This document shows positions 1 through 64,000 of a stretch of DNA of 64,000 nucleotides, in pieces. The translations under genes and the position numbers were made by a program. Each line of letters opens with the position of its first letter. Positions within the stretch are counted from its first letter, which is position 1. Source of the stretch: Bacillota bacterium (GTDB lineage Bacteria > Bacillota > Sulfobacillia > Sulfobacillales > Sulfobacillaceae); contig JAKBWA010000043.1 of NCBI GenBank assembly GCA_021841025.1, positions 1 through 64,000 on the forward strand. Reading direction: 5' to 3'. The notes under the pieces were generated by a model that saw only the letters and a program-made list of their open reading frames with translations, searched no databases and was not told the origin of the DNA.

Positions 1-1
1 G

Positions 2-340
2 TGTGAGTACAAGGATGTAGAGTGGGTGAAAGGGAGCATGAGTGCGGATCACGTGCATAGATACGTGAAAATACCGCCAAAGCTAAGTGTGTCAGAGTTT
101 ATGGGCTACCTCAAAGGGAAAAGTGCACTGATGGTCTTCGACCGTTTTCCGCCAATGAAGCAGGGGCGAGGGCGACATTTGTGGGCGCGGGGGTATTACG
201 TGAGCACGGTAGGGGTCAACCAGGATGTCATCAGAAAGTACATTGAGCAACAAGAAGAGGCGGATATCATCGAGGACAAGTGTCGTGACTTTGTTGATTG
301 CGATCATTTCATTCTTGTTGGTGAGTGGGTTTGCCAATGA
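2..340 (+). CDS. tnpA: IS200-family transposase TnpA (Y1 HUH), 5' end outside the window
   Basis: C-terminal about 112 residues of an IS200/IS605-type single-strand transposase. The frame is open to the left edge, so the gene starts upstream of the window; the GTG at 26 is internal. The HUH metal site is visible as DHVH (usually DHIH in the family), followed by a PPK.SVSEFMGYLKGKSALMVFDR-type segment diagnostic of IS200. Further on, RGYYVSTVG and the catalytic-tyrosine helix IRKYIEQQ are intact. No tnpB follows, as in IS200 proper. The tail after the tyrosine helix is not obviously truncated. The family call is secure; whether the copy is active cannot be told without the 5' part and the ends. 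Confidence 0.85.
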   Translation, partial: CEYKDVEWVKGSMSADHVHRYVKIPPKLSVSEFMGYLKGKSALMVFDRFPPMKQGRGRHLWARGYYVSTVGVNQDVIRKYIEQQEEADIIEDKCRDFVDCDHFILVGEWVCQ

Positions 341-884
341 AATTTCCCCGAATGCTGGAGAGCCAGGTCAGGTGAATTACCGAACGCGTCGTAAACCCTT
401 CAGCATAGATAGGAGAACTTTCACCTCACGCACAAGCTTTTGGAATTTGGGCCACCCTAAAGTTTGCGGCTGCCCTGTCCTTTGGTAATCGGCCCTGCGG
501 ACTTTGCCGCCGGTAGTGGCATAAAGTCTCTCATCGATATGTGTAAGGAGCCGGAGATTCAAGCGAACTATGGCAAGGAAAGCTTGCTAGCTTTCCTTGC
601 CCAGAATCCCCTGCCTTTAGGTTTGGAGAGTATCAGGTGTTTTTCGTTAAGGAATTTAGACGACTTGGCCTCGGCCATGCGGGAACGGCGAAGGCGTGTG
701 CGTGAGAGAACTGTGCGGTAGTCCTCGTGTTGTCAACACGAACTGACAGTAATCTAAATGGGGGAATCCCATCTCTTCTCGCGCATAGGCATAGGAAGAG
801 TCGGGAGCCGGTCAGATCCGGCAGCCCGCTTGGTGAATTTCCACATACACATTCAGGATTGGAGTCCAAAGAGTCTTTTCCATT

Positions 885-919
885 GTCCCCATGCGGCTCA
901 CTGTGAGCCGCATGGGGAC
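885..919. repeat. Perfect 17-bp inverted repeat
   Basis: The arm GTCCCCATGCGGCTCAC is followed by a single T and then its exact reverse complement. No T-run follows on either side and no gene ends nearby, so a terminator is unlikely. It could be a transposon end, a REP-like element or a cruciform site. Confidence 0.8.
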
Positions 920-1222
920 GCTAAAATGCGCGCAATTAAAAGACCGAGTCTTCGACAGGCGGTTGTTCATCAAGATAATCTCGAAAGCGTGTTTTTTCAC
1001 CTTTTTTCCCTATTTTTTCGAAGCGAAGTTTTTGGTTTCCTTGATGTTTTGTTGGGCATACGCTTCGCTGATCATCGTGGGATGCCCCAGTGAGATCGGC
1101 ACGACACCTGTCTCTCTAAGACTGCCTGAGCCAGTGCCGCTCCAGCTGTGAGAGCCATGTCTCTGGTGCGTCCGCCTATGGACATAATTTTCAGGCTATT
1201 CTTTCTTTTGTACAATAGGATC

Positions 1223-1243
1223 AGGGTATAGGGTATAGGGTAT
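1223..1243. repeat. Three tandem copies of AGGGTAT
   Basis: A 7-bp unit is repeated exactly three times in a non-coding stretch. Such a short tandem array can vary in copy number by slippage; no function is visible. Confidence 0.8.
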
Positions 1244-1381
1244 AGAGATGCTCGCGGCTGACACACGTTTAACGCCAGATAGTCTTCATCTGATGGCCCG
1301 ACAAGCTTTAGACATATCGCGCCTGACTTTGAGCCGGTTTTTATAGCGCATGTTGATATCATTTTAAATAAAAATTTGATT

Positions 1382-2323
1382 TTATAAGGTTTTGGCCATG
1401 ACATCAAAACGCCGGGTAATAGAAAATCCGGCCCGAAGATACAACTGCCCTGCCGGCTCGTTTTCTCCTGTCCAGAGAAACCAGGCGTTATGCAGTCCCT
1501 GGCGTTGCATTTGCTCCAGACAACGGTATAAAAGGATTTTTCCCAGACCTGTCCCGCGCGCAGACTGCGCCACGCCAAACGGACCAAATCGCTCTCCCAC
1601 ACTCCCGTAGCCACCGTACAGGCAAAATCCGGTAACTTGGGTGTTGTGCCTGGCTATTAGGATTTGTGAGAGCGAAACGCCTGTTGTAAGAGCGTAGCGG
1701 ATCGCGCGGGTCCAATCCGGATCAAATTCGTGGTCGATAAAGGCCAGGGTATCTGCGACAAAAGGGAGGGTGAGTTGTTCGATAACATAACCTTCATCTT
1801 GGCGTATATCCTCCAACTTCCTCACATCGGGAGGAACTTGAAACCCTACGAGATTTTTATCCATTGCCACTGCTTGATAACGCGGGCGGTAACCAAAATC
1901 TTCAAGTAATTTGTGGCCTTCGGGATATTGATTCCGATCGACTCCCGGGACAAAGTAGTTTGGCGCATACGACGCGAATGACACAGTTCTTCGGTGAAGA
2001 CGTTGAAAGTAGTCATCGGCGGCACGCAATAACCGGTGGCCAAATCCCCGGCGGCGGTACTGCGGATGGACAAAGAAGGCGGTAATCCAGCCGTTGTCCG
2101 GTTCTAAATCTGATCCCGCCAGCGGTAGTCTGCGAATTAAAGCGATTAGGCCGCCAGCAATTTGTCCTTCTTCTTCTATCACAAAAACACCTTGGGGATC
2201 AAAATTGGGGTCAAGCAAAATGCGCTGCATAAAAATTTGTTCGCTCATGCCGTCGGCGGGAAGTGACGCATTCCAAGCGGTTATAAAGGGATATTCATCT
2301 CCGTGCTGAAACGTGCGCAACAT
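1382..2323 (-). CDS. Tandem-domain GNAT N-acetyltransferase
   Basis: 313-residue protein with two GNAT (acetyl-CoA-dependent acyltransferase) domains. The N-terminal domain shows the acetyl-CoA pyrophosphate loop as YRRRGFGH around residue 90. The C-terminal domain shows ARGTGLGK followed by a C-terminal YLRAGF motif typical of the fold. The two-domain build resembles mycothiol-synthase-like or streptothricin-type tandem GNATs; the substrate cannot be read from sequence. The ATG start is preceded by AGGAGG at good spacing. It stands alone between mobile-element debris and an IS607-type element. Confidence 0.8.
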   Translation of the reverse strand: MLRTFQHGDEYPFITAWNASLPADGMSEQIFMQRILLDPNFDPQGVFVIEEEGQIAGGLIALIRRLPLAGSDLEPDNGWITAFFVHPQYRRRGFGHRLLRAADDYFQRLHRRTVSFASYAPNYFVPGVDRNQYPEGHKLLEDFGYRPRYQAVAMDKNLVGFQVPPDVRKLEDIRQDEGYVIEQLTLPFVADTLAFIDHEFDPDWTRAIRYALTTGVSLSQILIARHNTQVTGFCLYGGYGSVGERFGPFGVAQSARGTGLGKILLYRCLEQMQRQGLHNAWFLWTGENEPAGQLYLRAGFSITRRFDVMAKTL

Positions 2324-2747
2324 TTACGAAGCCTCCTGGGTAGAATTTTACAAGGCAATACTCTTGCGCTTGGCATGACCCTTCTCATTAAGAGGACTTA
2401 GGCCTTCATCGCATTAATACAAGAACATGGGTGGACGTTTTCGTCAATGAGTTATTTAGACTAATACTGTTCCGCAATCCACGCTCTATCTCCACTTTTC
2501 ATTTTGGAGTCAAGAGGAAAAAAGGGTCTTGGTTTAGCAAATTATATAACAAGAGTTCACACCTTCTTTCGTTTTGATTTTAAGGGTTCAAAGGCGGCTC
2601 AACTAGGGGATTGGACAGAGGATCCACCAGGCGGTAGACAAAACCGGACTAAAAACGTCAGTATAGTCAAAGTGGTCTGATTTGGAGGAGGTTGAATCGG
2701 CTTCGGAAAATGTTGGCAATATCGGTAATTAGCGATAGAATCGGTGC
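2324..2747. other. Intergenic region left of the IS607-type element
   Basis: No gene is visible. The stretch must contain the promoter of the leftward GNAT gene and probably the left end of the IS607-type element, but I see no clear terminal structure. IS607 ends usually lack inverted repeats, so the boundary cannot be placed by eye. Confidence 0.4.
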
Positions 2748-3400
2748 ATGGAGAAGGATTTGATTCGTCCAGCCGAGGCAGCCGTGTTGCTTTCTGTACA
2801 CCCTCAAACGTTGCGGGCTTGGGATCGGCAAGGAAAGCTTAAGCCAATCCGTCTTCCGAGCGGACAAAGACGCTATCGCAAGGCGGATTTGGATGCGTTG
2901 ATTGGCTTGCCGTCCCCTGTCAATAGTCCCAGAAAATCGGCGGCATCTATGCCCGGATCAGCACAAAAAAGCAGGCCGATGCGGGCAACGTGGATCGCCA
3001 ACGGCAACGACTCATGGAATACGCCGCTCGTCAAGGGTATCAAGTGGTCCTGGAGGCCCTGGATGTCGCATCAGGATTGAATCCCCGGCGCAAAGGATTA
3101 CGAAAAGCAATCCAGGCGGCCGAACAGAAGCAAATTCAGCTGCTATTGGTCGAATATCCCGACCGGCTGACCCGGTTCGGCTACGAATATTTGGTGGATT
3201 TGTTCCGGGTTCTCGGGGTGACAGTGGTTGTCACGTCCGCGCAAGAGCCCGAGGATGCCCATACTGAGCTGGCGAAGGATCTGCTCGCCATCGTGCCATC
3301 GTTTTCCGCGCGATTGTATGGAGCGCGGGGGGGACGGAAAGTTCGCGAAACAGTGACCAAAGTCATGGCAGAGGTGACGGAGAATGGGGAAAGTGGCTAA
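2748..3400 (+). pseudogene. tnpA: IS607-type serine recombinase TnpA, frameshifted
   Basis: The first frame encodes a MerR-like winged HTH (residues about 5-50, with RPAEAAVLLSVHPQTLRAWD and a basic GQRRYRKADL wing), the usual N-terminus of IS607 TnpA. The serine-recombinase catalytic domain continues in another frame from about 2945: the nucleophile block IYARIS, then Q-R-Q around 3000 and the C-terminal PDRLTRFGYEYL region. A single-base deletion near 2935-2945 would explain the shift. A short A-run (AGAAAAT) lies just upstream, so programmed -1 slippage is possible, but IS607 enzymes are not known for this. The gene end overlaps the tnpB start by 17 bp. Most likely an inactivated transposase. 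Confidence 0.8.
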
Positions 3401-5186
3401 GACGCGTGCTGATGCTCCAGAGGCGGGTTCCTTCTCTTTCACCATCCAGGGCATATGGCACCCCGACCAGCCCGTTCCCGTCCGACAGGAAATGCGGGGC
3501 TTTTCTTCCTGTGTGCGCTGGGTGTTCAACCGTCTGCACGACACTCCCCCAGGCAACCCCGACCCCAACGTTCCTGTGGCCGATCAACCGTTCAATCGAA
3601 TCAAGCGGGAAGCCCAGCGACTCTTTCACCTGAACTCCCGGTACGTAGCCGATGCGATGATGGCAGCCCAGGCGGTCATCGCATCCCAAAAGGAACTCCT
3701 GCCCCTCCAGATCCAAAACCTGGCAAAGCGAATCGAGAACCTGGACAAGGCCGAGAAAAAGGCCTGTCGGATCCTCAAGAAGCTCGATTCGGCGGAAACC
3801 GCCGCAAGAGGGGAACGCAAACTCCAGGCCATCCGCTGGCGGAAGAAGAGGGCGGCGCTACGCAAGACGGAACTGGAGAACCATCTCCGGAACGGCACTA
3901 TCCCCCCGGTGGTCTTTGGGGGACGACACTTGCTCAAAAAACTGACCCGAAGCCACGGCGAACGGCACCAGGCACTGAGGCGGGAATGGCGACTGCACCG
4001 GCAGGGCGCCCTCTACTCTCGGGGTGACGTGAACAAAGGCGGCAACCCCAATATCCGCGTCGTCAGCGAAGACGGGATCCGGTTCAGGCTCCAGGTAGCC
4101 ATGTCCCATCAAGCACAGTGCCACGGAACCGACAGCAAAGGACGTCCCATCATGCCTGCCGCCCCACGGATCGGCGGCTCCCTCTGGATCCCGGATAAGT
4201 GCCGTCTTTTGCTCATGGATGTCTTCCTTTGCGGTCGGCCTTACAGCGTCCGGATCATGGAAGAGATCCGGCCTCGTGACGCAATATTCCCCGTTGCAGA
4301 TGCGGAAGGCACCGTGTTTCGGGTCCATATCACCTGCGACCGGCAAGAGGAGTTCCCAGAACCCCAAGCCGATTTGTCTCATGGCGTATTGGGCTTGGAT
4401 GAAAATCCTCACGGCATTGCCTTGACCCACGTCGGACCCCAGGGCAACCTGGAACCCTTTCCGGAGGGGTTCACCCTCCCTGAAATCGCGGGCAGTCGTA
4501 AGTTGGCCGGCGACATCCAGGCCGGACTGGATCCCCGAGGGGCCGTCTGGCTGCATGTCCCGGAATTCCGCACCGCTCGGGGATTCCGCCGAACCTATCT
4601 GGCGGGAGTGGTCGCCCAGTTCGTCTGTGACGTGGCCCATTTCCTGAACAAACCGATTGTCCTGGAGGATCTGGACTTCGGGCAAACCCTGGAGAAGGGG
4701 CACCGGCCACACTTTAACCGGTTAGCATCCGGCTTCAACCACGGCCAGGTAATCCGGTTGATCCAGCGGCGAGCCCGGCGGGGAGGTGTTTCCGTAGTCC
4801 AGGTGGATCCCGCCTTCACCTCGGTCATCGGCGGTTTCAAGTATCAGGAATCCCTGGGGCTCTCGGTCCACCAGGCCGCGGCCCTCACCATCGGTCGCCG
4901 TGCTCTGGGAATCCGGGAGCGGATTGCTGGCGGTGCATTACAACGGATCCAACAGTTACGGGAAGACATCCAAAACGCATTGAACCGTTTGCCAGAACTC
5001 GTACCTGGGGAAGGAACGCGAGGCGCGGTAGGCGGGCAGCTCAAGCGCTTGTTGGGGCTTTTCTCAGACAAACGGATTGCGATCCACAACGGGTTTTTGA
5101 CCAGTTGGGCGGATCGAAAACGAACCGGGTTGTGGGGGAGTGTCAGCCGGGCGAAAAAGTTGCTTTCCAGCCTGAACTTTGGGTGA
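3384..5186 (+). CDS. tnpB: Large TnpB-like RuvC protein of the IS607-type element, zinc finger absent
   Basis: 600-residue TnpB-family protein, longer than common TnpB (about 370-430). TnpB proteins are RNA-guided nucleases encoded by IS200/IS605/IS607 elements. RuvC-I is visible as LGLDENPHGIAL (Asp) and RuvC-II as IVLEDLDF (Glu). In the RuvC-III region the usual V.P..TS block is present as QVDPAFTSVIG, but the CxxC zinc finger after it is missing and the usual D-x-N-A-A motif reads SVHQAAAL, placing His where the catalytic Asp is expected by eye alignment. A central Lys/Arg-rich coiled-coil-like segment spans about residues 110-170. The ATG start overlaps the tnpA end. The protein is full length without stops; whether it cleaves DNA is uncertain. 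Confidence 0.8.
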   Translation: MGKVAKTRADAPEAGSFSFTIQGIWHPDQPVPVRQEMRGFSSCVRWVFNRLHDTPPGNPDPNVPVADQPFNRIKREAQRLFHLNSRYVADAMMAAQAVIASQKELLPLQIQNLAKRIENLDKAEKKACRILKKLDSAETAARGERKLQAIRWRKKRAALRKTELENHLRNGTIPPVVFGGRHLLKKLTRSHGERHQALRREWRLHRQGALYSRGDVNKGGNPNIRVVSEDGIRFRLQVAMSHQAQCHGTDSKGRPIMPAAPRIGGSLWIPDKCRLLLMDVFLCGRPYSVRIMEEIRPRDAIFPVADAEGTVFRVHITCDRQEEFPEPQADLSHGVLGLDENPHGIALTHVGPQGNLEPFPEGFTLPEIAGSRKLAGDIQAGLDPRGAVWLHVPEFRTARGFRRTYLAGVVAQFVCDVAHFLNKPIVLEDLDFGQTLEKGHRPHFNRLASGFNHGQVIRLIQRRARRGGVSVVQVDPAFTSVIGGFKYQESLGLSVHQAAALTIGRRALGIRERIAGGALQRIQQLREDIQNALNRLPELVPGEGTRGAVGGQLKRLLGLFSDKRIAIHNGFLTSWADRKRTGLWGSVSRAKKLLSSLNFG

Positions 5187-5239
5187 AGCGAGGGCACCGA
5201 AAACAAGCCGGGGACACCCTCGGCCACCCCGTAGGGCGA

Positions 5240-5430
5240 ATCTCACAGATCGTTCGGGTATGCCAGACGGACGCAGCCGCAAGGTTTGGCCGTCTGGCGT
5301 GTCCCCCTTGGGGACACCTGAAACCGGGTGGGACTCCCGGGCCCAGTTCTCCCTGTCGCTATCTCCGTTTATGGCCCGCATGGGCCATCAGGAGAAATCC
5401 AACCTGAAAGGGGCGAAATCCTGGTCAGGG
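5240..5430 (+). ncRNA. Candidate right-end (omega) RNA of the IS607-type element
   Basis: Immediately downstream of tnpB there is a run of strong hairpins: GCCAGACGG/CCGTCTGGC (5262-5298) and GTGTCCCC/GGGGACAC with a CTT loop (5299-5317), followed by further GC-rich pairs. TnpB guide RNAs are typically made from the 3' end of tnpB plus the element right end, so location and structure fit. The RNA 3' end and the guide portion cannot be placed without knowing the element boundary. Inference from position and folding by eye. Confidence 0.45.
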
Positions 5431-5442
5431 GGAGGACGCTTG

Positions 5443-6561
5443 ATGGATGAACACTGGCCCGCTGGGGCTACGTGCGATTTTGTCAAGTTTCTTGAACCAG
5501 GGAACAAGATGACAAAAGATGTGACAATAAAACGAGGAACACCCGAAATGCTTGAAACTTTGGGGTCTATGGTGGATCGCGTTTACAGACCCTCACGCCA
5601 GCCTGGGTCGGGGATGCCCAAAGAATTTCCTCATCTCTTTCATCCTTTGAACGCTCATAATTTGTTTTACGCAGAATATCAAGGAAATCCTGTGAGTATG
5701 ATCGGGGTTTTAAAGCAAACACTCATTATGCCTGCCTGTTCAATTCCGGTGGCTTCGATTGGCAGTGTCGTGACTTTGCCTGAATACCGAGGGCAACAAC
5801 TTGCCACGGCGGTATTGGAAAAGGTTTTTCAATCTATGGATGATGAAGGACAAGCCTTATGCCTAATTTCTGGGGAACGGCAATTGTATCAGAGACTGGG
5901 TTGTGTGAAAACGGGGAGGATGTTCACTGTGCGGGCCAGAGCCTCGTCGCCTTCGAAGAAAACACCGGCGTTTTTAATCAGACGCATTGCCGGGGAAGAC
6001 AGAAGCAGCTACGCTTCTCAACTTGCCGGGATATACCGTCAAGAACCGTACCGTTTCCAGCGCAGTGCGCAAGAAATGAGCGTATTGCTGAATGCTTTGT
6101 GGTTCCAAAGATCGGGTTTTCACCAGGAACTCTTTGTGTTGGAGACCCCTGCGTCCATAGCCGGCTATATCGTGGCATTCGTGACACCATCTGAACCTCA
6201 CCAGGCCCATATCATGGAATGGGCCGGAAACAGAGAGATAATTGGTGAAGCATGGCCCAAGGTGATGGAGGAACTGGGTGTGCAGTCGGTAATATTTCAT
6301 GTCCACGAAAGAGATTGGTGGATGCGAAGATTGGTGGAAGAAAGAAATTGGGAAAAAGAGTCCGTTCCCATTCAAGGTACTCTGAAAACCGCTCATGTGG
6401 ATACATTGCTGCAGTCGGTGAGGCCATTATTGGAAGAATTGGGAGAATGGCCATGGCGATATGGAAAAGAGGGGGATGTTCCGTCTCGGCTATTTGGCTT
6501 ACCAAATGAAGGAGGACTGGGTATCCCCTTTGTTTTGACGGACGATTTGAATTATATTTGA
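5443..6561 (+). CDS. Eis-like GNAT acetyltransferase
   Basis: About 372 residues. The N-terminal GNAT domain starts at VTIKRGTPEM, with the acetyl-CoA loop as LPEYRGQQLA. A second acyltransferase-like half and a C-terminal SCP2-like region follow, the arrangement of Eis-type multi-acetylating enzymes. I chose the ATG at 5443 because GGAGG lies 7 nt upstream; the ATG at 5509 is an alternative that begins directly before the conserved domain but has a weaker SD. It lies just beyond the right end of the IS607-type element, so its native promoter may have been replaced. It is followed after 106 nt by namZ in the same direction. Confidence 0.75.
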   Translation: MDEHWPAGATCDFVKFLEPGNKMTKDVTIKRGTPEMLETLGSMVDRVYRPSRQPGSGMPKEFPHLFHPLNAHNLFYAEYQGNPVSMIGVLKQTLIMPACSIPVASIGSVVTLPEYRGQQLATAVLEKVFQSMDDEGQALCLISGERQLYQRLGCVKTGRMFTVRARASSPSKKTPAFLIRRIAGEDRSSYASQLAGIYRQEPYRFQRSAQEMSVLLNALWFQRSGFHQELFVLETPASIAGYIVAFVTPSEPHQAHIMEWAGNREIIGEAWPKVMEELGVQSVIFHVHERDWWMRRLVEERNWEKESVPIQGTLKTAHVDTLLQSVRPLLEELGEWPWRYGKEGDVPSRLFGLPNEGGLGIPFVLTDDLNYI

Positions 6562-6667
6562 GGACCTGCACTGCAAAGAAAGAAGGTTAAATACCCTCCG
6601 AAGGAAATGTTGAATCTTTTGACGGAGCGAGGGTACAAAAAGCGAGGATATTGGGAGGATTGGCAAA

Positions 6668-7828
6668 ATGAAAACGGTTTTGGGGATTGAACGGCTGATT
6701 CATGAATATCCGGATTTAGTAAAAGGAAAGAAAAATGGGATCGTGACCAACTACACAATGACCGACGGCCAATTGGTTCCGGTCATTGACTTGCTTATGA
6801 ACACCTTTGGAAAGGATATCGTCAAACTTTTTGGCCCGGAACACGGAGTTATGGGTGCTGCGGTAGAAGGGGAAAGCGTTCCGGCTCAAAGAGACATGCA
6901 CAGTACTTTGCCGGCACTGAGCCTTTATGGGCATCGCCGGGCGCCAGATCCGGCGATGCTGGATGATATTGATCAGATCATTTTTGACCTTCAAGACATT
7001 GGCACTCGATATTACACCTACGTGTGCACGTTGAAAGGCGTGTTGGAGGCCTGTGAAAGCAAAGGTGTACGCTGTATAGTTCTCGATCGTCCCAATCCTA
7101 TAGGAGGGGAATCATTAGAGGGCGTTCGGGTTGAGCCAAACTTCCGATCCTTTGTGGGCTGTCTGCCGATTCCTGTCCGTCACGGACTAAGTCTGGGAGA
7201 AATGTCCCGGTGGCTTAATCGCGACGAATATAAAGACCTGGAACTCAAAGTGGTGCCCATGGCGAACTGGAAGCGGTCGTTCTATTTTCCGGATACAAAT
7301 CTTCCCTTTGTGCCCCCGTCGCCGAATACGACCGGACTCGATATGATGGTCCTCTACCCTGGAACGTGTCTGTTGGAAGGTGTGAATGTGTCGGTAGGGA
7401 GGGGAACCACTAAACCTTTCGAAATCATTGGAGCTCCTTTTATCGACGGTTTTGAGTTAGCCTGGCAGTTCAATCGGCAAAACTGGCCCGGAGTCAGGGC
7501 CAGACCTTTATACTTTGTGCCGTGGCGCAACCCTTATGCCAACACTCTGTGTCAAGGTATTCAATTGCACGTGATGAATCCCAGAATGATTCCAGGACTT
7601 CGCGTCGGGATTGCCTTGGTGCAACTGGTTCATGATTTGTATCCAGAGCATTTTTCTTTTCTGTCTGATTCTGATGGCCATGGGGCTCTCTTCTTTGATT
7701 TGCTCGCGGGCACGGATCGTCTGCGCCATGCAATTGAAGCGGGGGCCGCTCGAGATTTTCTTCAAAATGAAAGCTCAATTCTTGAAGATTATCGTCAAGA
7801 AGTGGCTCAGGATTTGCTGTATGAGTAA
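6668..7828 (+). CDS. namZ: Exo-beta-N-acetylmuramidase NamZ (DUF1343)
   Basis: 386 residues covering the whole DUF1343 family length. Conserved blocks are easily read: LFGPEHGVMG, a D-x-x-S-T-LP-x-x-SLYG stretch, DLQDIGTRYYTY, VLDRPNPIGG, SFVG and PVRHGLSLGE. NamZ enzymes release N-acetylmuramic acid from the non-reducing end of peptidoglycan fragments and serve cell-wall recycling. No signal peptide is visible, so a cytoplasmic site on imported muropeptides is likely, although related enzymes are secreted. GGGAGG precedes the ATG. It follows the GNAT gene in the same direction. No dedicated MurNAc catabolic genes (MurQ, NagZ) lie nearby. Confidence 0.85.
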   Translation: MKTVLGIERLIHEYPDLVKGKKNGIVTNYTMTDGQLVPVIDLLMNTFGKDIVKLFGPEHGVMGAAVEGESVPAQRDMHSTLPALSLYGHRRAPDPAMLDDIDQIIFDLQDIGTRYYTYVCTLKGVLEACESKGVRCIVLDRPNPIGGESLEGVRVEPNFRSFVGCLPIPVRHGLSLGEMSRWLNRDEYKDLELKVVPMANWKRSFYFPDTNLPFVPPSPNTTGLDMMVLYPGTCLLEGVNVSVGRGTTKPFEIIGAPFIDGFELAWQFNRQNWPGVRARPLYFVPWRNPYANTLCQGIQLHVMNPRMIPGLRVGIALVQLVHDLYPEHFSFLSDSDGHGALFFDLLAGTDRLRHAIEAGAARDFLQNESSILEDYRQEVAQDLLYE

Positions 7829-8076
7829 GATGTTGTCCGGCGTGATTGCACGCGATCACAAAAGATGGATCATAGCTTGGTGATAGGCTAAAGGCGTCCG
7901 ATCTGAATATTAAGCGTAATGAGATCACGTATGGGGACAGGATCATGGTGAATGGGAGCGAGATTTTGGACACAATGGGCGAAAGTTAAGGCAACTGGCT
8001 TCGCCAAATATGCTAAAATATTCTTAAAGTGTGGCACAATGGGGGCTGTGACAAGACAGACCTTGAATATAAAAAT
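7829..8076. other. Intergenic region and probable glpD promoter region
   Basis: No gene is visible. The stretch carries the end of namZ transcription and, by position, the promoter for the glpD leader. I could not identify confident -35/-10 boxes. Confidence 0.4.
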
Positions 8077-8146
8077 GGTCTCGAGATCATGGAGAAGACC
8101 GCAAGGGGTATGTGCATAGAGGCACATGCCGCTTAGCGGTCTTTGT
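8077..8146 (+). promoter_or_regulatory. glpD leader with competing hairpins (candidate antitermination switch)
   Basis: Two mutually exclusive hairpins precede glpD. The long hairpin pairs AAGACCGC (8095-8102) with GCGGTCTT (8136-8143) and has an inner stem ATGTGC/GCACAT (8110-8115 with 8122-8127). An alternative upstream hairpin pairs GGTCT (8077-8081) with AGACC (8096-8100), using the same bases as the left arm of the long one. In Bacillus subtilis, glpD is controlled by GlpP antitermination at a leader terminator, so this is the expected place for such a switch. The T-run after the long hairpin is poor, so control of ribosome access (SD at 8154-8162) is an alternative. Confidence 0.6.
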
Positions 8147-8169
8147 TGGTTGATGAGGAGGGTTTAAGA

Positions 8170-9873
8170 ATGGGCTGGGGATTCTCGGCGGATGGCAGAG
8201 AAGACATACAACGTGCTATGGAACACCAGGAACTTGATTTGCTCATTATCGGCGGAGGCATTACCGGAGCAGGGATTTTACTGGATGCTACCCTTCGCGG
8301 GATGCGTGCAGGGCTAATTGAAATGCAGGACTTTGCGGCAGGAACTTCCAGTCGGTCTACGAAACTCATTCATGGCGGTCTACGCTATTTAAAGCAAGGA
8401 GAAATTAGGCTGGTTGCGGAAGTAGGAAAAGAACGGGCCATTGTCAGCGCCAATGGTCCTCATATTACGAAGCCTATGTGGATGTTGTTGCCTATCACAG
8501 AAGGCGGGACATATGGGAAGACGATGACATCCTTGGGATTATATCTCTACGATCGTCTGGCTGGTGTTAGACATTCGGAACGACGCCGTTTGTTAAATGT
8601 TGAGCAAACTCTGTCCAAGGAGCCGCTGTTGAAAAGAGAGGGACTCAAAGGCGCAGGATATTACGTTGAGTACCTATCAGATGACGCTAGGCTCACCTTA
8701 GAGATTCTAAAAGAGGCGTTTGCCCGAGGGGGTTTAGCACTGAATTACATAAAGGCCACACGCTTTCTCTATAGAGACAGGAAGATCAAAGGCGTCGAAG
8801 CTCAAGATGTCTTAAAGGGCACCCATTTCACGCTGACAGCGAAGAGTGTAGTGAATGCCACCGGCCCTTGGGCCGACTCCTTGAGGGAATGGGATCATTC
8901 CAAATTTGGCAAAACGTTGCACTTGACTAAAGGGGTGCATATTGTCGTGAGTGGCAATCGATTCCCTTTGCATCAAGCGGTTTACTTTGAAGTGCCGGAT
9001 GGGCGCATGATTTTTGCGATACCGCGAGAAGGAAAAACGTATATTGGCACTACTGACACCAATTATACCCAGGATCCCCAGGATCCTCCCGTCTTGAGGG
9101 CTGATCGAGAGTACCTGATACAAAGCGCCAATTTTATGTTTCCCTCTGTGAATCTGGGCACCGAAGACATCGAGAGTAGTTGGGCAGGAATCCGACCGCT
9201 AATCCATGAAGAAGGAAAGAACCCTTCCGAGATTTCGAGAAAGGATGAAATCTTTCAGTCTGCGAGTGGGCTGTTAACGATTGCCGGCGGAAAGCTCACG
9301 GGATACCGCATCATGGCGGATAAAGTGGTGTCCATGGTAGCCCGCGAGTTATTCTCCCAGTCGGGAAAACGCTATTCTCCCTGCCAAACTCAATGTACGG
9401 CTTACTCTGGGGGAAAGTTTGGAGGACCGGAGACAATGGCCCAATTTATGGAGGAGAAAACACGACAGGGCACCACCTTGGGGCTAACGGAATTTGAAGC
9501 TCGGCGGCTAAGTTCGCGCTATGGGACGAATGTCGATCAGGTCTATAGCATCATTCAAGAGGGTCGGACAGAGGCCAAAATTCAGGGTTTGTCTTTGGAA
9601 GCCTACGGCGCCCTTCTGTACGGAACCGACCATGAGATGGTCATAACTCCAGCGGATTTCTTTGTTCGCCGCACCGGAGCCTTATATTTTGATGTGGATT
9701 GGGTACGGCAGTGGCGGGAGCTTGTGACGCGCTATCTGCAAAAACGGATGGGATGGACCGGTGAGAAAACGGGTGAGTACTCCCGGGATATAGACATCCT
9801 GTTTCAACAGGCCGTGGAAACGCCGACTGACACGCGAATTCATTCATCTGGAATATCCCGGAAGAGGCTCTGA
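8170..9873 (+). CDS. glpD: Aerobic glycerol-3-phosphate dehydrogenase GlpD
   Basis: 567 residues, normal GlpD length. It oxidises sn-glycerol-3-phosphate to dihydroxyacetone phosphate with FAD and passes electrons to the quinone pool at the membrane. The FAD dinucleotide fold reads LLIIGGGITGAGI near residue 25, followed by GTSSRSTKLIHGGLRYL, a block specific to GlpD. Later landmarks are NATGPWAD and TIAGGKLTGYR. The ATG at 8170 is chosen because GAGGAGG lies 8 nt upstream; an upstream in-frame TTG at 8143 falls inside the leader hairpin. Its quinol product could feed the two cytochrome bd oxidases encoded in this window. Confidence 0.93.
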   Translation: MGWGFSADGREDIQRAMEHQELDLLIIGGGITGAGILLDATLRGMRAGLIEMQDFAAGTSSRSTKLIHGGLRYLKQGEIRLVAEVGKERAIVSANGPHITKPMWMLLPITEGGTYGKTMTSLGLYLYDRLAGVRHSERRRLLNVEQTLSKEPLLKREGLKGAGYYVEYLSDDARLTLEILKEAFARGGLALNYIKATRFLYRDRKIKGVEAQDVLKGTHFTLTAKSVVNATGPWADSLREWDHSKFGKTLHLTKGVHIVVSGNRFPLHQAVYFEVPDGRMIFAIPREGKTYIGTTDTNYTQDPQDPPVLRADREYLIQSANFMFPSVNLGTEDIESSWAGIRPLIHEEGKNPSEISRKDEIFQSASGLLTIAGGKLTGYRIMADKVVSMVARELFSQSGKRYSPCQTQCTAYSGGKFGGPETMAQFMEEKTRQGTTLGLTEFEARRLSSRYGTNVDQVYSIIQEGRTEAKIQGLSLEAYGALLYGTDHEMVITPADFFVRRTGALYFDVDWVRQWRELVTRYLQKRMGWTGEKTGEYSRDIDILFQQAVETPTDTRIHSSGISRKRL

Positions 9874-10104
9874 GCCGAGAGACTCCGTTTCTTTATTCTC
9901 TGGCAGGCGGCCGATTGCGGATGACGGTGCCAAATCACAAAACTTTGTGATAGATTTGATGCTAGCAAGATTGAAGGCGGACCCATAGGGCTGAACAAGT
10001 TCAAAAATGAATCAAGGTTTCTCTTTTGTAACAGAAGAGCTGCAAAAGTGGTAGAATGCGTGCGCATGATCAATGCCAAGGATGAAGAAAGAGGGGGGAT
10101 TGCC

Positions 10105-10758
10105 GTGACTTTTGAAGAGCTTTGCACACGTAGTGAGAGTGAGTGGCAGCTAATAAGACAACATCCTTTTGTGCTCGCTCTTGGTAAAGGAGACCTACCG
10201 CTAGAGAAGTTTCGCTACTTTATTGGACAGGACGGAGCTTACCTTAAGGATTTTTCGAGAGTTCTAGCGACATTGGCGGCGTTGGCGCCAGACAGTACTG
10301 CTGCACGCATTATGCTAAGGCATGCCGACACCGTTTTTTCCGTTGAGCAGTCCTTGCATGACAGTGTAGGCGAACAAATGGGATTAAGGGCGTTGGATTT
10401 GCAAAATGTCACACCGGGATTCATCACCAAGACTTATCAAGACCATTTGGTTCGGGCTGTAGGAGAAGGGAGTTTTATCACGGGCTTGGCCGCAGTGTTA
10501 CCTTGTTACTGGACTTATGCGGCTCTAGGGAGAGAGTTGAACCAAAATGGCAAACCCGACAATCCGCTATTGGCGGAATGGATCGACACCTATGCTTCAG
10601 AAGGATACCAAAGTTCGGTCCAAGAAGTCGGGGCATTATGGGAATCGTACAGCGGTGATGTGCCATCGACCCACGTTCTAGAGGTTTATGACTGGAGTAT
10701 GACATATGAACGGTTGTTTTGGGAGCAAGCGTGGCAGTTAGGAATCAAACTGGACTAA
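10105..10758 (+). CDS. tenA: TenA-type aminopyrimidine aminohydrolase (thiaminase II family)
   Basis: 217 residues of the TenA/THI-4 family, which hydrolyses aminopyrimidine breakdown products of thiamin for salvage. Key residues can be read: FIGQDGAYL with the substrate-binding Asp, LPCYWTYAALG with the catalytic Cys (TenA_C type), and YERLFWEQAW with the C-terminal Glu. The GTG at 10105 is preferred because a G-rich SD (GAGGGGGGA) sits just before it; an upstream start at 10048 has no SD. No thiamin operon partners are adjacent and no THI-box-like leader was seen. Confidence 0.85.
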   Translation: MTFEELCTRSESEWQLIRQHPFVLALGKGDLPLEKFRYFIGQDGAYLKDFSRVLATLAALAPDSTAARIMLRHADTVFSVEQSLHDSVGEQMGLRALDLQNVTPGFITKTYQDHLVRAVGEGSFITGLAAVLPCYWTYAALGRELNQNGKPDNPLLAEWIDTYASEGYQSSVQEVGALWESYSGDVPSTHVLEVYDWSMTYERLFWEQAWQLGIKLD

Positions 10759-10878
10759 TCTGGCCAACTCGGGGTCCCGGTTTCGTTCCGCTTTCGGTCG
10801 CGATATGGTGTTCAAGAGCAATTCTGCTCCGGAAGGAATGCGCCGCGGGCAAACAGGGTGTGCCAAGACTCTTGGGGG

Positions 10879-10935
10879 GCAATCCTGAAGGCCAAGCGGG
10901 AGCCCGCTGCCAATCACCGGGGGATTGTCCTTTTT
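10879..10935 (+). terminator. Terminator-like structure after tenA
   Basis: The outer arms CAATCC (10880-10885) and GGATTG (10922-10927) enclose a perfect inner hairpin AGCGGG-AG-CCCGCT (10895-10908), and TTTTT follows at 10931. It lies between two convergent genes, so it could stop tenA transcription. The fold is by eye and the outer stem is short. Confidence 0.4.
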
Positions 10936-12994
10936 AAGGCCAATTTCTTTGGAATGCGAGAACTTTCGTCAATTCTTCAATGCCGAGGCGGACATGGCGG
11001 TAAAAAGTGGCTCGGCTCATATACAATTTCAGGGCTGCCTCGTCTAGGCTTATCGTAGTATCAAAAAAGGCCAATCTCAGAGTGTCTTGAGATGTTTTTG
11101 TCAACGGAGGAACTAAATCTTCGGTAAGAAGCACTGTTAGCCGCTTTTGCAATTCTGCAACACTCCAGCCTAATTGTTCTGCCAAGCCTACGTGTTGTAA
11201 TTTCCGCGGGTTATGAATCGCACTTAAAGCACGACGCACCCGCTGTTCGGAAATATCTCTGACGGGTGCATGCAGTGGCTCTTGGCCTAGTGCAGGCATT
11301 AAAGAAGCCAGCCACTCCGGTAAATCACGATGGCGCAAATCCAATGAAAGAAGCTCTAGCTGAACGCCCGGTTCCAAAGTCGCATCCTCAATAGGCCTAG
11401 CTTGAAATCCCAAGCCTGTCAATAACGCTTTAAGATGGGGCTGCGTAATGGCCATAGCGATGCGCAGTCCCGATCTTAAGTGCGAAAGTCCGTCTTTAAT
11501 CAGGAGTCCGATAATTTCTTCTGGTGTGTATTCCAAACACTCCATGTTGATCCCGATCAAAATTTGGAGATAGGTGTCAGCCTGGTTTACGCCAAACATC
11601 AATTGTTCCGCCTCTTCGGGAAAATATCGCTTCAAGGCTCCATGCGCATACCGATCAAGCAACTCGGCAGTCTCTTGGTAGAGCAGAAGGGCCACTGTGA
11701 AGGCCAAGATTGGTCCGGATGGCAACCGCATCACACGAAAACTTTCCGGAAACTTCGCGGCAATCTCATCCAACAATCGGTGGGTGGAGGCAATATCCCC
11801 CAACTGTAAACTTTGGCGTTCCCATCGATCTAAAAAAGTGTGCAAAGTGGGCAAATCCGCAGGGTAAACGCCGTCAGTACTGCTTATCTCAGCAAAAGTC
11901 GTCAGGTCTGCGTATAATTGGCTGAAAGACAAATATTGCGAAAAAATATGCAGCAGCGCAAATGCAATGAGATTCTTCTGTGAGCCTTCGCCAGCAACAT
12001 AATACTGACGGCTTAAATGCTCAATGGCCCGGTTTTGCAAGATGCGAACACGCGAGGGTTCTCTGGTTTGAAGATCCAGGCGTAAATGAGTTCTGGCCAT
12101 GTCATGTAAGGACAAGCCTTCACTGACTGGGCGGACAAAAGAAAGGCGTGAGACTGCTTGGTAGTGGTGCCAATGCACGGGATGATCAAGAATTTCGGCC
12201 ATGAGTTGGTGGTTTGCATAGGGTACAATAGTCAATACGTCTAACAGCGGCTGAAGTTCGGGATCCGTCACTTCTCTCATTAAGTCGGCGGTAATCGTCT
12301 CGGAGGAATTTTGAAGCGTCTTGGCTTCTTGAAAGGATTGTTTTAAGAGTTCGACGTCAAGGGCTAAGGAGAGCGGATGTCCTTTTGAGCGCTGGATGAC
12401 GGCTTTGGTTTCGGGATTAAGTTGAACTCCTGCATTTTTGGCGTAAGTATACTGTTCTTCCACGGAGAAGGGGTCTAGGGACAGGTTGGCGATGTGTTGG
12501 CGCCAGGCCAAATCGATAAACCACTCTTCGGATAATGAACGCCGCGTCCCTAAGAGAATGAGCAATCCCTGGCTTGGCAAACGAATCAGGAAATCCTCGC
12601 GAAACCAGCCCTCTAAGATGTCGAGGTCCTCAAAGTTGTCTATAGCCAAAACGGTACGGTGCCGAGTCAATACTTCCAGTCCGGATTCTCCGTCGGCTCC
12701 GGGCAAGCTAAAATGTCTGTGGACCAATTCTTCCGTATCATGCAAGAATCCGGCCGGTGTGTGGGAACTCGACCGGCCATCCATCCAAAACGTCAGTAAC
12801 CCGGCTTGTCGTGCCACTCGCAGCATTTCCATGATCAGTGAAGACTTGCCCATTCCGGCAAAACCTGCTATGGCCCACACGGTTGTATGGGATCCTTGAT
12901 CATCTATCCACTTTTGCAATCTTTCGATTTCCCGTGAGCGACCTACAAAAAGCCGTGCTCGTTCTTGGGAGATAGCATCTGTCATCCAAGCCAT
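10934..12994 (-). CDS. STAND-like NTPase with C-terminal helix-turn-helix-like segment
   Basis: 686-residue signalling ATPase. After a short VGRSREIERL lead-in typical of AAA/STAND NTPases, the Walker A motif is GFAGMGKS (residues about 44-51) and Walker B is TVLAIDNFED (about 113-122). A winged-helix and helical middle region follows without recognisable TPR repeats. The C-terminal about 60 residues contain SLDEAALKLYMSRATFYRHV, a helix-turn-helix-like element. The protein is therefore likely a nucleotide-switched transcription regulator of the LuxR/MalT or SARP-neighbour type, with unknown ligand. The ATG is preceded by AAAGGGA. It is monocistronic and convergent with tenA. Confidence 0.7.
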   Translation of the reverse strand: MAWMTDAISQERARLFVGRSREIERLQKWIDDQGSHTTVWAIAGFAGMGKSSLIMEMLRVARQAGLLTFWMDGRSSSHTPAGFLHDTEELVHRHFSLPGADGESGLEVLTRHRTVLAIDNFEDLDILEGWFREDFLIRLPSQGLLILLGTRRSLSEEWFIDLAWRQHIANLSLDPFSVEEQYTYAKNAGVQLNPETKAVIQRSKGHPLSLALDVELLKQSFQEAKTLQNSSETITADLMREVTDPELQPLLDVLTIVPYANHQLMAEILDHPVHWHHYQAVSRLSFVRPVSEGLSLHDMARTHLRLDLQTREPSRVRILQNRAIEHLSRQYYVAGEGSQKNLIAFALLHIFSQYLSFSQLYADLTTFAEISSTDGVYPADLPTLHTFLDRWERQSLQLGDIASTHRLLDEIAAKFPESFRVMRLPSGPILAFTVALLLYQETAELLDRYAHGALKRYFPEEAEQLMFGVNQADTYLQILIGINMECLEYTPEEIIGLLIKDGLSHLRSGLRIAMAITQPHLKALLTGLGFQARPIEDATLEPGVQLELLSLDLRHRDLPEWLASLMPALGQEPLHAPVRDISEQRVRRALSAIHNPRKLQHVGLAEQLGWSVAELQKRLTVLLTEDLVPPLTKTSQDTLRLAFFDTTISLDEAALKLYMSRATFYRHVRLGIEELTKVLAFQRNWP

Positions 12995-13390
12995 GCACTA
13001 TCCCTTTCACTATGTGTTATGTATTGAGGATATTTTTGATCATGTGATAATTATAAACAAATTCGCAACCGATACTATAAAAAGACTACCACCCAGAGGG
13101 ATGGTTGGTGAAATTGTAGGGGGAAATTATTACTAGGTATTGTTCACTGCCGTTTGTGTCTTTTTGAGGTTATGACGTCTTAGATAGTTTTTCGGGGTAC
13201 GCCGGTCTTTGCCGAAATCTGGAACAACAAGCTTGTGGGGTTATGCGAACATATGCAAATCACGTTACCTAGTGAGCATAACAGTACAAGTCGTGCGAGC
13301 ATTAGAGCCAGGCGGCAGTATGGAATATGAGTGCCTGGATAGGACCGCGTTTGTAGTCATTCTTACCGTGATTGCGTGGGTATTGATCCA
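12995..13390. other. Intergenic region upstream of the STAND gene
   Basis: AT-rich near 13020-13080, consistent with the promoter of the leftward STAND gene. No gene is recognisable. The right side runs into the hairpin array at 13420. Confidence 0.4.
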
Positions 13391-13419
13391 CTCACATGTT
13401 CACCAAGCAGGGCGTGAAG

Positions 13420-13554
13420 CCTCGTCCTTCAGGTCGGGGAGGTAAGCCCGTGAGCCCGTTAGGGCTCAAGTTTCTGTGTCCGATGGGCTCGATGCCCGGA
13501 GGACACAGGACGGTGCAGTGGAAGCTCCGGCCTTCAGGCCGCGGAGGCTTCCAC
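13420..13554 (+). mobile_element. Orphan IS605-like end: array of four hairpins without transposase
   Basis: Four consecutive hairpins fill 135 bp. The first is CCTCGTCC-TTCA-GGTCGGGGAGG (13420-13442), closely resembling right-end sequences of IS200/IS605 elements. The second is GAGCCC/GGGCTC (13452-13467). The third is GTGTCC/GGACAC with inner GGGC/GCCC (13476-13506). The fourth is GTGGAAGC...GCTTCCAC (13518-13554), enclosing GGCC-TTCA-GGCC. No tnpA or tnpB is attached. It may be a solo guide-RNA-like relic, a non-autonomous element or the end of a deleted IS. Confidence 0.55.
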
Positions 13555-13575
13555 ATCAAGCTGACCCGGAACACA

Positions 13576-14139
13576 CTAATAGGCATAGCGCGAATGACCG
13601 GATTCCACGAATGCGTCGTAGCCCTCTAGGCGGAGCATGGCGGACTTGAGCCTTAGTCCGCCCCCGAAGCCAGTGAGACTCTTGTCTTTTCCTATGATAC
13701 GGTGACAAGGAATAACAATGGGGACGGGGTTTTGGCTGATGGCCGAGCCGACTGCCCTGGTTGCTCTGGGCTTGCCTATTTGGGCGGCGATGGCACCATA
13801 GGTGCTGATGGTCCCGTAAGGAATGGTTTGGAGTGTTTTCCAAACGCTAAGCTGAAAGGGTGTACCCATGAGGTGCAAGGGAATGTCAAAATCGCGTCTC
13901 TGACCATTCCAATATTCTTCCAATTGATGAACTGCGGCTTGAAGTCGGTGATGATCCTCAACTAACGCACCATGGGATGCGTGATTTTGTTGAAAACGCC
14001 TGATAGTGTCAAAGGGTTCATGAGGCCAGGTAATGCAGCACAAGCCGCGTTCACTGCTCACTAAGTAAAATGTCCCGTCAAGATGGTCCATTTTAGTCCA
14101 ATAAAAGACGTCGTCTGCCCAAGGCTTTCGTTTTCCCAT
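13576..14139 (-). CDS. ogt: Methylated-DNA-protein-cysteine S-methyltransferase
   Basis: 187 residues. It repairs O6-alkylguanine by suicidal transfer of the alkyl group to its cysteine. The active site is read as PIVIPCHRIIG, preceded by the HTH segment TPFQLSVWKTLQTIPYG and the arginine-finger region RATRAVGSA. Length and order match Ogt/AGT. AAAGGAGG precedes the ATG. The 3' end lies about 20 bp from the orphan hairpin array, so the element abuts but does not break the gene. Confidence 0.92.
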   Translation of the reverse strand: MGKRKPWADDVFYWTKMDHLDGTFYLVSSERGLCCITWPHEPFDTIRRFQQNHASHGALVEDHHRLQAAVHQLEEYWNGQRRDFDIPLHLMGTPFQLSVWKTLQTIPYGTISTYGAIAAQIGKPRATRAVGSAISQNPVPIVIPCHRIIGKDKSLTGFGGGLRLKSAMLRLEGYDAFVESGHSRYAY

Positions 14140-14316
14140 ACTGAGTGACCTCCTTTACTATTGCTTATGAGTATACACGAGTCTTTTTGAGCATGGTCTT
14201 GCAAAGGGGAGGATAGGTCCTGCTCTTCGCCTCCTGTCTTGTGTCCAACGAGTATAAAACCGGGGATATGGGGATGGCTATCATGAGGGGCCCCCAAAAC
14301 ATTCGGGAGGTAATAC

Positions 14317-15717
14317 GTGATGACTAATGTGGGGCTTGCGCGCCTCCAATTTGGCGTGACCACCAGCTACCACTTTCTGATTGTGCCGTTAACTATTGGA
14401 ATGGCCTTTCAATTAGCTCTTTTAGAAACTCTCTATTGGCGCCGCCCCACTTCAGAGGGGCGGCAGTTGTTGGATTTCTTCGGCCGGCTGTTTTTGATTA
14501 ATTTTGCCGTAGGTGTCGTCACGGGTATTTTGTTGGAGTTTGAGTTCGGCATGAATTGGTCAAATTATGCACGATTTGTAGGCGACGTCTTTGGTGCTCC
14601 TTTGGCCATCGAAGCTTTGGTGTCATTTTTTATGGAGTCAACCTTTATAGCCGTGTGGATATTTGGCTGGGACAGGATCTCTCCGCGCATTCACGCCTGG
14701 TCCATGTGGCTGGTGGCATTGGGCAGCAGTTTATCCGCCTTTTGGATTCTTGTGGCCAACGCCTTTATGCAAGAGCCTACAGGGTACCGAAAGGTGCACG
14801 GACACGCGGTTATGAACAATTTTCTCGCGTTACTGGGCAATCCTCAATTGTGGGTGGAATTTCCGCATACGGAGTTGGCGGCCCTTTGCACCGGAGCATT
14901 TTTCGTAGCCGGAATCAGTGCTTATTATTTGCAAAAGGGTCAGTACCTCAATGAATTTCAACAGTCGTTTAGAACAGGCATTTACGTGGCAGCCGTGACT
15001 AGCATCCTGGTGATAGTCGCCGGTCATGAACAGGCCCAGCATCTCGCAGCAATTCAACCTATGAACCTGGCGGTTTCTGAGGCTCTTTGGCATACCAGCT
15101 CTGTGCACGCTTCCTGGACTTTGGCGGCGTGGGTGGATCCTGTCCGGCAAATCAATCGATTTGCCGTCAGGATTCCCTATATGCTGTCCATCCTCGCTTA
15201 TAACCGGCTGTCGGGCAGGGTAATGGGAATTGATACCTTGCAACATATGTACATGCGCCGCTATGGTCCGGGATGGTACGTCCCACCGGTGTTAATCACG
15301 TATTGGGCGTTTCGCTTCATGATTCTTATGGGCTTGTTGATGGCCTTTATGGCTGTCAAAGGGGTTTTTTTGGAACGGCGCAAGCGTCTTATGAAACACC
15401 CGCGTTTTCTCAAGTTGATGGTATATGCTGTGGGATTGCCTCTCTTGGGCAACTTGATGGGCTGGGTCATGGCAGAAGTGGGACGCCAGCCATGGGTCGT
15501 ATATGGCTTGGAAACCACGGTGCAGGGAGTATCGCCCACTGTGCCAATTGTCGATGTTTGGATGACATTCATCGGATTTACCTTATTGTACGGGATCTTG
15601 GGAGTGCTCGATATTTATCTCTTGGTGAAATGCATTCGTCTCGGGCCTGGAACTCAAGAATCTCCAGACGACATGGGCCTTATGGAGGTTAACCGTTCGG
15701 AGGAACCACCTCTATGA
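14317..15717 (+). CDS. cydA: Cytochrome bd-type quinol oxidase subunit I (copy 1)
   Basis: 466 residues, multi-spanning membrane protein. CydA binds hemes b558, b595 and d and reduces O2 to water with quinol electrons. The N-terminal heme-ligand histidine is in ARLQFGVTTSYHF (about residue 19), a second conserved His in VEFPHTELAAL, and the family signature GRQPW near the C-terminus. The length without a long insertion suggests the short Q-loop form common in Gram-positives. GTG at 14317 and ATG at 14320 are both usable starts after GGGAGG. It overlaps cydB by 4 bp. A paralogous pair lies at 54.6-57.0 kb. Confidence 0.92.
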   Translation: MMTNVGLARLQFGVTTSYHFLIVPLTIGMAFQLALLETLYWRRPTSEGRQLLDFFGRLFLINFAVGVVTGILLEFEFGMNWSNYARFVGDVFGAPLAIEALVSFFMESTFIAVWIFGWDRISPRIHAWSMWLVALGSSLSAFWILVANAFMQEPTGYRKVHGHAVMNNFLALLGNPQLWVEFPHTELAALCTGAFFVAGISAYYLQKGQYLNEFQQSFRTGIYVAAVTSILVIVAGHEQAQHLAAIQPMNLAVSEALWHTSSVHASWTLAAWVDPVRQINRFAVRIPYMLSILAYNRLSGRVMGIDTLQHMYMRRYGPGWYVPPVLITYWAFRFMILMGLLMAFMAVKGVFLERRKRLMKHPRFLKLMVYAVGLPLLGNLMGWVMAEVGRQPWVVYGLETTVQGVSPTVPIVDVWMTFIGFTLLYGILGVLDIYLLVKCIRLGPGTQESPDDMGLMEVNRSEEPPL

Positions 15718-16727
15718 ATTTGCCGGCATTGTGGTTCATCTTAATTGGCGTTTTGTTCGTGGGGTATTTCTTTCTTGAAGGCTTTGATTATGGAGTAGGG
15801 ATGCTTTTGCCTTTTGTCGGCCGTACGGACGATGAACGCCGAGCCGTGCTGGCTACTATTGGTCCGGTTTGGGACGCCAACGAGGTGTGGCTTATTACCG
15901 CTGGGGGAGCCATTTTTTCAGCGTTTCCCAATTGGTACGCAACGTTATTCAGTGGATTTTACCTGGCTTTGGCTCTTTTAATCACGGCCCTGATTCTGCG
16001 AGGGGTTGCTTTGGAATTTCGCAGCAAAGATGATGGAAAGTGGTGGCGTTCTCTTTGGGATTTCGTGATTTGGCTAGGAAGCACTATTCCTGGATTCGTC
16101 TGGGGAGTGGCTATGGGCAATATTTTGCACGGTATGCCCATTAATGGGCATATGGACTACATAGGAGGATTCTTTACCTTGTTAAATCCCTATGCTCTCG
16201 CAGGCGGTTGTGCCACCGGGTTGCTCTTTGTGCTTCATGGGGCCTTATACCTGAGCTTGAAGACGCCTTCACCCCTGAGGGAAAGGAGTATGCGAATTGC
16301 TCGGAAAATGAGCCGACTGACAATGGTTGCCTATTTCGGATTCGTTGTCTTAAGTTATTTTTTTGCTGATTTTGTCAACACATTCGGCATCGACCCAGGC
16401 CCGGTTCCGTTGCTTGCCGGGAGCAGCATGGTGGCAGTCGGATTTCTGCTGCGAAGCGGTTTGTTGGGTTGGGCTTTTGCGATGACAGCTCTCACCATTT
16501 TTTTGTCGACTATGAGTGTGTTTCTGGCGCTTTACCCCAGGGTTATAATTTCCCGTTTGAATCCGGCCTGGGACTTAACGGTTTATAATGCGGCATCCAA
16601 TCACTATAGTTTAACTGTGATGAGTATCGTGGCGATTTCGGCGTTGCCATTCGTGCTGGCCTATCAAATCTGGACTTATTGGATTTTTCGCAAACGGGTC
16701 AGTTTACACGAGACGTTTCATTATTAG
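15714..16727 (+). CDS. cydB: Cytochrome bd-type quinol oxidase subunit II (copy 1)
   Basis: 337 residues with about eight to nine hydrophobic segments. CydB pairs with CydA in the oxidase. Signature stretches are FLEGFDYGVGMLLPF near the N-terminus, GPVWDANEVWLITAGGAIFSAFP and a C-terminal AYQIWTYWIFRKR. The ATG overlaps the cydA stop (ATGA), indicating translational coupling. No cydCD assembly transporter genes are next to either copy in this window. Confidence 0.92.
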   Translation: MNLPALWFILIGVLFVGYFFLEGFDYGVGMLLPFVGRTDDERRAVLATIGPVWDANEVWLITAGGAIFSAFPNWYATLFSGFYLALALLITALILRGVALEFRSKDDGKWWRSLWDFVIWLGSTIPGFVWGVAMGNILHGMPINGHMDYIGGFFTLLNPYALAGGCATGLLFVLHGALYLSLKTPSPLRERSMRIARKMSRLTMVAYFGFVVLSYFFADFVNTFGIDPGPVPLLAGSSMVAVGFLLRSGLLGWAFAMTALTIFLSTMSVFLALYPRVIISRLNPAWDLTVYNAASNHYSLTVMSIVAISALPFVLAYQIWTYWIFRKRVSLHETFHY

Positions 16728-17215
16728 TCCTTCCTTCACCGTCGTGATCAGCTAAGGTCATGACAGGTATTGTTTCGCGGTCAAATGGAATTCTTTCAAA
16801 TACCTCGCAACCCATGGAGTCTCAAGGTTCTTTTGTCCTGTAGAGCTCACGTGAAGGAATATAGCGGTTGGATGCCAAACAGGTTCGTTAACCTATGATT
16901 TGAGGCCCCGTGATTGGACCTTCGTTCCGGTAACAACATAGTGGAGGATGGGATGGACACATTTAAGTTGCCCGAAGAGTCAATACTGTAACGAGCCCAA
17001 TAGTCAATTCGGCGTTTTCTGAGAAATCGTGGTGCCGGAATCATTATTTTCTGATCTTCCGAAGGACATGTAGGGAACCGGGGGGAATTTAACCCTCCGT
17101 CTTCAACACATTTGACGAGAAATCACCGAAGAGTGGTGTCTTTCAGGGTTGTTCACTGAATACCCTGTGCTTGGTAAGATGGTAACTAGGTAAATAGGCT
17201 AAGGAGAAATGCTTG
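16728..17215. other. Intergenic region after cydAB copy 1
   Basis: No gene is visible. It contains the presumed promoter of the following small membrane protein; I did not find a confident terminator or promoter. Confidence 0.4.
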
Positions 17216-17683
17216 ATGAACCGAGCAGATCAAACGCCTCAAGTTCGCCCCAAGGGCCTTTTGGGCGCTATGCTCCTGTTATTGGCCCTTCAATTTGTTT
17301 TAGGGATGTACACTAACCTTTTTGTGACTCTTGTTAGAGTTGGACATGGAGTTATGCGGACTGGCGCGGGGAGATTTATGAGAACAGGCGGTTCCATGGG
17401 AATAGGCGAAATGTTAAGCTCCGGGTTGTCCCCTCTTTTTATGGTCCACATGATGTTGGGAATACTTTTGGCGCTGTTAGCCCTGATTGTTGCCCTGGTA
17501 TCCTTGTTTCGGGAGGGGACGGGTTGCAAAGTACTGGCTTGGACCTCGTTTCTGGCAGTCCTCGTATCGGGCTATAGCGGGATGCGCTTTTTCATGTATG
17601 GACAACACAATGGAGATTCTCTTATCATGGCCCTGGGATGGCTCATTGCTTTCAGTGCCTATTTCATGGCGATGAGCACCTAA
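17216..17683 (+). CDS. Four-TM membrane protein of unknown function
   Basis: 155 residues with four hydrophobic segments: LLGAMLLLLALQFVLGMYTNLFV, the MVHMMLGILLALLALIVALV region, VLAWTSFLAVLVSGYSGM and a C-terminal one. A Gly/Met-rich loop (RTGAGRFMRTGGSMG) separates the first two. Histidines in GHGVM and MVHMM near membrane edges could be heme or metal ligands, but no family is recognised. AAGGAG precedes; the ATG at 17216 is preferred over the TTG just before it. Position after cydAB suggests, without proving, a respiratory role. Confidence 0.65.
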   Translation: MNRADQTPQVRPKGLLGAMLLLLALQFVLGMYTNLFVTLVRVGHGVMRTGAGRFMRTGGSMGIGEMLSSGLSPLFMVHMMLGILLALLALIVALVSLFREGTGCKVLAWTSFLAVLVSGYSGMRFFMYGQHNGDSLIMALGWLIAFSAYFMAMST

Positions 17684-17783
17684 CGTTTCGCATCGGTCTT
17701 TGTGCTTCAGTCGGTATGGCTCCTTGCCGAGGGTTCGGCTGGGGAGAGTACAGCAAAAAAGCTTCTCGACTCGCAACGAAACC

Positions 17784-18245
17784 TTAGGAACGGGAAGGAT
17801 GAATGGATTTATCGGAGGCTTTGTCTGGGCGTCGGGAAAGCCGAACAATTTGAATAACCAGTAAGATGGAAGCGAGCCTAAGGATGACATCGGCCAAGTT
17901 AAAAATGAAGGGATAAGGGCGAATCTGCCAATAGTCTACTACGCCGCCCCATAAGATGCGGTCTGTCCAGTTGGCAGCCGCGGCACTCAAAATCCAAGAC
18001 ATAGTGAGCCGCAGAGATGGCCACCTTCTCAAAAACAGGACAATTAGAGCTATGAGTGCCAGAGTGCCTAAGCTGAGAATCCATGACGGCGTGTGCGAGA
18101 AAAGACCAAAGGCCACACCTCGGTTGAGAATAACGCCTGGGCTACCTACTCGAGGGCGATAATGCCACGCCAGAATCATCATCGTGAGATAAAGAACCGG
18201 CCCCGACCAATACCTAAGGACGTGTCTTGACTTACGGGCGATCAT
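17784..18245 (-). CDS. lspA: Lipoprotein signal peptidase (signal peptidase II)
   Basis: 153 residues with four membrane segments. It cleaves the signal peptide from prolipoproteins next to the lipid-modified cysteine. Family motifs are NRGVAFG, AANWTDRILWGGVVDYW (first catalytic Asp) and FNLADV (second catalytic Asp). The ATG at 18245 is chosen for AGGAGGG immediately upstream; an open extension to 18296 has no SD. Divergent from the BlaI-like gene. A lipoprotein substrate gene lies 700 bp away at 18968-19864. Confidence 0.88.
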   Translation of the reverse strand: MIARKSRHVLRYWSGPVLYLTMMILAWHYRPRVGSPGVILNRGVAFGLFSHTPSWILSLGTLALIALIVLFLRRWPSLRLTMSWILSAAAANWTDRILWGGVVDYWQIRPYPFIFNLADVILRLASILLVIQIVRLSRRPDKASDKSIHPSRS

Positions 18246-18276
18246 AAGTTCCCTCCTATGATACACTATAGCAAAC

Positions 18277-18696
18277 GTGCAAAATCTTGCCGACAAATGT
18301 GAGGGTTGTATTGTATTGACTCTAAAAAACCACCTGCGCCATTCTGTTCTTCATATTATCCGGAGCCAAGAGGTGTCCACCGTTAAAAGCGTACATGGCG
18401 CCTTGGCGCATGATCATCCTGTATCCATCAACACTGTCGCGACCGTGATGAATCGGTTGGTTGCCCAAAAAATCCTGGTCCGGGAAGGAAGGATCCGTCA
18501 TTATGTGTACCGCTTGGCACTTGCCGAAAGTGTGTTGAAAGGCCACGCCAAGGAATCGGTAGAGACCTTGATGTCAGAATTTGGCGAATCCTGCCTGGTC
18601 CATTTCGTTGAGGCCATTGATGAACTAGACCCGGAGGCATTGACCAAATTAGAGGCTATCGTCCGAGCTCGAACTCAAGAGAAACTTAACGACTAG
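18277..18696 (+). CDS. BlaI/MecI/CopY-family transcriptional repressor
   Basis: Up to 139 residues with a winged helix of the penicillinase-repressor family: VKSVHGAL...PVSINTVATVMNRLVAQKILVREG followed by RHYVYR. The C-terminal helix serves dimerisation. The start is uncertain: GTG at 18277 has no clear SD, while the TTG at 18316 follows GAGGG and gives 126 residues, nearer to the family norm. No BlaR1-type sensor protease is adjacent, so the signal is unknown. Divergent from lspA with a short shared spacer, so it may regulate lspA or itself. Confidence 0.75.
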   Translation: MQNLADKCEGCIVLTLKNHLRHSVLHIIRSQEVSTVKSVHGALAHDHPVSINTVATVMNRLVAQKILVREGRIRHYVYRLALAESVLKGHAKESVETLMSEFGESCLVHFVEAIDELDPEALTKLEAIVRARTQEKLND

Positions 18697-18930
18697 TTCG
18701 TCAATTAATGGCATACATAAGATGCGGCGCTTGATGGCAGAGTCCTTTGGCCTTTAGGAATTCTGAAAACGGCATGCCCTCTAACGGTTCGCCATCTGAG
18801 GGACGCCGTGTAGGCTTATTAGTCACTTGTCAACGTGCGGCTTCGGGGTTAGGGGAGTTTTTCTGATTGTAAGACGGTAAATCCTGGCACACCGGCTATG
18901 CTCGTTAAACCGATGTCGAGTTTTCGTAAT

Positions 18931-18957
18931 GGCAGTGCCGAGAGATGGGGCACTGCC
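18931..18957 (-). terminator. Hairpin downstream of the lipoprotein gene
   Basis: Perfect 9-bp stem GGCAGTGCC/GGCACTGCC with a 9-nt loop, 11 bp beyond the stop codon of the leftward lipoprotein gene. The T-run is lacking on the minus strand, so termination is plausible but may be weak. Confidence 0.5.
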
Positions 18958-18967
18958 GGGATAAACC

Positions 18968-19864
18968 TTAACGAGTCATGATATCGGCATTCATGCCTCC
19001 CGCTACACGTTCCATGTGATGGGAAACCACGACCCGAACTGGACGGTTAGCCATCGCCTGCGAACTTGCGGTGACAGTATAGACGACTTGACCTGATGAA
19101 CTAGTCGTCAAGGTCATGCCACCCTTTGAACTCATAGATCCTCCCATGCTCGAACTGTTACTCATGGACGAGGAAGATGAGCCGGGGGCTTTGGGAATGA
19201 TGTCGACTGCTGCACCCGAGATGGGGCCTTTAGGACTCATGGCCGTAATCTTTAATGCCTGTTTCTGCCCTGGTTTGAGGGCTACGGCAAATGGTTGGAC
19301 TTTCACATAATCTCCGATGGGAGCCATGGGCGATGTTGAAGGCGTTGTCCACCATGCATCTAATAGACCGGCTCCGCTCATGGAGGACGAACTAAATGTG
19401 TTGAAGTTTCCGATTTTGACTGCGATCATTTCCATGTGTTTTGTTGGTTGCGGCGATAGGGTGAGTGAGGCCTCACCTTGAGAGTTGGTCATTTTAGAAT
19501 AAGTTTTGATCAACCGGGCGGCATGGGCAGTGCCGGACTTGTACCAATGGCTCACGCCGTGACCAAGAGGAACCATGGGACCAATATAAAACGTGACGGG
19601 TTCTCTAGCGGCAGGATGTTTCGTGGACGTAGTGGCTTTGATCACAAATGTGGCAGGTTTGCCCGCTTGGACAACCTGAGCCGTTTTATTGCTGGATATT
19701 TCTTGAACTGTAGCTTGAGTAGAATGAGATGATGGGGATGAAGACATAGATGATGGGTGGTGGGCTTTTGACGATGAGGACGGTGATTTCGCGGCAGAAG
19801 CTGTTCCGCATCCGGCTATGACCAGGCTTAATCCGACTGCCGAAAACATTAGGATTTTGTTCAT
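18968..19864 (-). CDS. Secreted Ser-rich lipoprotein of unknown function
   Basis: 298 residues. A type II signal peptide is clear: MNKILMFSAVGLSL then lipobox VIAGC, giving a lipid-anchored extracellular protein. A Ser/His/Pro-rich linker (about residues 25-55) is followed by two Ig-like beta-sandwich-looking regions; a second low-complexity Ser/Met/Gly stretch lies in the C-terminal part. There are many His and Met residues (HGVSHWY, KHMEMIAV, SHHMERV), so metal binding is conceivable but unproven. The ATG at 19864 has GGAGGG upstream. I do not recognise a family. Confidence 0.65.
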   Translation of the reverse strand: MNKILMFSAVGLSLVIAGCGTASAAKSPSSSSKAHHPSSMSSSPSSHSTQATVQEISSNKTAQVVQAGKPATFVIKATTSTKHPAAREPVTFYIGPMVPLGHGVSHWYKSGTAHAARLIKTYSKMTNSQGEASLTLSPQPTKHMEMIAVKIGNFNTFSSSSMSGAGLLDAWWTTPSTSPMAPIGDYVKVQPFAVALKPGQKQALKITAMSPKGPISGAAVDIIPKAPGSSSSSMSNSSSMGGSMSSKGGMTLTTSSSGQVVYTVTASSQAMANRPVRVVVSHHMERVAGGMNADIMTR

Positions 19865-20544
19865 AAATTTGCCCTCCTTCAAGGTGCAGTTTATTGAACT
19901 CTGGGGAATCTGGCAAGAGTCGGTGAGGGGTCTAGGAATATGTCATGGCCATGCGGTTGGGCACAATAGCTTCGATTAAGATGGTTACCACCAGCCCCGT
20001 TTTGTCGCATATGGCGCGGGCTATACTGAAGACGGGTGATGTCCACCAGGCAGATCCGCGCACGAGAGGAACTGGTGTCACTATGGAGTTACAGTCTATA
20101 TGTGGGGTAGGATGTGCGTGCGGCCACCATTGCGATGGCCGTCACGGAAGCTGGGCGCCATCCGGCATATGTCAACCCATGGTACGGTGAGAGAGTGTTT
20201 GCGCACACTTTTTTTCTTTATATACTAGTAGTCACTAGCGATTCCTCCTCAAAGAAGGGTTTTCCCTGTCTGGTAAACCCAAGAGCCATCAGGATCGCTC
20301 GTGTCAATTTCCACGAAAAATGGAGAATTCTTATATCCGGATAGGACGAATGACTTCGCGTGTGTGTGAGGACTTCCAGCCATTCACGGCACAACGGTAC
20401 GCGAATTTGTCGGCAAAGCAGACATAACATGGCCATTAGGGAGATGGCCAAGGGGTGAATTTGCGCCAACATTTCGGGCTTGATTTAATTTATTGATTGT
20501 AGCTGATGTTATCCTTAGAAGAAAAAACAACAGGAGTAGGTGTT
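19865..20544. other. Intergenic region between divergent genes
   Basis: 680 bp with no recognisable gene. Short open frames here lack SD sequences and family resemblance. It must include promoters for the lipoprotein gene (leftward) and the 431-residue protein gene (rightward). Confidence 0.4.
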
Positions 20545-21840
20545 ATGAATCTCACGAAAGAAAGTCTGATGCCCTATCTTCAAAATGAATCAGGGGTTTT
20601 AAATATTGAGCGCATTGCAGAGGAGCTCATGGCCGACTGGCCTTTATCACCTGCTCAGCGGAGAAAACGTCTAATCGCCAAACTGAATCAAATTCCTGGG
20701 TGTTTTCGCGGAAATGAGCACAACTACGTTTACTTACCGCGATTTCGCACCGGCGCTAAGATCCTCCAGCCGTTTCCTCAGGATCACTCTAGCGAAGAAG
20801 AGTTGGCACCGGTGATCTGGCTTCCGGAATTGGCCGCACTGTGGAATCCAAATTTCCCCCAAACGCTGCCAGCTGTGTGTGAATTGACGGATGGGACCCG
20901 AGAAGAAGTGCAGTGGCATCCATATGGCCGGATCTCCGCGATGTCCCCCGGTTTGAATCGCTGGTTGAAGCGCGTAGCGGATGAGGGGGCCAATGCCGTA
21001 GAAGTGACTTGCGTGGATGGGGAGCAGAATCTCTATTCGGTTAAACCGACGACTTTGGACGCTTGTGACCGTTCGGAGGCTAATAAGATCATTCGAACGG
21101 CGGCCCACGATATCTTGACGCATCACCGGCGCGCAATCCATGTTATGGAATTGGCGGCTGAGTTGTTGGCCCGGGGAATGTATCATACTCAGTGCGCCCC
21201 TCTTCCCGTCATTTATACCTTGTTTCTACCTCCCGTATTAGTGCAGTACCGGTGGAACGAGGTGGCTCCTATGCCCAAACTGCCCCGCGTCTTGGGAGAA
21301 CTCATGCAACAACGCCAACGTGAAGTCGAGATGGACTCACAAATGTTTTCATGGGGCGGCGGCTTTTGGCGGGATAGTGGAGGTATGCTAATGCCCGAGA
21401 TGCCGCCTCCTACACCGATAGAGCCGTTTAGGGGAAATTATCGCCTTGTTATGACGCTGGATCATCATCGCGTCAGTCGAACGGTCGACATTTCCGCTGG
21501 TGCGACGTTTTACGACTTGCATTGCCTGATTCAGAGTCTATTTGACTGGGATAATGATCACTTGTGGGTGTTTTCCTTTAGCCGTCGGCCTGGGGATCCT
21601 ACAGCCAGCATTGGTCCTGATGAAGTCGATGACTTATTGGCTTCAGCCTATGATCTGACATTGGGGGAAATCCTGGAACAGGGGCAAACATTTCACTACG
21701 TTTTCGATTTCGGGGATTGGTGGGTCGTCACCATCCGCGCTAAAACACTTATGCGCGGCACCATTGCGCGAGACCCTGTGATAGTCGAGCGAAAAGGTGA
21801 AGCGCCTCCGCAATACCCAGATTTTGAGGACGATTATTAA
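20545..21840 (+). CDS. Protein with C-terminal pRiA4b ORF-3-like domain
   Basis: 431 residues. The C-terminal about 170 residues match the plasmid pRiA4b ORF-3-like (IS1096 TnpR-like) fold: LVMTLDHHRVSRTVDISAGATFYDLHCLIQ-type start, W.N.HLW.F block, then TLGEIL and the characteristic YVFDFGDWW. The N-terminal 250 residues are unknown, begin with a small helical domain and have PPVL/Arg-rich middle parts. The family is often carried on mobile DNA but its biochemical role is not established. AGGAG lies 8 nt before the ATG at 20545; an upstream in-frame start at 20506 lacks an SD. Confidence 0.7.
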   Translation: MNLTKESLMPYLQNESGVLNIERIAEELMADWPLSPAQRRKRLIAKLNQIPGCFRGNEHNYVYLPRFRTGAKILQPFPQDHSSEEELAPVIWLPELAALWNPNFPQTLPAVCELTDGTREEVQWHPYGRISAMSPGLNRWLKRVADEGANAVEVTCVDGEQNLYSVKPTTLDACDRSEANKIIRTAAHDILTHHRRAIHVMELAAELLARGMYHTQCAPLPVIYTLFLPPVLVQYRWNEVAPMPKLPRVLGELMQQRQREVEMDSQMFSWGGGFWRDSGGMLMPEMPPPTPIEPFRGNYRLVMTLDHHRVSRTVDISAGATFYDLHCLIQSLFDWDNDHLWVFSFSRRPGDPTASIGPDEVDDLLASAYDLTLGEILEQGQTFHYVFDFGDWWVVTIRAKTLMRGTIARDPVIVERKGEAPPQYPDFEDDY

Positions 21841-22829
21841 CCTTATGACCTGGCTGACTTCTTCCGGGAAAGAGTGAAGAACTGGAGGTGCCAGCCATGC
21901 TGACAGGGAAAAAGGGAGGGGAGTAGAAGAGTAAATAAAAAACACTTTGTTGCTATTTGCTTTGTTAGAGTCCAATTGCATGGTGTAAATCAGGGGGAAA
22001 GGCCTGCCCCTCGTCTACGTCTTCGGTCAGGCACGGACGTCGCTGGTCTTGACCGTAAGTTCCTTCTGTACTCAACCATTCGGTAGAGAGGGGGAAAGCT
22101 CCCTTTGAGTGAGAAATAGAGTGGGATTCAGGACCTTGGTGCTGTCAACGGGGTCTGGAGCTAAGGGCTCTCTCCAATTTTTTATGAGGTGAATTACGGC
22201 GATGTGCTGCTTTGAGGATCGTTCAGGCCGATACTTTTCAGTGCTGGCGTCCGGGCTCTTCCAGTCTGGAAGGTTGATGTGACAAGCCTCCAATTTCATG
22301 GGCGGTCTCGCTCGGCTACTGAATATGGGTCGGATGCGGGTTTTTCCGGGGTCAGCCTAAGATCTGCAGAACCCGTGACAACAGCAGTTCTCATGAGGGG
22401 GATAGGATCAGTTCGGGAAGATTCCATAATGTTCGCCCCGGGGACCGCGGCGGGATTGAGGTTCTTCCCCCATAGCATGTGTTGAGGGGGTAATCCCCGT
22501 CGAGGCATGATGCAAAAGGCTTTAAGCAAGAATGAAGTCGGGAAACATCGCGTTTTTCCATTTCGTCGGCGAACGCAAGCGCTCTCCTAAAAGGTTTTAA
22601 AGACAAGTCCCCTCACAAATCACGTCCGCTTTTCTGGGCATCCGCAGAAAGGGCCATGGGAAAAAATCAACACACTTTCACTGAGCCAAAGGAGCATTTG
22701 ACTGTATCAGGTTGTCCCAAACTTCGTAGAATTTTGCTAGCGCATCTCAAACGAGGAGCCGGGAATAAAGGGATCACGACAATTTGACCCTGCTTGTATT
22801 CGGGCGGGCAAAACGGCAATGGAGCCGCT
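21841..22829. other. Gene-poor stretch left of the polysaccharide locus
   Basis: 989 bp without a convincing gene. It includes the left copy of a degenerate repeat (22129-22400) whose other copy lies on the far side of the polysaccharide genes. The rest shows nothing recognisable. Confidence 0.5.
22129..22400. repeat. Degenerate dispersed repeat, left copy
   Basis: Shares ordered blocks with 29803-30020 in the same orientation: CTTGGTGCTG...GGGTCTGG, a GATCGTTCAGGCCG block, CCAATTTCATGG, and CTGCAGAAC...CAGTTCTCAT. The blocks are interrupted by small indels, as expected for old copies of one element. Fragmentary frames on the minus strand resemble each other between copies but I cannot name the family. 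Confidence 0.55.
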
Positions 22830-23945
22830 TTACAGGTCTTTTTTTAATGCCTTTATGGTATTGCGGACAAAAGATTGATGATAAGCATGAGAACTTTGAT
22901 GAGTTTTTTGCAGCAAGACTCCGTGTATGGTGCGTTGCACAATACCTGTTTCAAGCCAGACGTTTTTGGCAGGAGAAGAGGGACTGAAGTATCCGATGTC
23001 CCACCCGTAGACCAAAACGCCTGTCACCTTCCGGATTTGTGTCGTGGTTTTGACCGCGGCGACCAAAGCGTTATTTTGTAAGATGGCGTCAGAACCTTGA
23101 GATGTGGTGTGAGTGTAGGGCTGATATAAGGCGTTGCGCGCATTTTTATAACCTAGTTCAGAAAGAACGATTGGATGGCCGGAGTATTCTATGAGACTTT
23201 GCAATTGAGGGATAATGCGTGTTTTCCAGCGGTGCGAAATCACGGCGTAAGAGAGGGGATGGGCTTTGGCTTCCAGAGGAAAGTAGGCTGAGATGCCGAT
23301 TGCCGATATCAGAGGGTCTTTTAGCCACGGTTCGAACCGGGTGGTGTCCACCCAGTTAAGGTCCACCCATAAGGAACCTGAAAAATCATGATGGACATGA
23401 CTAATCAAATTTTCCCACAGCCGGGAAGGGGCTGATTGCATTCCATCCATTTCGCTCGTAACGGCCACGATTTTTGTGTGGGTTTCTTGGGCCATTATGA
23501 CATAAGGGGCCCAGTGGTCGAGATAGCTATGAAACCACTGAGCATCTAGAGATGGGGAGTTGTAGTGGATATCTCCGGAATAGACGGCATTGCCGACGAG
23601 AACCGTCGGCGCCATGATGACTTTAAGCCCGTGCTGACGGGCAAAAAGAATTTCCTGGCGTAGTTGGGGTATTTTTGGTGTCAGGGAACCATAGCTAACA
23701 TGAGGCAGATAGATATTGGGTTGATACAAGGCGACTTGTATTTCAATCCAGGGAGAATGTGTTTGCGATATCATGAGCAACACTTGATGCTTCCATTGCG
23801 CCTCAGACATCAAATGGAGTTTGGAGGAGGTGACAAGCCATCCGGGAAACACGAATCCGGCTATGATATTCCGCTCCGGATGATAGACCGGAACTAGGCC
23901 CAAGGCGGAATTCTTCAAGGGTTTCGTCCAGGTAATGATCAGCAA
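22830..23945 (-). CDS. GH113-like glycoside hydrolase (TIM barrel), probably membrane-anchored
   Basis: At least 371 residues resembling the GH113/GTA TIM-barrel group (beta-mannanase-like): HGLKVIMAPTV, a SGDI loop, VAVTSEMDGMQSAP (candidate acid/base Glu), GISAYFPLEA and IVLSELGYK (candidate nucleophile Glu). The TTG at 23945 is only the first standard start codon. The frame stays open upstream and encodes a hydrophobic helix (ALAVTLSILLIITW); GAGGTGAG lies before ATA (24026) and ATT (24020), so a non-standard start giving an N-terminal membrane anchor is possible. It is leftward, following the secreted GH8 gene. Substrate unknown; context suggests an exopolysaccharide. Confidence 0.65.
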   Translation of the reverse strand: MLIITWTKPLKNSALGLVPVYHPERNIIAGFVFPGWLVTSSKLHLMSEAQWKHQVLLMISQTHSPWIEIQVALYQPNIYLPHVSYGSLTPKIPQLRQEILFARQHGLKVIMAPTVLVGNAVYSGDIHYNSPSLDAQWFHSYLDHWAPYVIMAQETHTKIVAVTSEMDGMQSAPSRLWENLISHVHHDFSGSLWVDLNWVDTTRFEPWLKDPLISAIGISAYFPLEAKAHPLSYAVISHRWKTRIIPQLQSLIEYSGHPIVLSELGYKNARNALYQPYTHTTSQGSDAILQNNALVAAVKTTTQIRKVTGVLVYGWDIGYFSPSSPAKNVWLETGIVQRTIHGVLLQKTHQSSHAYHQSFVRNTIKALKKDL

Positions 23946-24417
23946 AATACTCAGCGTAACCGCTAAGGCACATGTCCATGGAGCTTTATGCCAAAGAGAC
24001 TTTGGCTGAGTCAGTTGAATGTCTATTCTCTCACCTCATCGTGTATGCGCTATAAAGACGGTTCGCCCTTGTTAACTGACGAGAAGAATATTTCAATAAT
24101 TTCAGTAAAAAGCCGATGCGAATTTTACCATGAATATCACTTGAAAACAATATGGGGTTTGACCGATACAGTTCCATGGCTCCGGGGAAAAAGGAACAGA
24201 ACACGTAAACGGGTATAAGTTCCGGTCGCGCGCGGCCTGCTCCGGGCGTCATCGAAACTTTTCGGGACGTGTTATGACAAATCGCCCAAGATCAGAAAAA
24301 GCCCCGCCGTTGACCGGAGGGCTCACAAAAACTGCACTCTGGCAGTTTGACCTTAGGCCGCTAGTGCTTCGAAATGAATGCCGGAATGAAAAAAACCTAT
24401 AGGATCATGAGAACACA
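23946..24417. other. Spacer between two leftward hydrolase genes
   Basis: The left part (to about 24030) probably encodes the N-terminus of the GH113-like protein. A terminator for the GH8 gene lies at 24296-24323. Nothing else is recognisable. Confidence 0.45.
24296..24323 (-). terminator. Rho-independent terminator after the secreted GH8 gene
   Basis: On the minus strand AGCCCTCCG pairs with CGGCGGGGCT across a short loop, with one mismatch, and is followed by TTTTT. It lies about 95 nt beyond the stop codon of the leftward GH8 gene. Confidence 0.7.
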
Positions 24418-25866
24418 TCAGAGCGGGGGAGTCAATTCTTTGGCCAGAGTTGCCAGGGCCAATGCTCGCAGAGATGCTCCATAGTAGGTCGTGGAATGCC
24501 ATGTTTCCAATTGGTTCAAGGCCTCTTGCCGCATCGCGGAATTGGCATATTGCGTCATAAACACACAGGCACTGAGAAATGGCCCGCTTTGGTAATGGTT
24601 AAGAGGCTGGCCATTCAAAGTGTAACCGCTGGTCAAGGACACATTACCGGTGCGTTGAATCCATTGTCCCTCTGTTGTAAGGATTTTTTGGGCGCTGGCG
24701 TTGCCCAAGGATGCCGCCATCCATAACCGCCACGGCACGCGAACAGCGTCATAATACCAGTCCTGCGGGTATTGATCCCAGGAAATGGAGGGTGCTGTGC
24801 CATTCGCATTAAGCCAATCTGGCAGTAACCCGGTTTGGGTATTGGCATTCTTGGCCAGCCACTCGGAATTTATTTGAGCTATGGAGTTCCACCGGCTGTT
24901 GTGGGTGAATTGGGCGAATACCTGATAATAGGCTGGAGAGATATAGGAGGGATTCATAATGCGGGTTGGTCCCCAACTATCTCCGGGCAAAATTCGGTTT
25001 GTGACACTGACGTCGTGTGCGAGAATCGCGTTAATGAGTGTTTTTGCTGCTTGTCCGAAACCGTGGTGGGGCCATTTTTGATGAGCAAGAACCAAAGCAT
25101 ATGCCATATCTTCATCGGCATCGGTGGCAGATCCTCTGCCAATAACCTGTCCGGAAGCTTTGATTTCCCAGTTCATTAGTCCGTAAGCATCCCGATATTT
25201 TTGGGCATAAGCCCATAATCCTTGAAAAGTGGACAAATCGTTGTGTCCGGCAGCCAACAACATGCCGTAACCGATTCCTTCGCTTACGGTGTCATTTTGG
25301 TTTTGTGGTCTGATGACACGCAGCATGCCGGGGCCTGCCGAAACGACATAGGTCTTGCGCCAGTGCTGGTAGGCTTGATCGGCTATTATTGGCAAAGAGG
25401 TGGTGCCAGTCACATTTCCTGAGTGGGCAGAGGCCACTTGGTTCCACCACCCGTCCAAAGAAGCCCATTGGGGTTGGAAAATACCTACATCCAGTGACCA
25501 ACTTCCCGAAGGCAAGTTGGTAGCCTGGCCGTGCCACGCATGGCCGCCTTGAGTTGACCAGCTTTGCCAGATTTTCCGGCCATTTTGGTGAATTTCAATG
25601 TCTACTACATCACCGGGGGGAACAGAGTGGGAGCTCCTTACAGTCCACAAAGCTTGATTTGCAGTGGTGCTCTTCAACGTGCCTTTTATACTCCATGTAT
25701 TAATCGCAGGGACGTAGGACTTTTGGGAAACCAAGACTTGCGGAAAGGACACGCGAGAATTAGACATTTCGATAGTGGCTGTCTTGTTCGTCGATAAGTT
25801 TGTGGCAAGTAGTGTGGGTAAAATTATGGCTAAAACACTTATGCCTATTACAGATCGTCGTATCAT
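24418..25866 (-). CDS. Secreted family GH8 glycoside hydrolase (endoglucanase-like)
   Basis: 482 residues. An N-terminal signal peptide is visible (MIRRSVIGISVLAIILPTLL). Residues about 50-140 form a beta-sandwich-like module ending in SGSWSLDVGIFQPQW, a pattern also present in the second GH8 protein. The GH8 catalytic domain follows with DTVSEGIGYGMLLA (catalytic Glu) and ATDADEDMAYAL (catalytic Asp), then PGDSWG and NPSYISPAYY. GH8 enzymes cut beta-1,4-glucans, xylan or chitosan; BcsZ of cellulose operons belongs here. Divergent from the GT2 gene across a 585-bp spacer. Likely trims or releases the polymer made by the GT2 enzyme. Confidence 0.88.
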   Translation of the reverse strand: MIRRSVIGISVLAIILPTLLATNLSTNKTATIEMSNSRVSFPQVLVSQKSYVPAINTWSIKGTLKSTTANQALWTVRSSHSVPPGDVVDIEIHQNGRKIWQSWSTQGGHAWHGQATNLPSGSWSLDVGIFQPQWASLDGWWNQVASAHSGNVTGTTSLPIIADQAYQHWRKTYVVSAGPGMLRVIRPQNQNDTVSEGIGYGMLLAAGHNDLSTFQGLWAYAQKYRDAYGLMNWEIKASGQVIGRGSATDADEDMAYALVLAHQKWPHHGFGQAAKTLINAILAHDVSVTNRILPGDSWGPTRIMNPSYISPAYYQVFAQFTHNSRWNSIAQINSEWLAKNANTQTGLLPDWLNANGTAPSISWDQYPQDWYYDAVRVPWRLWMAASLGNASAQKILTTEGQWIQRTGNVSLTSGYTLNGQPLNHYQSGPFLSACVFMTQYANSAMRQEALNQLETWHSTTYYGASLRALALATLAKELTPPL

Positions 25867-26451
25867 TTTATTCCTGCCTCATTTTAGACGTAAATAGCTT
25901 GGATCCGAACCCCTGGCATGTTATTCTCGGGTGCTCACCGCTGGTACTCCACAATGGGAAAATTTATTTTGGGACTAGTCTCTGAAGTGCGTGGAAATGG
26001 TCTATTTGTCACATACCTTGGCTTAGTTTTCACAATTCGACGTCGTCTCTCATCATCCTTTTTATGACCGCAAAAATTTACAAGCGTACGCACATACTGA
26101 ACGATCGTACGGGGAGAACGTGTCGACGATTGAAGAAGATATTCACAACATGCGATCGATTTGTGGTTTGACTCATGGAGATCCTTATTGCGAGTGGTAA
26201 TAAGAGCCGGATATAATGACCTAGGTTATTGGGAAGATGAACCAGTAAACCATATTTCAATTTTAGGTCATGCCAGAACATTGGCAGTTGTTGATGCAGT
26301 CTCTGTAGGCTATTGACTTTATGGCCTGAAAATCCTTCGAGCTTGTTCTATTCCTGACGTCTTTTCCCGACTGATGATTAACAGCTTTCGCGACCCGTCG
26401 GAATTAGTTTGTGACTTTAGTCACATATCTGATAAAGGGGATACAAAGTAT
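25867..26451. other. Divergent regulatory region of the polysaccharide locus
   Basis: 585 bp between the leftward GH8 gene and the rightward GT2 gene, without a gene. It contains a near-perfect palindrome centred on CCTAGG (26214-26229) and two CGTACG sites near 26086 and 26107, either of which could be an operator. An upstream in-frame ATG for the GT2 gene at 26374 has no SD. Confidence 0.45.
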
Positions 26452-28458
26452 ATGGGACCCAATGCTTTAATGGTTTGCGCAGTGTCCTTGACGGTTTTGG
26501 TTCTGATAGGTATGGGATTGTACAGCTGGAAATATGCTCAAAAACAATGGCCCTACACCTTCATGTTCGCCGTAAGTCTGGTGATTTCCTTGATTTATGT
26601 TATTTGGCGGATAGGCTATACCCTCGATTTCTCCACAATTGTCGATGCAGTGGCCTCCGTTTTGTTGTTACTGGCGGAGTTGCTCGGTATTGTCCAGTTC
26701 GCCATTTTTGGTGTGTTCATGTACAAAAGGTACCGCCGGCCGATTGCCGACTGGCCCAAAGATCGACCGCTTCCGTCTGTGGACGTCTTTATCGCGACTT
26801 ATAACGAGAATATGCAAATATTAACAAGGATTCTAGCGGCTTGTCATCGAATTCGTTACCCCGCTGAGCTTTTAACTGTCTATATATGTGACGATGGCGG
26901 ACGGAAAGAGGCAGCAGAAGTGGCCAAGAGATGGGGAGCGCAATATTTAGCACGTTCAACCCATGAACATGCCAAAGCGGGAAATTTGAATTATGCTCTG
27001 GCGCATTCCTCAGGTGATCTAGTGCTAACGCTTGATGCAGATATGGTGCCAAAACCCAATATTATTCAGCTTATGATTGGCTATTTTTCCGATCCGCAGA
27101 TGGGATTTGTGCAAGCGCCGCAAGTCTTTTATAACCCGGACCCCTACCAGCACAACATCCCTTGGGGGCATCTGCGCAACAATGATCAGGACTATTTTAT
27201 GCGGGAAATGCTGCCACGGCGAGATCGACTCGGGGCCGTAATGTATATTGGCTCAAATGCGATGTTTTCACGTGAGGCGTTAGCTCACATTGGCGGATTT
27301 GTGACGGGCAGTATTACCGAGGATTTGGCTACTGGTCTGGTGCTGCAGGCAGAGAAATTCCATTGTGTTTATTGTGATGCTGTCGTCGCCACCGGATTGG
27401 CGCCTGAATCTTTTACTGAAATGGTGAATCAGCGCGTGCGTTGGTGTCGGGGAAACATTCAGGTTTTTCGGCAGCACAATCTCTTATCCCCGAAAGGATT
27501 GACTTTTTGGCAGCGTCTTGCCTATGTTAGTGGAACCATGTACTGGTACTTCGGGGTACAGAAGTTCATTTTTGTCATTAGTCCCCTGTTGTTTTTGTTT
27601 TTTGGGGTCATTTCCTTGCATACCACTTTGTCTGTGTTAGTGCTGATGTGGACCCCGTACTTTTTGTCTCAAATCCTTACGTATAAACGGTTCTCGGAAC
27701 GGAAGAGCACTATTTGGTGGAGTCACGTTCAGGAATTGGCTCTGATGCCGTTTCTGTCATTGGCGGCTCTGGCGGAATCTTTCAAAGTATCCATGAAGAG
27801 ATTTCGGGTGACCAACAAAGGAATCGTGTCACGTGAGCCTCACACTAGCCGTTATTTCTGGGTGCTCGTGGGATTTGCTGTTGTGGCGCTGGCGGGGTTC
27901 GTCACAGGTTTGGATTCATGGAGTCGTGATACCTCGCTTTATATGCGCAATAGTCTCGACATTTCTTTGGGATGGGATGCGTTTAATTTGGCTGGATTGA
28001 TTTTTGCGGCCATAGGAGCGTACGAACGTCCTCGGCCCAGAACTCACGAAAGGCGGCCACTTAATGCCCCTGCCAAGTTATTCCTTAAAGGCGTTCGGGG
28101 TGCTTATCAAGTCAAGGTGGCAGATATCAGCGAAAGGGGATTTTGTCTGAACGGCATTACTGGATATCCGGGCCCACTATTTCGAAATGGACAGTTGGAG
28201 ATCGATAACTACTTTTATCCCGTGATCCTTTGGGGTTGGAGAAGGCGTCTTAAGAAAAAGGAGCCGGGAATGATCGGCCACTTTCATAACTTATCCCCAC
28301 AGGATTACGAACGTCTTGTGGAACTGATTTATGGTGCGCCGGAACCGGGGGAGTGTCCGCCTTTGGGACGCTTGCGAAATGGGAGAAGGAGCCTTCCTGA
28401 AACAAACCGGATCGCGGGTTCCGGGGACGCTATTTGGAAATCGGGAGATGTCAGGTAA
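26452..28458 (+). CDS. Cellulose-synthase-like processive glycosyltransferase (GT2) with degenerate PilZ domain
   Basis: 668 residues. TM helices near the N-terminus precede a GT-A domain with the processive-GT2 motifs: CDDGG (about 146), DAD (about 193), TED (about 288) and QRVRW (about 327). More TM helices follow. This order is that of BcsA, which polymerises UDP-glucose and exports the chain. The C-terminal about 110 residues resemble PilZ: ADISERG matches the D-x-S-x-x-G half, but the c-di-GMP-binding RxxxR motif is not present (ERRPLNAP). The ATG at 26452 follows AAAGGGG. TAATG links the stop to the next GH8 start. No bcsB or bcsC homologue is present. Product could be cellulose or another beta-glucan. 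Confidence 0.85.
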   Translation: MGPNALMVCAVSLTVLVLIGMGLYSWKYAQKQWPYTFMFAVSLVISLIYVIWRIGYTLDFSTIVDAVASVLLLLAELLGIVQFAIFGVFMYKRYRRPIADWPKDRPLPSVDVFIATYNENMQILTRILAACHRIRYPAELLTVYICDDGGRKEAAEVAKRWGAQYLARSTHEHAKAGNLNYALAHSSGDLVLTLDADMVPKPNIIQLMIGYFSDPQMGFVQAPQVFYNPDPYQHNIPWGHLRNNDQDYFMREMLPRRDRLGAVMYIGSNAMFSREALAHIGGFVTGSITEDLATGLVLQAEKFHCVYCDAVVATGLAPESFTEMVNQRVRWCRGNIQVFRQHNLLSPKGLTFWQRLAYVSGTMYWYFGVQKFIFVISPLLFLFFGVISLHTTLSVLVLMWTPYFLSQILTYKRFSERKSTIWWSHVQELALMPFLSLAALAESFKVSMKRFRVTNKGIVSREPHTSRYFWVLVGFAVVALAGFVTGLDSWSRDTSLYMRNSLDISLGWDAFNLAGLIFAAIGAYERPRPRTHERRPLNAPAKLFLKGVRGAYQVKVADISERGFCLNGITGYPGPLFRNGQLEIDNYFYPVILWGWRRRLKKKEPGMIGHFHNLSPQDYERLVELIYGAPEPGECPPLGRLRNGRRSLPETNRIAGSGDAIWKSGDVR

Positions 28459-29789
28459 TGTGCGAAGGAAACGGAGAGGAAAAGACGGAGTGGGTCTCCC
28501 AGTTGAATCCCGGGGATGTCATTATTGATTGCCGCCGTGCATTGCCTTTTTGCATCACTGTGACGGTGAAACTGTCAAAACGAGTTCCCGCCGGTCTAAT
28601 GCTTGATTTAGAGTGGTATCAAGCAAAAGACCGGACGCGGGTTCGGCAGCTATATAGAGCCACGGGTTCCGGGCGTATGGTTTTCTCAGTCATTTTAGAA
28701 CCCGGCCGCTATTACCTATCGGCGGGACTATTTAGTGTCGACTGGTTTCGATGCTACGTATGGATGGACCACGTCCAATATCTGAGCATACCTGCATTTG
28801 AGGATCATGGCACACTGACTTTGGCTGCGTGGGCGAAAACATCTTATCGGAAATTTCTCGACCGGTATGTGAATGCCGTATCCGACCATGCTTGGAGGAT
28901 TTTACGGCCTGAAGAGGGTGGAGATACGGTAAGTGAGGCCATAGCTTACGGGATGCTATTAGCCCTGGCACATGGTGATGTTGTGGCATTCGATAAATTT
29001 TGGTCATATGCGCAGTCTTATCTCAATCGTCATGGTCTAATGGCCTGGAGAATTCATGCTAATGGCATGGTCATTGACTCCGGATCTGCTGCCGATGCGG
29101 ATCAGGATATGGCCTATGCTTTAATTAGAGCTGGACAAAAGTGGTTTCATGAATCTTATCTTAATGCCGGGATAAGTATGGTGCAGGCCATGCGAAGATG
29201 GGAAAGCCATAAAGGGTATCTGAAGCCTGGTGACGCCTGGGCTCCGGTTCCTGAGGTCTTCAATCCCTCCTATACGTGTCTCAGCTACTATCCGGTCTTT
29301 AGCCGCGTGAGCCATGATCCGTGGTGGGATGAATGGGCCGAAACTAGCTTTGGGATTCTTCAGAGTGTTCAGCACTCTGAAACAGGACTTTGGCCCGATT
29401 GGGTGGTCTTAAATGGTGCGTTGCCCCAGGGGTTTCAGTCTATTTTTTCGTACGATGCGCTGCGAGTTCCCTGGCGGCTTTATGTGGCAGCCAGTTCCGG
29501 AATGGCTTGTGAACTAAACCCTCTCGGCAAGAAAATTTCCCAGTTCTTTCTAGACCATGGTTTGAATTTCTTGCGCAGTGCCTATAGCATGTCGGGGGAT
29601 CCCTTGTCATCCCAGATTTCAGGCGCTTTAGTGGCTATCTCGGCATTAACGCGTTATGCCTTTACCTCTGATAGCCGTATTCCCGAGTTTTTGAGCTACT
29701 TGGCAGAATGGACTGCTGAATCTTATTACGATGCGGCAATTCAGGCTTTGGTATTGGCGAGTTTGGCAGGCCTTTTGACTTTTATTTAG
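28458..29789 (+). CDS. Second GH8-family hydrolase, no signal peptide
   Basis: 443 residues from the ATG sharing one base with the GT2 stop codon (TAATG). Catalytic Glu is in DTVSEAIAYGMLLA and Asp in AADADQDMAYAL, with PGDAWA and NPSY blocks as in the paralogue at 24418-25866. The N-terminal module (GRYYLSAGLFSVDW) is related to that of the secreted copy. No signal peptide or membrane helix is seen, which is odd for a polysaccharide hydrolase; it may act at the inner face of the synthase, on oligosaccharide intermediates, or be exported otherwise. Translational coupling to the synthase suggests stoichiometric production. Confidence 0.85.
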   Translation: MCEGNGEEKTEWVSQLNPGDVIIDCRRALPFCITVTVKLSKRVPAGLMLDLEWYQAKDRTRVRQLYRATGSGRMVFSVILEPGRYYLSAGLFSVDWFRCYVWMDHVQYLSIPAFEDHGTLTLAAWAKTSYRKFLDRYVNAVSDHAWRILRPEEGGDTVSEAIAYGMLLALAHGDVVAFDKFWSYAQSYLNRHGLMAWRIHANGMVIDSGSAADADQDMAYALIRAGQKWFHESYLNAGISMVQAMRRWESHKGYLKPGDAWAPVPEVFNPSYTCLSYYPVFSRVSHDPWWDEWAETSFGILQSVQHSETGLWPDWVVLNGALPQGFQSIFSYDALRVPWRLYVAASSGMACELNPLGKKISQFFLDHGLNFLRSAYSMSGDPLSSQISGALVAISALTRYAFTSDSRIPEFLSYLAEWTAESYYDAAIQALVLASLAGLLTFI

Positions 29790-29802
29790 AAGAGGGGGTC
29801 GG

Positions 29803-30020
29803 CTCCAGGTCCCTGGTGCTGCAAAGGGGGCCAGGGACCATAGATCCTCTTCGCCTGGCTTATGCACTGACATCGCAGTGATGCGTGGCTTTTAGGGTCG
29901 TTCATACCGGTCATTATAGAGAAGCCCCCCAATTTCATGGCGAGTGCGGCGCGACCAGGGGATATAGGTTGGATGCCAGTTCTTCAGCAGAACGAGTTGG
30001 GGTGCCAATTCTCATCGGAG
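29803..30020. repeat. Degenerate dispersed repeat, right copy
   Basis: Same block order and orientation as 22129-22400. It begins with a perfect hairpin GGTCCCTGG (29808-29816)/CCAGGGACC (29831-29839), which is decayed in the left copy. The two copies bracket the four polysaccharide genes. The remainder of the 29790-30224 gap shows no gene. Confidence 0.55.
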
Positions 30021-30224
30021 CTAGGGTGGATAGTGTTTGCTGTATACTGATGATACCGTTCGTGCTCGTCCTCGCCATTGGGCTGACGAAATCACTGTAT
30101 GTAGGCATCGTCGCCATTTCTTCTGAGCTCTACAGGAAACGTTTATGAAAGTGCCTTCAATGCCCGGAGGAAACACCTAACCGGCGGGCCGCATCGCGAA
30201 AAGTATTGAGTACAGGCCTTTTAA

Positions 30225-31583
30225 TCAGAACGACTTCTGGTGATATTCTCTGAATTCTTGAATTAAGTTGCGGTACAGTAAACCGGAGTCCTTGATGGTC
30301 CGCCTTTGGGTGAGGTAGTCCACATAAATAATGCCAAAGCGTTTAGAATAGCCCAGTGCCCATTCAAAATTGTCCAGCAAAGACCATAGATAGTAGCCTT
30401 CAACTGGTATTCCTAAAGCCAGTGCGTCTCGAACAGCCTGCCAATGGCTCAGTAAGTATTGTTGTCGCAACGTGTCGTGCACCTGGCCGGCTTCCAGCAC
30501 ATCGTCATAAGCGGCACCATTTTCTGTAATGAGTAGGGGAATAGGACCATAATCTTGGTGAATGCCTACGAGGAGATCAGTGAGCGCATGTGCATTGATA
30601 GGCCATCCCATAGCAGTGACAGGCTCATCTTCGCGTATCAAAAGGGAGGCTTTGTCAAGCTGGGCGGGATCATAAAAAACTTTGTGAGGCGCGTAGTAAT
30701 TGACTCCTAAAAAGTCTAGGGGCTGACTGATAATGGCCAAATCGCCATCTTTTACCTCGGTATCTGAAATAGGGGGTAAAATCTGGTCTAATGCCACTGG
30801 ATAGGTGCCGCGGATAACGGGGTCCAAAAACCACCGGTTTTGGAAGACATCATGAAGTCTTTGGGCTTCTAAGTCTTGTTCTTGATCCGATGCGGAATAA
30901 ACTGGATGGAGATTCAATGTAATGCCAATCTGTCCGTATCCGCTAGCACGGAATGCTTCCACGGTGAGTCCGTGGGACAGCAGCAAATGATGAGCTACCA
31001 CGCGTACTTTATCCAGCCGCTTGAGTCCGGGTGCGTGGCATCTTTGCAGATGTCCTGCCACACTCACGACCCAAGGTTCGTTATGGGTAATCCAGTTCCG
31101 GGCCCGGTCAGCTAAGTGTTCGCCGAGGGTTTGTGCATAGTCGCGGACATAGTAGGCGGTGTCGCGGTTCATCCATCCTCCCTTCTCTTGCAGGGATTCA
31201 GGGAGATCCCAATGATATAGCGTGATTAGAGGGTGAATGTTGGCTTGCAAAAGGGTGTCCACTAAACGGTCGTAAAAGTCTATGCCGCGGGAATTGACTT
31301 TCCCTTTGCCTGTGGGGAAAATGCGCGGCCAGGATACGGAAAAACGGTAACCGGGGATACCGAGTTGGGCCATGAGTTGGATATCTTGCCTAAATTGGTG
31401 ATAGTGATCGCAACTGACGTCCCCGTTATCGCGGTTGAAAGTACGTCCGGGACTGTGGGAAAATGTATCCCAAATAGACGGCCCGCGCCCATCTTCGTTC
31501 ACGGCCCCTTCAATTTGGTATGCTGCGGTGGCGACTCCCCACCGGAAATTTGCGTTGAATTGCTTGATTAGCGACCTTATCAT
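30225..31583 (-). CDS. bglB: GH1 beta-glucosidase
   Basis: 452 residues, complete GH1 enzyme. The N-terminal signature reads FRWGVATAAYQIEGA. The acid/base Glu is in THNEPW and the nucleophile in LLITENGAAYDD; SLLDNFEWALGY near the end is the usual aglycone-site block. No signal peptide, so it acts on imported cellobiose-like disaccharides. AAAGGA precedes the ATG. It lies just outside the repeat-flanked polysaccharide genes and could use their hydrolysis products. Confidence 0.93.
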   Translation of the reverse strand: MIRSLIKQFNANFRWGVATAAYQIEGAVNEDGRGPSIWDTFSHSPGRTFNRDNGDVSCDHYHQFRQDIQLMAQLGIPGYRFSVSWPRIFPTGKGKVNSRGIDFYDRLVDTLLQANIHPLITLYHWDLPESLQEKGGWMNRDTAYYVRDYAQTLGEHLADRARNWITHNEPWVVSVAGHLQRCHAPGLKRLDKVRVVAHHLLLSHGLTVEAFRASGYGQIGITLNLHPVYSASDQEQDLEAQRLHDVFQNRWFLDPVIRGTYPVALDQILPPISDTEVKDGDLAIISQPLDFLGVNYYAPHKVFYDPAQLDKASLLIREDEPVTAMGWPINAHALTDLLVGIHQDYGPIPLLITENGAAYDDVLEAGQVHDTLRQQYLLSHWQAVRDALALGIPVEGYYLWSLLDNFEWALGYSKRFGIIYVDYLTQRRTIKDSGLLYRNLIQEFREYHQKSF

Positions 31584-31927
31584 ATGGAGTTGTTCCTTTC
31601 GTGCAGTACCTAACCATCGACCTTAATATTGTGGCATGGAAAGGGGAGAAGTGTCACGCCTTTGAGAGATTAGCATACGGCTTTGGGGATTGGCATACGG
31701 ACACAATCGACATCATTTAGGGCGCCTTGGGCTATATACACAAGTCGAAGCCGTGATCTTTCGGTAAACCGTGTTGCGCGGCTGACCTTGGACCAAAAGT
31801 CTTCCCGGCTCTTTGCATCTCTTCTGGAACCAGGATGAAAAGCGCGGGAGAGAAACACCATCCGGTCTGTGGAAGACCATCATCGAACACGTCCCGGAAA
31901 GTGATTCGCTAATTTTATCCCAGTGGG
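31584..31927. other. Intergenic region with a short direct repeat
   Basis: Contains two near-identical 13-mers, GATTAGCATACGG (31668-31680) and GATTGGCATACGG (31688-31700), 20 bp apart, about 85 bp upstream of the leftward GH1 start. The two-turn spacing would suit a dimeric regulator on one DNA face. No gene is visible. Confidence 0.5.
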
Positions 31928-32770
31928 TTAAATCGGGTTGTGAGTATGAATCCAAGGAGGAGTGCTAGATATAGCGCCTTGGTCATAAGCTCTACGTGCC
32001 TGATCTTGTCCTAAGTCACCTTCCTCCATGGCTGTGATTAGCCCGGCGTCGATAAAAGTGTCAATGTCATTAACGAGGTGCATGAAGTGCGCCGTTTCGA
32101 AAAAGGCCGGATCATCTTGGGCAATGCGGTACGGATATTCTGAACCGAGATGGTACGGATCGACAATTTCTAACCACCACTCTGTTCGGGAACCCTGAAG
32201 TTTCCAATGCCACGAGTCCTGAAAATGGGGTTGGCGCGGATGCAGCTGACCGGGTGACGGCAACCAGAAGGTTTGCTTGGGCCAGAGCTCTTGACTTAAA
32301 AGCCTATCATACAAGCGCTTTAAAAATTCTTGTTTGGTTATTTCGGGCTGAGAATCTTTGATGACGAACCGATTGGCCCACGGATTAAAAAATTCTCTAC
32401 ATTGTGCCCACTGAGGATTCCCTGAGGCTTCGTGTTGCCCTAATGTTTGGGCATCCATGGCGTTTATAAGGACTTGCAAAAATCCTCGAATACGGTGAGG
32501 AGTGGCGAGTTTTAGCTCTTGAGCCCAGGGGAAGAAGTTATGCATGGCATCTAATTGATAAGGCTGTCCATTAATTGGTGGACGGTAGTCACGAATTTGT
32601 AAAAACCAAAATACTCTGTCCCCGAGAACGATCCATTGCCACGACTTAGAGGACAACTGATCCGACAACCCGTCCTCTTCGGTGTCTTCAAATTGCACGG
32701 CAAATTCACCCTGTCGACCGCCATCCAAGATCGCATCATATAATTGCGCAACGAATTCCTCTTCGGTCAT
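31928..32770 (-). CDS. Hypothetical protein with internally duplicated domain
   Basis: 280 residues, not recognised as a known family. The two halves resemble each other: T.EEF...LYD.IL near residues 2-15 recurs as TKQEFLKRLYDRLL near 145, followed in both by a W.W.L.G...W.L.I.D stretch and then YP/QPY.....F segments. This suggests an ancient tandem duplication of a 130-residue domain rich in Trp, Gln and His. No signal peptide or TM helix. GAGGGTGAG precedes the ATG. Confidence 0.65.
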   Translation of the reverse strand: MTEEEFVAQLYDAILDGGRQGEFAVQFEDTEEDGLSDQLSSKSWQWIVLGDRVFWFLQIRDYRPPINGQPYQLDAMHNFFPWAQELKLATPHRIRGFLQVLINAMDAQTLGQHEASGNPQWAQCREFFNPWANRFVIKDSQPEITKQEFLKRLYDRLLSQELWPKQTFWLPSPGQLHPRQPHFQDSWHWKLQGSRTEWWLEIVDPYHLGSEYPYRIAQDDPAFFETAHFMHLVNDIDTFIDAGLITAMEEGDLGQDQARRAYDQGAISSTPPWIHTHNPI

Positions 32771-33074
32771 ACTCTCACCCTCTTGTTTCTATTTTACGTG
32801 GTTGTGCCTAATAGCCGCCATAAAGTCATCAAGACAAGAGATGTGTTTGCGCCTTTCGGTGCCAGTAGCACCGATTAAGCTCGCCCAATACTGATTCCCA
32901 ATGGTTTGGCATATGACGGAGACGACTTGCCCTACTCATTTCGGGTTTGATTAGACCCTTTCTTGATAAGTCAGCTACAATAAAAAGGGCAAAGACCGCT
33001 GGAACGGCGCCAATTCCAGAGGATGTCGCGGCAATGGTGCGGTTAAGCTCTTTTTGATGAGAAGGAGTAGAACG

Positions 33075-33596
33075 TTGGACTATCAGTTGGTTCGGTTGCA
33101 AGAATCGCATTGTTTCATACTATATCAATGGGATTTGACAGAGCCTCGGCGTGACTTGTATACGTGTCGCCCCATCGCCCCCCTCCCAGAATTTACGGTC
33201 TATTCGAAAAACTTGATTAATCGTGTCCAAAGCCAGCGCCACATCATATACTGTCTCACTCAGGGACAGAAGAAGATACTAGGAAAAATCGAAGGGTTTG
33301 ATTTTAATTCGCGGAACAAGAGTATGGAATTCGGCTATTATCTTCCGCCCGCCCATCGAGGACATGGCCTAGGAACGGTCATGCTTCGTCTATTTCTTGC
33401 GGAGATGTTCTCCAACGAAATTTTGGATCTCCATAAGCTCTACGCTACGACAGCTGAATTTAACACAGCCTCCATACGATTATTGAAACACTTCGGGTTT
33501 CACGTGGATGGGGTGTTGCGGGATCACTATTGGACTGTGGAGGGAGTCACGGCCCAATTACACTTCTCCTTGTTGAGGGCTGAAGCAAGCCTTTAA
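33075..33596 (+). CDS. RimJ/RimL-type GNAT acetyltransferase
   Basis: 173 residues. The GNAT acetyl-CoA loop is read as HRGHGLGTVML, preceded by MEFGYYLPP and followed by NTASIRLLKHFGFHVDG, the pattern of RimJ/RimL-like N-acetyltransferases. The TTG at 33075 is chosen because AAGGAG lies 8 nt upstream; the in-frame ATGs at 33054 and 33057 fall before that SD. Followed by a Nudix gene in the same direction about 250 bp on. Confidence 0.78.
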   Translation: MDYQLVRLQESHCFILYQWDLTEPRRDLYTCRPIAPLPEFTVYSKNLINRVQSQRHIIYCLTQGQKKILGKIEGFDFNSRNKSMEFGYYLPPAHRGHGLGTVMLRLFLAEMFSNEILDLHKLYATTAEFNTASIRLLKHFGFHVDGVLRDHYWTVEGVTAQLHFSLLRAEASL

Positions 33597-33847
33597 CCGC
33601 TATTTCCGTGCTATGACATAGTGGTTCCAAACGATCAGGCAACGAGTAGAATGTATCCCGTAGTAAAACGAACAAGTTTTTTCGAGGAGGTGTGAGTAGA
33701 ATTGTCGGCCGGGATATAGGCTTTCGAAATGCATCAACCCGTACGAGGGGAATCGGAACGCGGAACTTTAGGAAGCGCCAATAGGACTGGATTTTGTTCG
33801 CTATTCCTAGCGCATGGGTGTGGAAAAGAGTATTGGAGGGGAAAATA

Positions 33848-34318
33848 TTGCCCATGTCAGACTATTACAAGGGGCTTCGCAAAAAGATCGGACCCCAATG
33901 TATCTTTAATCCGAGTGTGGCAGCGATTATTCGCAATGAAAAAGGTGAAATATTCTTTCAACGGCCGTCTTTGGACCATGATATTTGGAGTCTTCCAGCG
34001 GGTGCCATAGAACTGGGTGAAAGTCCATCCGATGCCGTAAAGAGGGAAGTCTATGAAGAAACGGGACTATCCATAGTACCGCACAGATTACTCGGCGTGT
34101 TTGGCGGAGAACGGTTTCGGTTTATCTATGCCGATGGCAACGAAGTTGAGTACGTGATAATCGTTTTTGACTGTCGAGTAAAAAGCGGTACCCTAAAATC
34201 GATGGACGGTGAATCTCATGCTCTTCAGTATTTTTCGGCCTCAACTATTCCTAAGCTGGTTATAGATTATCCCCAGGAAATATTTGATGAAATTCACCGC
34301 AGTGCGCTTTTTAATTGA
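33848..34318 (+). CDS. Nudix hydrolase
   Basis: About 156 residues. The Nudix box is complete: GAIELGESPSDAVKREV followed by YEETGL, giving the Mg-binding REVYEE core. These enzymes hydrolyse nucleoside diphosphates linked to other moieties; substrate not evident. GGAGGGG sits 7 nt before TTG at 33848 and 13 nt before ATG at 33854, so the TTG is preferred. A good terminator follows at 34459. Confidence 0.83.
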   Translation: MPMSDYYKGLRKKIGPQCIFNPSVAAIIRNEKGEIFFQRPSLDHDIWSLPAGAIELGESPSDAVKREVYEETGLSIVPHRLLGVFGGERFRFIYADGNEVEYVIIVFDCRVKSGTLKSMDGESHALQYFSASTIPKLVIDYPQEIFDEIHRSALFN

Positions 34319-34458
34319 TGCCTAGACGGGATTAAGGCCCTTACCTGGATGCTTGACTGGGGAGAAGAACGGATAAGATGGGGGAGTGAGACTGAGATAA
34401 TTCCGGCTTGTTCAAGTTTTTTCGTGTCCCCTGCAACTTAAGTGCGCCATGATATCCC

Positions 34459-34484
34459 AAGGAACCTTTGGGTTCTTTTTTTGG
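34459..34484 (+). terminator. Rho-independent terminator after the Nudix gene
   Basis: AAGGAACC pairs with GGTTCTTT (one G-T pair) across a 4-nt loop and is followed by a T-run. It lies 140 nt beyond the stop of the Nudix gene in the same direction. Confidence 0.65.
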
Positions 34485-35605
34485 TGCTTATACAGGCCTC
34501 TCGTAAAGAAATTGGCCGAAGAAGCGTGATGTGGTTTTCTCTGTGAACCTTGATGTGGGGGAATGAGGGAGTCTTTCTACATGGCGAGAATAGCTGATCA
34601 CGGCAAAAGAGTGTGCCGACGGACGCTGTCAACGACAGGTTTAAAATCCCCAATATGGCGTATTATCTATCCTCCGAGGAGTGTCGGATGAGCACGACAA
34701 TGCAAGCGCATGAGCAGTCGATTACGGTCTTCAAGCGGCCACCGGCCGCGATCGTCAAACCATACGCAAAGGGGTAATGCGGGGAGAATGCGGTCACGAC
34801 GGGAGGCGTCGTGACCGCGGAAGCAAACTGGATGCCTATAAACAGGATATCGAAGAACGCTGACAACAGGGTTGTCAGAATGCGGTGGGTGGCCCAAGCC
34901 CAGGGATACACCGCATTCTGAGCTGGGTCAAACAGCTGGTGCAGCCGCTGCGTCCGCAGGGGGGCGTGGAACCCGCCCGCCTGCTATGAAACGAAACTCT
35001 CTTTAAATATATAAATATATGTTCCGACACCAGGATACCCCTTGGGGATATCCTCGAACTTTCGCGTTATCAGATGCGCCGTAAAACCCCTGCCTCAAGT
35101 TATCTATAGTCAGATTTTAAAAACTCTTAAGGAATAAGCCCTTTTGACGTCGTAGAAATGTCTACCACGTACAACACGAAAAATTAAGGACTTCCCCAAA
35201 AGCTCAGACATTCATGACTTTGGGCCGTCGACGGATAGGGTTTCTTCGTGAGAGAATCCCTAACGACAATGATTCTCCCACGGTGTTTTTCGTCTCATTA
35301 GGCTACGTTGTTTACGGTGGAGAAGGCATTGTGATCCCTCAAGATAACTTCAGGCATGGGGAGTGTCAAAGAATACGGGTATGGCAATCCGGTTCAGTCT
35401 AATGTTCGTTTTTCTCACAATGGGGTTTTAACGGAGTCTAATGTTTTGGTAGAATCCGAAAAAATTACGGCCGAACATTCAAATAGTGGAAGTTGCATGG
35501 GGTGAGAAACTCGGGGCTGTCGCCAAATCTTCGTTAAAAATTGCCCGATGCTCGTTTGGATCCCTATCATTTATCGGTAGAACACGTAATGGTAGGAGGA
35601 TTTTG
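34485..35605. other. Gene-poor stretch with IS21 debris
   Basis: Contains the IS21-type istA fragment at 34822-34959 and a stem-loop at 35032-35054 (AGGATACCCC/GGGG-A-TATCCT). The remainder shows no recognisable gene; the promoter of the chemoreceptor gene should be near its right end. Confidence 0.5.
34822..34959 (+). pseudogene. istA: Fragment of an IS21-family transposase (IstA)
   Basis: One frame reads SKLDAYKQDIEER, a TGA stop at 34861-34863, then QQGCQNAV and, after a short divergent piece, LSWVKQLVQPLRPQ. This matches the IS21 IstA segment that normally runs K.D.YK..I.ERL..G..NAV......R.....VKPLRP. The piece is too short and stop-interrupted to be functional. Confidence 0.65.
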
Positions 35606-37168
35606 ATGAGCATTTCACATGAACTCAAGTCTGACGATCTCACAGACCAGTTGCCCCAATCCGTGCAAGCGACATTAGGGTCATTAGAAGACGTTATGAA
35701 GGACGTGGCATCCAGGGCAGCTACCAATCAACGAGATTTAATGCAAGTCGACCACGTTGTGACCAATCTGAATACCATGGTCACTGACACCAATCACACT
35801 GTGGAAGAGTCCGTCGACGGCATTAGCCAAATGGCAGAACGGCTGACGACAGTGGCCGCTCACGTTGAGGAAGTGGAGGCGGAAACCGGTGAAGTGGGGC
35901 ATGTGGCTGAATCGTCCCGCAGTTATGCGCAAAAAGCCCTTGGCGATATTACCCGAATTGAGGAGGCGATCAAGGGTCTCGATGAAAAAACGCGGAAGGT
36001 ACTCGGGATTAGCAGCGTGATTAAAGAGGTTGCCGACACGACCAATATGCTGGCTTTAAACGCATCCATCGAAGCCGCTAGGGCTGGTGATTATGGACGA
36101 AGTTTTTCCGTTTTGGCTAAAGAAATCCGAAAGCTCGCGGATCAGACGCGCGAGCAGGCGCAAAATATTGTTGAAGATCTGGATGCGGTTATGCGCCAAT
36201 TGGATTTGGCCCGTACGGTCAGTAATCAGGTGGGAAAATCGGTTGAGGCATTGAACGGTGTCGTGACACGTTCTCATGATTCCTTTACCGCAATTGGCCA
36301 GGTCATTTCCGATGCAGCGGGCCAAATTGCGGAAACAGCGCATTTAGGAGAACAGCAACAAGAGCATATGAGTCGCGTGGCTGGCACCTTTAACACCCTC
36401 ACTAAAGATTTTCATCAAGTTGCCGAACAGTTGAATCAGATTACAGACCATGTGAAAGAAACGGCTCTGTCCATGGAGTATGGATATAGCGAACTCGCGG
36501 AGTATAAATACCAGGGAATGGTCCCGAAGGCACGGCAAGCTGCTGAGCGAGCTGCGAGGGAGGCTCAAGAGATCATGGAAGCCAAGATTGCGGCCAAGTT
36601 GAGTCAGAAATCTTTGGTGCTCTCTTTGGGAAGCTATCAACCCATTGAGCGCGAAGGCATCAGGAAGTTGGGCCACTACTTTGACGTCTCGGCAGTCACA
36701 GACCGTGAATCGTTAGACCCCCCTAAATACCAAGTCCCTTATGAAGGGGTCATGGAAGACGATTTAAATCAGATGGTTCAACGCTATATTGAACAAGACC
36801 GGACTTGGATTCTCTTTAGTGTAGTGGATCTCAATGGCTACGTCCTCGCTTGTGCCGATGTGGATCGTCCCGCCTTAAAAGGTGATCCAAAGCTTGATGA
36901 CCGAAACCGTTTTAAGCGGCTTTTACCTCACCCATCATGGGTGCGGGGCGCACGGACCGGTTTGGGGGAGCGCGTGGAGTGGCTGCCGAATAATTTGAAC
37001 CGGGACGAACTCAAGACCCATGGTGCGGGATTAAAACGCCCAGCGACTCCTCTTTCTCCCATGATTCAGACATACATTCGCAATAATGTCACCGTCATGA
37101 CCTTGCTTTCGACTCCTTTGTATGTCGCAGACGAACGCTTTGGGGCAATAATGGTGGCATGGCAATAA
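35606..37168 (+). CDS. Soluble methyl-accepting chemotaxis-type transducer
   Basis: 520 residues. The signalling hairpin tip is unmistakable: NMLALNASIEAARAGDYGRSFSVLA, followed by EIRKLADQTREQA, with long coiled coils on both sides (residues about 20-330). No TM helix or signal peptide, so the receptor is cytoplasmic. The C-terminal about 170 residues form a sensor-like domain with PPKYQVPYEG, VVDLNGYVLACADVD and DRNRFKRLL blocks seen after MCP domains in other soluble receptors. AGGAGG precedes the ATG at 35606. No che genes are nearby. Terminator at 37233. Confidence 0.85.
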   Translation: MSISHELKSDDLTDQLPQSVQATLGSLEDVMKDVASRAATNQRDLMQVDHVVTNLNTMVTDTNHTVEESVDGISQMAERLTTVAAHVEEVEAETGEVGHVAESSRSYAQKALGDITRIEEAIKGLDEKTRKVLGISSVIKEVADTTNMLALNASIEAARAGDYGRSFSVLAKEIRKLADQTREQAQNIVEDLDAVMRQLDLARTVSNQVGKSVEALNGVVTRSHDSFTAIGQVISDAAGQIAETAHLGEQQQEHMSRVAGTFNTLTKDFHQVAEQLNQITDHVKETALSMEYGYSELAEYKYQGMVPKARQAAERAAREAQEIMEAKIAAKLSQKSLVLSLGSYQPIEREGIRKLGHYFDVSAVTDRESLDPPKYQVPYEGVMEDDLNQMVQRYIEQDRTWILFSVVDLNGYVLACADVDRPALKGDPKLDDRNRFKRLLPHPSWVRGARTGLGERVEWLPNNLNRDELKTHGAGLKRPATPLSPMIQTYIRNNVTVMTLLSTPLYVADERFGAIMVAWQ

Positions 37169-37232
37169 TCATTTGCCAACTGCATAAGTTCGCGCTATAA
37201 GGGACAAAGTATTCATTAGGAGTGAATGTTTT

Positions 37233-37260
37233 AGCGGCAGCATATTTCCTGCCGCTTTTT
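37233..37260 (+). terminator. Rho-independent terminator after the transducer gene
   Basis: AGCGGCAG (37233-37240) pairs perfectly with CTGCCGCT (37249-37256), followed by TTTTT, 65 nt beyond the transducer stop codon. The remaining spacer to 37617 shows no gene. Confidence 0.8.
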
Positions 37261-37617
37261 GCTGAATCCTTCGGTGCGGTATCGCTATTGGCTTCGATAT
37301 GGGAGGGAAGGCATATAGCGGTTGTGCTTGTCTTTTTTGTCCAACCCTTTGTTTCTCCGGGTGAGGGAGAGTTTCTAGGAGTTGTGGACACAGCGTACGC
37401 GGAGAATCATTTATTTGGCTAATGTATTAATTTCTGGAATTTGGTATTAGTCGCCTAAAAGTGGGAAGAGAGTATCCGTACCATGTAAAAATTCTCACGC
37501 TGTGATGGCGATTCGGGACAGATTAATCAGCACGGGGTTCCGGTCGTTCCAGCACGACAGTCGTTTAGCGTAGAGTGCGTGAACGGCGATATGATATGAG
37601 TCAGGAGGACACAAGTA

Positions 37618-38199
37618 ATGGCTCTAGGTCTGCAATCGCCATTTTTGCCGATTGCCATTGGATTTTTCGGACTGGGTACGAACTATTTTAGGTGGGGTGG
37701 TCAGGGATTATTCGGTTATCTCAAATCCAGTCCCGATTTGGACAAAACGATGGCTGTGTGGGGAATCTTTATGGGAGGCTTCATGCAGTTCATCACCGGA
37801 GTTTATTTGATGGTAGGCTTGAGTTGGTTCCCGGTTTATACGGCGAAGGCTCCTTTATATATGGCGGCTGTCACTTTCACTGCTTATGGCATTCACTGGT
37901 TTGCGATGGGCTGGCGGAGATATATTAGCGCGGCCAGCGAGGTGGAAGGGTGGATGGCTGTAGCTTTTGCTTTGATTTCTATTTTAGGAATGCTGGTGTT
38001 TTTTCAGGCCGGTGATGACCCTGTCGGAATTTTGTTTTTGATTCTGAGTCTCATTTATCTCACTGAGATTCCTACTCGTCTCTCTGGATGGGTAAGCGGA
38101 GGACGGCTTGTTGCGTTTTGGCAGTTTATCGGAGCGTTCTGGCTCATGTATCTCACCTATGGGGTTGTATTCAATACCGCTTTGGGTCAAAATTGGTAG
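37618..38199 (+). CDS. Six-TM membrane protein, GPR1/FUN34/YaaH-like
   Basis: 193 residues with six predicted hydrophobic helices separated by short loops. The layout (PLAVGFFGLG-like first helix, a GGFMQFITGVY second helix, ending in GAFWLMYLTY) resembles GPR1/FUN34/YaaH proteins, which transport acetate and similar small molecules, but the hallmark NPAPLG motif is not seen. AmiS/UreI-type channels are an alternative. AGGAGG precedes the ATG. Monocistronic. Confidence 0.6.
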   Translation: MALGLQSPFLPIAIGFFGLGTNYFRWGGQGLFGYLKSSPDLDKTMAVWGIFMGGFMQFITGVYLMVGLSWFPVYTAKAPLYMAAVTFTAYGIHWFAMGWRRYISAASEVEGWMAVAFALISILGMLVFFQAGDDPVGILFLILSLIYLTEIPTRLSGWVSGGRLVAFWQFIGAFWLMYLTYGVVFNTALGQNW

Positions 38200-38900
38200 A
38201 TTTAAACTAAAGACTGTCAGTACCCACTCCCGGCTTAAGAGAAATCCAAATAATGGGCAGAAATTCCTTTGAGATCCTGTCCTTGATATCTTTCATACTA
38301 ACCCTGTAGGGAATTTCGTGCCGTATTTTTCTATCCGAACTCCTCTGGCGAGTTACGTACTCATGGCGGATCTTAAGTGCAATTTCCGCCATTCGGTCCT
38401 CTCTATAATCAGTGCACCAAGCCGCACAAGGGTCTATTGAGTATTGTAAAGTCTTTGCCCTCTCCCCCGATAAAGATCTCCCATCAGAAGAATGGGGAGG
38501 ATTTCTGAGGCGGATAAGGCTGAAGTGGAAAAATCGATCTTGCTGTTCCGAAGACCATCGTCGGGGCAGCAATTTTTTTGCAGGCTCAGAATTTTGGTAT
38601 ACCATCTCTGAGGCACGGCTTCGACGACATAGGGAAATGAATGATGCCAAGTCTGGGAGGTGATCTCTACCACCGACTCTTCAGCAATTCCTGACTTACT
38701 TAAGCAGGGTTTGAACCCATGATTTATTAAAATTGTATGACGATGGGTCCGACAACCCTGTTTGTTGAAGTTGTGATACCTCATGGGGTATCGTGAAAAA
38801 GCCATTTGTTTGACATGCGAGATGAAGGGGGGGAGATAATCGGCATCAAGGGTTCAGCCACAAAAATGGGACGCAACTCAGGCTTTAGGTTATTCGAGGC
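38200..38900. other. Gene-poor stretch
   Basis: 700 bp without a recognisable gene; overlapping short frames on both strands lack SD sequences. A small inverted repeat GATACC/GGTATC lies near 38775. Nothing else is seen. Confidence 0.4.
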
Positions 38901-40605
38901 ATGGTCGAATATCTTGCCAATGCAAAAAAAGTCACTACCGTGGAGGTTGAATCACCGTTGCGCAGAATTTTAATTATTGGGGGAGTAGCAGGGGGCGCCA
39001 GTGCAGCCACTAAGGCCCGGCGGCTTGATGAACATGCGCAAATTACCATGATTGAAAAAAGACCCTATGTCTCCTTTGCCAATTGTGGATTGCCATATTA
39101 CGTCAGCGGAGAAATTAAGACGGTGAACGAGCTGTTGCTAGAGACGCCCGACAGCTTTTATCACCGATTTGGAGTCGAGGTGCGAAGTGACCTGGGGCGA
39201 TGCCGAAAGGAGAGTGGCCGAGAGTATCTCCCTTATCACAGGCGAATCTCGTCATCATAGCTATGATGAATTGATTGTGGCTCCTGGAATCCGTCCTGTC
39301 TTATCAGCAATTAAGGGTCAGGAGACTGCGGGAGTATTTCAAGAGCGAACGGTTCCTGATGCTATCAGGCTCAGAGAATTCCTTGAATCCCACTCAGTTC
39401 ATCATGCTGTCGTTCTCGGATCGGGATTTATTGGTCTGGAGATGGCGGAAGCTTTTGGCAAACGGGGTATTACGGTAAGCTTAGTTGATAAAGCTCCTCA
39501 GATTCTTCCGCCTGTCGACTCCGAGTTGGCTCAGTACTTTGCCGCAAGAATCCAAGAACAAGGGATCGACATTTGGCTTCGAGATACGATTCGAGAGATT
39601 GGTCTAGGAAAGGTTTACCTCGAATCCGGCTCCGAACTGGCGGCTGATGCGGTGGTGTTGGCCCTAGGAGTGCGACCTGATTTGAAACTAGCCCGGGATA
39701 TGGGATTGAAGCTGGGGACGACGGGAGCTGTGTGGGTTGATCCCGCTATGCGCACCTCAAAACCTCACATTTTTGCCGCAGGGGATGCAGTCGAAAAGCG
39801 AGATTTGGTCACAGGCCAGAGGGCATGGTGGCCTTTGGCTGGAGTGGCCAACAAAGAAGGCCGGATAGCAGGAACTAATGCCGTAGGGGGGACGGCCGTG
39901 TTAAAAGGGGCTTTAGGCACGGCGATTGTTCGGGTTGAACCCTATACGGTAGCCGTCACGGGATTAACAGAAAAGACGACCCAGGCCCGCGGCATTCCCT
40001 ATCAAGTTCTATACACCATAAAGGGTGACCATGCTAGTTATTACCCGGGTTCTAAGGATCTGTTTGCTAAGATTTTGTTCGATCCTGAAGAGGGACGGTT
40101 ATTGGGGGCGCAAATTGCCGGACAAAATGGTGTTGATAAAAGGATTGATGTGTTTAGCACGGCAATGTCAGCACATATGACAGTCGAACAATTGGGGGAA
40201 CTGGATTTAGCACATGCCCCGCCGTTTGGATCCTCTAAAGATTCGCTTACCATTACCGGCATGGCGGCCGAGAATCTGAGACATGGGCTCTTTCAAGGCA
40301 TTACCTCGCAAGTACTCAACCAGTGGCTCCAAGAATCAGGGCAAGATCCTATATTGCTGGACGTAAGAAATCCGGATGAAGTCCAGGCAACGGGAGGACT
40401 CGGCGACTTTATTTTGATGCCGCTTGATCAATTGCGTCACAATCTGGATCAGGTTTCATCGGCAAAAGAGCGATCTTGAGTGGTGTATTGCCGCAGCGGC
40501 CACAGGAGTTATGTGGCAGCACGAATGTTGTTGCAACACGGCTTTGAGAAAGTTTATAACCTGGTCGGAGGTATGACGGCATGGCAAGCCTACTTTGCTT
40601 TGTAG
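38901..40605 (+). pseudogene. CoA-disulfide reductase/rhodanese fusion, broken by a frameshift and an in-frame TGA
   Basis: The product would be a flavin disulfide reductase of the CoADR/NADH-oxidase group with a C-terminal rhodanese domain. Frame 1 carries the FAD fold ILIIGGVAGGASAATKARR and the redox block FANCGLPYYVSG (active Cys), then ends early. From about 39190 the reading continues in another frame with SYDELIVAPG, VVLGSGFIGLEMAE (NADH fold) and HIFAAGDAVE. That frame meets TGA at 40477-40479, directly before VVYCRSGHRSY, the rhodanese catalytic loop, which then runs in frame to TAG at 40603. Two independent lesions argue for a pseudogene. True start uncertain. Confidence 0.85.
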
Positions 40606-40860
40606 CAGGTCTTCATGCGCGATGTCTTGGCATGTGAAGTGCACCAAGCAAGTGTTAGAGATGAGAGCATGAATTCGCCAAGCAGTACGGTTTTGTGCTC
40701 CGGTCTTTTCTTTACTAAAAAAGCGGTGACAAGTCTTCTGGATTTGTGTCTTCTGGGAGACATCCCTGGTAAGCCAACGAGTTAGAGTTAGTTTAGTCCC
40801 AGAGTAAAGGGGGACTTGAAAAGAGGACAGGGGTTTAACGCCACATTTGATAAAATAGTC

Positions 40861-40889
40861 TTGACACTCATCCAATTGGATGCCATAAT
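40861..40889 (+). promoter_or_regulatory. Sigma-A-type promoter upstream of the tRNA-like RNAs
   Basis: TTGACA (40861-40866), 17-bp spacer, CATAAT (40884-40889). This is a near-consensus promoter pointing at the tRNA-mimic RNAs and the TROVE gene, with no other gene in between. The start of transcription would be near 40896, leaving an upstream segment of about 85 nt before the first RNA fold. Confidence 0.65.
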
Positions 40890-40980
40890 CAAGGTGAGGT
40901 TGAGCACAGAACGACGCGGCTTCTATCCCGTCAGCGTGACTGCCGTGGCCCGTTCAATTTTTTCGACCAAAAGATTCGCG

Positions 40981-41098
40981 AGCAGAGATGGAGGATACTT
41001 CTACTGTTTCTAGAGGTCGTAGGTTCGAGTCCTACCGGGATCTGGGATCCCGTAGCTCAGGAGGTTAGAGCGCCAAATGTTCTCCCATCGCTACTTTT
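40981..41098 (+). ncRNA. Candidate Y RNA (YrlA-like): circularly permuted tRNA mimic
   Basis: The order is basal stem, T-arm, closed acceptor stem, D-arm, basal stem. T-arm: GTAGG-TTCGAGT-CCTAC (41019-41035). Acceptor: CGGGATC (41036-41042), loop TGG, GATCCCG (41046-41052), a perfect 7-bp stem closed by a 3-nt loop. Then TA and the D-arm GCTC-AGGAGGTTA-GAGC (41055-41071) with the usual GG. The basal stem pairs GATGG (40987-40991) with CCATC (41085-41089) and a T-rich 3' end follows. There is no anticodon arm; its place is taken by the basal stem. This is the known architecture of bacterial YrlA RNAs that bind Ro60/Rsr proteins, and the TROVE gene is directly downstream. A chance product of two tRNA remnants is the main alternative. 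Confidence 0.8.
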
Positions 41099-41114
41099 CG
41101 CGAAATAGCTTGCG

Positions 41115-41210
41115 GCAGCACTGAGCGAGGATACTTCGTCAATGGTAGACACTTCCTCACTGGAAGATGTCCGGGTTCGAGTCCCGGAGTTCGCCCCGCT
41201 CATCACTTTT
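41115..41210 (+). ncRNA. Second candidate Y-like RNA with tRNA-like arms in normal order
   Basis: Basal stem TGAGCG (41122-41127)/CGCTCA (41197-41202). Inside are a D-arm-like hairpin GTC-AATGGTA-GAC (41138-41150), a hairpin CTTCC-TCACT-GGAAG (41152-41166) and a T-arm TCCGGG-TTCGAGT-CCCGGA (41170-41188). A canonical tRNA is unlikely: the acceptor is mispaired, there is no CCA, and the middle hairpin has only a 5-nt loop. It shares GAGGATACTTC with the first RNA next to the 5' basal stem and an ACTTTT end after the 3' basal stem, while the stem pairs differ compensatorily. It ends 82 nt before the TROVE start codon. Confidence 0.7.
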
Positions 41211-41292
41211 GCCGCAATTCTTTTGGGATTCAAGAAGCCGTGCGCCAACCATGAGGCCCGCGGCTTTTTCATGCAGAAAGGATGAGGAACGC

Positions 41293-42864
41293 ATGTCCCG
41301 ATTGACTAAGAGGTTCCCAATTTCCGCGATGACTAAGCCCGAGACAATCAACCACACCGGTTTTCCGGCTTATATCCCATCGGATGACCAGGCGCTCGCA
41401 GAGCTAATGTTTGTGGGTACGTTTGGCAACACGTTTTATGCGACGGGTCAACACTGGACAGATGCGTTTACCCACGTAGTGAAGAAAATGGTCGCGCAGG
41501 ATCCGGAATTTGTTGCTAAGGCCGCAGTCAAAGCGCGTGAAGAGGGATTTGTACGCTCGGCTCCTTTGGTAGCCCTCATGGCCCTCATTTCCGGCAGTCC
41601 TCGGGCGCAGGCCTGGGGCCGGCGCGTCTTTGGACGGATCATTCGTACTGGGGACGACTTGCGTAACGTCGTAGCATTGGCCCAGTCCAAACAGTTCAGA
41701 GATGGATATGGCGGTCTGGCCAGGCGACTTGTGGCCGATTGGCTAAATACGCATTTGGATGAATATCAAGCCATCAAATACGCCGGGAAGGGTGAGCGGT
41801 TGAGCCTGCGCAACATCTTGCGACTGACTCATCCGGTGCCTCCTAGTCCAGAACGCGAAGCGATTTACCGCTGGCTGGTTAAGGGGACACTGACGCCTGA
41901 AGTGGATTTGCCGCAGATCACATGGCTGGATCGATTGAGCCGGGGTGAAGTCGATCCGGTGTCGGCTATTGAGAGTGGAAGGCTTCCGTTTGAAGCCGTC
42001 ATGCCGCGTATAGAAAAGGCTGATAAGGCTGTCTGGAGCGCTTTGTTGCGTCATGCTCCGTATATGTTCTTATTGCGCTCCATCAGTGCTTTTAACCGTG
42101 CCGGAGTTTGGGATAATGATGAATCTCTGGATTACGCGGTGAAAGTCTTGGCTGATCCGAACCGGATCCATAAGGCGATGCAGTTCCCCTTTCGCTATTA
42201 TCAGGCCGCTCAAGTTCTGGAGCGTGAGAGGATTGTCCAGCCCCTCATTAACGCCTTGTATGATGCCCTCGAAATATCTTTGAGCAATCTACCCGACTTA
42301 GGGAGATTGCGAGTGGCGATAGCGCCTGACGTTTCGGGTTCGATGCATGGCACCCAGGTGGCAGAACATACGTCGGCGGCGGTCATTGCAGGCATCTTCA
42401 CAGGAGCTATTTGGAAAGCGGCAGCGAACGCTGTGGTGCTGCCATTTGGCACCCAGGTAGTGGCCTTATCCGGAGTAAGCCCGAGGGATTCCGTCATGAC
42501 CATTAGTCGTGCTGTAGGACAGCTGAACGGCGGGGGCACCGATCTTTCTGTGCCAATTCGCGCATTGAACCACTCTGGCAAGATTATCGACTTGTTTATT
42601 GGACTTACCGACTCAGAGGATTGGGCAGCCAGTGGCGGCTGGCACGGAGAGGGATTTTTGGCAGCATGGCGACATTACCAGAAGATAGCTCCCCAGGCGC
42701 AAGCAGTGCTCATTCAGTTAGTTCCCAGCGGTACCAGAGTGGCGCCATCTAAAGACCCCAGTGTGCATTACGTCTATGGCTGGTCGGACAGCGTTCTCCG
42801 CTATATCGGCTATGTCATTCAAGGGCAGTCGTTGGTTGACTCCATCCGGTCGATGGAGTTCTAA
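41293..42864 (+). CDS. rsr: TROVE-domain protein (Ro60/Rsr homologue)
   Basis: 523 residues, close to the 530-540 of Ro60 and Deinococcus Rsr. Ro60 is a ring-shaped HEAT-repeat RNA-binding protein that holds Y RNAs and misfolded RNAs and in bacteria can tether a 3' exonuclease. The TROVE region (about 20-330) shows KKMVAQDPEFVAKAAVKARE and GFVRSAPLVALMALIS. The C-terminal von Willebrand A domain has a complete MIDAS: DVSGSM (about 346), the Thr of GGGTDLS (about 416) and the Asp of LTDSED (about 439). The ATG at 41293 follows GAGG; an upstream open extension overlaps the RNA gene and is rejected. A 2-nt gap leads to the XRE gene. Confidence 0.9.
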   Translation: MSRLTKRFPISAMTKPETINHTGFPAYIPSDDQALAELMFVGTFGNTFYATGQHWTDAFTHVVKKMVAQDPEFVAKAAVKAREEGFVRSAPLVALMALISGSPRAQAWGRRVFGRIIRTGDDLRNVVALAQSKQFRDGYGGLARRLVADWLNTHLDEYQAIKYAGKGERLSLRNILRLTHPVPPSPEREAIYRWLVKGTLTPEVDLPQITWLDRLSRGEVDPVSAIESGRLPFEAVMPRIEKADKAVWSALLRHAPYMFLLRSISAFNRAGVWDNDESLDYAVKVLADPNRIHKAMQFPFRYYQAAQVLERERIVQPLINALYDALEISLSNLPDLGRLRVAIAPDVSGSMHGTQVAEHTSAAVIAGIFTGAIWKAAANAVVLPFGTQVVALSGVSPRDSVMTISRAVGQLNGGGTDLSVPIRALNHSGKIIDLFIGLTDSEDWAASGGWHGEGFLAAWRHYQKIAPQAQAVLIQLVPSGTRVAPSKDPSVHYVYGWSDSVLRYIGYVIQGQSLVDSIRSMEF

Positions 42865-42866
42865 TT

Positions 42867-43106
42867 ATGTGGCGTAATGGCTTGGCAGTTCATCGGCAAC
42901 GGCGAGGCTGGACTCAGCTTGATCTAGCTCTAAAGGTTCAATGTGACCCGCGCCATATTTCCAGGTGGGAAAAAGGTTCGCGGTTGCCGTCTTTGCCGTG
43001 GGCATTTCGGTTAGCATGGGCACTCGAATGCCATATCGAAGATTTATGGTGGTGGGATCCTGACGAGGACGGTAAGTCGCCGGAAGACCCGGTAGAGACG
43101 GAATAG
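42867..43106 (+). CDS. XRE-family helix-turn-helix protein coupled to the TROVE gene
   Basis: 79 residues, essentially a single Cro/C1-type HTH: WTQLDLALKVQCDPRHISRWEKGSRLP, with a short acidic tail (DEDGKSPEDPVETE). The ATG lies 2 nt after the TROVE stop codon, so translation is probably coupled. It could autoregulate the RNA/TROVE operon or sense a stress state. No toxin partner is seen nearby. Confidence 0.8.
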   Translation: MWRNGLAVHRQRRGWTQLDLALKVQCDPRHISRWEKGSRLPSLPWAFRLAWALECHIEDLWWWDPDEDGKSPEDPVETE

Positions 43107-43226
43107 GCCGGTGGAACAAGATGGAGTGAGCGGCCGAGATAAATTGGGGAAAATACTTGCCGGAATAGAGTTTGGCTGGCATATGATCTTGACACAACAA
43201 TGCAGCCGGTTATCTTCCGGGAACTC

Positions 43227-44438
43227 TCAATGTGCTCTGCCGTTCAGGATGGTTCGGACAATTTGCACGTAACATTCTTGGGTTCTGTTCAAATTAGCTA
43301 AAGGAAGTTGGGGTGCGATCGAGAGTAATTCGTGCAAAAACGGTTTATAAGAAGGGGGCAGGTGGGGGTACTGCCGGTACAACAGCATCAGATAAGTGGT
43401 CATTGTGAGTAATCCTTCCAGATAATCCTTGCCGTGTTGCAAGGAATTTGAATCGGCCAAACGACTTTGCTTGCGTGAAAGGTCCCATGGCGAACGTTCC
43501 AGAAGATAATAAGCATTAGACACTAAAATTGGAACATCATCGTCCGTCTTGATTCCAACGGTTGTAAATAACATCTCGAGGATGTTATAGAATTCAGTCC
43601 AAAGAACAGCCAACCGTTCTTTTGCTCTATCAGCCCAGCGAGCAGGATTTTGAGGCCATTGCAATAACGGAAGTTCTGCTACTACGGCTTTGGCGTGAGC
43701 ATAGTCAAAACTGGCACCGCCATAATCAATAGGAACGGGAATGCTCTGGCTAAAGAAAAAATCCAGTTCCCGCGACAAGTACGGAAGGCCGTAGATGGAA
43801 GGGGCCCACTCCTCAACATAAGGAATGGGATTAAATTGCCGAGTGCCCGAGTGTTCCCGAAGCAATTGGGAAAGACTAGGAGCCCGGGATGCCAGCAAAT
43901 CATGCAGCAAAATATATCCTTCGGGAAATAACGCATTATGAACTGAGAACAAATATTCCGGATTATACTGGTCTATGATAGCCATAACGGCTTGGGTTTC
44001 CGCAAGCGGAAGACAAAATTCGTAATGGTTGTATTGAATGGGGAAGGTCCATTCGACTTGCCATTTCGGACTGGGGCGAAAAAAGTTCGAAACGAAAAAC
44101 TCGGTGTCAAGAAAGGATAGAGAATTCACCCACCACTCGTGATTAAACTCTGCACCGTCTACATCCCATATGGGGACAAGTAACCATATGCCTTTTGCGT
44201 CATTTTGCTGGCGTTCTTGGGCCATTTTCAATAACGATGGCAAGACAAGACTCATTAGTGGCTCATTAGGGTGCACAAATCCCAAAAACAATGAAGATTC
44301 GGGCATGCCTTTGATGGACAACAAATAGATGGGAGTGCCCAAGCGAGAATAACCTACGACGGAGTATGATGCCATGGGGTTTTCTTGAGCAAACTGTCTG
44401 CACAAATTATCCATCGCCTTCAGTGTTAAGAATGCCAT
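43227..44438 (-). CDS. M14-like zinc carboxypeptidase family protein
   Basis: 403 residues. The N-terminal part reads VVGYSRLGTPIYLLSIKG then FVHPNEP, the H-x-x-E zinc motif of M14 peptidases, and SVHNA provides the third ligand His. The general-base Glu of the C-terminal part is not obvious, so substrate type and activity are uncertain. The C-terminal 130 residues are helical and unlike classic carboxypeptidases. No signal peptide. AAGGAAGG precedes the ATG. It is the second gene of a leftward pair with the diguanylate-cyclase-like gene, 21 nt apart. Confidence 0.7.
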   Translation of the reverse strand: MAFLTLKAMDNLCRQFAQENPMASYSVVGYSRLGTPIYLLSIKGMPESSLFLGFVHPNEPLMSLVLPSLLKMAQERQQNDAKGIWLLVPIWDVDGAEFNHEWWVNSLSFLDTEFFVSNFFRPSPKWQVEWTFPIQYNHYEFCLPLAETQAVMAIIDQYNPEYLFSVHNALFPEGYILLHDLLASRAPSLSQLLREHSGTRQFNPIPYVEEWAPSIYGLPYLSRELDFFFSQSIPVPIDYGGASFDYAHAKAVVAELPLLQWPQNPARWADRAKERLAVLWTEFYNILEMLFTTVGIKTDDDVPILVSNAYYLLERSPWDLSRKQSRLADSNSLQHGKDYLEGLLTMTTYLMLLYRQYPHLPPSYKPFLHELLSIAPQLPLANLNRTQECYVQIVRTILNGRAH

Positions 44439-44459
44439 GGGAGCCTTCCTTACTTTGTG

Positions 44460-45161
44460 TTATTGTTTGGTGGCTTCGTATACACGGCCTTTGCCGGCTC
44501 TTTTGGCTTCGTACAAGGCTCGATCGGCACGTCTGGCCGCATCCCAGACGCTTTCTCCGGGCTGTGCTTGGGCGACACCTGCGGAAAAAGAGAATCCGGC
44601 GACTGAATTGACAGTCGTCGACAGGCATAACCGAAGGACACGGTCCACTGCTATTTGTGCCTCTTCTGCCGTGGTATGAGGGAACCACCAACCGATTTCT
44701 TCGCCGCCCAACCTGCCGATAATGTCGTTGTGGCGGGCTTGCTCACGCAATATGCGCCCCCAAACCTGTAACACGGCGTCGCCTGTGGCGTGACCCCACC
44801 GGTCGTTGTACTGTTTAAAATTATCCAAATCACAGTAAGCCACAGTCCAAGGCCATGATCCGCGGGTACCAGCGCCTTCCTCGGTCATTTCCCAAAAGGG
44901 GGCTGGTCTTACAAGGCCGGTTAACCCATCCAAAGCGGCTCGTTGCTGCCACAAGGGAAGCAATTGGTACCAAACAATCCAGCGGAGGATAATGAAAATG
45001 CCCATGATAAGAAAAAAATCGAGGACAAACGCTATCCATACCGGCCCCCGAAACTGAGGAGGGATTTGTTCTATTCCGCATATGGCCACAATTATTGCGA
45101 TAATATTAAGCGCAATGATACCCACAGCAATCCGGCGGCGAACGGAGCGGGTATGATGCAA
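44460..45161 (-). CDS. Membrane GGDEF-family diguanylate cyclase, GGEEI variant
   Basis: About 233 residues with two TM helices (IAVGIIALNIIAIIVAICG and FVLDFFLIMGIFIILRW) followed by a GGDEF domain: ALDGLTGL, YCDLDNFKQYNDRWGHATGD and the signature GGEEI in place of GGEEF. The metal and GTP residues are kept, so activity is possible though the final aromatic is replaced. The TTG start at 45161 has only a weak SD; AAGGAG lies further upstream before an in-frame ATA, so the true start is unsettled. Linked to the M14-like gene. Its product c-di-GMP could in principle signal to the cellulose-like synthase, whose PilZ domain however looks degenerate. Confidence 0.78.
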   Translation of the reverse strand: MHHTRSVRRRIAVGIIALNIIAIIVAICGIEQIPPQFRGPVWIAFVLDFFLIMGIFIILRWIVWYQLLPLWQQRAALDGLTGLVRPAPFWEMTEEGAGTRGSWPWTVAYCDLDNFKQYNDRWGHATGDAVLQVWGRILREQARHNDIIGRLGGEEIGWWFPHTTAEEAQIAVDRVLRLCLSTTVNSVAGFSFSAGVAQAQPGESVWDAARRADRALYEAKRAGKGRVYEATKQ

Positions 45162-45825
45162 ACGCCACTGACGAACCTGGTTTTGTATGAAAGGGCTCTC
45201 CTTTCTGCCCGTAAATAATATTGTGTCAATACATTCGACAGAAGAAAGAAGAAATCCTGCCTAGGGTAGAGGATTTGACCAGAAATTCATAATGAACAAT
45301 ACAAATGAATAATACTCATGACAGCCTTGAAGTGGACTTTAGTATTACCCCGTCTACGGTCAGCCGACTGTTCCAAGTTTCTAGTCCCAATCAAATAGCG
45401 ACAAAATAGTGTGCGCAATTTGCTCAATCCCCCTTTCCTTAAACAGGTATGGGGTGAGATGTTGTTGTGATATGGTGCGAAGTTTCTGGCCTTGGAACCG
45501 GATGGTTGCTTACTGGGTAAGGTTAAAATTTATAATCTATACAATTCCACTTTCGCTGACAAAAACTAAACCTTTTGGGATCCAATCGAACCGTTGTGGC
45601 ATAGGAGCTTGGCCGGGAACCTCTACTCAGTCTGGTGTGAAGTCGAGAGTCGATGTCAATAGACGCAGGTTGTACGGGTGGGTGGCTGTGGTCTGCTTGG
45701 TGCTATCTGTTGTTGGAGTGCTCAACAAGAACCATCGGTCAGTGGACGGCATGACCAGAAGGCGGACCCATTCCCTTTTCCCCCTCCGCATAATCGGCTA
45801 ACGATCGCGTGGTGGGTACGGCCTC
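45162..45825. other. Gene-poor stretch right of the diguanylate cyclase gene
   Basis: No recognisable gene. The right end probably contains unrecognisable 5' remains of the IS256-type transposase that becomes readable at 45826. Confidence 0.4.
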
Positions 45826-46115
45826 GTGAGGCGCCTGCAACGTGGGGCGACCGTGTCATTAGCATGGCCTTCGTGGCCCGCAATTGGTGTCACCCCGTCG
45901 GGTGAGGACGAGGTCTTGGGCTTTGACATCGGTCTCAGTGAAGAAGCGCCCTTCTGGGCCACATTTCTGGGGGATCTCGCAGCCCGAGACCTCCGTGGAG
46001 TCCCGTGGGTTATTAGCGACGCGAATCCGGGGGCTCCTATCCGCGATTCACCAAGTCCTCCAAGGGGCGAGCTGGCAGCGGTGCCGTGTGCACTTTATGC
46101 GCAATCGGATCAGGC
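45826..46115 (+). pseudogene. IS256-family (Mutator-type) transposase fragment, frameshifted
   Basis: One frame reads AIGVTPSGEDEVLGFDIGLSEE, PFWATFLGDLAARDLRGV and VISDANPG, the catalytic-domain core of IS256 transposases including the second Asp (SDA). The reading continues in another frame near 46040 with IHQVLQGASWQRCRVHFMRN, the next conserved block. Both termini are missing. Confidence 0.8.
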
Positions 46116-46191
46116 CACTGCCTGAGCCCACTGGGCAAGGGTACAGGAAATGGAAGCTTTTACACCGCTTGACAGGACATCATCCGAGTTT

Positions 46192-46707
46192 TCAAGAAGA
46201 AAATCGGGCATCTTCCAACAAAACTTTGCCTTTTTTCAGGATACCCAAATAATACAAAAACCAATATCCGAGGAAGAAAAAGAAGACCGCCATGGTTAAA
46301 GGCCCCTGGGATACCTGGATTGGTCCGGATGGTGGCGCTGACACCTTAAGTGCCAAAACGCTCTGGGTATTAATAATGAGCCGTATCACCGTCACCGCTA
46401 CAACGACGGCTCCAATGTACGGGTTGGTGCGGTAAGTAAGTGTGTCCTGGGCTTTCTCAAAATGGGTGAGCCGCAAACTATAACGCGAAAAAAACCATGC
46501 CGCTGCCACACCCAAAAGGCACCCAGCGTAAAGTAGCCACTCAGGTGTGGAGTTAAGCAAGATCACGATCGCCAAAAGAGCCAAGACTACCATTCGGCCA
46601 ATGAGCATTACCGGCCTCAGGGGTTGGGCAGTCATGGTTCTTCTGGCGCGAAATCCCAGCATTACCGCAATAATTAAGATGACAGGCAACAATTCTTGGA
46701 ACGGCAT
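46192..46707 (-). CDS. Membrane protein resembling CcdC/DUF1453
   Basis: 171 residues with four to five hydrophobic segments. An R.RR near the first loop, RYSLRLTHFEKAQDTLTYRTNPY and a following VIRLIINTQ segment resemble CcdC-like (DUF1453) proteins, whose function is unclear. A G-rich but atypical SD precedes the ATG. The gene lies immediately beside IS256 debris, the 3' end being intact. Assignment is by overall pattern only. Confidence 0.55.
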   Translation of the reverse strand: MPFQELLPVILIIAVMLGFRARRTMTAQPLRPVMLIGRMVVLALLAIVILLNSTPEWLLYAGCLLGVAAAWFFSRYSLRLTHFEKAQDTLTYRTNPYIGAVVVAVTVIRLIINTQSVLALKVSAPPSGPIQVSQGPLTMAVFFFFLGYWFLYYLGILKKGKVLLEDARFSS

Positions 46708-47144
46708 CGGAGTTCCCCCTTGTGCTGGTATCTAACATGGTTCTTCTTGCCCAGTCTTGTGATTGGGGATGAAAGAACTTTTTCTTGTCAATTCTACCAT
46801 GAACATTCTTCGCTCCTGGACTTCTTCACAATTCATCTTAGACGATGTCTAATACGGCTATCCAGAACCATGTTTTGGTCGAAATCTTCAAGCAAAGTAA
46901 GTATCTTTGGGATGAACTCCCTCTCTCGTCCGGAGTACCCAGGGCTGGTTACGAAATCACGACTTTGGGGTTGCTCTATTGATCCCAAATGTTCGCGAGG
47001 CATGACCATTGGCCAAGAAATTCCGGTGTAATTTGATAAAGCAGTGGAAAATTATCGGTATTTGAAATTGTTTGTATTGAGAGGAAAATATTTGGTCTTA
47101 TAATTTAAGTATCCGGGTCGGTTCAATCTAATGGAGGCAATCCC
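46708..47144. other. Divergent spacer upstream of the IclR-type regulator
   Basis: 437 bp without a gene; the only element I can support is the promoter at 47077-47104. Confidence 0.4.
47077..47104 (+). promoter_or_regulatory. Promoter of the IclR-type regulator gene
   Basis: TTGAGA (47077-47082), 16-bp spacer, TATAAT (47099-47104), about 40 bp upstream of the start codon. Confidence 0.6.
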
Positions 47145-47939
47145 ATGAGTGAAGCTTGGACAATTCGAAGTCTTTCTCGAGGTCTTCAGCTATTGGACCT
47201 AATGGCGGAGCAACCGGCGGGGACGACCATCAAATGGCTCAGTTCAGTATCGGGTATTCCCATCAGTACCTGCTACCACCTCGTCAATACTTTAGTGGCG
47301 CGGGGCTATGTTCAAAAGGACCGCACCCGGCAAGTATACACCCTGTCATATAAAGTGTCGTATCTTCATAATCAACTGCACTCAAGCCAGATTGTCCCTC
47401 AGGATCTGAGGACCCTGGCCCAAAACGTCTGCCGCACCGTTAATGAAACCAGCTACGTGGCCAAATGGGAATCGGGAGAGATTGCCATTCACTATATTGC
47501 AGAGGGCGACCAGGCCATAAAAGTGCGGTCCTTGTATGTCGGCTATAGACAACACGCGTTTGTGCATGCCTTAGGCAAAGCCGTTTTAGCTTACGTCTCC
47601 CCTAAGGCGTTTCATACCTACTTTCTTCGCCATCCTCCCGAAGCCCTCACGGCCCGCTCGCGAATTCAATGGGATGAAATTCAGCGCGAGAGGCTTTTAA
47701 CTCGAGATAGGGGATACAGTTTGGATGAAGAGGAATGGGAGGAAGGAATATGCTGTATTGGAGTGCCGATTTTCGATTACACAAGCCAAGTTTGGGGATC
47801 TGTAGCCATATCGCTCCCCCGGCAACGGTATGACCGTTTGCCATCTTCTGTAATTTCCGAATTATGTCGCGAAGCTCAAATCGTATCAAATCGGCTCGGA
47901 TTTCAGAAAGATCATCACAGAAATCGTAATCAGGCATAA
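47145..47939 (+). CDS. IclR-family transcriptional regulator
   Basis: 264 residues. The N-terminal winged helix (SLSRGLQLLDLM, then ISTCYHLVNTLVARGYVQKD) is followed by the IclR effector domain with HALGKAVLAYVSP and RGYSLDEEEWEEGICCIGVPIFD, both typical. Such proteins bind small organic acids and control catabolic operons. GGAGG precedes the ATG. It is directly upstream of and co-oriented with the E1-E2 dehydrogenase genes, which are its likely target; the effector may be a 2-oxoacid, acetoin or a related compound. Confidence 0.88.
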   Translation: MSEAWTIRSLSRGLQLLDLMAEQPAGTTIKWLSSVSGIPISTCYHLVNTLVARGYVQKDRTRQVYTLSYKVSYLHNQLHSSQIVPQDLRTLAQNVCRTVNETSYVAKWESGEIAIHYIAEGDQAIKVRSLYVGYRQHAFVHALGKAVLAYVSPKAFHTYFLRHPPEALTARSRIQWDEIQRERLLTRDRGYSLDEEEWEEGICCIGVPIFDYTSQVWGSVAISLPRQRYDRLPSSVISELCREAQIVSNRLGFQKDHHRNRNQA

Positions 47940-48064
47940 CAATGCCGTTTTTGCCAAGAGGATTATGCCAGTAAAGAATGGCTAAACGGGCATATTCAGA
48001 AGATATTACAGCCAAAGATGGCGCCTGCTGCCCAACCTGGGATTAAATCTGGAGGAGGTGCGTG

Positions 48065-49045
48065 ATGGATAAGCAAGTCAGTATGTATCGAACCATGTGT
48101 CTAATTCGTGCTTATGAAGATAAGCTGGCGGAAATTTATACCGAAGGGAAAACTCCCTTATTCAGTATAGCCGCCGGAACCATTCCCGGTGAAATGCATC
48201 TTGCCGCCGGTCAGGAACCGGTGGCTGTCGGGGTGATCAGCCATCTGGAGCAAGATGACGTGGTTACCGCCCCTCATAGGCCTCATCATTTTGCCATTGC
48301 CAAAGGTGTTGATCTTCGTCTTATGACCGCAGAGATTTTTGGTCGGCAAAGTGGTCTGTCTCGAGGAAAAGGGGGGCATATGCATCTTTTCGATCCTCAG
48401 TCTCACTTTAGCTGTTCCGGAATTGTCGGGGCCGGTTTCCCACCGGCAGTAGGAGCGGCCTTGGCTTTCTCCAAACAAGGCCGGAAGAATGTCGCTGTGG
48501 CTTTTGCTGGCGAAGGAGCGGCGAACCAGGGGACTTTTCACGAAAGTCTCAATTTGGCGGCGTTATGGAAAGTTCCGGTAATTTTTGTGATTGAGGATAA
48601 TCAGTACGCTATTTCGGTGCCGAAAGGACAGTCGACGGCCATCGCCAAAAACAGTGACCGAGCGCAAGCTTACGGAATTCCTGGGGTCTATATCCCCGGC
48701 AATGACGTGCTGGCCATCCATGAAGCCGCAGAAGAGGCAATAAGCCACGCAAGGCAAGGACAAGGACCGACTTTGCTTGAGATTCAAACCACGCGCTTAT
48801 ACGGGCATTTTCAAGGAGATGCTGAAGCCTATCTTCAGAGTGGAGAAAAGGAATCATGGCGGCAACAAGACCCTATTGCGAAATTCCGCACGCATTTATT
48901 GGATCATCACTACTTAACGCCGGAAGAGGATCAGCTTATTCAAAAAGAGATCCAGGGTTTGGTCGATGATGCCGTGAAATTTGCCCGGGAATCCCCGGAA
49001 CCAGATATTCGTGAAGCTTTTCTGGACGTCTTTGCGGAATCTTAA
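48065..49045 (+). CDS. 2-oxoacid/acetoin dehydrogenase E1 component, alpha subunit
   Basis: 326 residues, TPP-dependent E1 alpha. The TPP/Mg motif is GEGAANQGTFHESLNLAALW ending in EDNQYA; SRGKGGHMHLFD and RPHHFAIAKG are the substrate-side blocks of PdhA/AcoA/BkdA proteins. Length and the K-GKGGHMH form are nearest to acetoin dehydrogenase AcoA, but pyruvate or branched-chain substrates cannot be excluded. GGAGG precedes GTG 48062/ATG 48065. First gene of a three-gene set with E1 beta and E2. Confidence 0.88.
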   Translation: MDKQVSMYRTMCLIRAYEDKLAEIYTEGKTPLFSIAAGTIPGEMHLAAGQEPVAVGVISHLEQDDVVTAPHRPHHFAIAKGVDLRLMTAEIFGRQSGLSRGKGGHMHLFDPQSHFSCSGIVGAGFPPAVGAALAFSKQGRKNVAVAFAGEGAANQGTFHESLNLAALWKVPVIFVIEDNQYAISVPKGQSTAIAKNSDRAQAYGIPGVYIPGNDVLAIHEAAEEAISHARQGQGPTLLEIQTTRLYGHFQGDAEAYLQSGEKESWRQQDPIAKFRTHLLDHHYLTPEEDQLIQKEIQGLVDDAVKFARESPEPDIREAFLDVFAES

Positions 49046-49067
49046 CCAGACAGGAGGGAACAGAACA

Positions 49068-50087
49068 ATGGCAACAACAACTCCCGTACGCAAGCTAACA
49101 ATGGCCAGGGCCATTAGCGAAGGTATTGGACAAGAAATGGAACGTGATCCGAATGTTTTGGTCTGGGGAGAAGACGTGGGGGTCTATGGCGGGATTTTTG
49201 GCGCGACCCAAGAACTCTTTCAACGTTTTGGTCCTCAGCGCGTCATCGATACCCCGATTTCTGAAAGCGCCTTCATTGGTGCTGCTATCGGTGCGAGTGC
49301 CGAAGGGTTAAGACCCGTTGTGGAATTGATGTTTGTAGACTTTTTCGGTGTGGCCATGGATCAAATTTATAATCACCTGGCCAAGAATCATTATATGTCC
49401 GGTGGCAGTGTGCGTCATCCGGTGGTGATCATGACGGCGATCGGAGGGGGATATAGTGACGCAGCTCAACATAGTCAGAGTTTATATGGTCTCTTTGCCC
49501 ATCTGCCCGGTCTCAAAGTGGTCGTGCCATCAAACGCCTATGATGCCAAGGGAATGATGATTGCGGCCATTCAAGATGATAATCCGGTTATGTATTTCTT
49601 TCATAAAGGGCTTTTGGGCCTAGGATGGATGCCTTCTGATGATTTGGCCGAAGTGCATGTTCCTGAGGAGTCTTATACCGTTCCCCTGGGACAAGCTCAG
49701 GTGGCGGCTCAGGGATCTGATGTGAGTGTATTTGCTGTTGGGGCTATGGTTCCCAAAGCCATGCGGGCTCGGGAAAATCTCCGCCATCAAGGGATATCGG
49801 TGGAAGTGATTGATTTGAGAACCCTGGTACCTTTGGATCGCCAGAGCATTATTGACAGCGTGAGAAAGACTCACCGGGCTATTATCGTGGATGAAGATTA
49901 CCGATCGTTCGGCATGAGTGCTGAAATCGCGGCGGTCATTGCTGAAGAGGCCTTGGAATACCTGGATACTCCCATCAAGCGACTGGCCGTGCCAGACGTA
50001 CCCATTCCCTATAGCCGGGTATTGGAACAAGCGGTAATCCCGTCAGTAGATCACATCACCGAGGCCATTCGACAACTAACGCGATGA
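49068..50087 (+). CDS. 2-oxoacid/acetoin dehydrogenase E1 component, beta subunit
   Basis: 339 residues. It forms the alpha2beta2 E1 with the preceding product. Family blocks are LVWGEDVGVYGG, DTPISESAFIGAAIGAS, VMYFFHKGL and a C-terminal transketolase domain with EVIDLRTLVPLD and VDEDYRSFGM. AGGAGGG precedes the ATG at 49068; the in-frame extension upstream overlaps E1 alpha and is rejected. Overlaps the E2 start by 4 bp. Confidence 0.9.
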   Translation: MATTTPVRKLTMARAISEGIGQEMERDPNVLVWGEDVGVYGGIFGATQELFQRFGPQRVIDTPISESAFIGAAIGASAEGLRPVVELMFVDFFGVAMDQIYNHLAKNHYMSGGSVRHPVVIMTAIGGGYSDAAQHSQSLYGLFAHLPGLKVVVPSNAYDAKGMMIAAIQDDNPVMYFFHKGLLGLGWMPSDDLAEVHVPEESYTVPLGQAQVAAQGSDVSVFAVGAMVPKAMRARENLRHQGISVEVIDLRTLVPLDRQSIIDSVRKTHRAIIVDEDYRSFGMSAEIAAVIAEEALEYLDTPIKRLAVPDVPIPYSRVLEQAVIPSVDHITEAIRQLTR

Positions 50088-51121
50088 GGAGACTTGAAAA
50101 CGGTATGGATCAGGATTTTGCGTTGCAAGTAGATTTTCAGGGCGAGTCGGATTCACAAGCGGTCCTAGTGCACTGGATATACGAGCCCGGAGCATTTGTT
50201 CGTCAGGGGGAGATTGTGGCCGAAGCCATGGTGGACAAAGTGACATTATCGGTAGAGGCCCCTCAAGCCGGTTATCTTAAACCTCTGGTCGAGGAGAACG
50301 ATACGTTTTCTTCCGGCGCGACCATAGCTTACATTGCCCCAGAAGGATTCTCTTCAACAGCTTCTTCTGCCCCCGGGGAATCCGCGCTTCAAGAACCTTC
50401 CTCAGATACCTTTGTGCCGGCTTCACCCCGGGTCAGAAAATATGCGGCCGACAAACATGTTGATCTCAATGAACTGACCCGTTGGACTGAGCATAGACCT
50501 TTGAGGGTCGAAGACGTGGACGATTTTATGTCGCGCGCAAAAATCTCCCCGCGACAGCCCTATTCAGCATTTCGCCAGCAGTTGATTCGTCACTTGACCG
50601 ATCCCGGTGCGCTTCCAACGACTCTGCATAGGCGAATTCGCCAAGCGTCCTCTTCATTTTCTCCTTTGGTTCAAGTCGCTTGGGGAGTCGACATGGCTCT
50701 TAGGCGTCATCCTGAAATTCACGGCTGGGCTGATGACCAGGGATTTACTCCTGCCTCGGAACTTCGGTTAGGAATTGCTGTGGCGGCTGATGAGGGACTC
50801 ATGGTGCCGGTTGTGGCAGGATCACATGATGGGCCCGGTTGGGACGAGGTCTTAAAGACACTGCATAAGGCTGCGAAAGAAGGAGCCTGGAATCTTGTTG
50901 AGATGTCCCGCCCTTCCTTTATCATCAGCAACTTAGGCCCTTGGGGCATCGAATATTTCACTCCTCGTCTCATGAGCCCAACTGTCGCGATTTTGGGAGT
51001 GGGTCAGAAAGATGCCACAACCATTCCTGTTTCCCTAACCTTCGATCACCGCGCTGTAGATGGTTTGCAGGCTGCGGTTTTCTTGGCCACACTCGACGAA
51101 GTCATGCAGTCATTGGCATGA
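50084..51121 (+). CDS. Dihydrolipoyl acyltransferase (E2) of the dehydrogenase complex
   Basis: 345 residues, shorter than common E2 proteins (about 400 or more). One lipoyl domain carries the lipoylated Lys in EAMVDKVTLSVEAPQAG. A Pro/Ala/Ser linker leads to a peripheral-subunit-binding domain (SPRVRKYAADKHVDLNEL) and the catalytic domain ending in TFDHRAVDG (H-x-x-x-D-G). The ATG at 50084 overlaps the E1 beta stop (ATGA); the ATG at 50105 is an alternative with GAGGAG upstream at long spacing. No E3 (lipoamide dehydrogenase) gene is in the window, so E3 must be shared. Confidence 0.88.
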   Translation: MRRLENGMDQDFALQVDFQGESDSQAVLVHWIYEPGAFVRQGEIVAEAMVDKVTLSVEAPQAGYLKPLVEENDTFSSGATIAYIAPEGFSSTASSAPGESALQEPSSDTFVPASPRVRKYAADKHVDLNELTRWTEHRPLRVEDVDDFMSRAKISPRQPYSAFRQQLIRHLTDPGALPTTLHRRIRQASSSFSPLVQVAWGVDMALRRHPEIHGWADDQGFTPASELRLGIAVAADEGLMVPVVAGSHDGPGWDEVLKTLHKAAKEGAWNLVEMSRPSFIISNLGPWGIEYFTPRLMSPTVAILGVGQKDATTIPVSLTFDHRAVDGLQAAVFLATLDEVMQSLA

Positions 51122-51498
51122 GACATGACTTTTGGTTATGAGTACCGCCGTCAACGAAGTGCTATTAACACATTTGCCCTGCACCGAGTTGGGGAGGGAT
51201 GATGGCGAACATCTTCAGTATATGCCAAAAGAAACAGAACGTTGACCGCAGTTCCCATATGTTCCATTGGGGTTTGAGATGTTTGGGCAATACCCGGACC
51301 ACACGACACGAGGCAAAAAGCAAAGGCAGAACAAACCCAGGACCGGATAGAGACTAAGACGTCCCCGGCCACTAAGTGTGGATGGGCCGTCTTAGTCAAC
51401 CCATCTTCTTCGCCGGGAAAGACGACCGTGTTTTTCCATCTTTATGGCCATTACGTGTCGGCACGTGGATACGCTTGTCTTGGTTTTCATAGGGATTG

Positions 51499-51526
51499 TT
51501 AGACTCACAGATTTTAAATGTATAAT
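51499..51526 (+). promoter_or_regulatory. Promoter of the acyl-CoA synthetase gene
   Basis: TTAGAC (51499-51504), 16-bp spacer, perfect TATAAT (51521-51526). Transcription would begin near 51533, directly before the palindrome. Confidence 0.6.
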
Positions 51527-51541
51527 GAATTTAATAGAATT

Positions 51542-51555
51542 CAACGAATTCGTTG
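51542..51555. promoter_or_regulatory. 14-bp perfect palindrome, probable operator
   Basis: CAACGAATTCGTTG is a perfect palindrome just downstream of the predicted transcription start, where a bound repressor would block elongation. TetR/FadR-like or IclR-type control of a fatty- or organic-acid activating enzyme would be usual. Confidence 0.55.
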
Positions 51556-51600
51556 CAAAATAGTTCTGGACGAATTTTGAGCTTCAGGAGGTGTTGGTAT

Positions 51601-53223
51601 TTGGCCGGGAACCAATACAGCGAGAGGTACCGCGCATTTCAGTGGGATATCCCTCGGAACTTTAATATGGCGCAAGCGATTCTTGAAAAAAATCCAGGTG
51701 ATCATATAGCAATTATCGATGTATCTGAGGATTTTGATGCCAAGTTTTATCGATTTTCCGATATACGCCAAATGGCCTGTCGTCTGGCCAATACGCTGCG
51801 CGATTTAGGACTCGAATCGGGACAAAGAGTGGGCATATTGCTCTCTCAGAGTGTGGAGCTGGTTGTTTCGCATCTTGCGGTGTATTTGAATGGAGCCATT
51901 GCCGTGCCGCTGTTTTCTCTTTTTGGGGACGAAGCGCTTACGTACCGTCTTAACGATGCTGGGTGCACTGTGTTGGTTGCCAGTGGTGAAGACTGGGAGC
52001 GGTTCAGGGAATTGCGCCGTGAGTGGCATCATATTAGGAATGTGATCTTAACCGGAACCTCTTCCCCCACGGGTGCGGGGGTGATCTCCTGGGAGCAGGT
52101 GAACACCGCTTCGGAAAGATTCCCGATGCGGCCAACCGCCTCCGGTGACCCTGCCCTCATTATCTATACCTCGGGTACGACGGGTTCACCCAAAGGAGCC
52201 GTGCATGCCCACCGGGTACTTTTGGGCCACATGCCCGGGGTTTTTATGTCTCATCAAGATTTTCCCCAGCCCGGTGACTTGCTGTGGACTCCTGCCGATT
52301 GGGCATGGATTGGCGGGTTGCTGGATGTGTTATTGCCGAGTTTATATCAAGGCATTGGTGTGGTAGCGTTTCGCCCTCGGAAGTTTGACCCTGAACGTGC
52401 CCTTGAACTGATGCGACGATTCCACATTCGCAACGTGTTCTTTCCACCCACCGCCCTGCGTTTGTTGCGGCAATCTATGACGTCTCGCGATCACTACCGC
52501 GATGTGCATTTGCGTACGCTGGCGAGTGGAGGGGAAGCGTTAAGTCCGGATTTATGGGATTGGATCCAGTCTGTTTTTGGGATAGTGCCGGCCGAATTTT
52601 ATGGTCAGACCGAGGCGAATTTGCTGCTCTCTAATCAACCGAATGCTTTCTCTCCCCAGATAGGCTCTATGGGAAGAGCCGTTTACGGCCACTATCTGCG
52701 TCTTTTCAACGATAAAGGAGAAGAGGTCAAAGCGGGGGAGACGGGAGAAATTGTGGTGGACCTACCGGATCCGGTAGCATTTTTGCAATATTGGAACAAA
52801 CCTGAGGCCACGGAGGAAAAAACGGCGGGAGGCCAGGTGCATACGGGTGATTTGGCCGTCAAAGATGAAGAGGGAAACTTTTATTTTGTTGCGCGTCGTG
52901 ACGACGTCATCAACTCGTCAGGATATAGGATGGGACCAGCGGAAATTGAGGCGGCTATCCTCAGTCACCCGCAGATTGCGATGGCTGCCGTAATCGGCAA
53001 GCCAGATCCCATTCGGGGAGAAATTATCAAGGCTTTTGTCGTGCCCGTCTCCCCCCTATTGAATAAAGAGCACATAACCAAGGAGATTCAGAACCTGGTG
53101 AGAAAAAAACTGGGGGCGCATGAATACCCGCGAGAGGTTGCCTTTGTCGAATCATTGCCCATGACGACAACAGGCAAGATACAAAGACGGATCTTGCGCG
53201 AACAAGAAAAATCGAAACCATAA
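51601..53223 (+). CDS. AMP-forming acyl-CoA synthetase (medium-chain/propionate-like)
   Basis: 540 residues of the ANL superfamily; activates a carboxylic acid to acyl-AMP and then acyl-CoA. The P-loop-like A3 motif is YTSGTTGSPKGAVH, with TPADWAWIGG, FYGQTEANL, HTGDLAVKDEEG and the C-terminal catalytic Lys in TTGKIQRR. The W-rich TPADWAWIGGL stretch suits medium-chain or acetoacetyl-type synthetases. The TTG at 51601 is chosen since AGGAGG lies 9 nt upstream. It has its own promoter and palindrome but could act with the upstream 2-oxoacid dehydrogenase in carboxylic-acid catabolism. Confidence 0.88.
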   Translation: MAGNQYSERYRAFQWDIPRNFNMAQAILEKNPGDHIAIIDVSEDFDAKFYRFSDIRQMACRLANTLRDLGLESGQRVGILLSQSVELVVSHLAVYLNGAIAVPLFSLFGDEALTYRLNDAGCTVLVASGEDWERFRELRREWHHIRNVILTGTSSPTGAGVISWEQVNTASERFPMRPTASGDPALIIYTSGTTGSPKGAVHAHRVLLGHMPGVFMSHQDFPQPGDLLWTPADWAWIGGLLDVLLPSLYQGIGVVAFRPRKFDPERALELMRRFHIRNVFFPPTALRLLRQSMTSRDHYRDVHLRTLASGGEALSPDLWDWIQSVFGIVPAEFYGQTEANLLLSNQPNAFSPQIGSMGRAVYGHYLRLFNDKGEEVKAGETGEIVVDLPDPVAFLQYWNKPEATEEKTAGGQVHTGDLAVKDEEGNFYFVARRDDVINSSGYRMGPAEIEAAILSHPQIAMAAVIGKPDPIRGEIIKAFVVPVSPLLNKEHITKEIQNLVRKKLGAHEYPREVAFVESLPMTTTGKIQRRILREQEKSKP

Positions 53224-53496
53224 ACTGTTGGGCTCATACGTTCTGCGCGGTTAAGGCCTGGTGGCCATGGGAAAATGCTTCGGAACCAGAGCAGATTGCG
53301 CGACAAATTACACTAGTTGAGATGTGCGTTAAGGTAATCCATCGTATAACAGCAGGGGGGATGGAGAATACCATCGCCAAACACACCGAGGTTTATGTTC
53401 ACGGGTTCTTGTTTCTTGGTGACGCCACAAGACAAGACCATGCCATCACGCGAAAGCTAATAATTTTCGGAAACTTACAATTAAGGAGACGCTTTT

Positions 53497-54060
53497 ATGA
53501 GGCTGTTGCACATGCCGCCAATGGTTGAGATAGGTGGGCTGAGCTTGTTGGCGGCCTTGATGGTTATGCCGTCTTCTCAAGACTTGTCGAAAAGATCACA
53601 GAAATCGACTCACGTTACTGCGGCATTTATGAAGGCTGGAGTGATTTCTACCAGGATAGCTTCCCCCACGCCGGCGACGGAAGTGCCTAGTGTCATTCCG
53701 GCAAACGGAGTGCTTATCAATACGAATCAGGCTCTACTATTACCTGCAAAACTCAACAATCCTCCCGTATCGAAAACTCAAGCGCTGGTGATGGCGAAGT
53801 CGTATGATAATGCGCCGGATCTGTCCGTGACATCGGTGAAGTTGACGGACTTTACCTTTCCCGGTTCTATTCCGGGTCCTGCGACTAAGGTGCCATTTCA
53901 CAAAATTGAGGACGTACCAGTCTGGGTCGTGACGTTTACCACACCCACGCCGGCTAATGTTAGCCAGGCTCCAACCGGAATTCCCGTCTATGTCACCCAT
54001 GATAATCTCGTCATTAATGCTCGGACGGGATCTTTGGTTGTGGGATTTTCTACGAAATAA
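53497..54060 (+). CDS. Secreted protein of unknown function
   Basis: 187 residues. The N-terminus (MVEIGGLSLLAALMVMPSSQ after a short basic start) looks like a signal peptide or anchor. The rest is Pro/Thr/Ala-rich with VSKTQALVMAKSY (a PepSY-like helix start) and VWVVTFTTPTP, YVTHDNLVINARTGSLVVGFSTK at the end, reminiscent of PepSY-type extracellular inhibitor or binding domains. AAGGAG lies 9 nt before the ATG. Function not recognised. Confidence 0.6.
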   Translation: MRLLHMPPMVEIGGLSLLAALMVMPSSQDLSKRSQKSTHVTAAFMKAGVISTRIASPTPATEVPSVIPANGVLINTNQALLLPAKLNNPPVSKTQALVMAKSYDNAPDLSVTSVKLTDFTFPGSIPGPATKVPFHKIEDVPVWVVTFTTPTPANVSQAPTGIPVYVTHDNLVINARTGSLVVGFSTK

Positions 54061-54555
54061 CACGTCTGTGGCGGGGCAGGACCAGAAAAATCCGGGGCAT
54101 CAGGCAACGTTCAGTGCTTGAGACTTCCATGTGATCGTGCACCACCTGCGTGAATGTCTTCTCACATAAGTCGAGACTCTTGAGATGAAATCCCCGAGGC
54201 TGAAGACCGCCTTGGCATCCAAGGTCACTCTTCGGTCAGGGAAATATGCTGGCGGTCAAAGGCCTGGGAGTATATTTCCGCATGTTTCGACAGGCACCTG
54301 AGATCCATGGACGAAGGGTGCGGTAACAGCGCAAAGCCAAGAATTAAGGAAATATTTCGCTGGTTAACTGAGGTGGGTTATCGATCGAGACTGGTCCCAA
54401 GAGGTTAAGAAGTCGATCCGATGGCCTACCGGGTAGGGGTCAAAAGGCATGTAAAGTCAAGCCAAGTGTCCATATCTCGGGAATGTTCGTTGTCCTATTC
54501 TGATGTCAGATGAATTATTAGTTATTTCAGAATAAGACTTTTCGGGAGGGAGAGT
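54061..54555. other. Regulatory region upstream of cydAB copy 2
   Basis: No gene. An inverted repeat TATTCTGA (54496-54503)/TCAGAATA (54527-54534), 23 nt apart, lies just before the cydA copy 2 SD and may be part of a redox-regulated promoter. The corresponding region of copy 1 does not contain it. Confidence 0.4.
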
Positions 54556-55956
54556 ATGGATCAGCTAGGACTTGCCCGATTACAATTTGGAATTACCACA
54601 ATTTATCATTTTTTGTTTGTGCCCATCACCATCGGTTTGGCATTTTTGCTGGCTATTATGGAGACGATTTATGTCCGATCCGGTAATGAGGATTATCGAC
54701 GCTTGATTCAATTTTGGGGCCGGCTTTTCTTGATCAATTTTGCGGTGGGGGTCGTTACCGGTCTTTTGCAAGAATTTCAATTTGGAATGGATTGGGCCAA
54801 TTATTCCCGGTTTGTAGGAGATGTTTTTGGAGCGCCACTGGCCGTGGAGGCCTTAGTGGCGTTTTTTATGGAATCGACCTTCATAGGCATTTGGAATTTT
54901 GGCTGGGATAGGGTGTCGAAGCAGCTGCATCTTTTGTCAATTTGGCTTGTGGCGCTTGGCACGATGCTTTCAGGATTTTGGATTCTCACCGCGAATGCGT
55001 TTATGCAAGAACCGGTGGGGTATAAAATGGTACACGGAACGGCCCAATTATCGAGCTTTGGGGCGCTGTTAACAAATCCGCAGTTGTGGGTTGAATTTCC
55101 GCATACCATTTTAGCCGCGTATTTAAGCGCATCCTTCTTTGTGCTGGCGGTGAGCGCTTACCAATTGTTGCGCCATCACTATCCCGAACTGTTCCAATTT
55201 TCGTTTCGGTTAGCAAGTATTGTGGCCTTAATTTCTGCGGTTCTGGTGATCTTTGTAGGCGATATGCAAGCGTCTCATCTGAGAACCTCACAACCCATGA
55301 AACTGGCCGCTGCCGAGGCGTTATGGAATACAACCTCTATGCATGCGCCATGGAGCGTCTTTGCTATAGTGAACGGGCAGGCGCAAAAAAATTACGCCCC
55401 AGTACAAATTCCCGACATGCTCACGATTTTGGCCTATAAGAGCCTTAGCGGATCCATTGCGGGGATTCATCAGATTCAGGCCCAATATGTCCAAAAATAT
55501 GGACCGGGTAATTATATTCCGCCCGTGGCCCCCGTGTACTATACGTTTCGGTTGATGATCCTTGCCGGCATCTTAATGTTGGCGTTTTCGGCTTATGCCG
55601 TATATCTGCTAAAGCGATCACGGTTTCAAGACAAAAGATGGTTTCTCAAAACGTTGGAATGGAGCTTGATGTTACCATATTTAGCGAATACAGCGGGATG
55701 GATCATGACAGAAGTAGGGCGGCAACCCTGGGTTGTCTATGGCCTTTTGAGCACCCAAAAGGGGGTGTCATCGACCCAAAGTGTGCCTATGTCCGATGTT
55801 ATCCTGTCCCTTGTTATTTTTGCTGTCGTTTATGGCGCTATGGCAATTGCAGCCATTTATTTATTTCGCCGCTCCATTCATTGGGGATTGAACCCTCCGG
55901 CACAACAGCCTGAATTAACCGATGAGGAGATGTTTCTAGGCGGATCTCACGGATAA
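54556..55956 (+). CDS. cydA: Cytochrome bd-type quinol oxidase subunit I (copy 2)
   Basis: 466 residues, same length as copy 1 and aligned with it over the whole length. ARLQFGITTIYHF carries the first heme ligand, VEFPHTILAAY the second conserved His, and GRQPW is present. The two copies differ clearly in loops (for example the Q-loop region), so they are old paralogues rather than a recent duplication. GGGAGGG precedes the ATG. Followed by cydB copy 2 after 24 nt. Confidence 0.92.
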   Translation: MDQLGLARLQFGITTIYHFLFVPITIGLAFLLAIMETIYVRSGNEDYRRLIQFWGRLFLINFAVGVVTGLLQEFQFGMDWANYSRFVGDVFGAPLAVEALVAFFMESTFIGIWNFGWDRVSKQLHLLSIWLVALGTMLSGFWILTANAFMQEPVGYKMVHGTAQLSSFGALLTNPQLWVEFPHTILAAYLSASFFVLAVSAYQLLRHHYPELFQFSFRLASIVALISAVLVIFVGDMQASHLRTSQPMKLAAAEALWNTTSMHAPWSVFAIVNGQAQKNYAPVQIPDMLTILAYKSLSGSIAGIHQIQAQYVQKYGPGNYIPPVAPVYYTFRLMILAGILMLAFSAYAVYLLKRSRFQDKRWFLKTLEWSLMLPYLANTAGWIMTEVGRQPWVVYGLLSTQKGVSSTQSVPMSDVILSLVIFAVVYGAMAIAAIYLFRRSIHWGLNPPAQQPELTDEEMFLGGSHG

Positions 55957-55980
55957 GTGATGGAGGAGGTGGCATGAAAG

Positions 55981-56982
55981 ATGCTCAACGTTTTTTGGTT
56001 TGTGTTAATAGCTGTTTTGTTCACCGGCTATTTCATCTTAGAAGGTTTTGATTATGGTGTAGGCATGCTATATCCGGTGATCGCCCGCTCCGATCATGAA
56101 CGCCGTATGGCGATAAACACGATAGGGCCTATCTGGTCCGGCAATGAAGTGTGGCTGATTACGGCTGGTGGCGCCTTATTTGCTGCTTTTCCGAAGTGGT
56201 ATGCAACCTTGTTCAGCGGATTTTATGTGGCACTGGTGTTAATGCTGGTGGGCTTGATTTTTCGAGGCGTGGCCATTGAGTACCGCAGTAAAATGAAGAG
56301 CGCCAGATGGCATAAAATATGGGATATTCTCTTACGGTTGGGAAGCTTTTTGCCGGCGCTGTTGTGGGGTGTCGCCTTTGCCAACTTGATCAAAGGAGTG
56401 CCTATTAATCGGGCCATGAACGATGTCGGCGGATTTTGGAGTCTTCTCACGCCATATGCCGTGTTGGGCGGTATCCTGACGCTTTTAGTGTTTTTGGCCC
56501 AGGGAGCCTCTTTTCTTGCTTTGAAAACGACGGGTGACATCCGGCAGCGTTCGTTAAACGTGGCGAAAAAACTGTTGCCCGCAGCCCTGGTCTTAGCTGT
56601 TGGATTTGGAGTATGGACGACAACCTTGCCCACCTTGAATCACCGCGGATTTTATTGGTTTCTGCTGGCACTGGGGTGGGTTAGCTTGTTGGGGGCTGAC
56701 ATAATAATCGCCAAAAAGGAAAAATGGGCGTTTTTACTGCAATCCTTGATGATTGCGGCCATGACTACCGGGTTTTTCGTGGTGCTGTTTCCGCGTGTGA
56801 TGATTTCCACGCTCTCCGCTCGGTATGATTTAACGATTTACAGTGCGGCATCTAACCCCTATACATTGCACGTCATGACCATTGTGTCTTTGATTATGGT
56901 GCCCATCGTGTTAGCCTATCAAATTTGGACGTACTGGATTTTTCGCCAACGCTTAACGGTTCGTGATCATTTAGAATATTGA
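55981..56982 (+). CDS. cydB: Cytochrome bd-type quinol oxidase subunit II (copy 2)
   Basis: 333 residues. FILEGFDYGVGMLYPV, GPIWSGNEVWLITAGG and AYQIWTYWIFRQR match copy 1. An ATG at 55974 is nearer the SD (GGAGGAGG) but out of frame; the functional start is ATG 55981. Unlike copy 1, the gene does not overlap cydA. Confidence 0.92.
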   Translation: MLNVFWFVLIAVLFTGYFILEGFDYGVGMLYPVIARSDHERRMAINTIGPIWSGNEVWLITAGGALFAAFPKWYATLFSGFYVALVLMLVGLIFRGVAIEYRSKMKSARWHKIWDILLRLGSFLPALLWGVAFANLIKGVPINRAMNDVGGFWSLLTPYAVLGGILTLLVFLAQGASFLALKTTGDIRQRSLNVAKKLLPAALVLAVGFGVWTTTLPTLNHRGFYWFLLALGWVSLLGADIIIAKKEKWAFLLQSLMIAAMTTGFFVVLFPRVMISTLSARYDLTIYSAASNPYTLHVMTIVSLIMVPIVLAYQIWTYWIFRQRLTVRDHLEY

Positions 56983-58284
56983 TGTTCCCTTCATGGTCCC
57001 TTCTCTTGGGTGGAACGAGGTTCGCACTGGGGGCGGGCTCCGGCATTTATATTCAGTCATGCAGGTGCAGGGTTTGATCCGATTCTCTTCATGAATTCGT
57101 ACAAAACCTGAAGAGATTTTTCTTGGCGAGTTTGCTGTCTATGGAATAACTGAGAAGGTTTTTTTCTAAACTTGTACGCAAGGGTGCCCGCCGATTGTGA
57201 AAAGTGTTGGCAGGACGGTGGGGCTCCCCTCTTCGGTCATCTTAGCCCAGGGCAATTTCATGTACGTAATTTGACCTTTAGGAGGGGCCTCCCAGGAGCC
57301 GCATGCACTGTACTCAGCGTATCTCTTTATAAACAAACGAGAAAAGTCTGTGCCATTTAATATAATAGGCACATGTTGGAGTCGGAGGGTTCAAAACGGC
57401 CTCATTGCCGGATTTATCGCGTTGGTTTACATCCCTTAGTCGCCCGCACGCTGGAGTGCTGAATGGAGAGAATGATGTCCGGCACCGGGACCTTGGGATC
57501 GGCATAATACGGAAAATTGGATGTTGTCAAAAAAATGGGGGCTTGATTGTTCGGAAATGACGGTGTGTGGTTTGTTGCTGTACTGCGAACAACAAATCTT
57601 ACCCGATCTTCTCGGCGCACGAGGTGCCTTTGCATGCGATCATTCGGTCGATAGAGTTGCCTCGTGGTGGATGAGGTGACCGAAGGGCAATTTGAGTCGT
57701 TGTTTTCTCTCTTGAAACTGGCGAACAATTCCCCTGGAAGGGGCCGTTGTTGGTTTTTGTCTTAGCATTCTTCGACCCTTGATGGCTTCACACATTGCCT
57801 TGATGGTCCGGCCTACTTTAAGCTATTGATCCACCTAAGACTCCTTTTGGGGCGCTTTTGGGCTCTAGATCTGCCTTCCGACTGACCCTTTTGTAGACTA
57901 GAGATGCTTCCACAAGACATGGCAAAGGGGGCCATATGGTCCTGGCCTTCTTTCGTGAATTTACCTATTATGAATTTGAATAATGATGAAATAAATCGCC
58001 AACGATTAACTTCCAATATTTCTTTCTGGCCTAATAGGGCATAGATATAGAGTTTGGCTGCCGTAAAAGCAACGAGGGGAGCATTTTCGCTAACTCATGA
58101 CACTTTGCAGGCATGAAGAGGAGAACGGGTCCCTGACACTTTTGAGAGGCCAAGGAGATTCGCCGGATTAATGAGAGGGTATGCCGGCCTCAGATCTGAA
58201 TACCGACGGTTGCGCCGACCGGTCCTCATGTATTTGATCTCACGCGCGCGCGAAAAAACTCGTTTTTGAAGGAGGACCCATTCG
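56983..58284. other. Long gene-poor stretch
   Basis: 1.3 kb between cydB copy 2 and the molybdoenzyme gene with no recognisable gene. Short frames on both strands lack SD sequences and recognisable motifs. It may contain decayed genes. The promoter of the molybdoenzyme gene should lie near the right end. Confidence 0.4.
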
Positions 58285-61200
58285 ATGAAGAGCGACCGAT
58301 CGGATTTGAAGAGCCGGTTTGCAATACCCAAAAAGGCTGCATCCCGTAGTCAGATGAGGTCCTGGCACGTTGCAAACGCACCCATCTTCTTGCCGTCAAA
58401 AGCGGACATTGACATGAGGTATACGGTCTGCTGGGGATGTCGTAATCACTGCGGAATTGCCGCAACAATATCTGGGGGACTTTTACGCGAAATAAAGGCC
58501 AACCCATATCATCCCGTGCCGAACACCTCCTATGCTTTATATGATACACCGCTCGGGGCTGCTAAGGTGTGGCAAACACCACCGTTATTATGCGCCGAGA
58601 CTCTTCAAAGAAGAGACGCGATTTATGATCCCCTGCGCGTCGTTTTGCCCTTAAAACGCTCAGGATCCCGGGGATCTGGAACTTGGGAGGTGATTAGCTG
58701 GGAAAAGTTGATAGGAGAAGTTGTCAATGGCGGGCGATTGTTTTCTAATATCCCTGGCGAAGAAGAACGGGTCATTCCAGGGTTTAGTTCTCTCTATGAT
58801 AAAGGGCTCAACCAAAGTGTGCCGATAGATCCGACTCACCCAGATATGGGTCCTAAAACGAATGCGTTAGTCATTTACATGGGTGAGGTCCAAGACGGGC
58901 CGAGGCAATTCATTGACCGGTTTGCCAGATCTTTTGGTACAGTGAATGTTTTTGACGCCGGGCAGATTAAAGACGAGAACCGAGAGGTAGGCCTAACGTT
59001 GTCATGTGGCATAAAAGGAACCACCTTCGGTCCAGACATGAGCCATGCGGAATTTGTTTTGGGATTTGGTATGGCCCGTCGAGCCCAAGAGTTTGGACAA
59101 CCGATAAATGGCGGAGAATCCGATTGTCATGCGGGCGGAAGAATACATATCGTGGACGTGCGCTCCGAAAATCCTCGGAGTCCCGAGGAGGATTTCACCT
59201 GGATTCGACCGGGGGGTGATGGGGCCTTAGCCATGGGGATAGTGCGGTGGATTTTGGATAATAATGCGTATGACAAAGACTATTTGGCTATTCCCAGTGC
59301 TCAAGGGGCATGGAAGTATGGGCAGCCGAATTTTACCAATTCCACCTGGCTTGTGAATGTTGACAGAAAAAGAGTGCAACAAGGAGAGTTTCTGACGGCT
59401 CAAGAAGCCGGGTTGATTATAAATGAACCGTCCTACGCTAAAGACACGGTGGTCCTGGATCTGAAATCCGGGCGGCTTACCCCTGCAATGTTGGCGGACA
59501 GAGCCTCATTAGCCGTTGATCCTGATTACCATAAACCGTTGCGAATCCATGGTATTCATTGCCAAACAGCGTTTCAGATTCTTTGGCAAGAAGCCCACCG
59601 TTATTCTCTGCAAGAATATGCTCTGTTTGCAGGTGTGCATGTGGAAGTTTTGGAAAGTCTGGCTCAAGAATTTACCCGACACGGGAAGCAGGCTGTGGCA
59701 GACTTTTTCCGGGGACCGGTTATGCACACCAATGGTGTCTATACCGCTCGTGCCATTTTTACCTTGAATTTGTTGATTGGCAACGTGGACTGGGTTGGCG
59801 GATATATTACGGGGGGTGGTGGAGCGGATCTTCTTGGTCAGGAAAAAGATGCCCGGTACAATCTGGATCACTGGCCCGGTGAAAACCATCGCGTGCCGTA
59901 TGGCGTAAATCTTTCCCGATCGGGCGTTTCTTACGAAGAGACGTCATATTATGTTGAACGCGTCAAACAAGGGCAATCTCCGTATCCAGCGCTTCGTCCC
60001 TGGTTTCCCTACAGCCAGGGACTATGGGAAGAAATGTTTGCGGGGTTGTATCAAGGCTATCCCTATCATGGGGAAATTATCGTGCAATACCATGCCAATC
60101 CAGCCAAGAGCGCGCCAGCCATTGGCGGCAGGACAAATTCGCCATGGATCGAGCTGATGACAGACGTAGGGAAGATTCCGTTATTCATCGCGGTGGACAC
60201 CAAAATTTCCGAAAGCTCACAATATGCGGATTATATCGTGCCGGACACGGTAGGATTTGAAGGATGGGGGTTTTCCCAGAATCAGGTTGTGAGTGCGGCC
60301 AAAACAGTCGGTGTGGGAGCACCGGTGATTCGACCTCTGAATGAGAGGACGCCGGAAGGCGAGAGCATGAGTATGGAACAATTTCTTATTGATGTGGCCA
60401 AGCGCATTAGACTTCCGGGCTTTGGATCTCATGCTTTTTCTGATGGCGGAGATTTACATAGCCGTGCTCCGTATTATCTCAAAATGTTGGCGAATTTGGC
60501 ATATGACGCGAGTTATATTCACGCAGGCCCAGAGCACACCGTTTCCCTGGGGCCGGTTCCAGGTGGCGGATTTGAGGACATGAAAGTGATTGCGCAGTGG
60601 CGTGAAAATTATCAAGATGCTCTCAGTGAAGAGGAATGGCGCAAGGTGGCCTACGTTCTGGCGCGGGGCGGACGATTTGAAAATTACCTGGATGCTTACG
60701 AGGGAAGATCCTTAGGAGCTATGTGCCAGAAAACGCTACCAATAAAAGAAACTTTGGCTGCCCTTAGAAGGAAACAGGAGCCGGTTAGTGCCTATTGGGA
60801 TTTGTTCTATCCTCCTTTAAGCAATCATGGGCGGATGTGGATGAGCCATCGTTTTGGCAGTGCCAGGGCTCTTAAGATTTACAGCCAGGACCAGGCTCAT
60901 ATGCGTAACGCCTTGACGGGCAGGCGTTTTCTGGGTACGGGAAGTTATCAACCGCTGCAAAATATGATGGGACAACATGCCGATCAGGCAGATTTTATCC
61001 AAGGTTTCCCTTTTGTGTTGACTTCGCGCAAGAATGTGTTTGAGCCCAGCCGTCAATGGGGAAAAAACGTGCCCGATGTGTTGGTATCTTTGCCTGTCAT
61101 CGATATGAATCCAGAGGATGCCCAAAAAAATGGATGGATGGATGAGGAACTGGTTCGGGTGAAATCTGTGAGCTACCCCTTGGGCGTAAGTGCACGAATC

Positions 61201-61467
61201 CGCATTTGGCCAGGACAAAGGCCGGGAGTGCTTTCCTTTGTTCAGAACCGTTCTGATGGCCCCGTTGCCTCGACAAGACAACAGCGTCCGGGTGATGGAG
61301 CAGGACAGTGCTCAACTTTCAATGCCCTGATGCGCTGCGACGAATCACTGAAAGCCGGACCTTGGTGGAGCATTGCCTTAGAAGACCCTGTGGGAGGAGG
61401 GATCGCTTGTGATGAAACCCGGGTGAGAATCGAGAAAATGGAAGCACCCTGGACCTGGGGCGGATAA
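58285..61467 (+). CDS. Molybdopterin oxidoreductase catalytic subunit (TtrA/SreA-like), no Tat signal
   Basis: 1060 residues of the DMSO-reductase superfamily. An N-terminal [4Fe-4S] site is visible as CWGCRNHCG with a further Cys in PLLCAE ahead of YDPLRVVLPLKR. GGESDCHAGGR marks a cofactor-binding stretch. Length and the ANPYHP stretch resemble tetrathionate reductase TtrA and archaeal sulfur-reductase SreA, which use reduced sulfur compounds or related acceptors; arsenate reductases are alternatives. There is no RR-x-F-x-K Tat motif or hydrophobic leader, unlike most such enzymes. No B (ferredoxin) or C (NrfD) subunit is adjacent: the next gene is a regulator. GGAGG precedes the ATG. Confidence 0.8.
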   Translation: MKSDRSDLKSRFAIPKKAASRSQMRSWHVANAPIFLPSKADIDMRYTVCWGCRNHCGIAATISGGLLREIKANPYHPVPNTSYALYDTPLGAAKVWQTPPLLCAETLQRRDAIYDPLRVVLPLKRSGSRGSGTWEVISWEKLIGEVVNGGRLFSNIPGEEERVIPGFSSLYDKGLNQSVPIDPTHPDMGPKTNALVIYMGEVQDGPRQFIDRFARSFGTVNVFDAGQIKDENREVGLTLSCGIKGTTFGPDMSHAEFVLGFGMARRAQEFGQPINGGESDCHAGGRIHIVDVRSENPRSPEEDFTWIRPGGDGALAMGIVRWILDNNAYDKDYLAIPSAQGAWKYGQPNFTNSTWLVNVDRKRVQQGEFLTAQEAGLIINEPSYAKDTVVLDLKSGRLTPAMLADRASLAVDPDYHKPLRIHGIHCQTAFQILWQEAHRYSLQEYALFAGVHVEVLESLAQEFTRHGKQAVADFFRGPVMHTNGVYTARAIFTLNLLIGNVDWVGGYITGGGGADLLGQEKDARYNLDHWPGENHRVPYGVNLSRSGVSYEETSYYVERVKQGQSPYPALRPWFPYSQGLWEEMFAGLYQGYPYHGEIIVQYHANPAKSAPAIGGRTNSPWIELMTDVGKIPLFIAVDTKISESSQYADYIVPDTVGFEGWGFSQNQVVSAAKTVGVGAPVIRPLNERTPEGESMSMEQFLIDVAKRIRLPGFGSHAFSDGGDLHSRAPYYLKMLANLAYDASYIHAGPEHTVSLGPVPGGGFEDMKVIAQWRENYQDALSEEEWRKVAYVLARGGRFENYLDAYEGRSLGAMCQKTLPIKETLAALRRKQEPVSAYWDLFYPPLSNHGRMWMSHRFGSARALKIYSQDQAHMRNALTGRRFLGTGSYQPLQNMMGQHADQADFIQGFPFVLTSRKNVFEPSRQWGKNVPDVLVSLPVIDMNPEDAQKNGWMDEELVRVKSVSYPLGVSARIRIWPGQRPGVLSFVQNRSDGPVASTRQQRPGDGAGQCSTFNALMRCDESLKAGPWWSIALEDPVGGGIACDETRVRIEKMEAPWTWGG

Positions 61468-61581
61468 GGCAGGGTGGTGATCAGAGAAACGGCGATATAG
61501 GAAGACATGGCTAGACGCGTGCGACATAGCAAAAGAACAACACCCACGCGCATGGAAATGGTGAAGCCAGGGGGGATCACA

Positions 61582-62262
61582 ATGATGACCAAGAACACAG
61601 ATCAACAGCCTTTAATTGGTGTAGCTTTGCTGGTTTCCAGTGAACTGGAGGACGAGGGATTGTTAAAAGTGATCCATGATCTTACTGACATGGTCAGCAC
61701 TTGTCACCGAATCATTCATGACATTGCCGATGTTGAGGCAATGGTGACTTGTCAGTGGGAAAAGGTAGAGGTTGTGATTATGATGCTGACCCATAAAATT
61801 GTCGAATCTGCGGTAAATATCTGCCATGAGAATCTCGTGGACGTGCCCATTGTTGTCGTCGCCAAAGAACCGCTTCAATGGAGTGTTGCTTCCCGTTTGC
61901 TCGATCACGGGGTAAAGGGATTAACCATGTCAATGCAGGCTTCGGTGATTGTAAGCATGGTGCGTTTAGCCTATTACCGCACAGGCGGGGTGGATTCTGA
62001 ATGGATCCGCCAATTGCTGAATGTTATCGAAGAAGGTGATGCCCAGCGTATGGGACGGCTTACAGATCTTGACTATCATATTTGGTCGTTAATGGTCAAA
62101 GGGTATTCCAATCCTAAAATATCACAATATTGCGGGATTTCACTGTCGCAAACCAAACACCACGTAAACAACATCTTTAAGCACCTCGGCGTTCATGACC
62201 GAGAGCATGCGATTATGTTGTACGATGCTGCTGCAAGGGTGAGTTCTTTGAGTCCCAAGTGA
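61582..62262 (+). CDS. LuxR-type regulator with degenerate receiver domain
   Basis: 226 residues. The C-terminal HTH is LuxR/NarL-like: LTDLDYHIWSLMVKGYSNPKISQYCGIS then SQTKHHVNNIFKHLGVHDR. The N-terminal about 130 residues have the length of a receiver, but the phospho-acceptor region reads VVIMMLTHK instead of the usual D-containing strand, so phosphorylation is unlikely. A G-run SD precedes ATG 61582. It lies 114 nt after the molybdoenzyme gene in the same direction and may control it in response to something other than phosphorylation. Confidence 0.8.
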   Translation: MMTKNTDQQPLIGVALLVSSELEDEGLLKVIHDLTDMVSTCHRIIHDIADVEAMVTCQWEKVEVVIMMLTHKIVESAVNICHENLVDVPIVVVAKEPLQWSVASRLLDHGVKGLTMSMQASVIVSMVRLAYYRTGGVDSEWIRQLLNVIEEGDAQRMGRLTDLDYHIWSLMVKGYSNPKISQYCGISLSQTKHHVNNIFKHLGVHDREHAIMLYDAAARVSSLSPK

Positions 62263-62483
62263 CGGGCAGTCACATCTAGAGGGTGTATTGCAATTGCCGT
62301 GATCGGGTATTCAGGACTTCCGCATGATTTTTCGACCGCCACACTGACTTCGGTCGAATAGCAGATCGAATGCAACCAGGATCGAAATGGCAAAGAAGAC
62401 AGATTCTAGTCGATGTCGATGAGTGTAAGAACACACTAACTAAAATGGTCCGGTTCGTGAGGAGGTAAGGAGGCACAATACCG

Positions 62484-62783
62484 ATGACGGCTGTCATTGC
62501 TTTACTGACACTGGAAGGCGCGTTACTGGCTGCAAGCCTAGTGATTCTTGTTTGGCAGGTGTGGCGTCAGATGGGATTTGAAAAGTCGTTGGGCTCTCGC
62601 CGGGTTATTATGTTTCGGTTTGGGAAGAGAAAGATCGTTTTGCGTTCTCGTTTAACTGTGTGGCGTATAGTGGGACAAAAGCGAGTGACAAAAACAAAAA
62701 AGGGCCGCCACATTCCCTGGATACACGTTGTGTCCGCCGGCCATTCTTCGAAAACGCGATCCTCTAAACGCCACGTCCGGTGA
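62484..62783 (+). CDS. Small membrane-anchored basic protein, unknown
   Basis: 99 residues: one TM helix (ALLTLEGALLAASLVILVWQVW) followed by a strongly basic tail rich in Arg/Lys. AAGGAGG lies about 10 nt before the ATG. No family recognised; a real gene is plausible from SD and start but not certain. Confidence 0.45.
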   Translation: MTAVIALLTLEGALLAASLVILVWQVWRQMGFEKSLGSRRVIMFRFGKRKIVLRSRLTVWRIVGQKRVTKTKKGRHIPWIHVVSAGHSSKTRSSKRHVR

Positions 62784-62952
62784 GAAGAATGTTGCCATGA
62801 TCCCCCTTAAGCAAGAGAAGGTGAATTGGAAATACCCTGGTTTTACCAAAAAGACGAAGCCATGGGCTACGGTGGCCTATGGGGCAATCAACAAAGAGGG
62901 TATTCGTATTGTGGGGTTTGATCCTGCGTGTTCAGAGCATGCTGCTCTCTGA

Positions 62953-63453
62953 GCGAGATTTTGTTGAAATAAGGGCGATACACAATACTATGTCCAGAAA
63001 TCGCTAATGCGCGCTAAAGAGTATGTCAGAGATGCGGTTTGTAACGGATATACCGGTTCTTCTTCATAAAGTATAGCAGCGTGCCTGGGTAATCAATTTG
63101 CTGTGCGATTTGAAATAGATGTGCAGCGATAGGAGCTATGGGATGTCACTATTATGTTTCAAGAGATTCTCCGAACACGGCGAAGAAAATTCTTAATCAA
63201 TTGGTAGGATGATGACTTCATCTCGAGTTCCAATACGGACATGAGTTCTGTGGGATGCCCTTGTTAAAAACCTAGAAACCAGACATCACGACTTTGCCGA
63301 TGGCCGGCATCCTGCCCCAGCTATCAATGGCCAGGTGTTCACTTGGGATCCAATATCTCTGGCACAAGTGCGTTAAGCCCTTTTTGCTGCAGGTGTTGCT
63401 GACCCCCATAGCCAAAGCGGGGAGTCCCGTGCACACAACACCATGATCGATAC
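62953..63453. other. Gene-poor stretch near the right edge
   Basis: No recognisable gene or element is seen in this 500-bp stretch. Confidence 0.35.
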
Positions 63454-63999
63454 TTACTCCTTCTGTAATGAAAAATTTAGGAATGGAGAAAAATATCCAA
63501 TTAATGCGTTGGTTTGTTGATTAAATAAGGCAAAACCCGGATTTTCCGCCCCAACCACCGTAGACGCTTTGAGAGGAGTGCTTAGGATAGTGCCGTGAGT
63601 CACCGTAATAATTTCAGATCCACCCAGTCGAGCCCAGCCCCATGTATGCGTTGCACTCCGGGAGTACGGAGTTAAGTTCCCGTATTCCACGCGATACTGG
63701 CCGTTACCCAATTGTCCTTGAAGTACCCAACCGGACTTCTCCTTATGTAACTGTATTTGTTGAGAGGCCCCTACTGGATAGAGATCTAATAGAACGGTCC
63801 CTGATACGTTAAAAACGGCCAAGATAGACGCCCGTGCGGGGATTGTCACGGTCGCCTTTTGATGACTTAAGATCGTCGTCACAGAACTGGCCTTGTGATA
63901 GCTCCAGACCATTCCCGGGGCTTGCGGTTCCAATTTTCCTGGTGTGAGTAGATATTCTCCCGCAGGGGCGCCTTGACTACTGATCCTCATCGTCGTGGC
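63454..63999 (-). CDS. Hypothetical protein, C-terminal part, 5' end outside the window
   Basis: The C-terminal about 182 residues of a leftward gene; the frame is open to the right edge, so the ATG at 63990 need not be the start. The visible part is beta-rich, with repeated short strands such as TVTIPARASILAVFNVSG and GQYRVEYGNLTPYS, suggesting extracellular beta-sandwich domains. No family recognised. Confidence 0.55.
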   Translation of the reverse strand, partial: ATTMRISSQGAPAGEYLLTPGKLEPQAPGMVWSYHKASSVTTILSHQKATVTIPARASILAVFNVSGTVLLDLYPVGASQQIQLHKEKSGWVLQGQLGNGQYRVEYGNLTPYSRSATHTWGWARLGGSEIITVTHGTILSTPLKASTVVGAENPGFALFNQQTNALIGYFSPFLNFSLQKE

Positions 64000-64000
64000 A

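Follow-up and report, generated by a model that had tools for sequence, protein, structure and literature searches.

A YrlA-type Y RNA with a circularly permuted tRNA-like module and an anticodon-like arm upstream of a Bacillota Ro60 gene

The window analysed here, a 64,000-nt stretch of Bacillota DNA, carries upstream of a Ro60 gene an RNA (RNA 1, 40975–41104, + strand) that we read with high confidence as a YrlA-type Y RNA: a Ro60-binding stem joined to a circularly permuted tRNA-like effector module with an anticodon-like arm. The co-transcription, modification and docking proposed below belong to the same reading as predictions. By analogy with characterized Y RNAs, the most likely role of RNA 1 would be that of a Ro60 tether or gate equipped with a tRNA-like effector domain. 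Permuted tRNA mimicry in YrlA is already known, and RNA 1 adds to it the anticodon-like arm.

Anatomy of RNA 1 and of its locus

The organization of RNA 1 can be read directly from its sequence. The two ends pair with each other, 40975–40994 with 41080–41104, in a terminal double stem predicted from homologues to be the Ro60/Rsr-binding part. The tRNA-like remainder opens with a hairpin resembling an anticodon arm (UUCUA / CUGUUUC / UAGAG; 40999–41015, +), found by folding and satisfying the arm pairs of the covariance model R1 described below. It is followed by a T-arm of 5 bp with the loop TTCGAGT (GTAGG-TTCGAGT-CCTAC; 41019–41035, +), identified by folding, motif scan and covariation. The acceptor helix comes next (CGGGATC-TGG-GATCCCG; 41036–41052, +; fold and covariation), its 3′ strand CGGGATC (41036–41042) being connected to its 5′ strand GATCCCG (41046–41052) by the 3-nt loop TGG (41043–41045). 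The dinucleotide TA (U8 A9) at 41053–41054 then leads to the D-arm, GCTC-AGGAGGTTA-GAGC (41055–41071, +), with G18G19 in its loop. Elements from T-arm to D-arm together occupy 41019–41071 within a Y RNA of ~130 nt. The initial annotation had listed these elements in this order within 40981–41098, and each of them is present in both sequence and fold; its limits were slightly too narrow for the whole RNA, and it left the fourth tRNA-like arm unlisted. The acceptor ends of the tRNA-like remainder are joined by the 3-nt loop, and its new ends lie between the D-arm and the anticodon arm, at the Ro stem.

The minimum-energy fold of 40975–41110 contains exactly the T, acceptor and D helices together with an 8-bp outer stem and an inner stem. 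The helices proposed earlier are all recovered, including the perfect 7-bp pairing of the acceptor across three nucleotides. Since the shuffled-fold z-score of RNA 1 (−1.6) is unconvincing alone, the RNA was judged by covariation. Random windows matched for dinucleotide content contain, per 64 kb, 0.007 occurrences of a perfect T-arm (loop TTCRANY) followed by a perfect 7-bp acceptor across a 3–7 nt loop, with neither a D-arm nor a Ro60 neighbour required. The real window contains this T-arm plus 7/7 acceptor pattern once, with a D-arm after it and the Ro60 gene downstream. Assembly of the arrangement by chance is excluded. Random tRNA debris, which the initial annotation had already judged not to be expected, is ruled out by this chance level and by covariation: both acceptor strands match perfectly and covary.

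ARAGORN calls no tRNA at RNA 1, whose acceptor is closed by TGG and so does not present the NCCA-ended acceptor of a tRNA. The T-loop and D-loop contain target sequences for pseudouridine formation by TruB and dihydrouridine formation by DusA. YrlA is modified by both enzymes (PMC8394870), and tRNA enzymes would modify the two loops of RNA 1.

Three Y RNAs (Y0, RNA 1 and RNA 2), spaced by 6–7 nt, precede the Ro60 gene. A sigma-70 promoter is predicted at 40861–40889 (+), TTGACA-17-CATAAT with a TG ahead of the second hexamer; it agrees with the consensus at 11/12 bases, about 2 such sites being expected by chance in the scanned region. Its position and sequence are conserved upstream of the Ro60 gene in a same-genus genome. 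The promoter spacer contains the palindrome CATCCAATTGGATG (40869–40882), the sole copy in the window. The same-genus genome has it with a single change (CATCCAACTGGATG), and it is a possible operator. The first Y RNA, Y0 (40898–40968, +), is a Ro-type double stem without a tRNA-like module. It folds into a 7-bp outer stem and the inner stem typical of this set of Y RNAs, and can be aligned with its counterpart in the same-genus genome.

The third Y RNA, RNA 2 (41112–41215, +), has a Ro stem and D-, anticodon- and T-like arms in the ordinary order, with no acceptor stem (fold z −2.55; R1 14.6 bits, E 0.029). In these features it resembles the Y RNA of Deinococcus radiodurans (RF01053), whose model it matches weakly over the full model length (17.8 bits, E 2.8), whereas RNA 1 differs from that Y RNA by its permuted order. 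RNA 2 and RNA 1 have in common GGATACTTC and a 3′ ACTTTT motif. With the ordinary order and no acceptor stem in RNA 2 and the permuted order in RNA 1, two different tRNA topologies stand in one locus. ARAGORN calls a tRNA-Val(CAC) at 41129–41197, within RNA 2; we rejected it as a genuine tRNA, its acceptor strands hardly pairing and the call sitting inside the Ro stem.

Ro60 is a ring-shaped RNA-binding protein. The gene in the window (41293–42864, +) encodes 523 aa with TROVE and vWA_Ro60 domains and a DxSGS MIDAS-like motif (Pfam PF25045, E 1.8e-15; PF05731, E 1.3e-13); among relatives of solved structure, the Ro sixty-related protein Rsr 2nvo is the best match (phmmer E 8.6e-29). It is followed by a gene for a small helix-turn-helix protein (HTH_3, 79 aa; 42867–43106, +; Pfam E 5e-10), with a homologue immediately after Ro60 in the same-genus genome. 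From its position, this protein may be a regulator of the operon. Promoter, palindrome, Y0, Ro60 and HTH gene are all conserved in the sole same-genus genome with Ro60. RNA 1, the two other Y RNAs and Ro60 probably derive from one transcript, from which the RNAs would be processed. No rtcR or rtcBA was seen at the window locus, an RtcB gene lying on another contig; a PNPase gene is present in the source genome. Upstream of the locus (38901–40605), the coding sequence of an NAD(FAD)-oxidoreductase is distributed over two frames, with the break near 39200, and a rhodanese-like tail seems to continue in another frame past 40479, possibly frameshifts in both cases.

Relatives of RNA 1 and covariation

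RNA 1 shares with YrlA (RF02553; Salmonella, PDB 6CU1) the Ro60/Rsr neighbour, the Ro-type stem and the permuted order T-arm, acceptor, UA, D-arm. The crystal structure 6CU1 superposes on tRNAs as a circular permutation (ARTEMIS, PMC11472068). The features that define YrlA are found in RNA 1, namely an adjacent Ro60 gene, a Ro-type stem with its motif formed by the paired ends, and permuted arms. RF02553 matches it with 40.2 bits (E 3.1e-7), below the gathering cut-off of 69; this limit was set by curators and does not describe the structure. It is also missed by a Rhizobium copy from a locus of the order rtcR-rsr-rtcB (60 bits) and by the other Bacillota copies (28–40 bits). Compared with the Rfam consensus of YrlA, RNA 1 has an extra anticodon-like arm and a 3-nt acceptor loop. 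Its likeness to tRNA comprises the D-, T-, acceptor and anticodon-like arms, the residues U8, A14, G15, G18G19 and C48, and the TTCGAGT loop; unlike a tRNA, it does not end at the acceptor, has no CCA end and carries the Ro stem between the D- and anticodon-like arms.

A search of 398 genomes of the phylum yielded 9 with TROVE. In 7 of them, the source genome not counted, Ro60 is accompanied by the permuted module with a 7/7 acceptor; the acceptor sequences differ among these loci, except for two near-identical ones. With an alignment of Ro60 proteins as query, 80 loci (mostly Paenibacillaceae) and 28 viral contigs were collected; a single Ro60 protein used as query in the contig scan had given no matches. 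Most cellular loci, including dozens from Paenibacillaceae, and several viral contigs carry the permuted module, and its linkage to Ro60 is thus directly observed. Variants of the Ro motif GGATACTTC are present in the relatives, a scan for the motif being too loose by itself.

The covariance model R1 was built from 33 other Ro60-linked RNAs, the window being left out. It finds RNA 1 over its whole length with 68.4 bits (E 2.1e-17). Across a non-redundant set of 34 RNAs, pairing in the acceptor helix reaches 99.6% and each of its 7 pairs is changed on both sides, the T-stem is 100% paired with 3 pairs changed on both sides, the D-stem is invariant (34/34), and the Ro stems are 87–88% paired and covary. 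Over the whole structure, 23 of the 34 pairs are changed on both sides, a level reached by 0/500 shuffles. The RNAs are related to one another and many belong to one family (Paenibacillaceae); their numbers count sequences and overstate independent events. Control alignments slid out of register gave far lower covariation, and the true alignment exceeded all of them. Covariation of the acceptor, the RF02553 and R1 matches and the adjoining Ro60 gene bear out the earlier proposal of a YrlA-type, circularly permuted tRNA mimic.

No permuted RNA was found at the Ro60 gene of the same-genus genome, where the upstream sequence shows only a Y0-like RNA. R1 matches other contigs of that genome, most of these matches being confined to positions 26–100, the part of the model that tRNA arrays match as well. 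The missing permuted RNA, together with an anticodon-like loop that is off consensus in the window, would suit a decayed copy, no longer made or used. Such decay is very unlikely: all helices of RNA 1 are intact, promoter and Y0 are conserved, and neither the Ro60 nor the HTH reading frame is interrupted.

The anticodon-like arm

According to the initial annotation, the permuted molecule was opened where the anticodon arm would be. This part of the proposal has to be revised: the hairpin 40999–41015 fills that place. It is flanked by the Ro motif GGAUACUUC, whose last bases form its 5′ side, and by the T-arm. Because a hairpin is retained at the anticodon-arm position, the molecule is opened between the D-arm and this anticodon-like arm. 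A hairpin at this place was found in 45 of 55 distinct RNAs, that of the window included. In the other 10 the arm is absent or distorted by our strict test, and in two Paenibacillaceae copies (L080 and the second copy of L069) it is entirely missing.

Where present in relatives, the arm has a stem of 4–5 bp and a tRNA-like 7-nt loop with the consensus CUNNUAA. Positions are conserved at C32 (38/41), U33 (40/41), U36 (36/41), A37 (36/41) and A38 (38/41), while 34 and 35 are variable. In the 34 RNAs, the stem is 94.8% paired over 4 pairs, the closing pair being seen as A-U, C-G and G-C. This arm is already part of the consensus fold obtained without supervision from the 33 other RNAs, and the variable region that separates it from the T-arm is usually 5 nt long, as in tRNA. 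The window arm departs from this consensus, with a variable region of 3 nt and U37/C38 in place of A37/A38. A shorter arm, treated as an insert by Rfam, occurs in copies on proteobacterial plasmids (Rhizobium, L158; Xanthomonas, L160); that of Xanthomonas reads AGC-CUCUUAA-GCU.

RNA 1 could instead be an ordinary YrlA with three arms, its hairpin being a spacer that extends the Ro-binding motif UACUUC. The motif does occur in Y RNAs without the hairpin (RNA 2, L080 and the second copy of L069), the Rfam consensus of YrlA has no hairpin at that place, and published descriptions of YrlA name only acceptor, D and T arms (PMC8394870). We nevertheless hold this reading to be rather unlikely. Against it stand a 7-nt loop in which C32, U33, A37 and A38 are conserved and 34–35 vary, the usual 5-nt variable region, a covarying closing pair, and the equivalent arm in unpermuted isomers with an acceptor end (see below). 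The primary Y RNA papers, which lie outside this comparison, may already describe the fourth arm or the unpermuted form.

Taken as an anticodon-like arm, the hairpin makes the fold a five-helix junction of acceptor, D, Ro stem, anticodon-like and T helices. It appears that the stem for Ro60 binding was inserted between the D-arm and the anticodon-like arm and did not take the place of the anticodon arm.

The arm might also be the functional part of the RNA, a decoy or substrate for anticodon nucleases or for t6A synthesis, with Ro60 as carrier. The loop consensus CUNNUAA is compatible with tRNAs reading ANN codons, many Ro60-bearing phages carry such RNAs, and a decoy role against an anticodon nuclease has been suggested for Salmonella YrlA (PMC7790460). 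On the other hand, the window loop has lost A37A38 and the arm is absent from some copies. We consider it improbable that the arm has this function in RNA 1, and retain for the RNA the predicted role of a Ro60 tether or gate with a tRNA-like effector domain.

Cyclic isomers and the origin of the permutation

A plasmid of Picosynechococcus sp. PCC 7117 (NZ_CP016482.1; L162) carries three tandem RNAs before Ro60 (1910–2033, 2058–2163 and 2190–2311) in the ordinary tRNA order. They read acceptor 5′ strand, UA, D-arm, an insert after the D-arm bearing a stem, T-arm and acceptor 3′ strand, with the acceptors GAACGGA/UCCGUUC (then GCCA), GGGCAGG/CCUGUCC and GAGACGG/UCGUCUC. In the first copy, the insert consists of a Ro-type hairpin followed by the anticodon-like loop CUGUUAA, and the 3′ end GCCA is encoded; this copy folds better than 200/200 shuffles. 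RNAs of ordinary order also stand beside Ro60 in phages: crAss001 (L164, 4157–4299) and the viral contigs L126, L129 (4517), L132 (4048) and L123 (2283). The Picosynechococcus and crAss-like RNAs have the same cyclic order of helices as RNA 1, their Ro stem too being placed after the D-arm and ahead of the anticodon-like/T side, but are opened at the acceptor and not at the Ro stem. The Picosynechococcus RNAs look like the unpermuted cyclic isomer of YrlA, and both cyclic isomers of one junction occur in nature.

Several further observations concern phages. In a further crAss-like phage (L170, T-arm at 4176), the anticodon-like loop reads CUUGUAA. In Gordonia phage VanLee (L168, 1892–1963), an annotated tRNA-Arg(tct) by Ro60 lies inside a Y RNA (R1 79 bits); the same holds for an annotated tRNA-Gln in Caulobacter phage CcrColossus (L165, 1619–1686; R1 73 bits). 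Both are probably misannotated. Xanthomonas phage Olaya (L166) and the window each receive a tRNA call of this kind from ARAGORN. Five phage contigs (L112, L123, L124, L165 and L166) have arrays of several Y RNAs of differing topology beside Ro60.

RNA 1 could also be the remnant of two tRNA genes in tandem: a 3′ half from the first gene and a 5′ half from the second would give its arm order by accident. The junction of two tandem tRNA genes does run anticodon arm, T-arm, acceptor 3′ strand, spacer, acceptor 5′ strand, D-arm. In addition, R1 positions 26–100 match tRNA arrays of the source genome with up to 55.7 bits, and RF02553 has matches in 7 control genomes. The R1 matches to tandem tRNA genes reflect the relation between the isomers, a tandem array holding the permuted order at its junctions. 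As a description of the present state of RNA 1, the remnant is refuted by acceptor strands that are perfectly complementary and covary in relatives. R1 further requires the flanking Ro stems (positions 1–25 and 101–137), and the RNA is found beside Ro60 in dozens of genomes and phages. An accidental remnant is therefore extremely improbable, although it may describe the origin of such RNAs. A tandem array of one isomer holds the other isomer at each junction, which would offer a simple route to the permutation.

For RNA 1 as a YrlA-type Y RNA, the proposed mechanism follows the known systems. In other species, Y RNAs bind Ro60 through their stem, and in Deinococcus the tRNA-like part docks PNPase to form RYPER, which acts in the decay of structured RNA (PMC6181284). 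The tRNA-like face of RNA 1 would similarly dock a partner onto Ro60, PNPase in the case of Deinococcus, or block the Ro60 ring. A wider proposal is that such bacterial Y RNAs represent whole tRNA cloverleaves into which a stem for Ro60 has been inserted at position 26/27, that they exist as two cyclic isomers, opened at the Ro stem (YrlA) or at the acceptor with tRNA-like ends, and that their anticodon-like arm is selected as a target of anticodon-loop enzymes. We put it forward tentatively, as a possibility with the balance against it.

What the comparison adds to the known mimicry is that the Ro60-binding stem is apparently inserted between the D- and anticodon arms, and that both cyclic isomers are found. 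Insertion and isomers together give a concrete route by which YrlA could have originated from tandem or insert-bearing tRNA genes. Reading such RNAs as Y RNAs also accounts for some odd 'tRNA' annotations beside Ro60 genes in phages. Recognition of the anticodon-like arm by anticodon-loop enzymes becomes a testable question. If such enzymes do act on the arm, Ro60 complexes would be sensors or decoys of tRNA damage.
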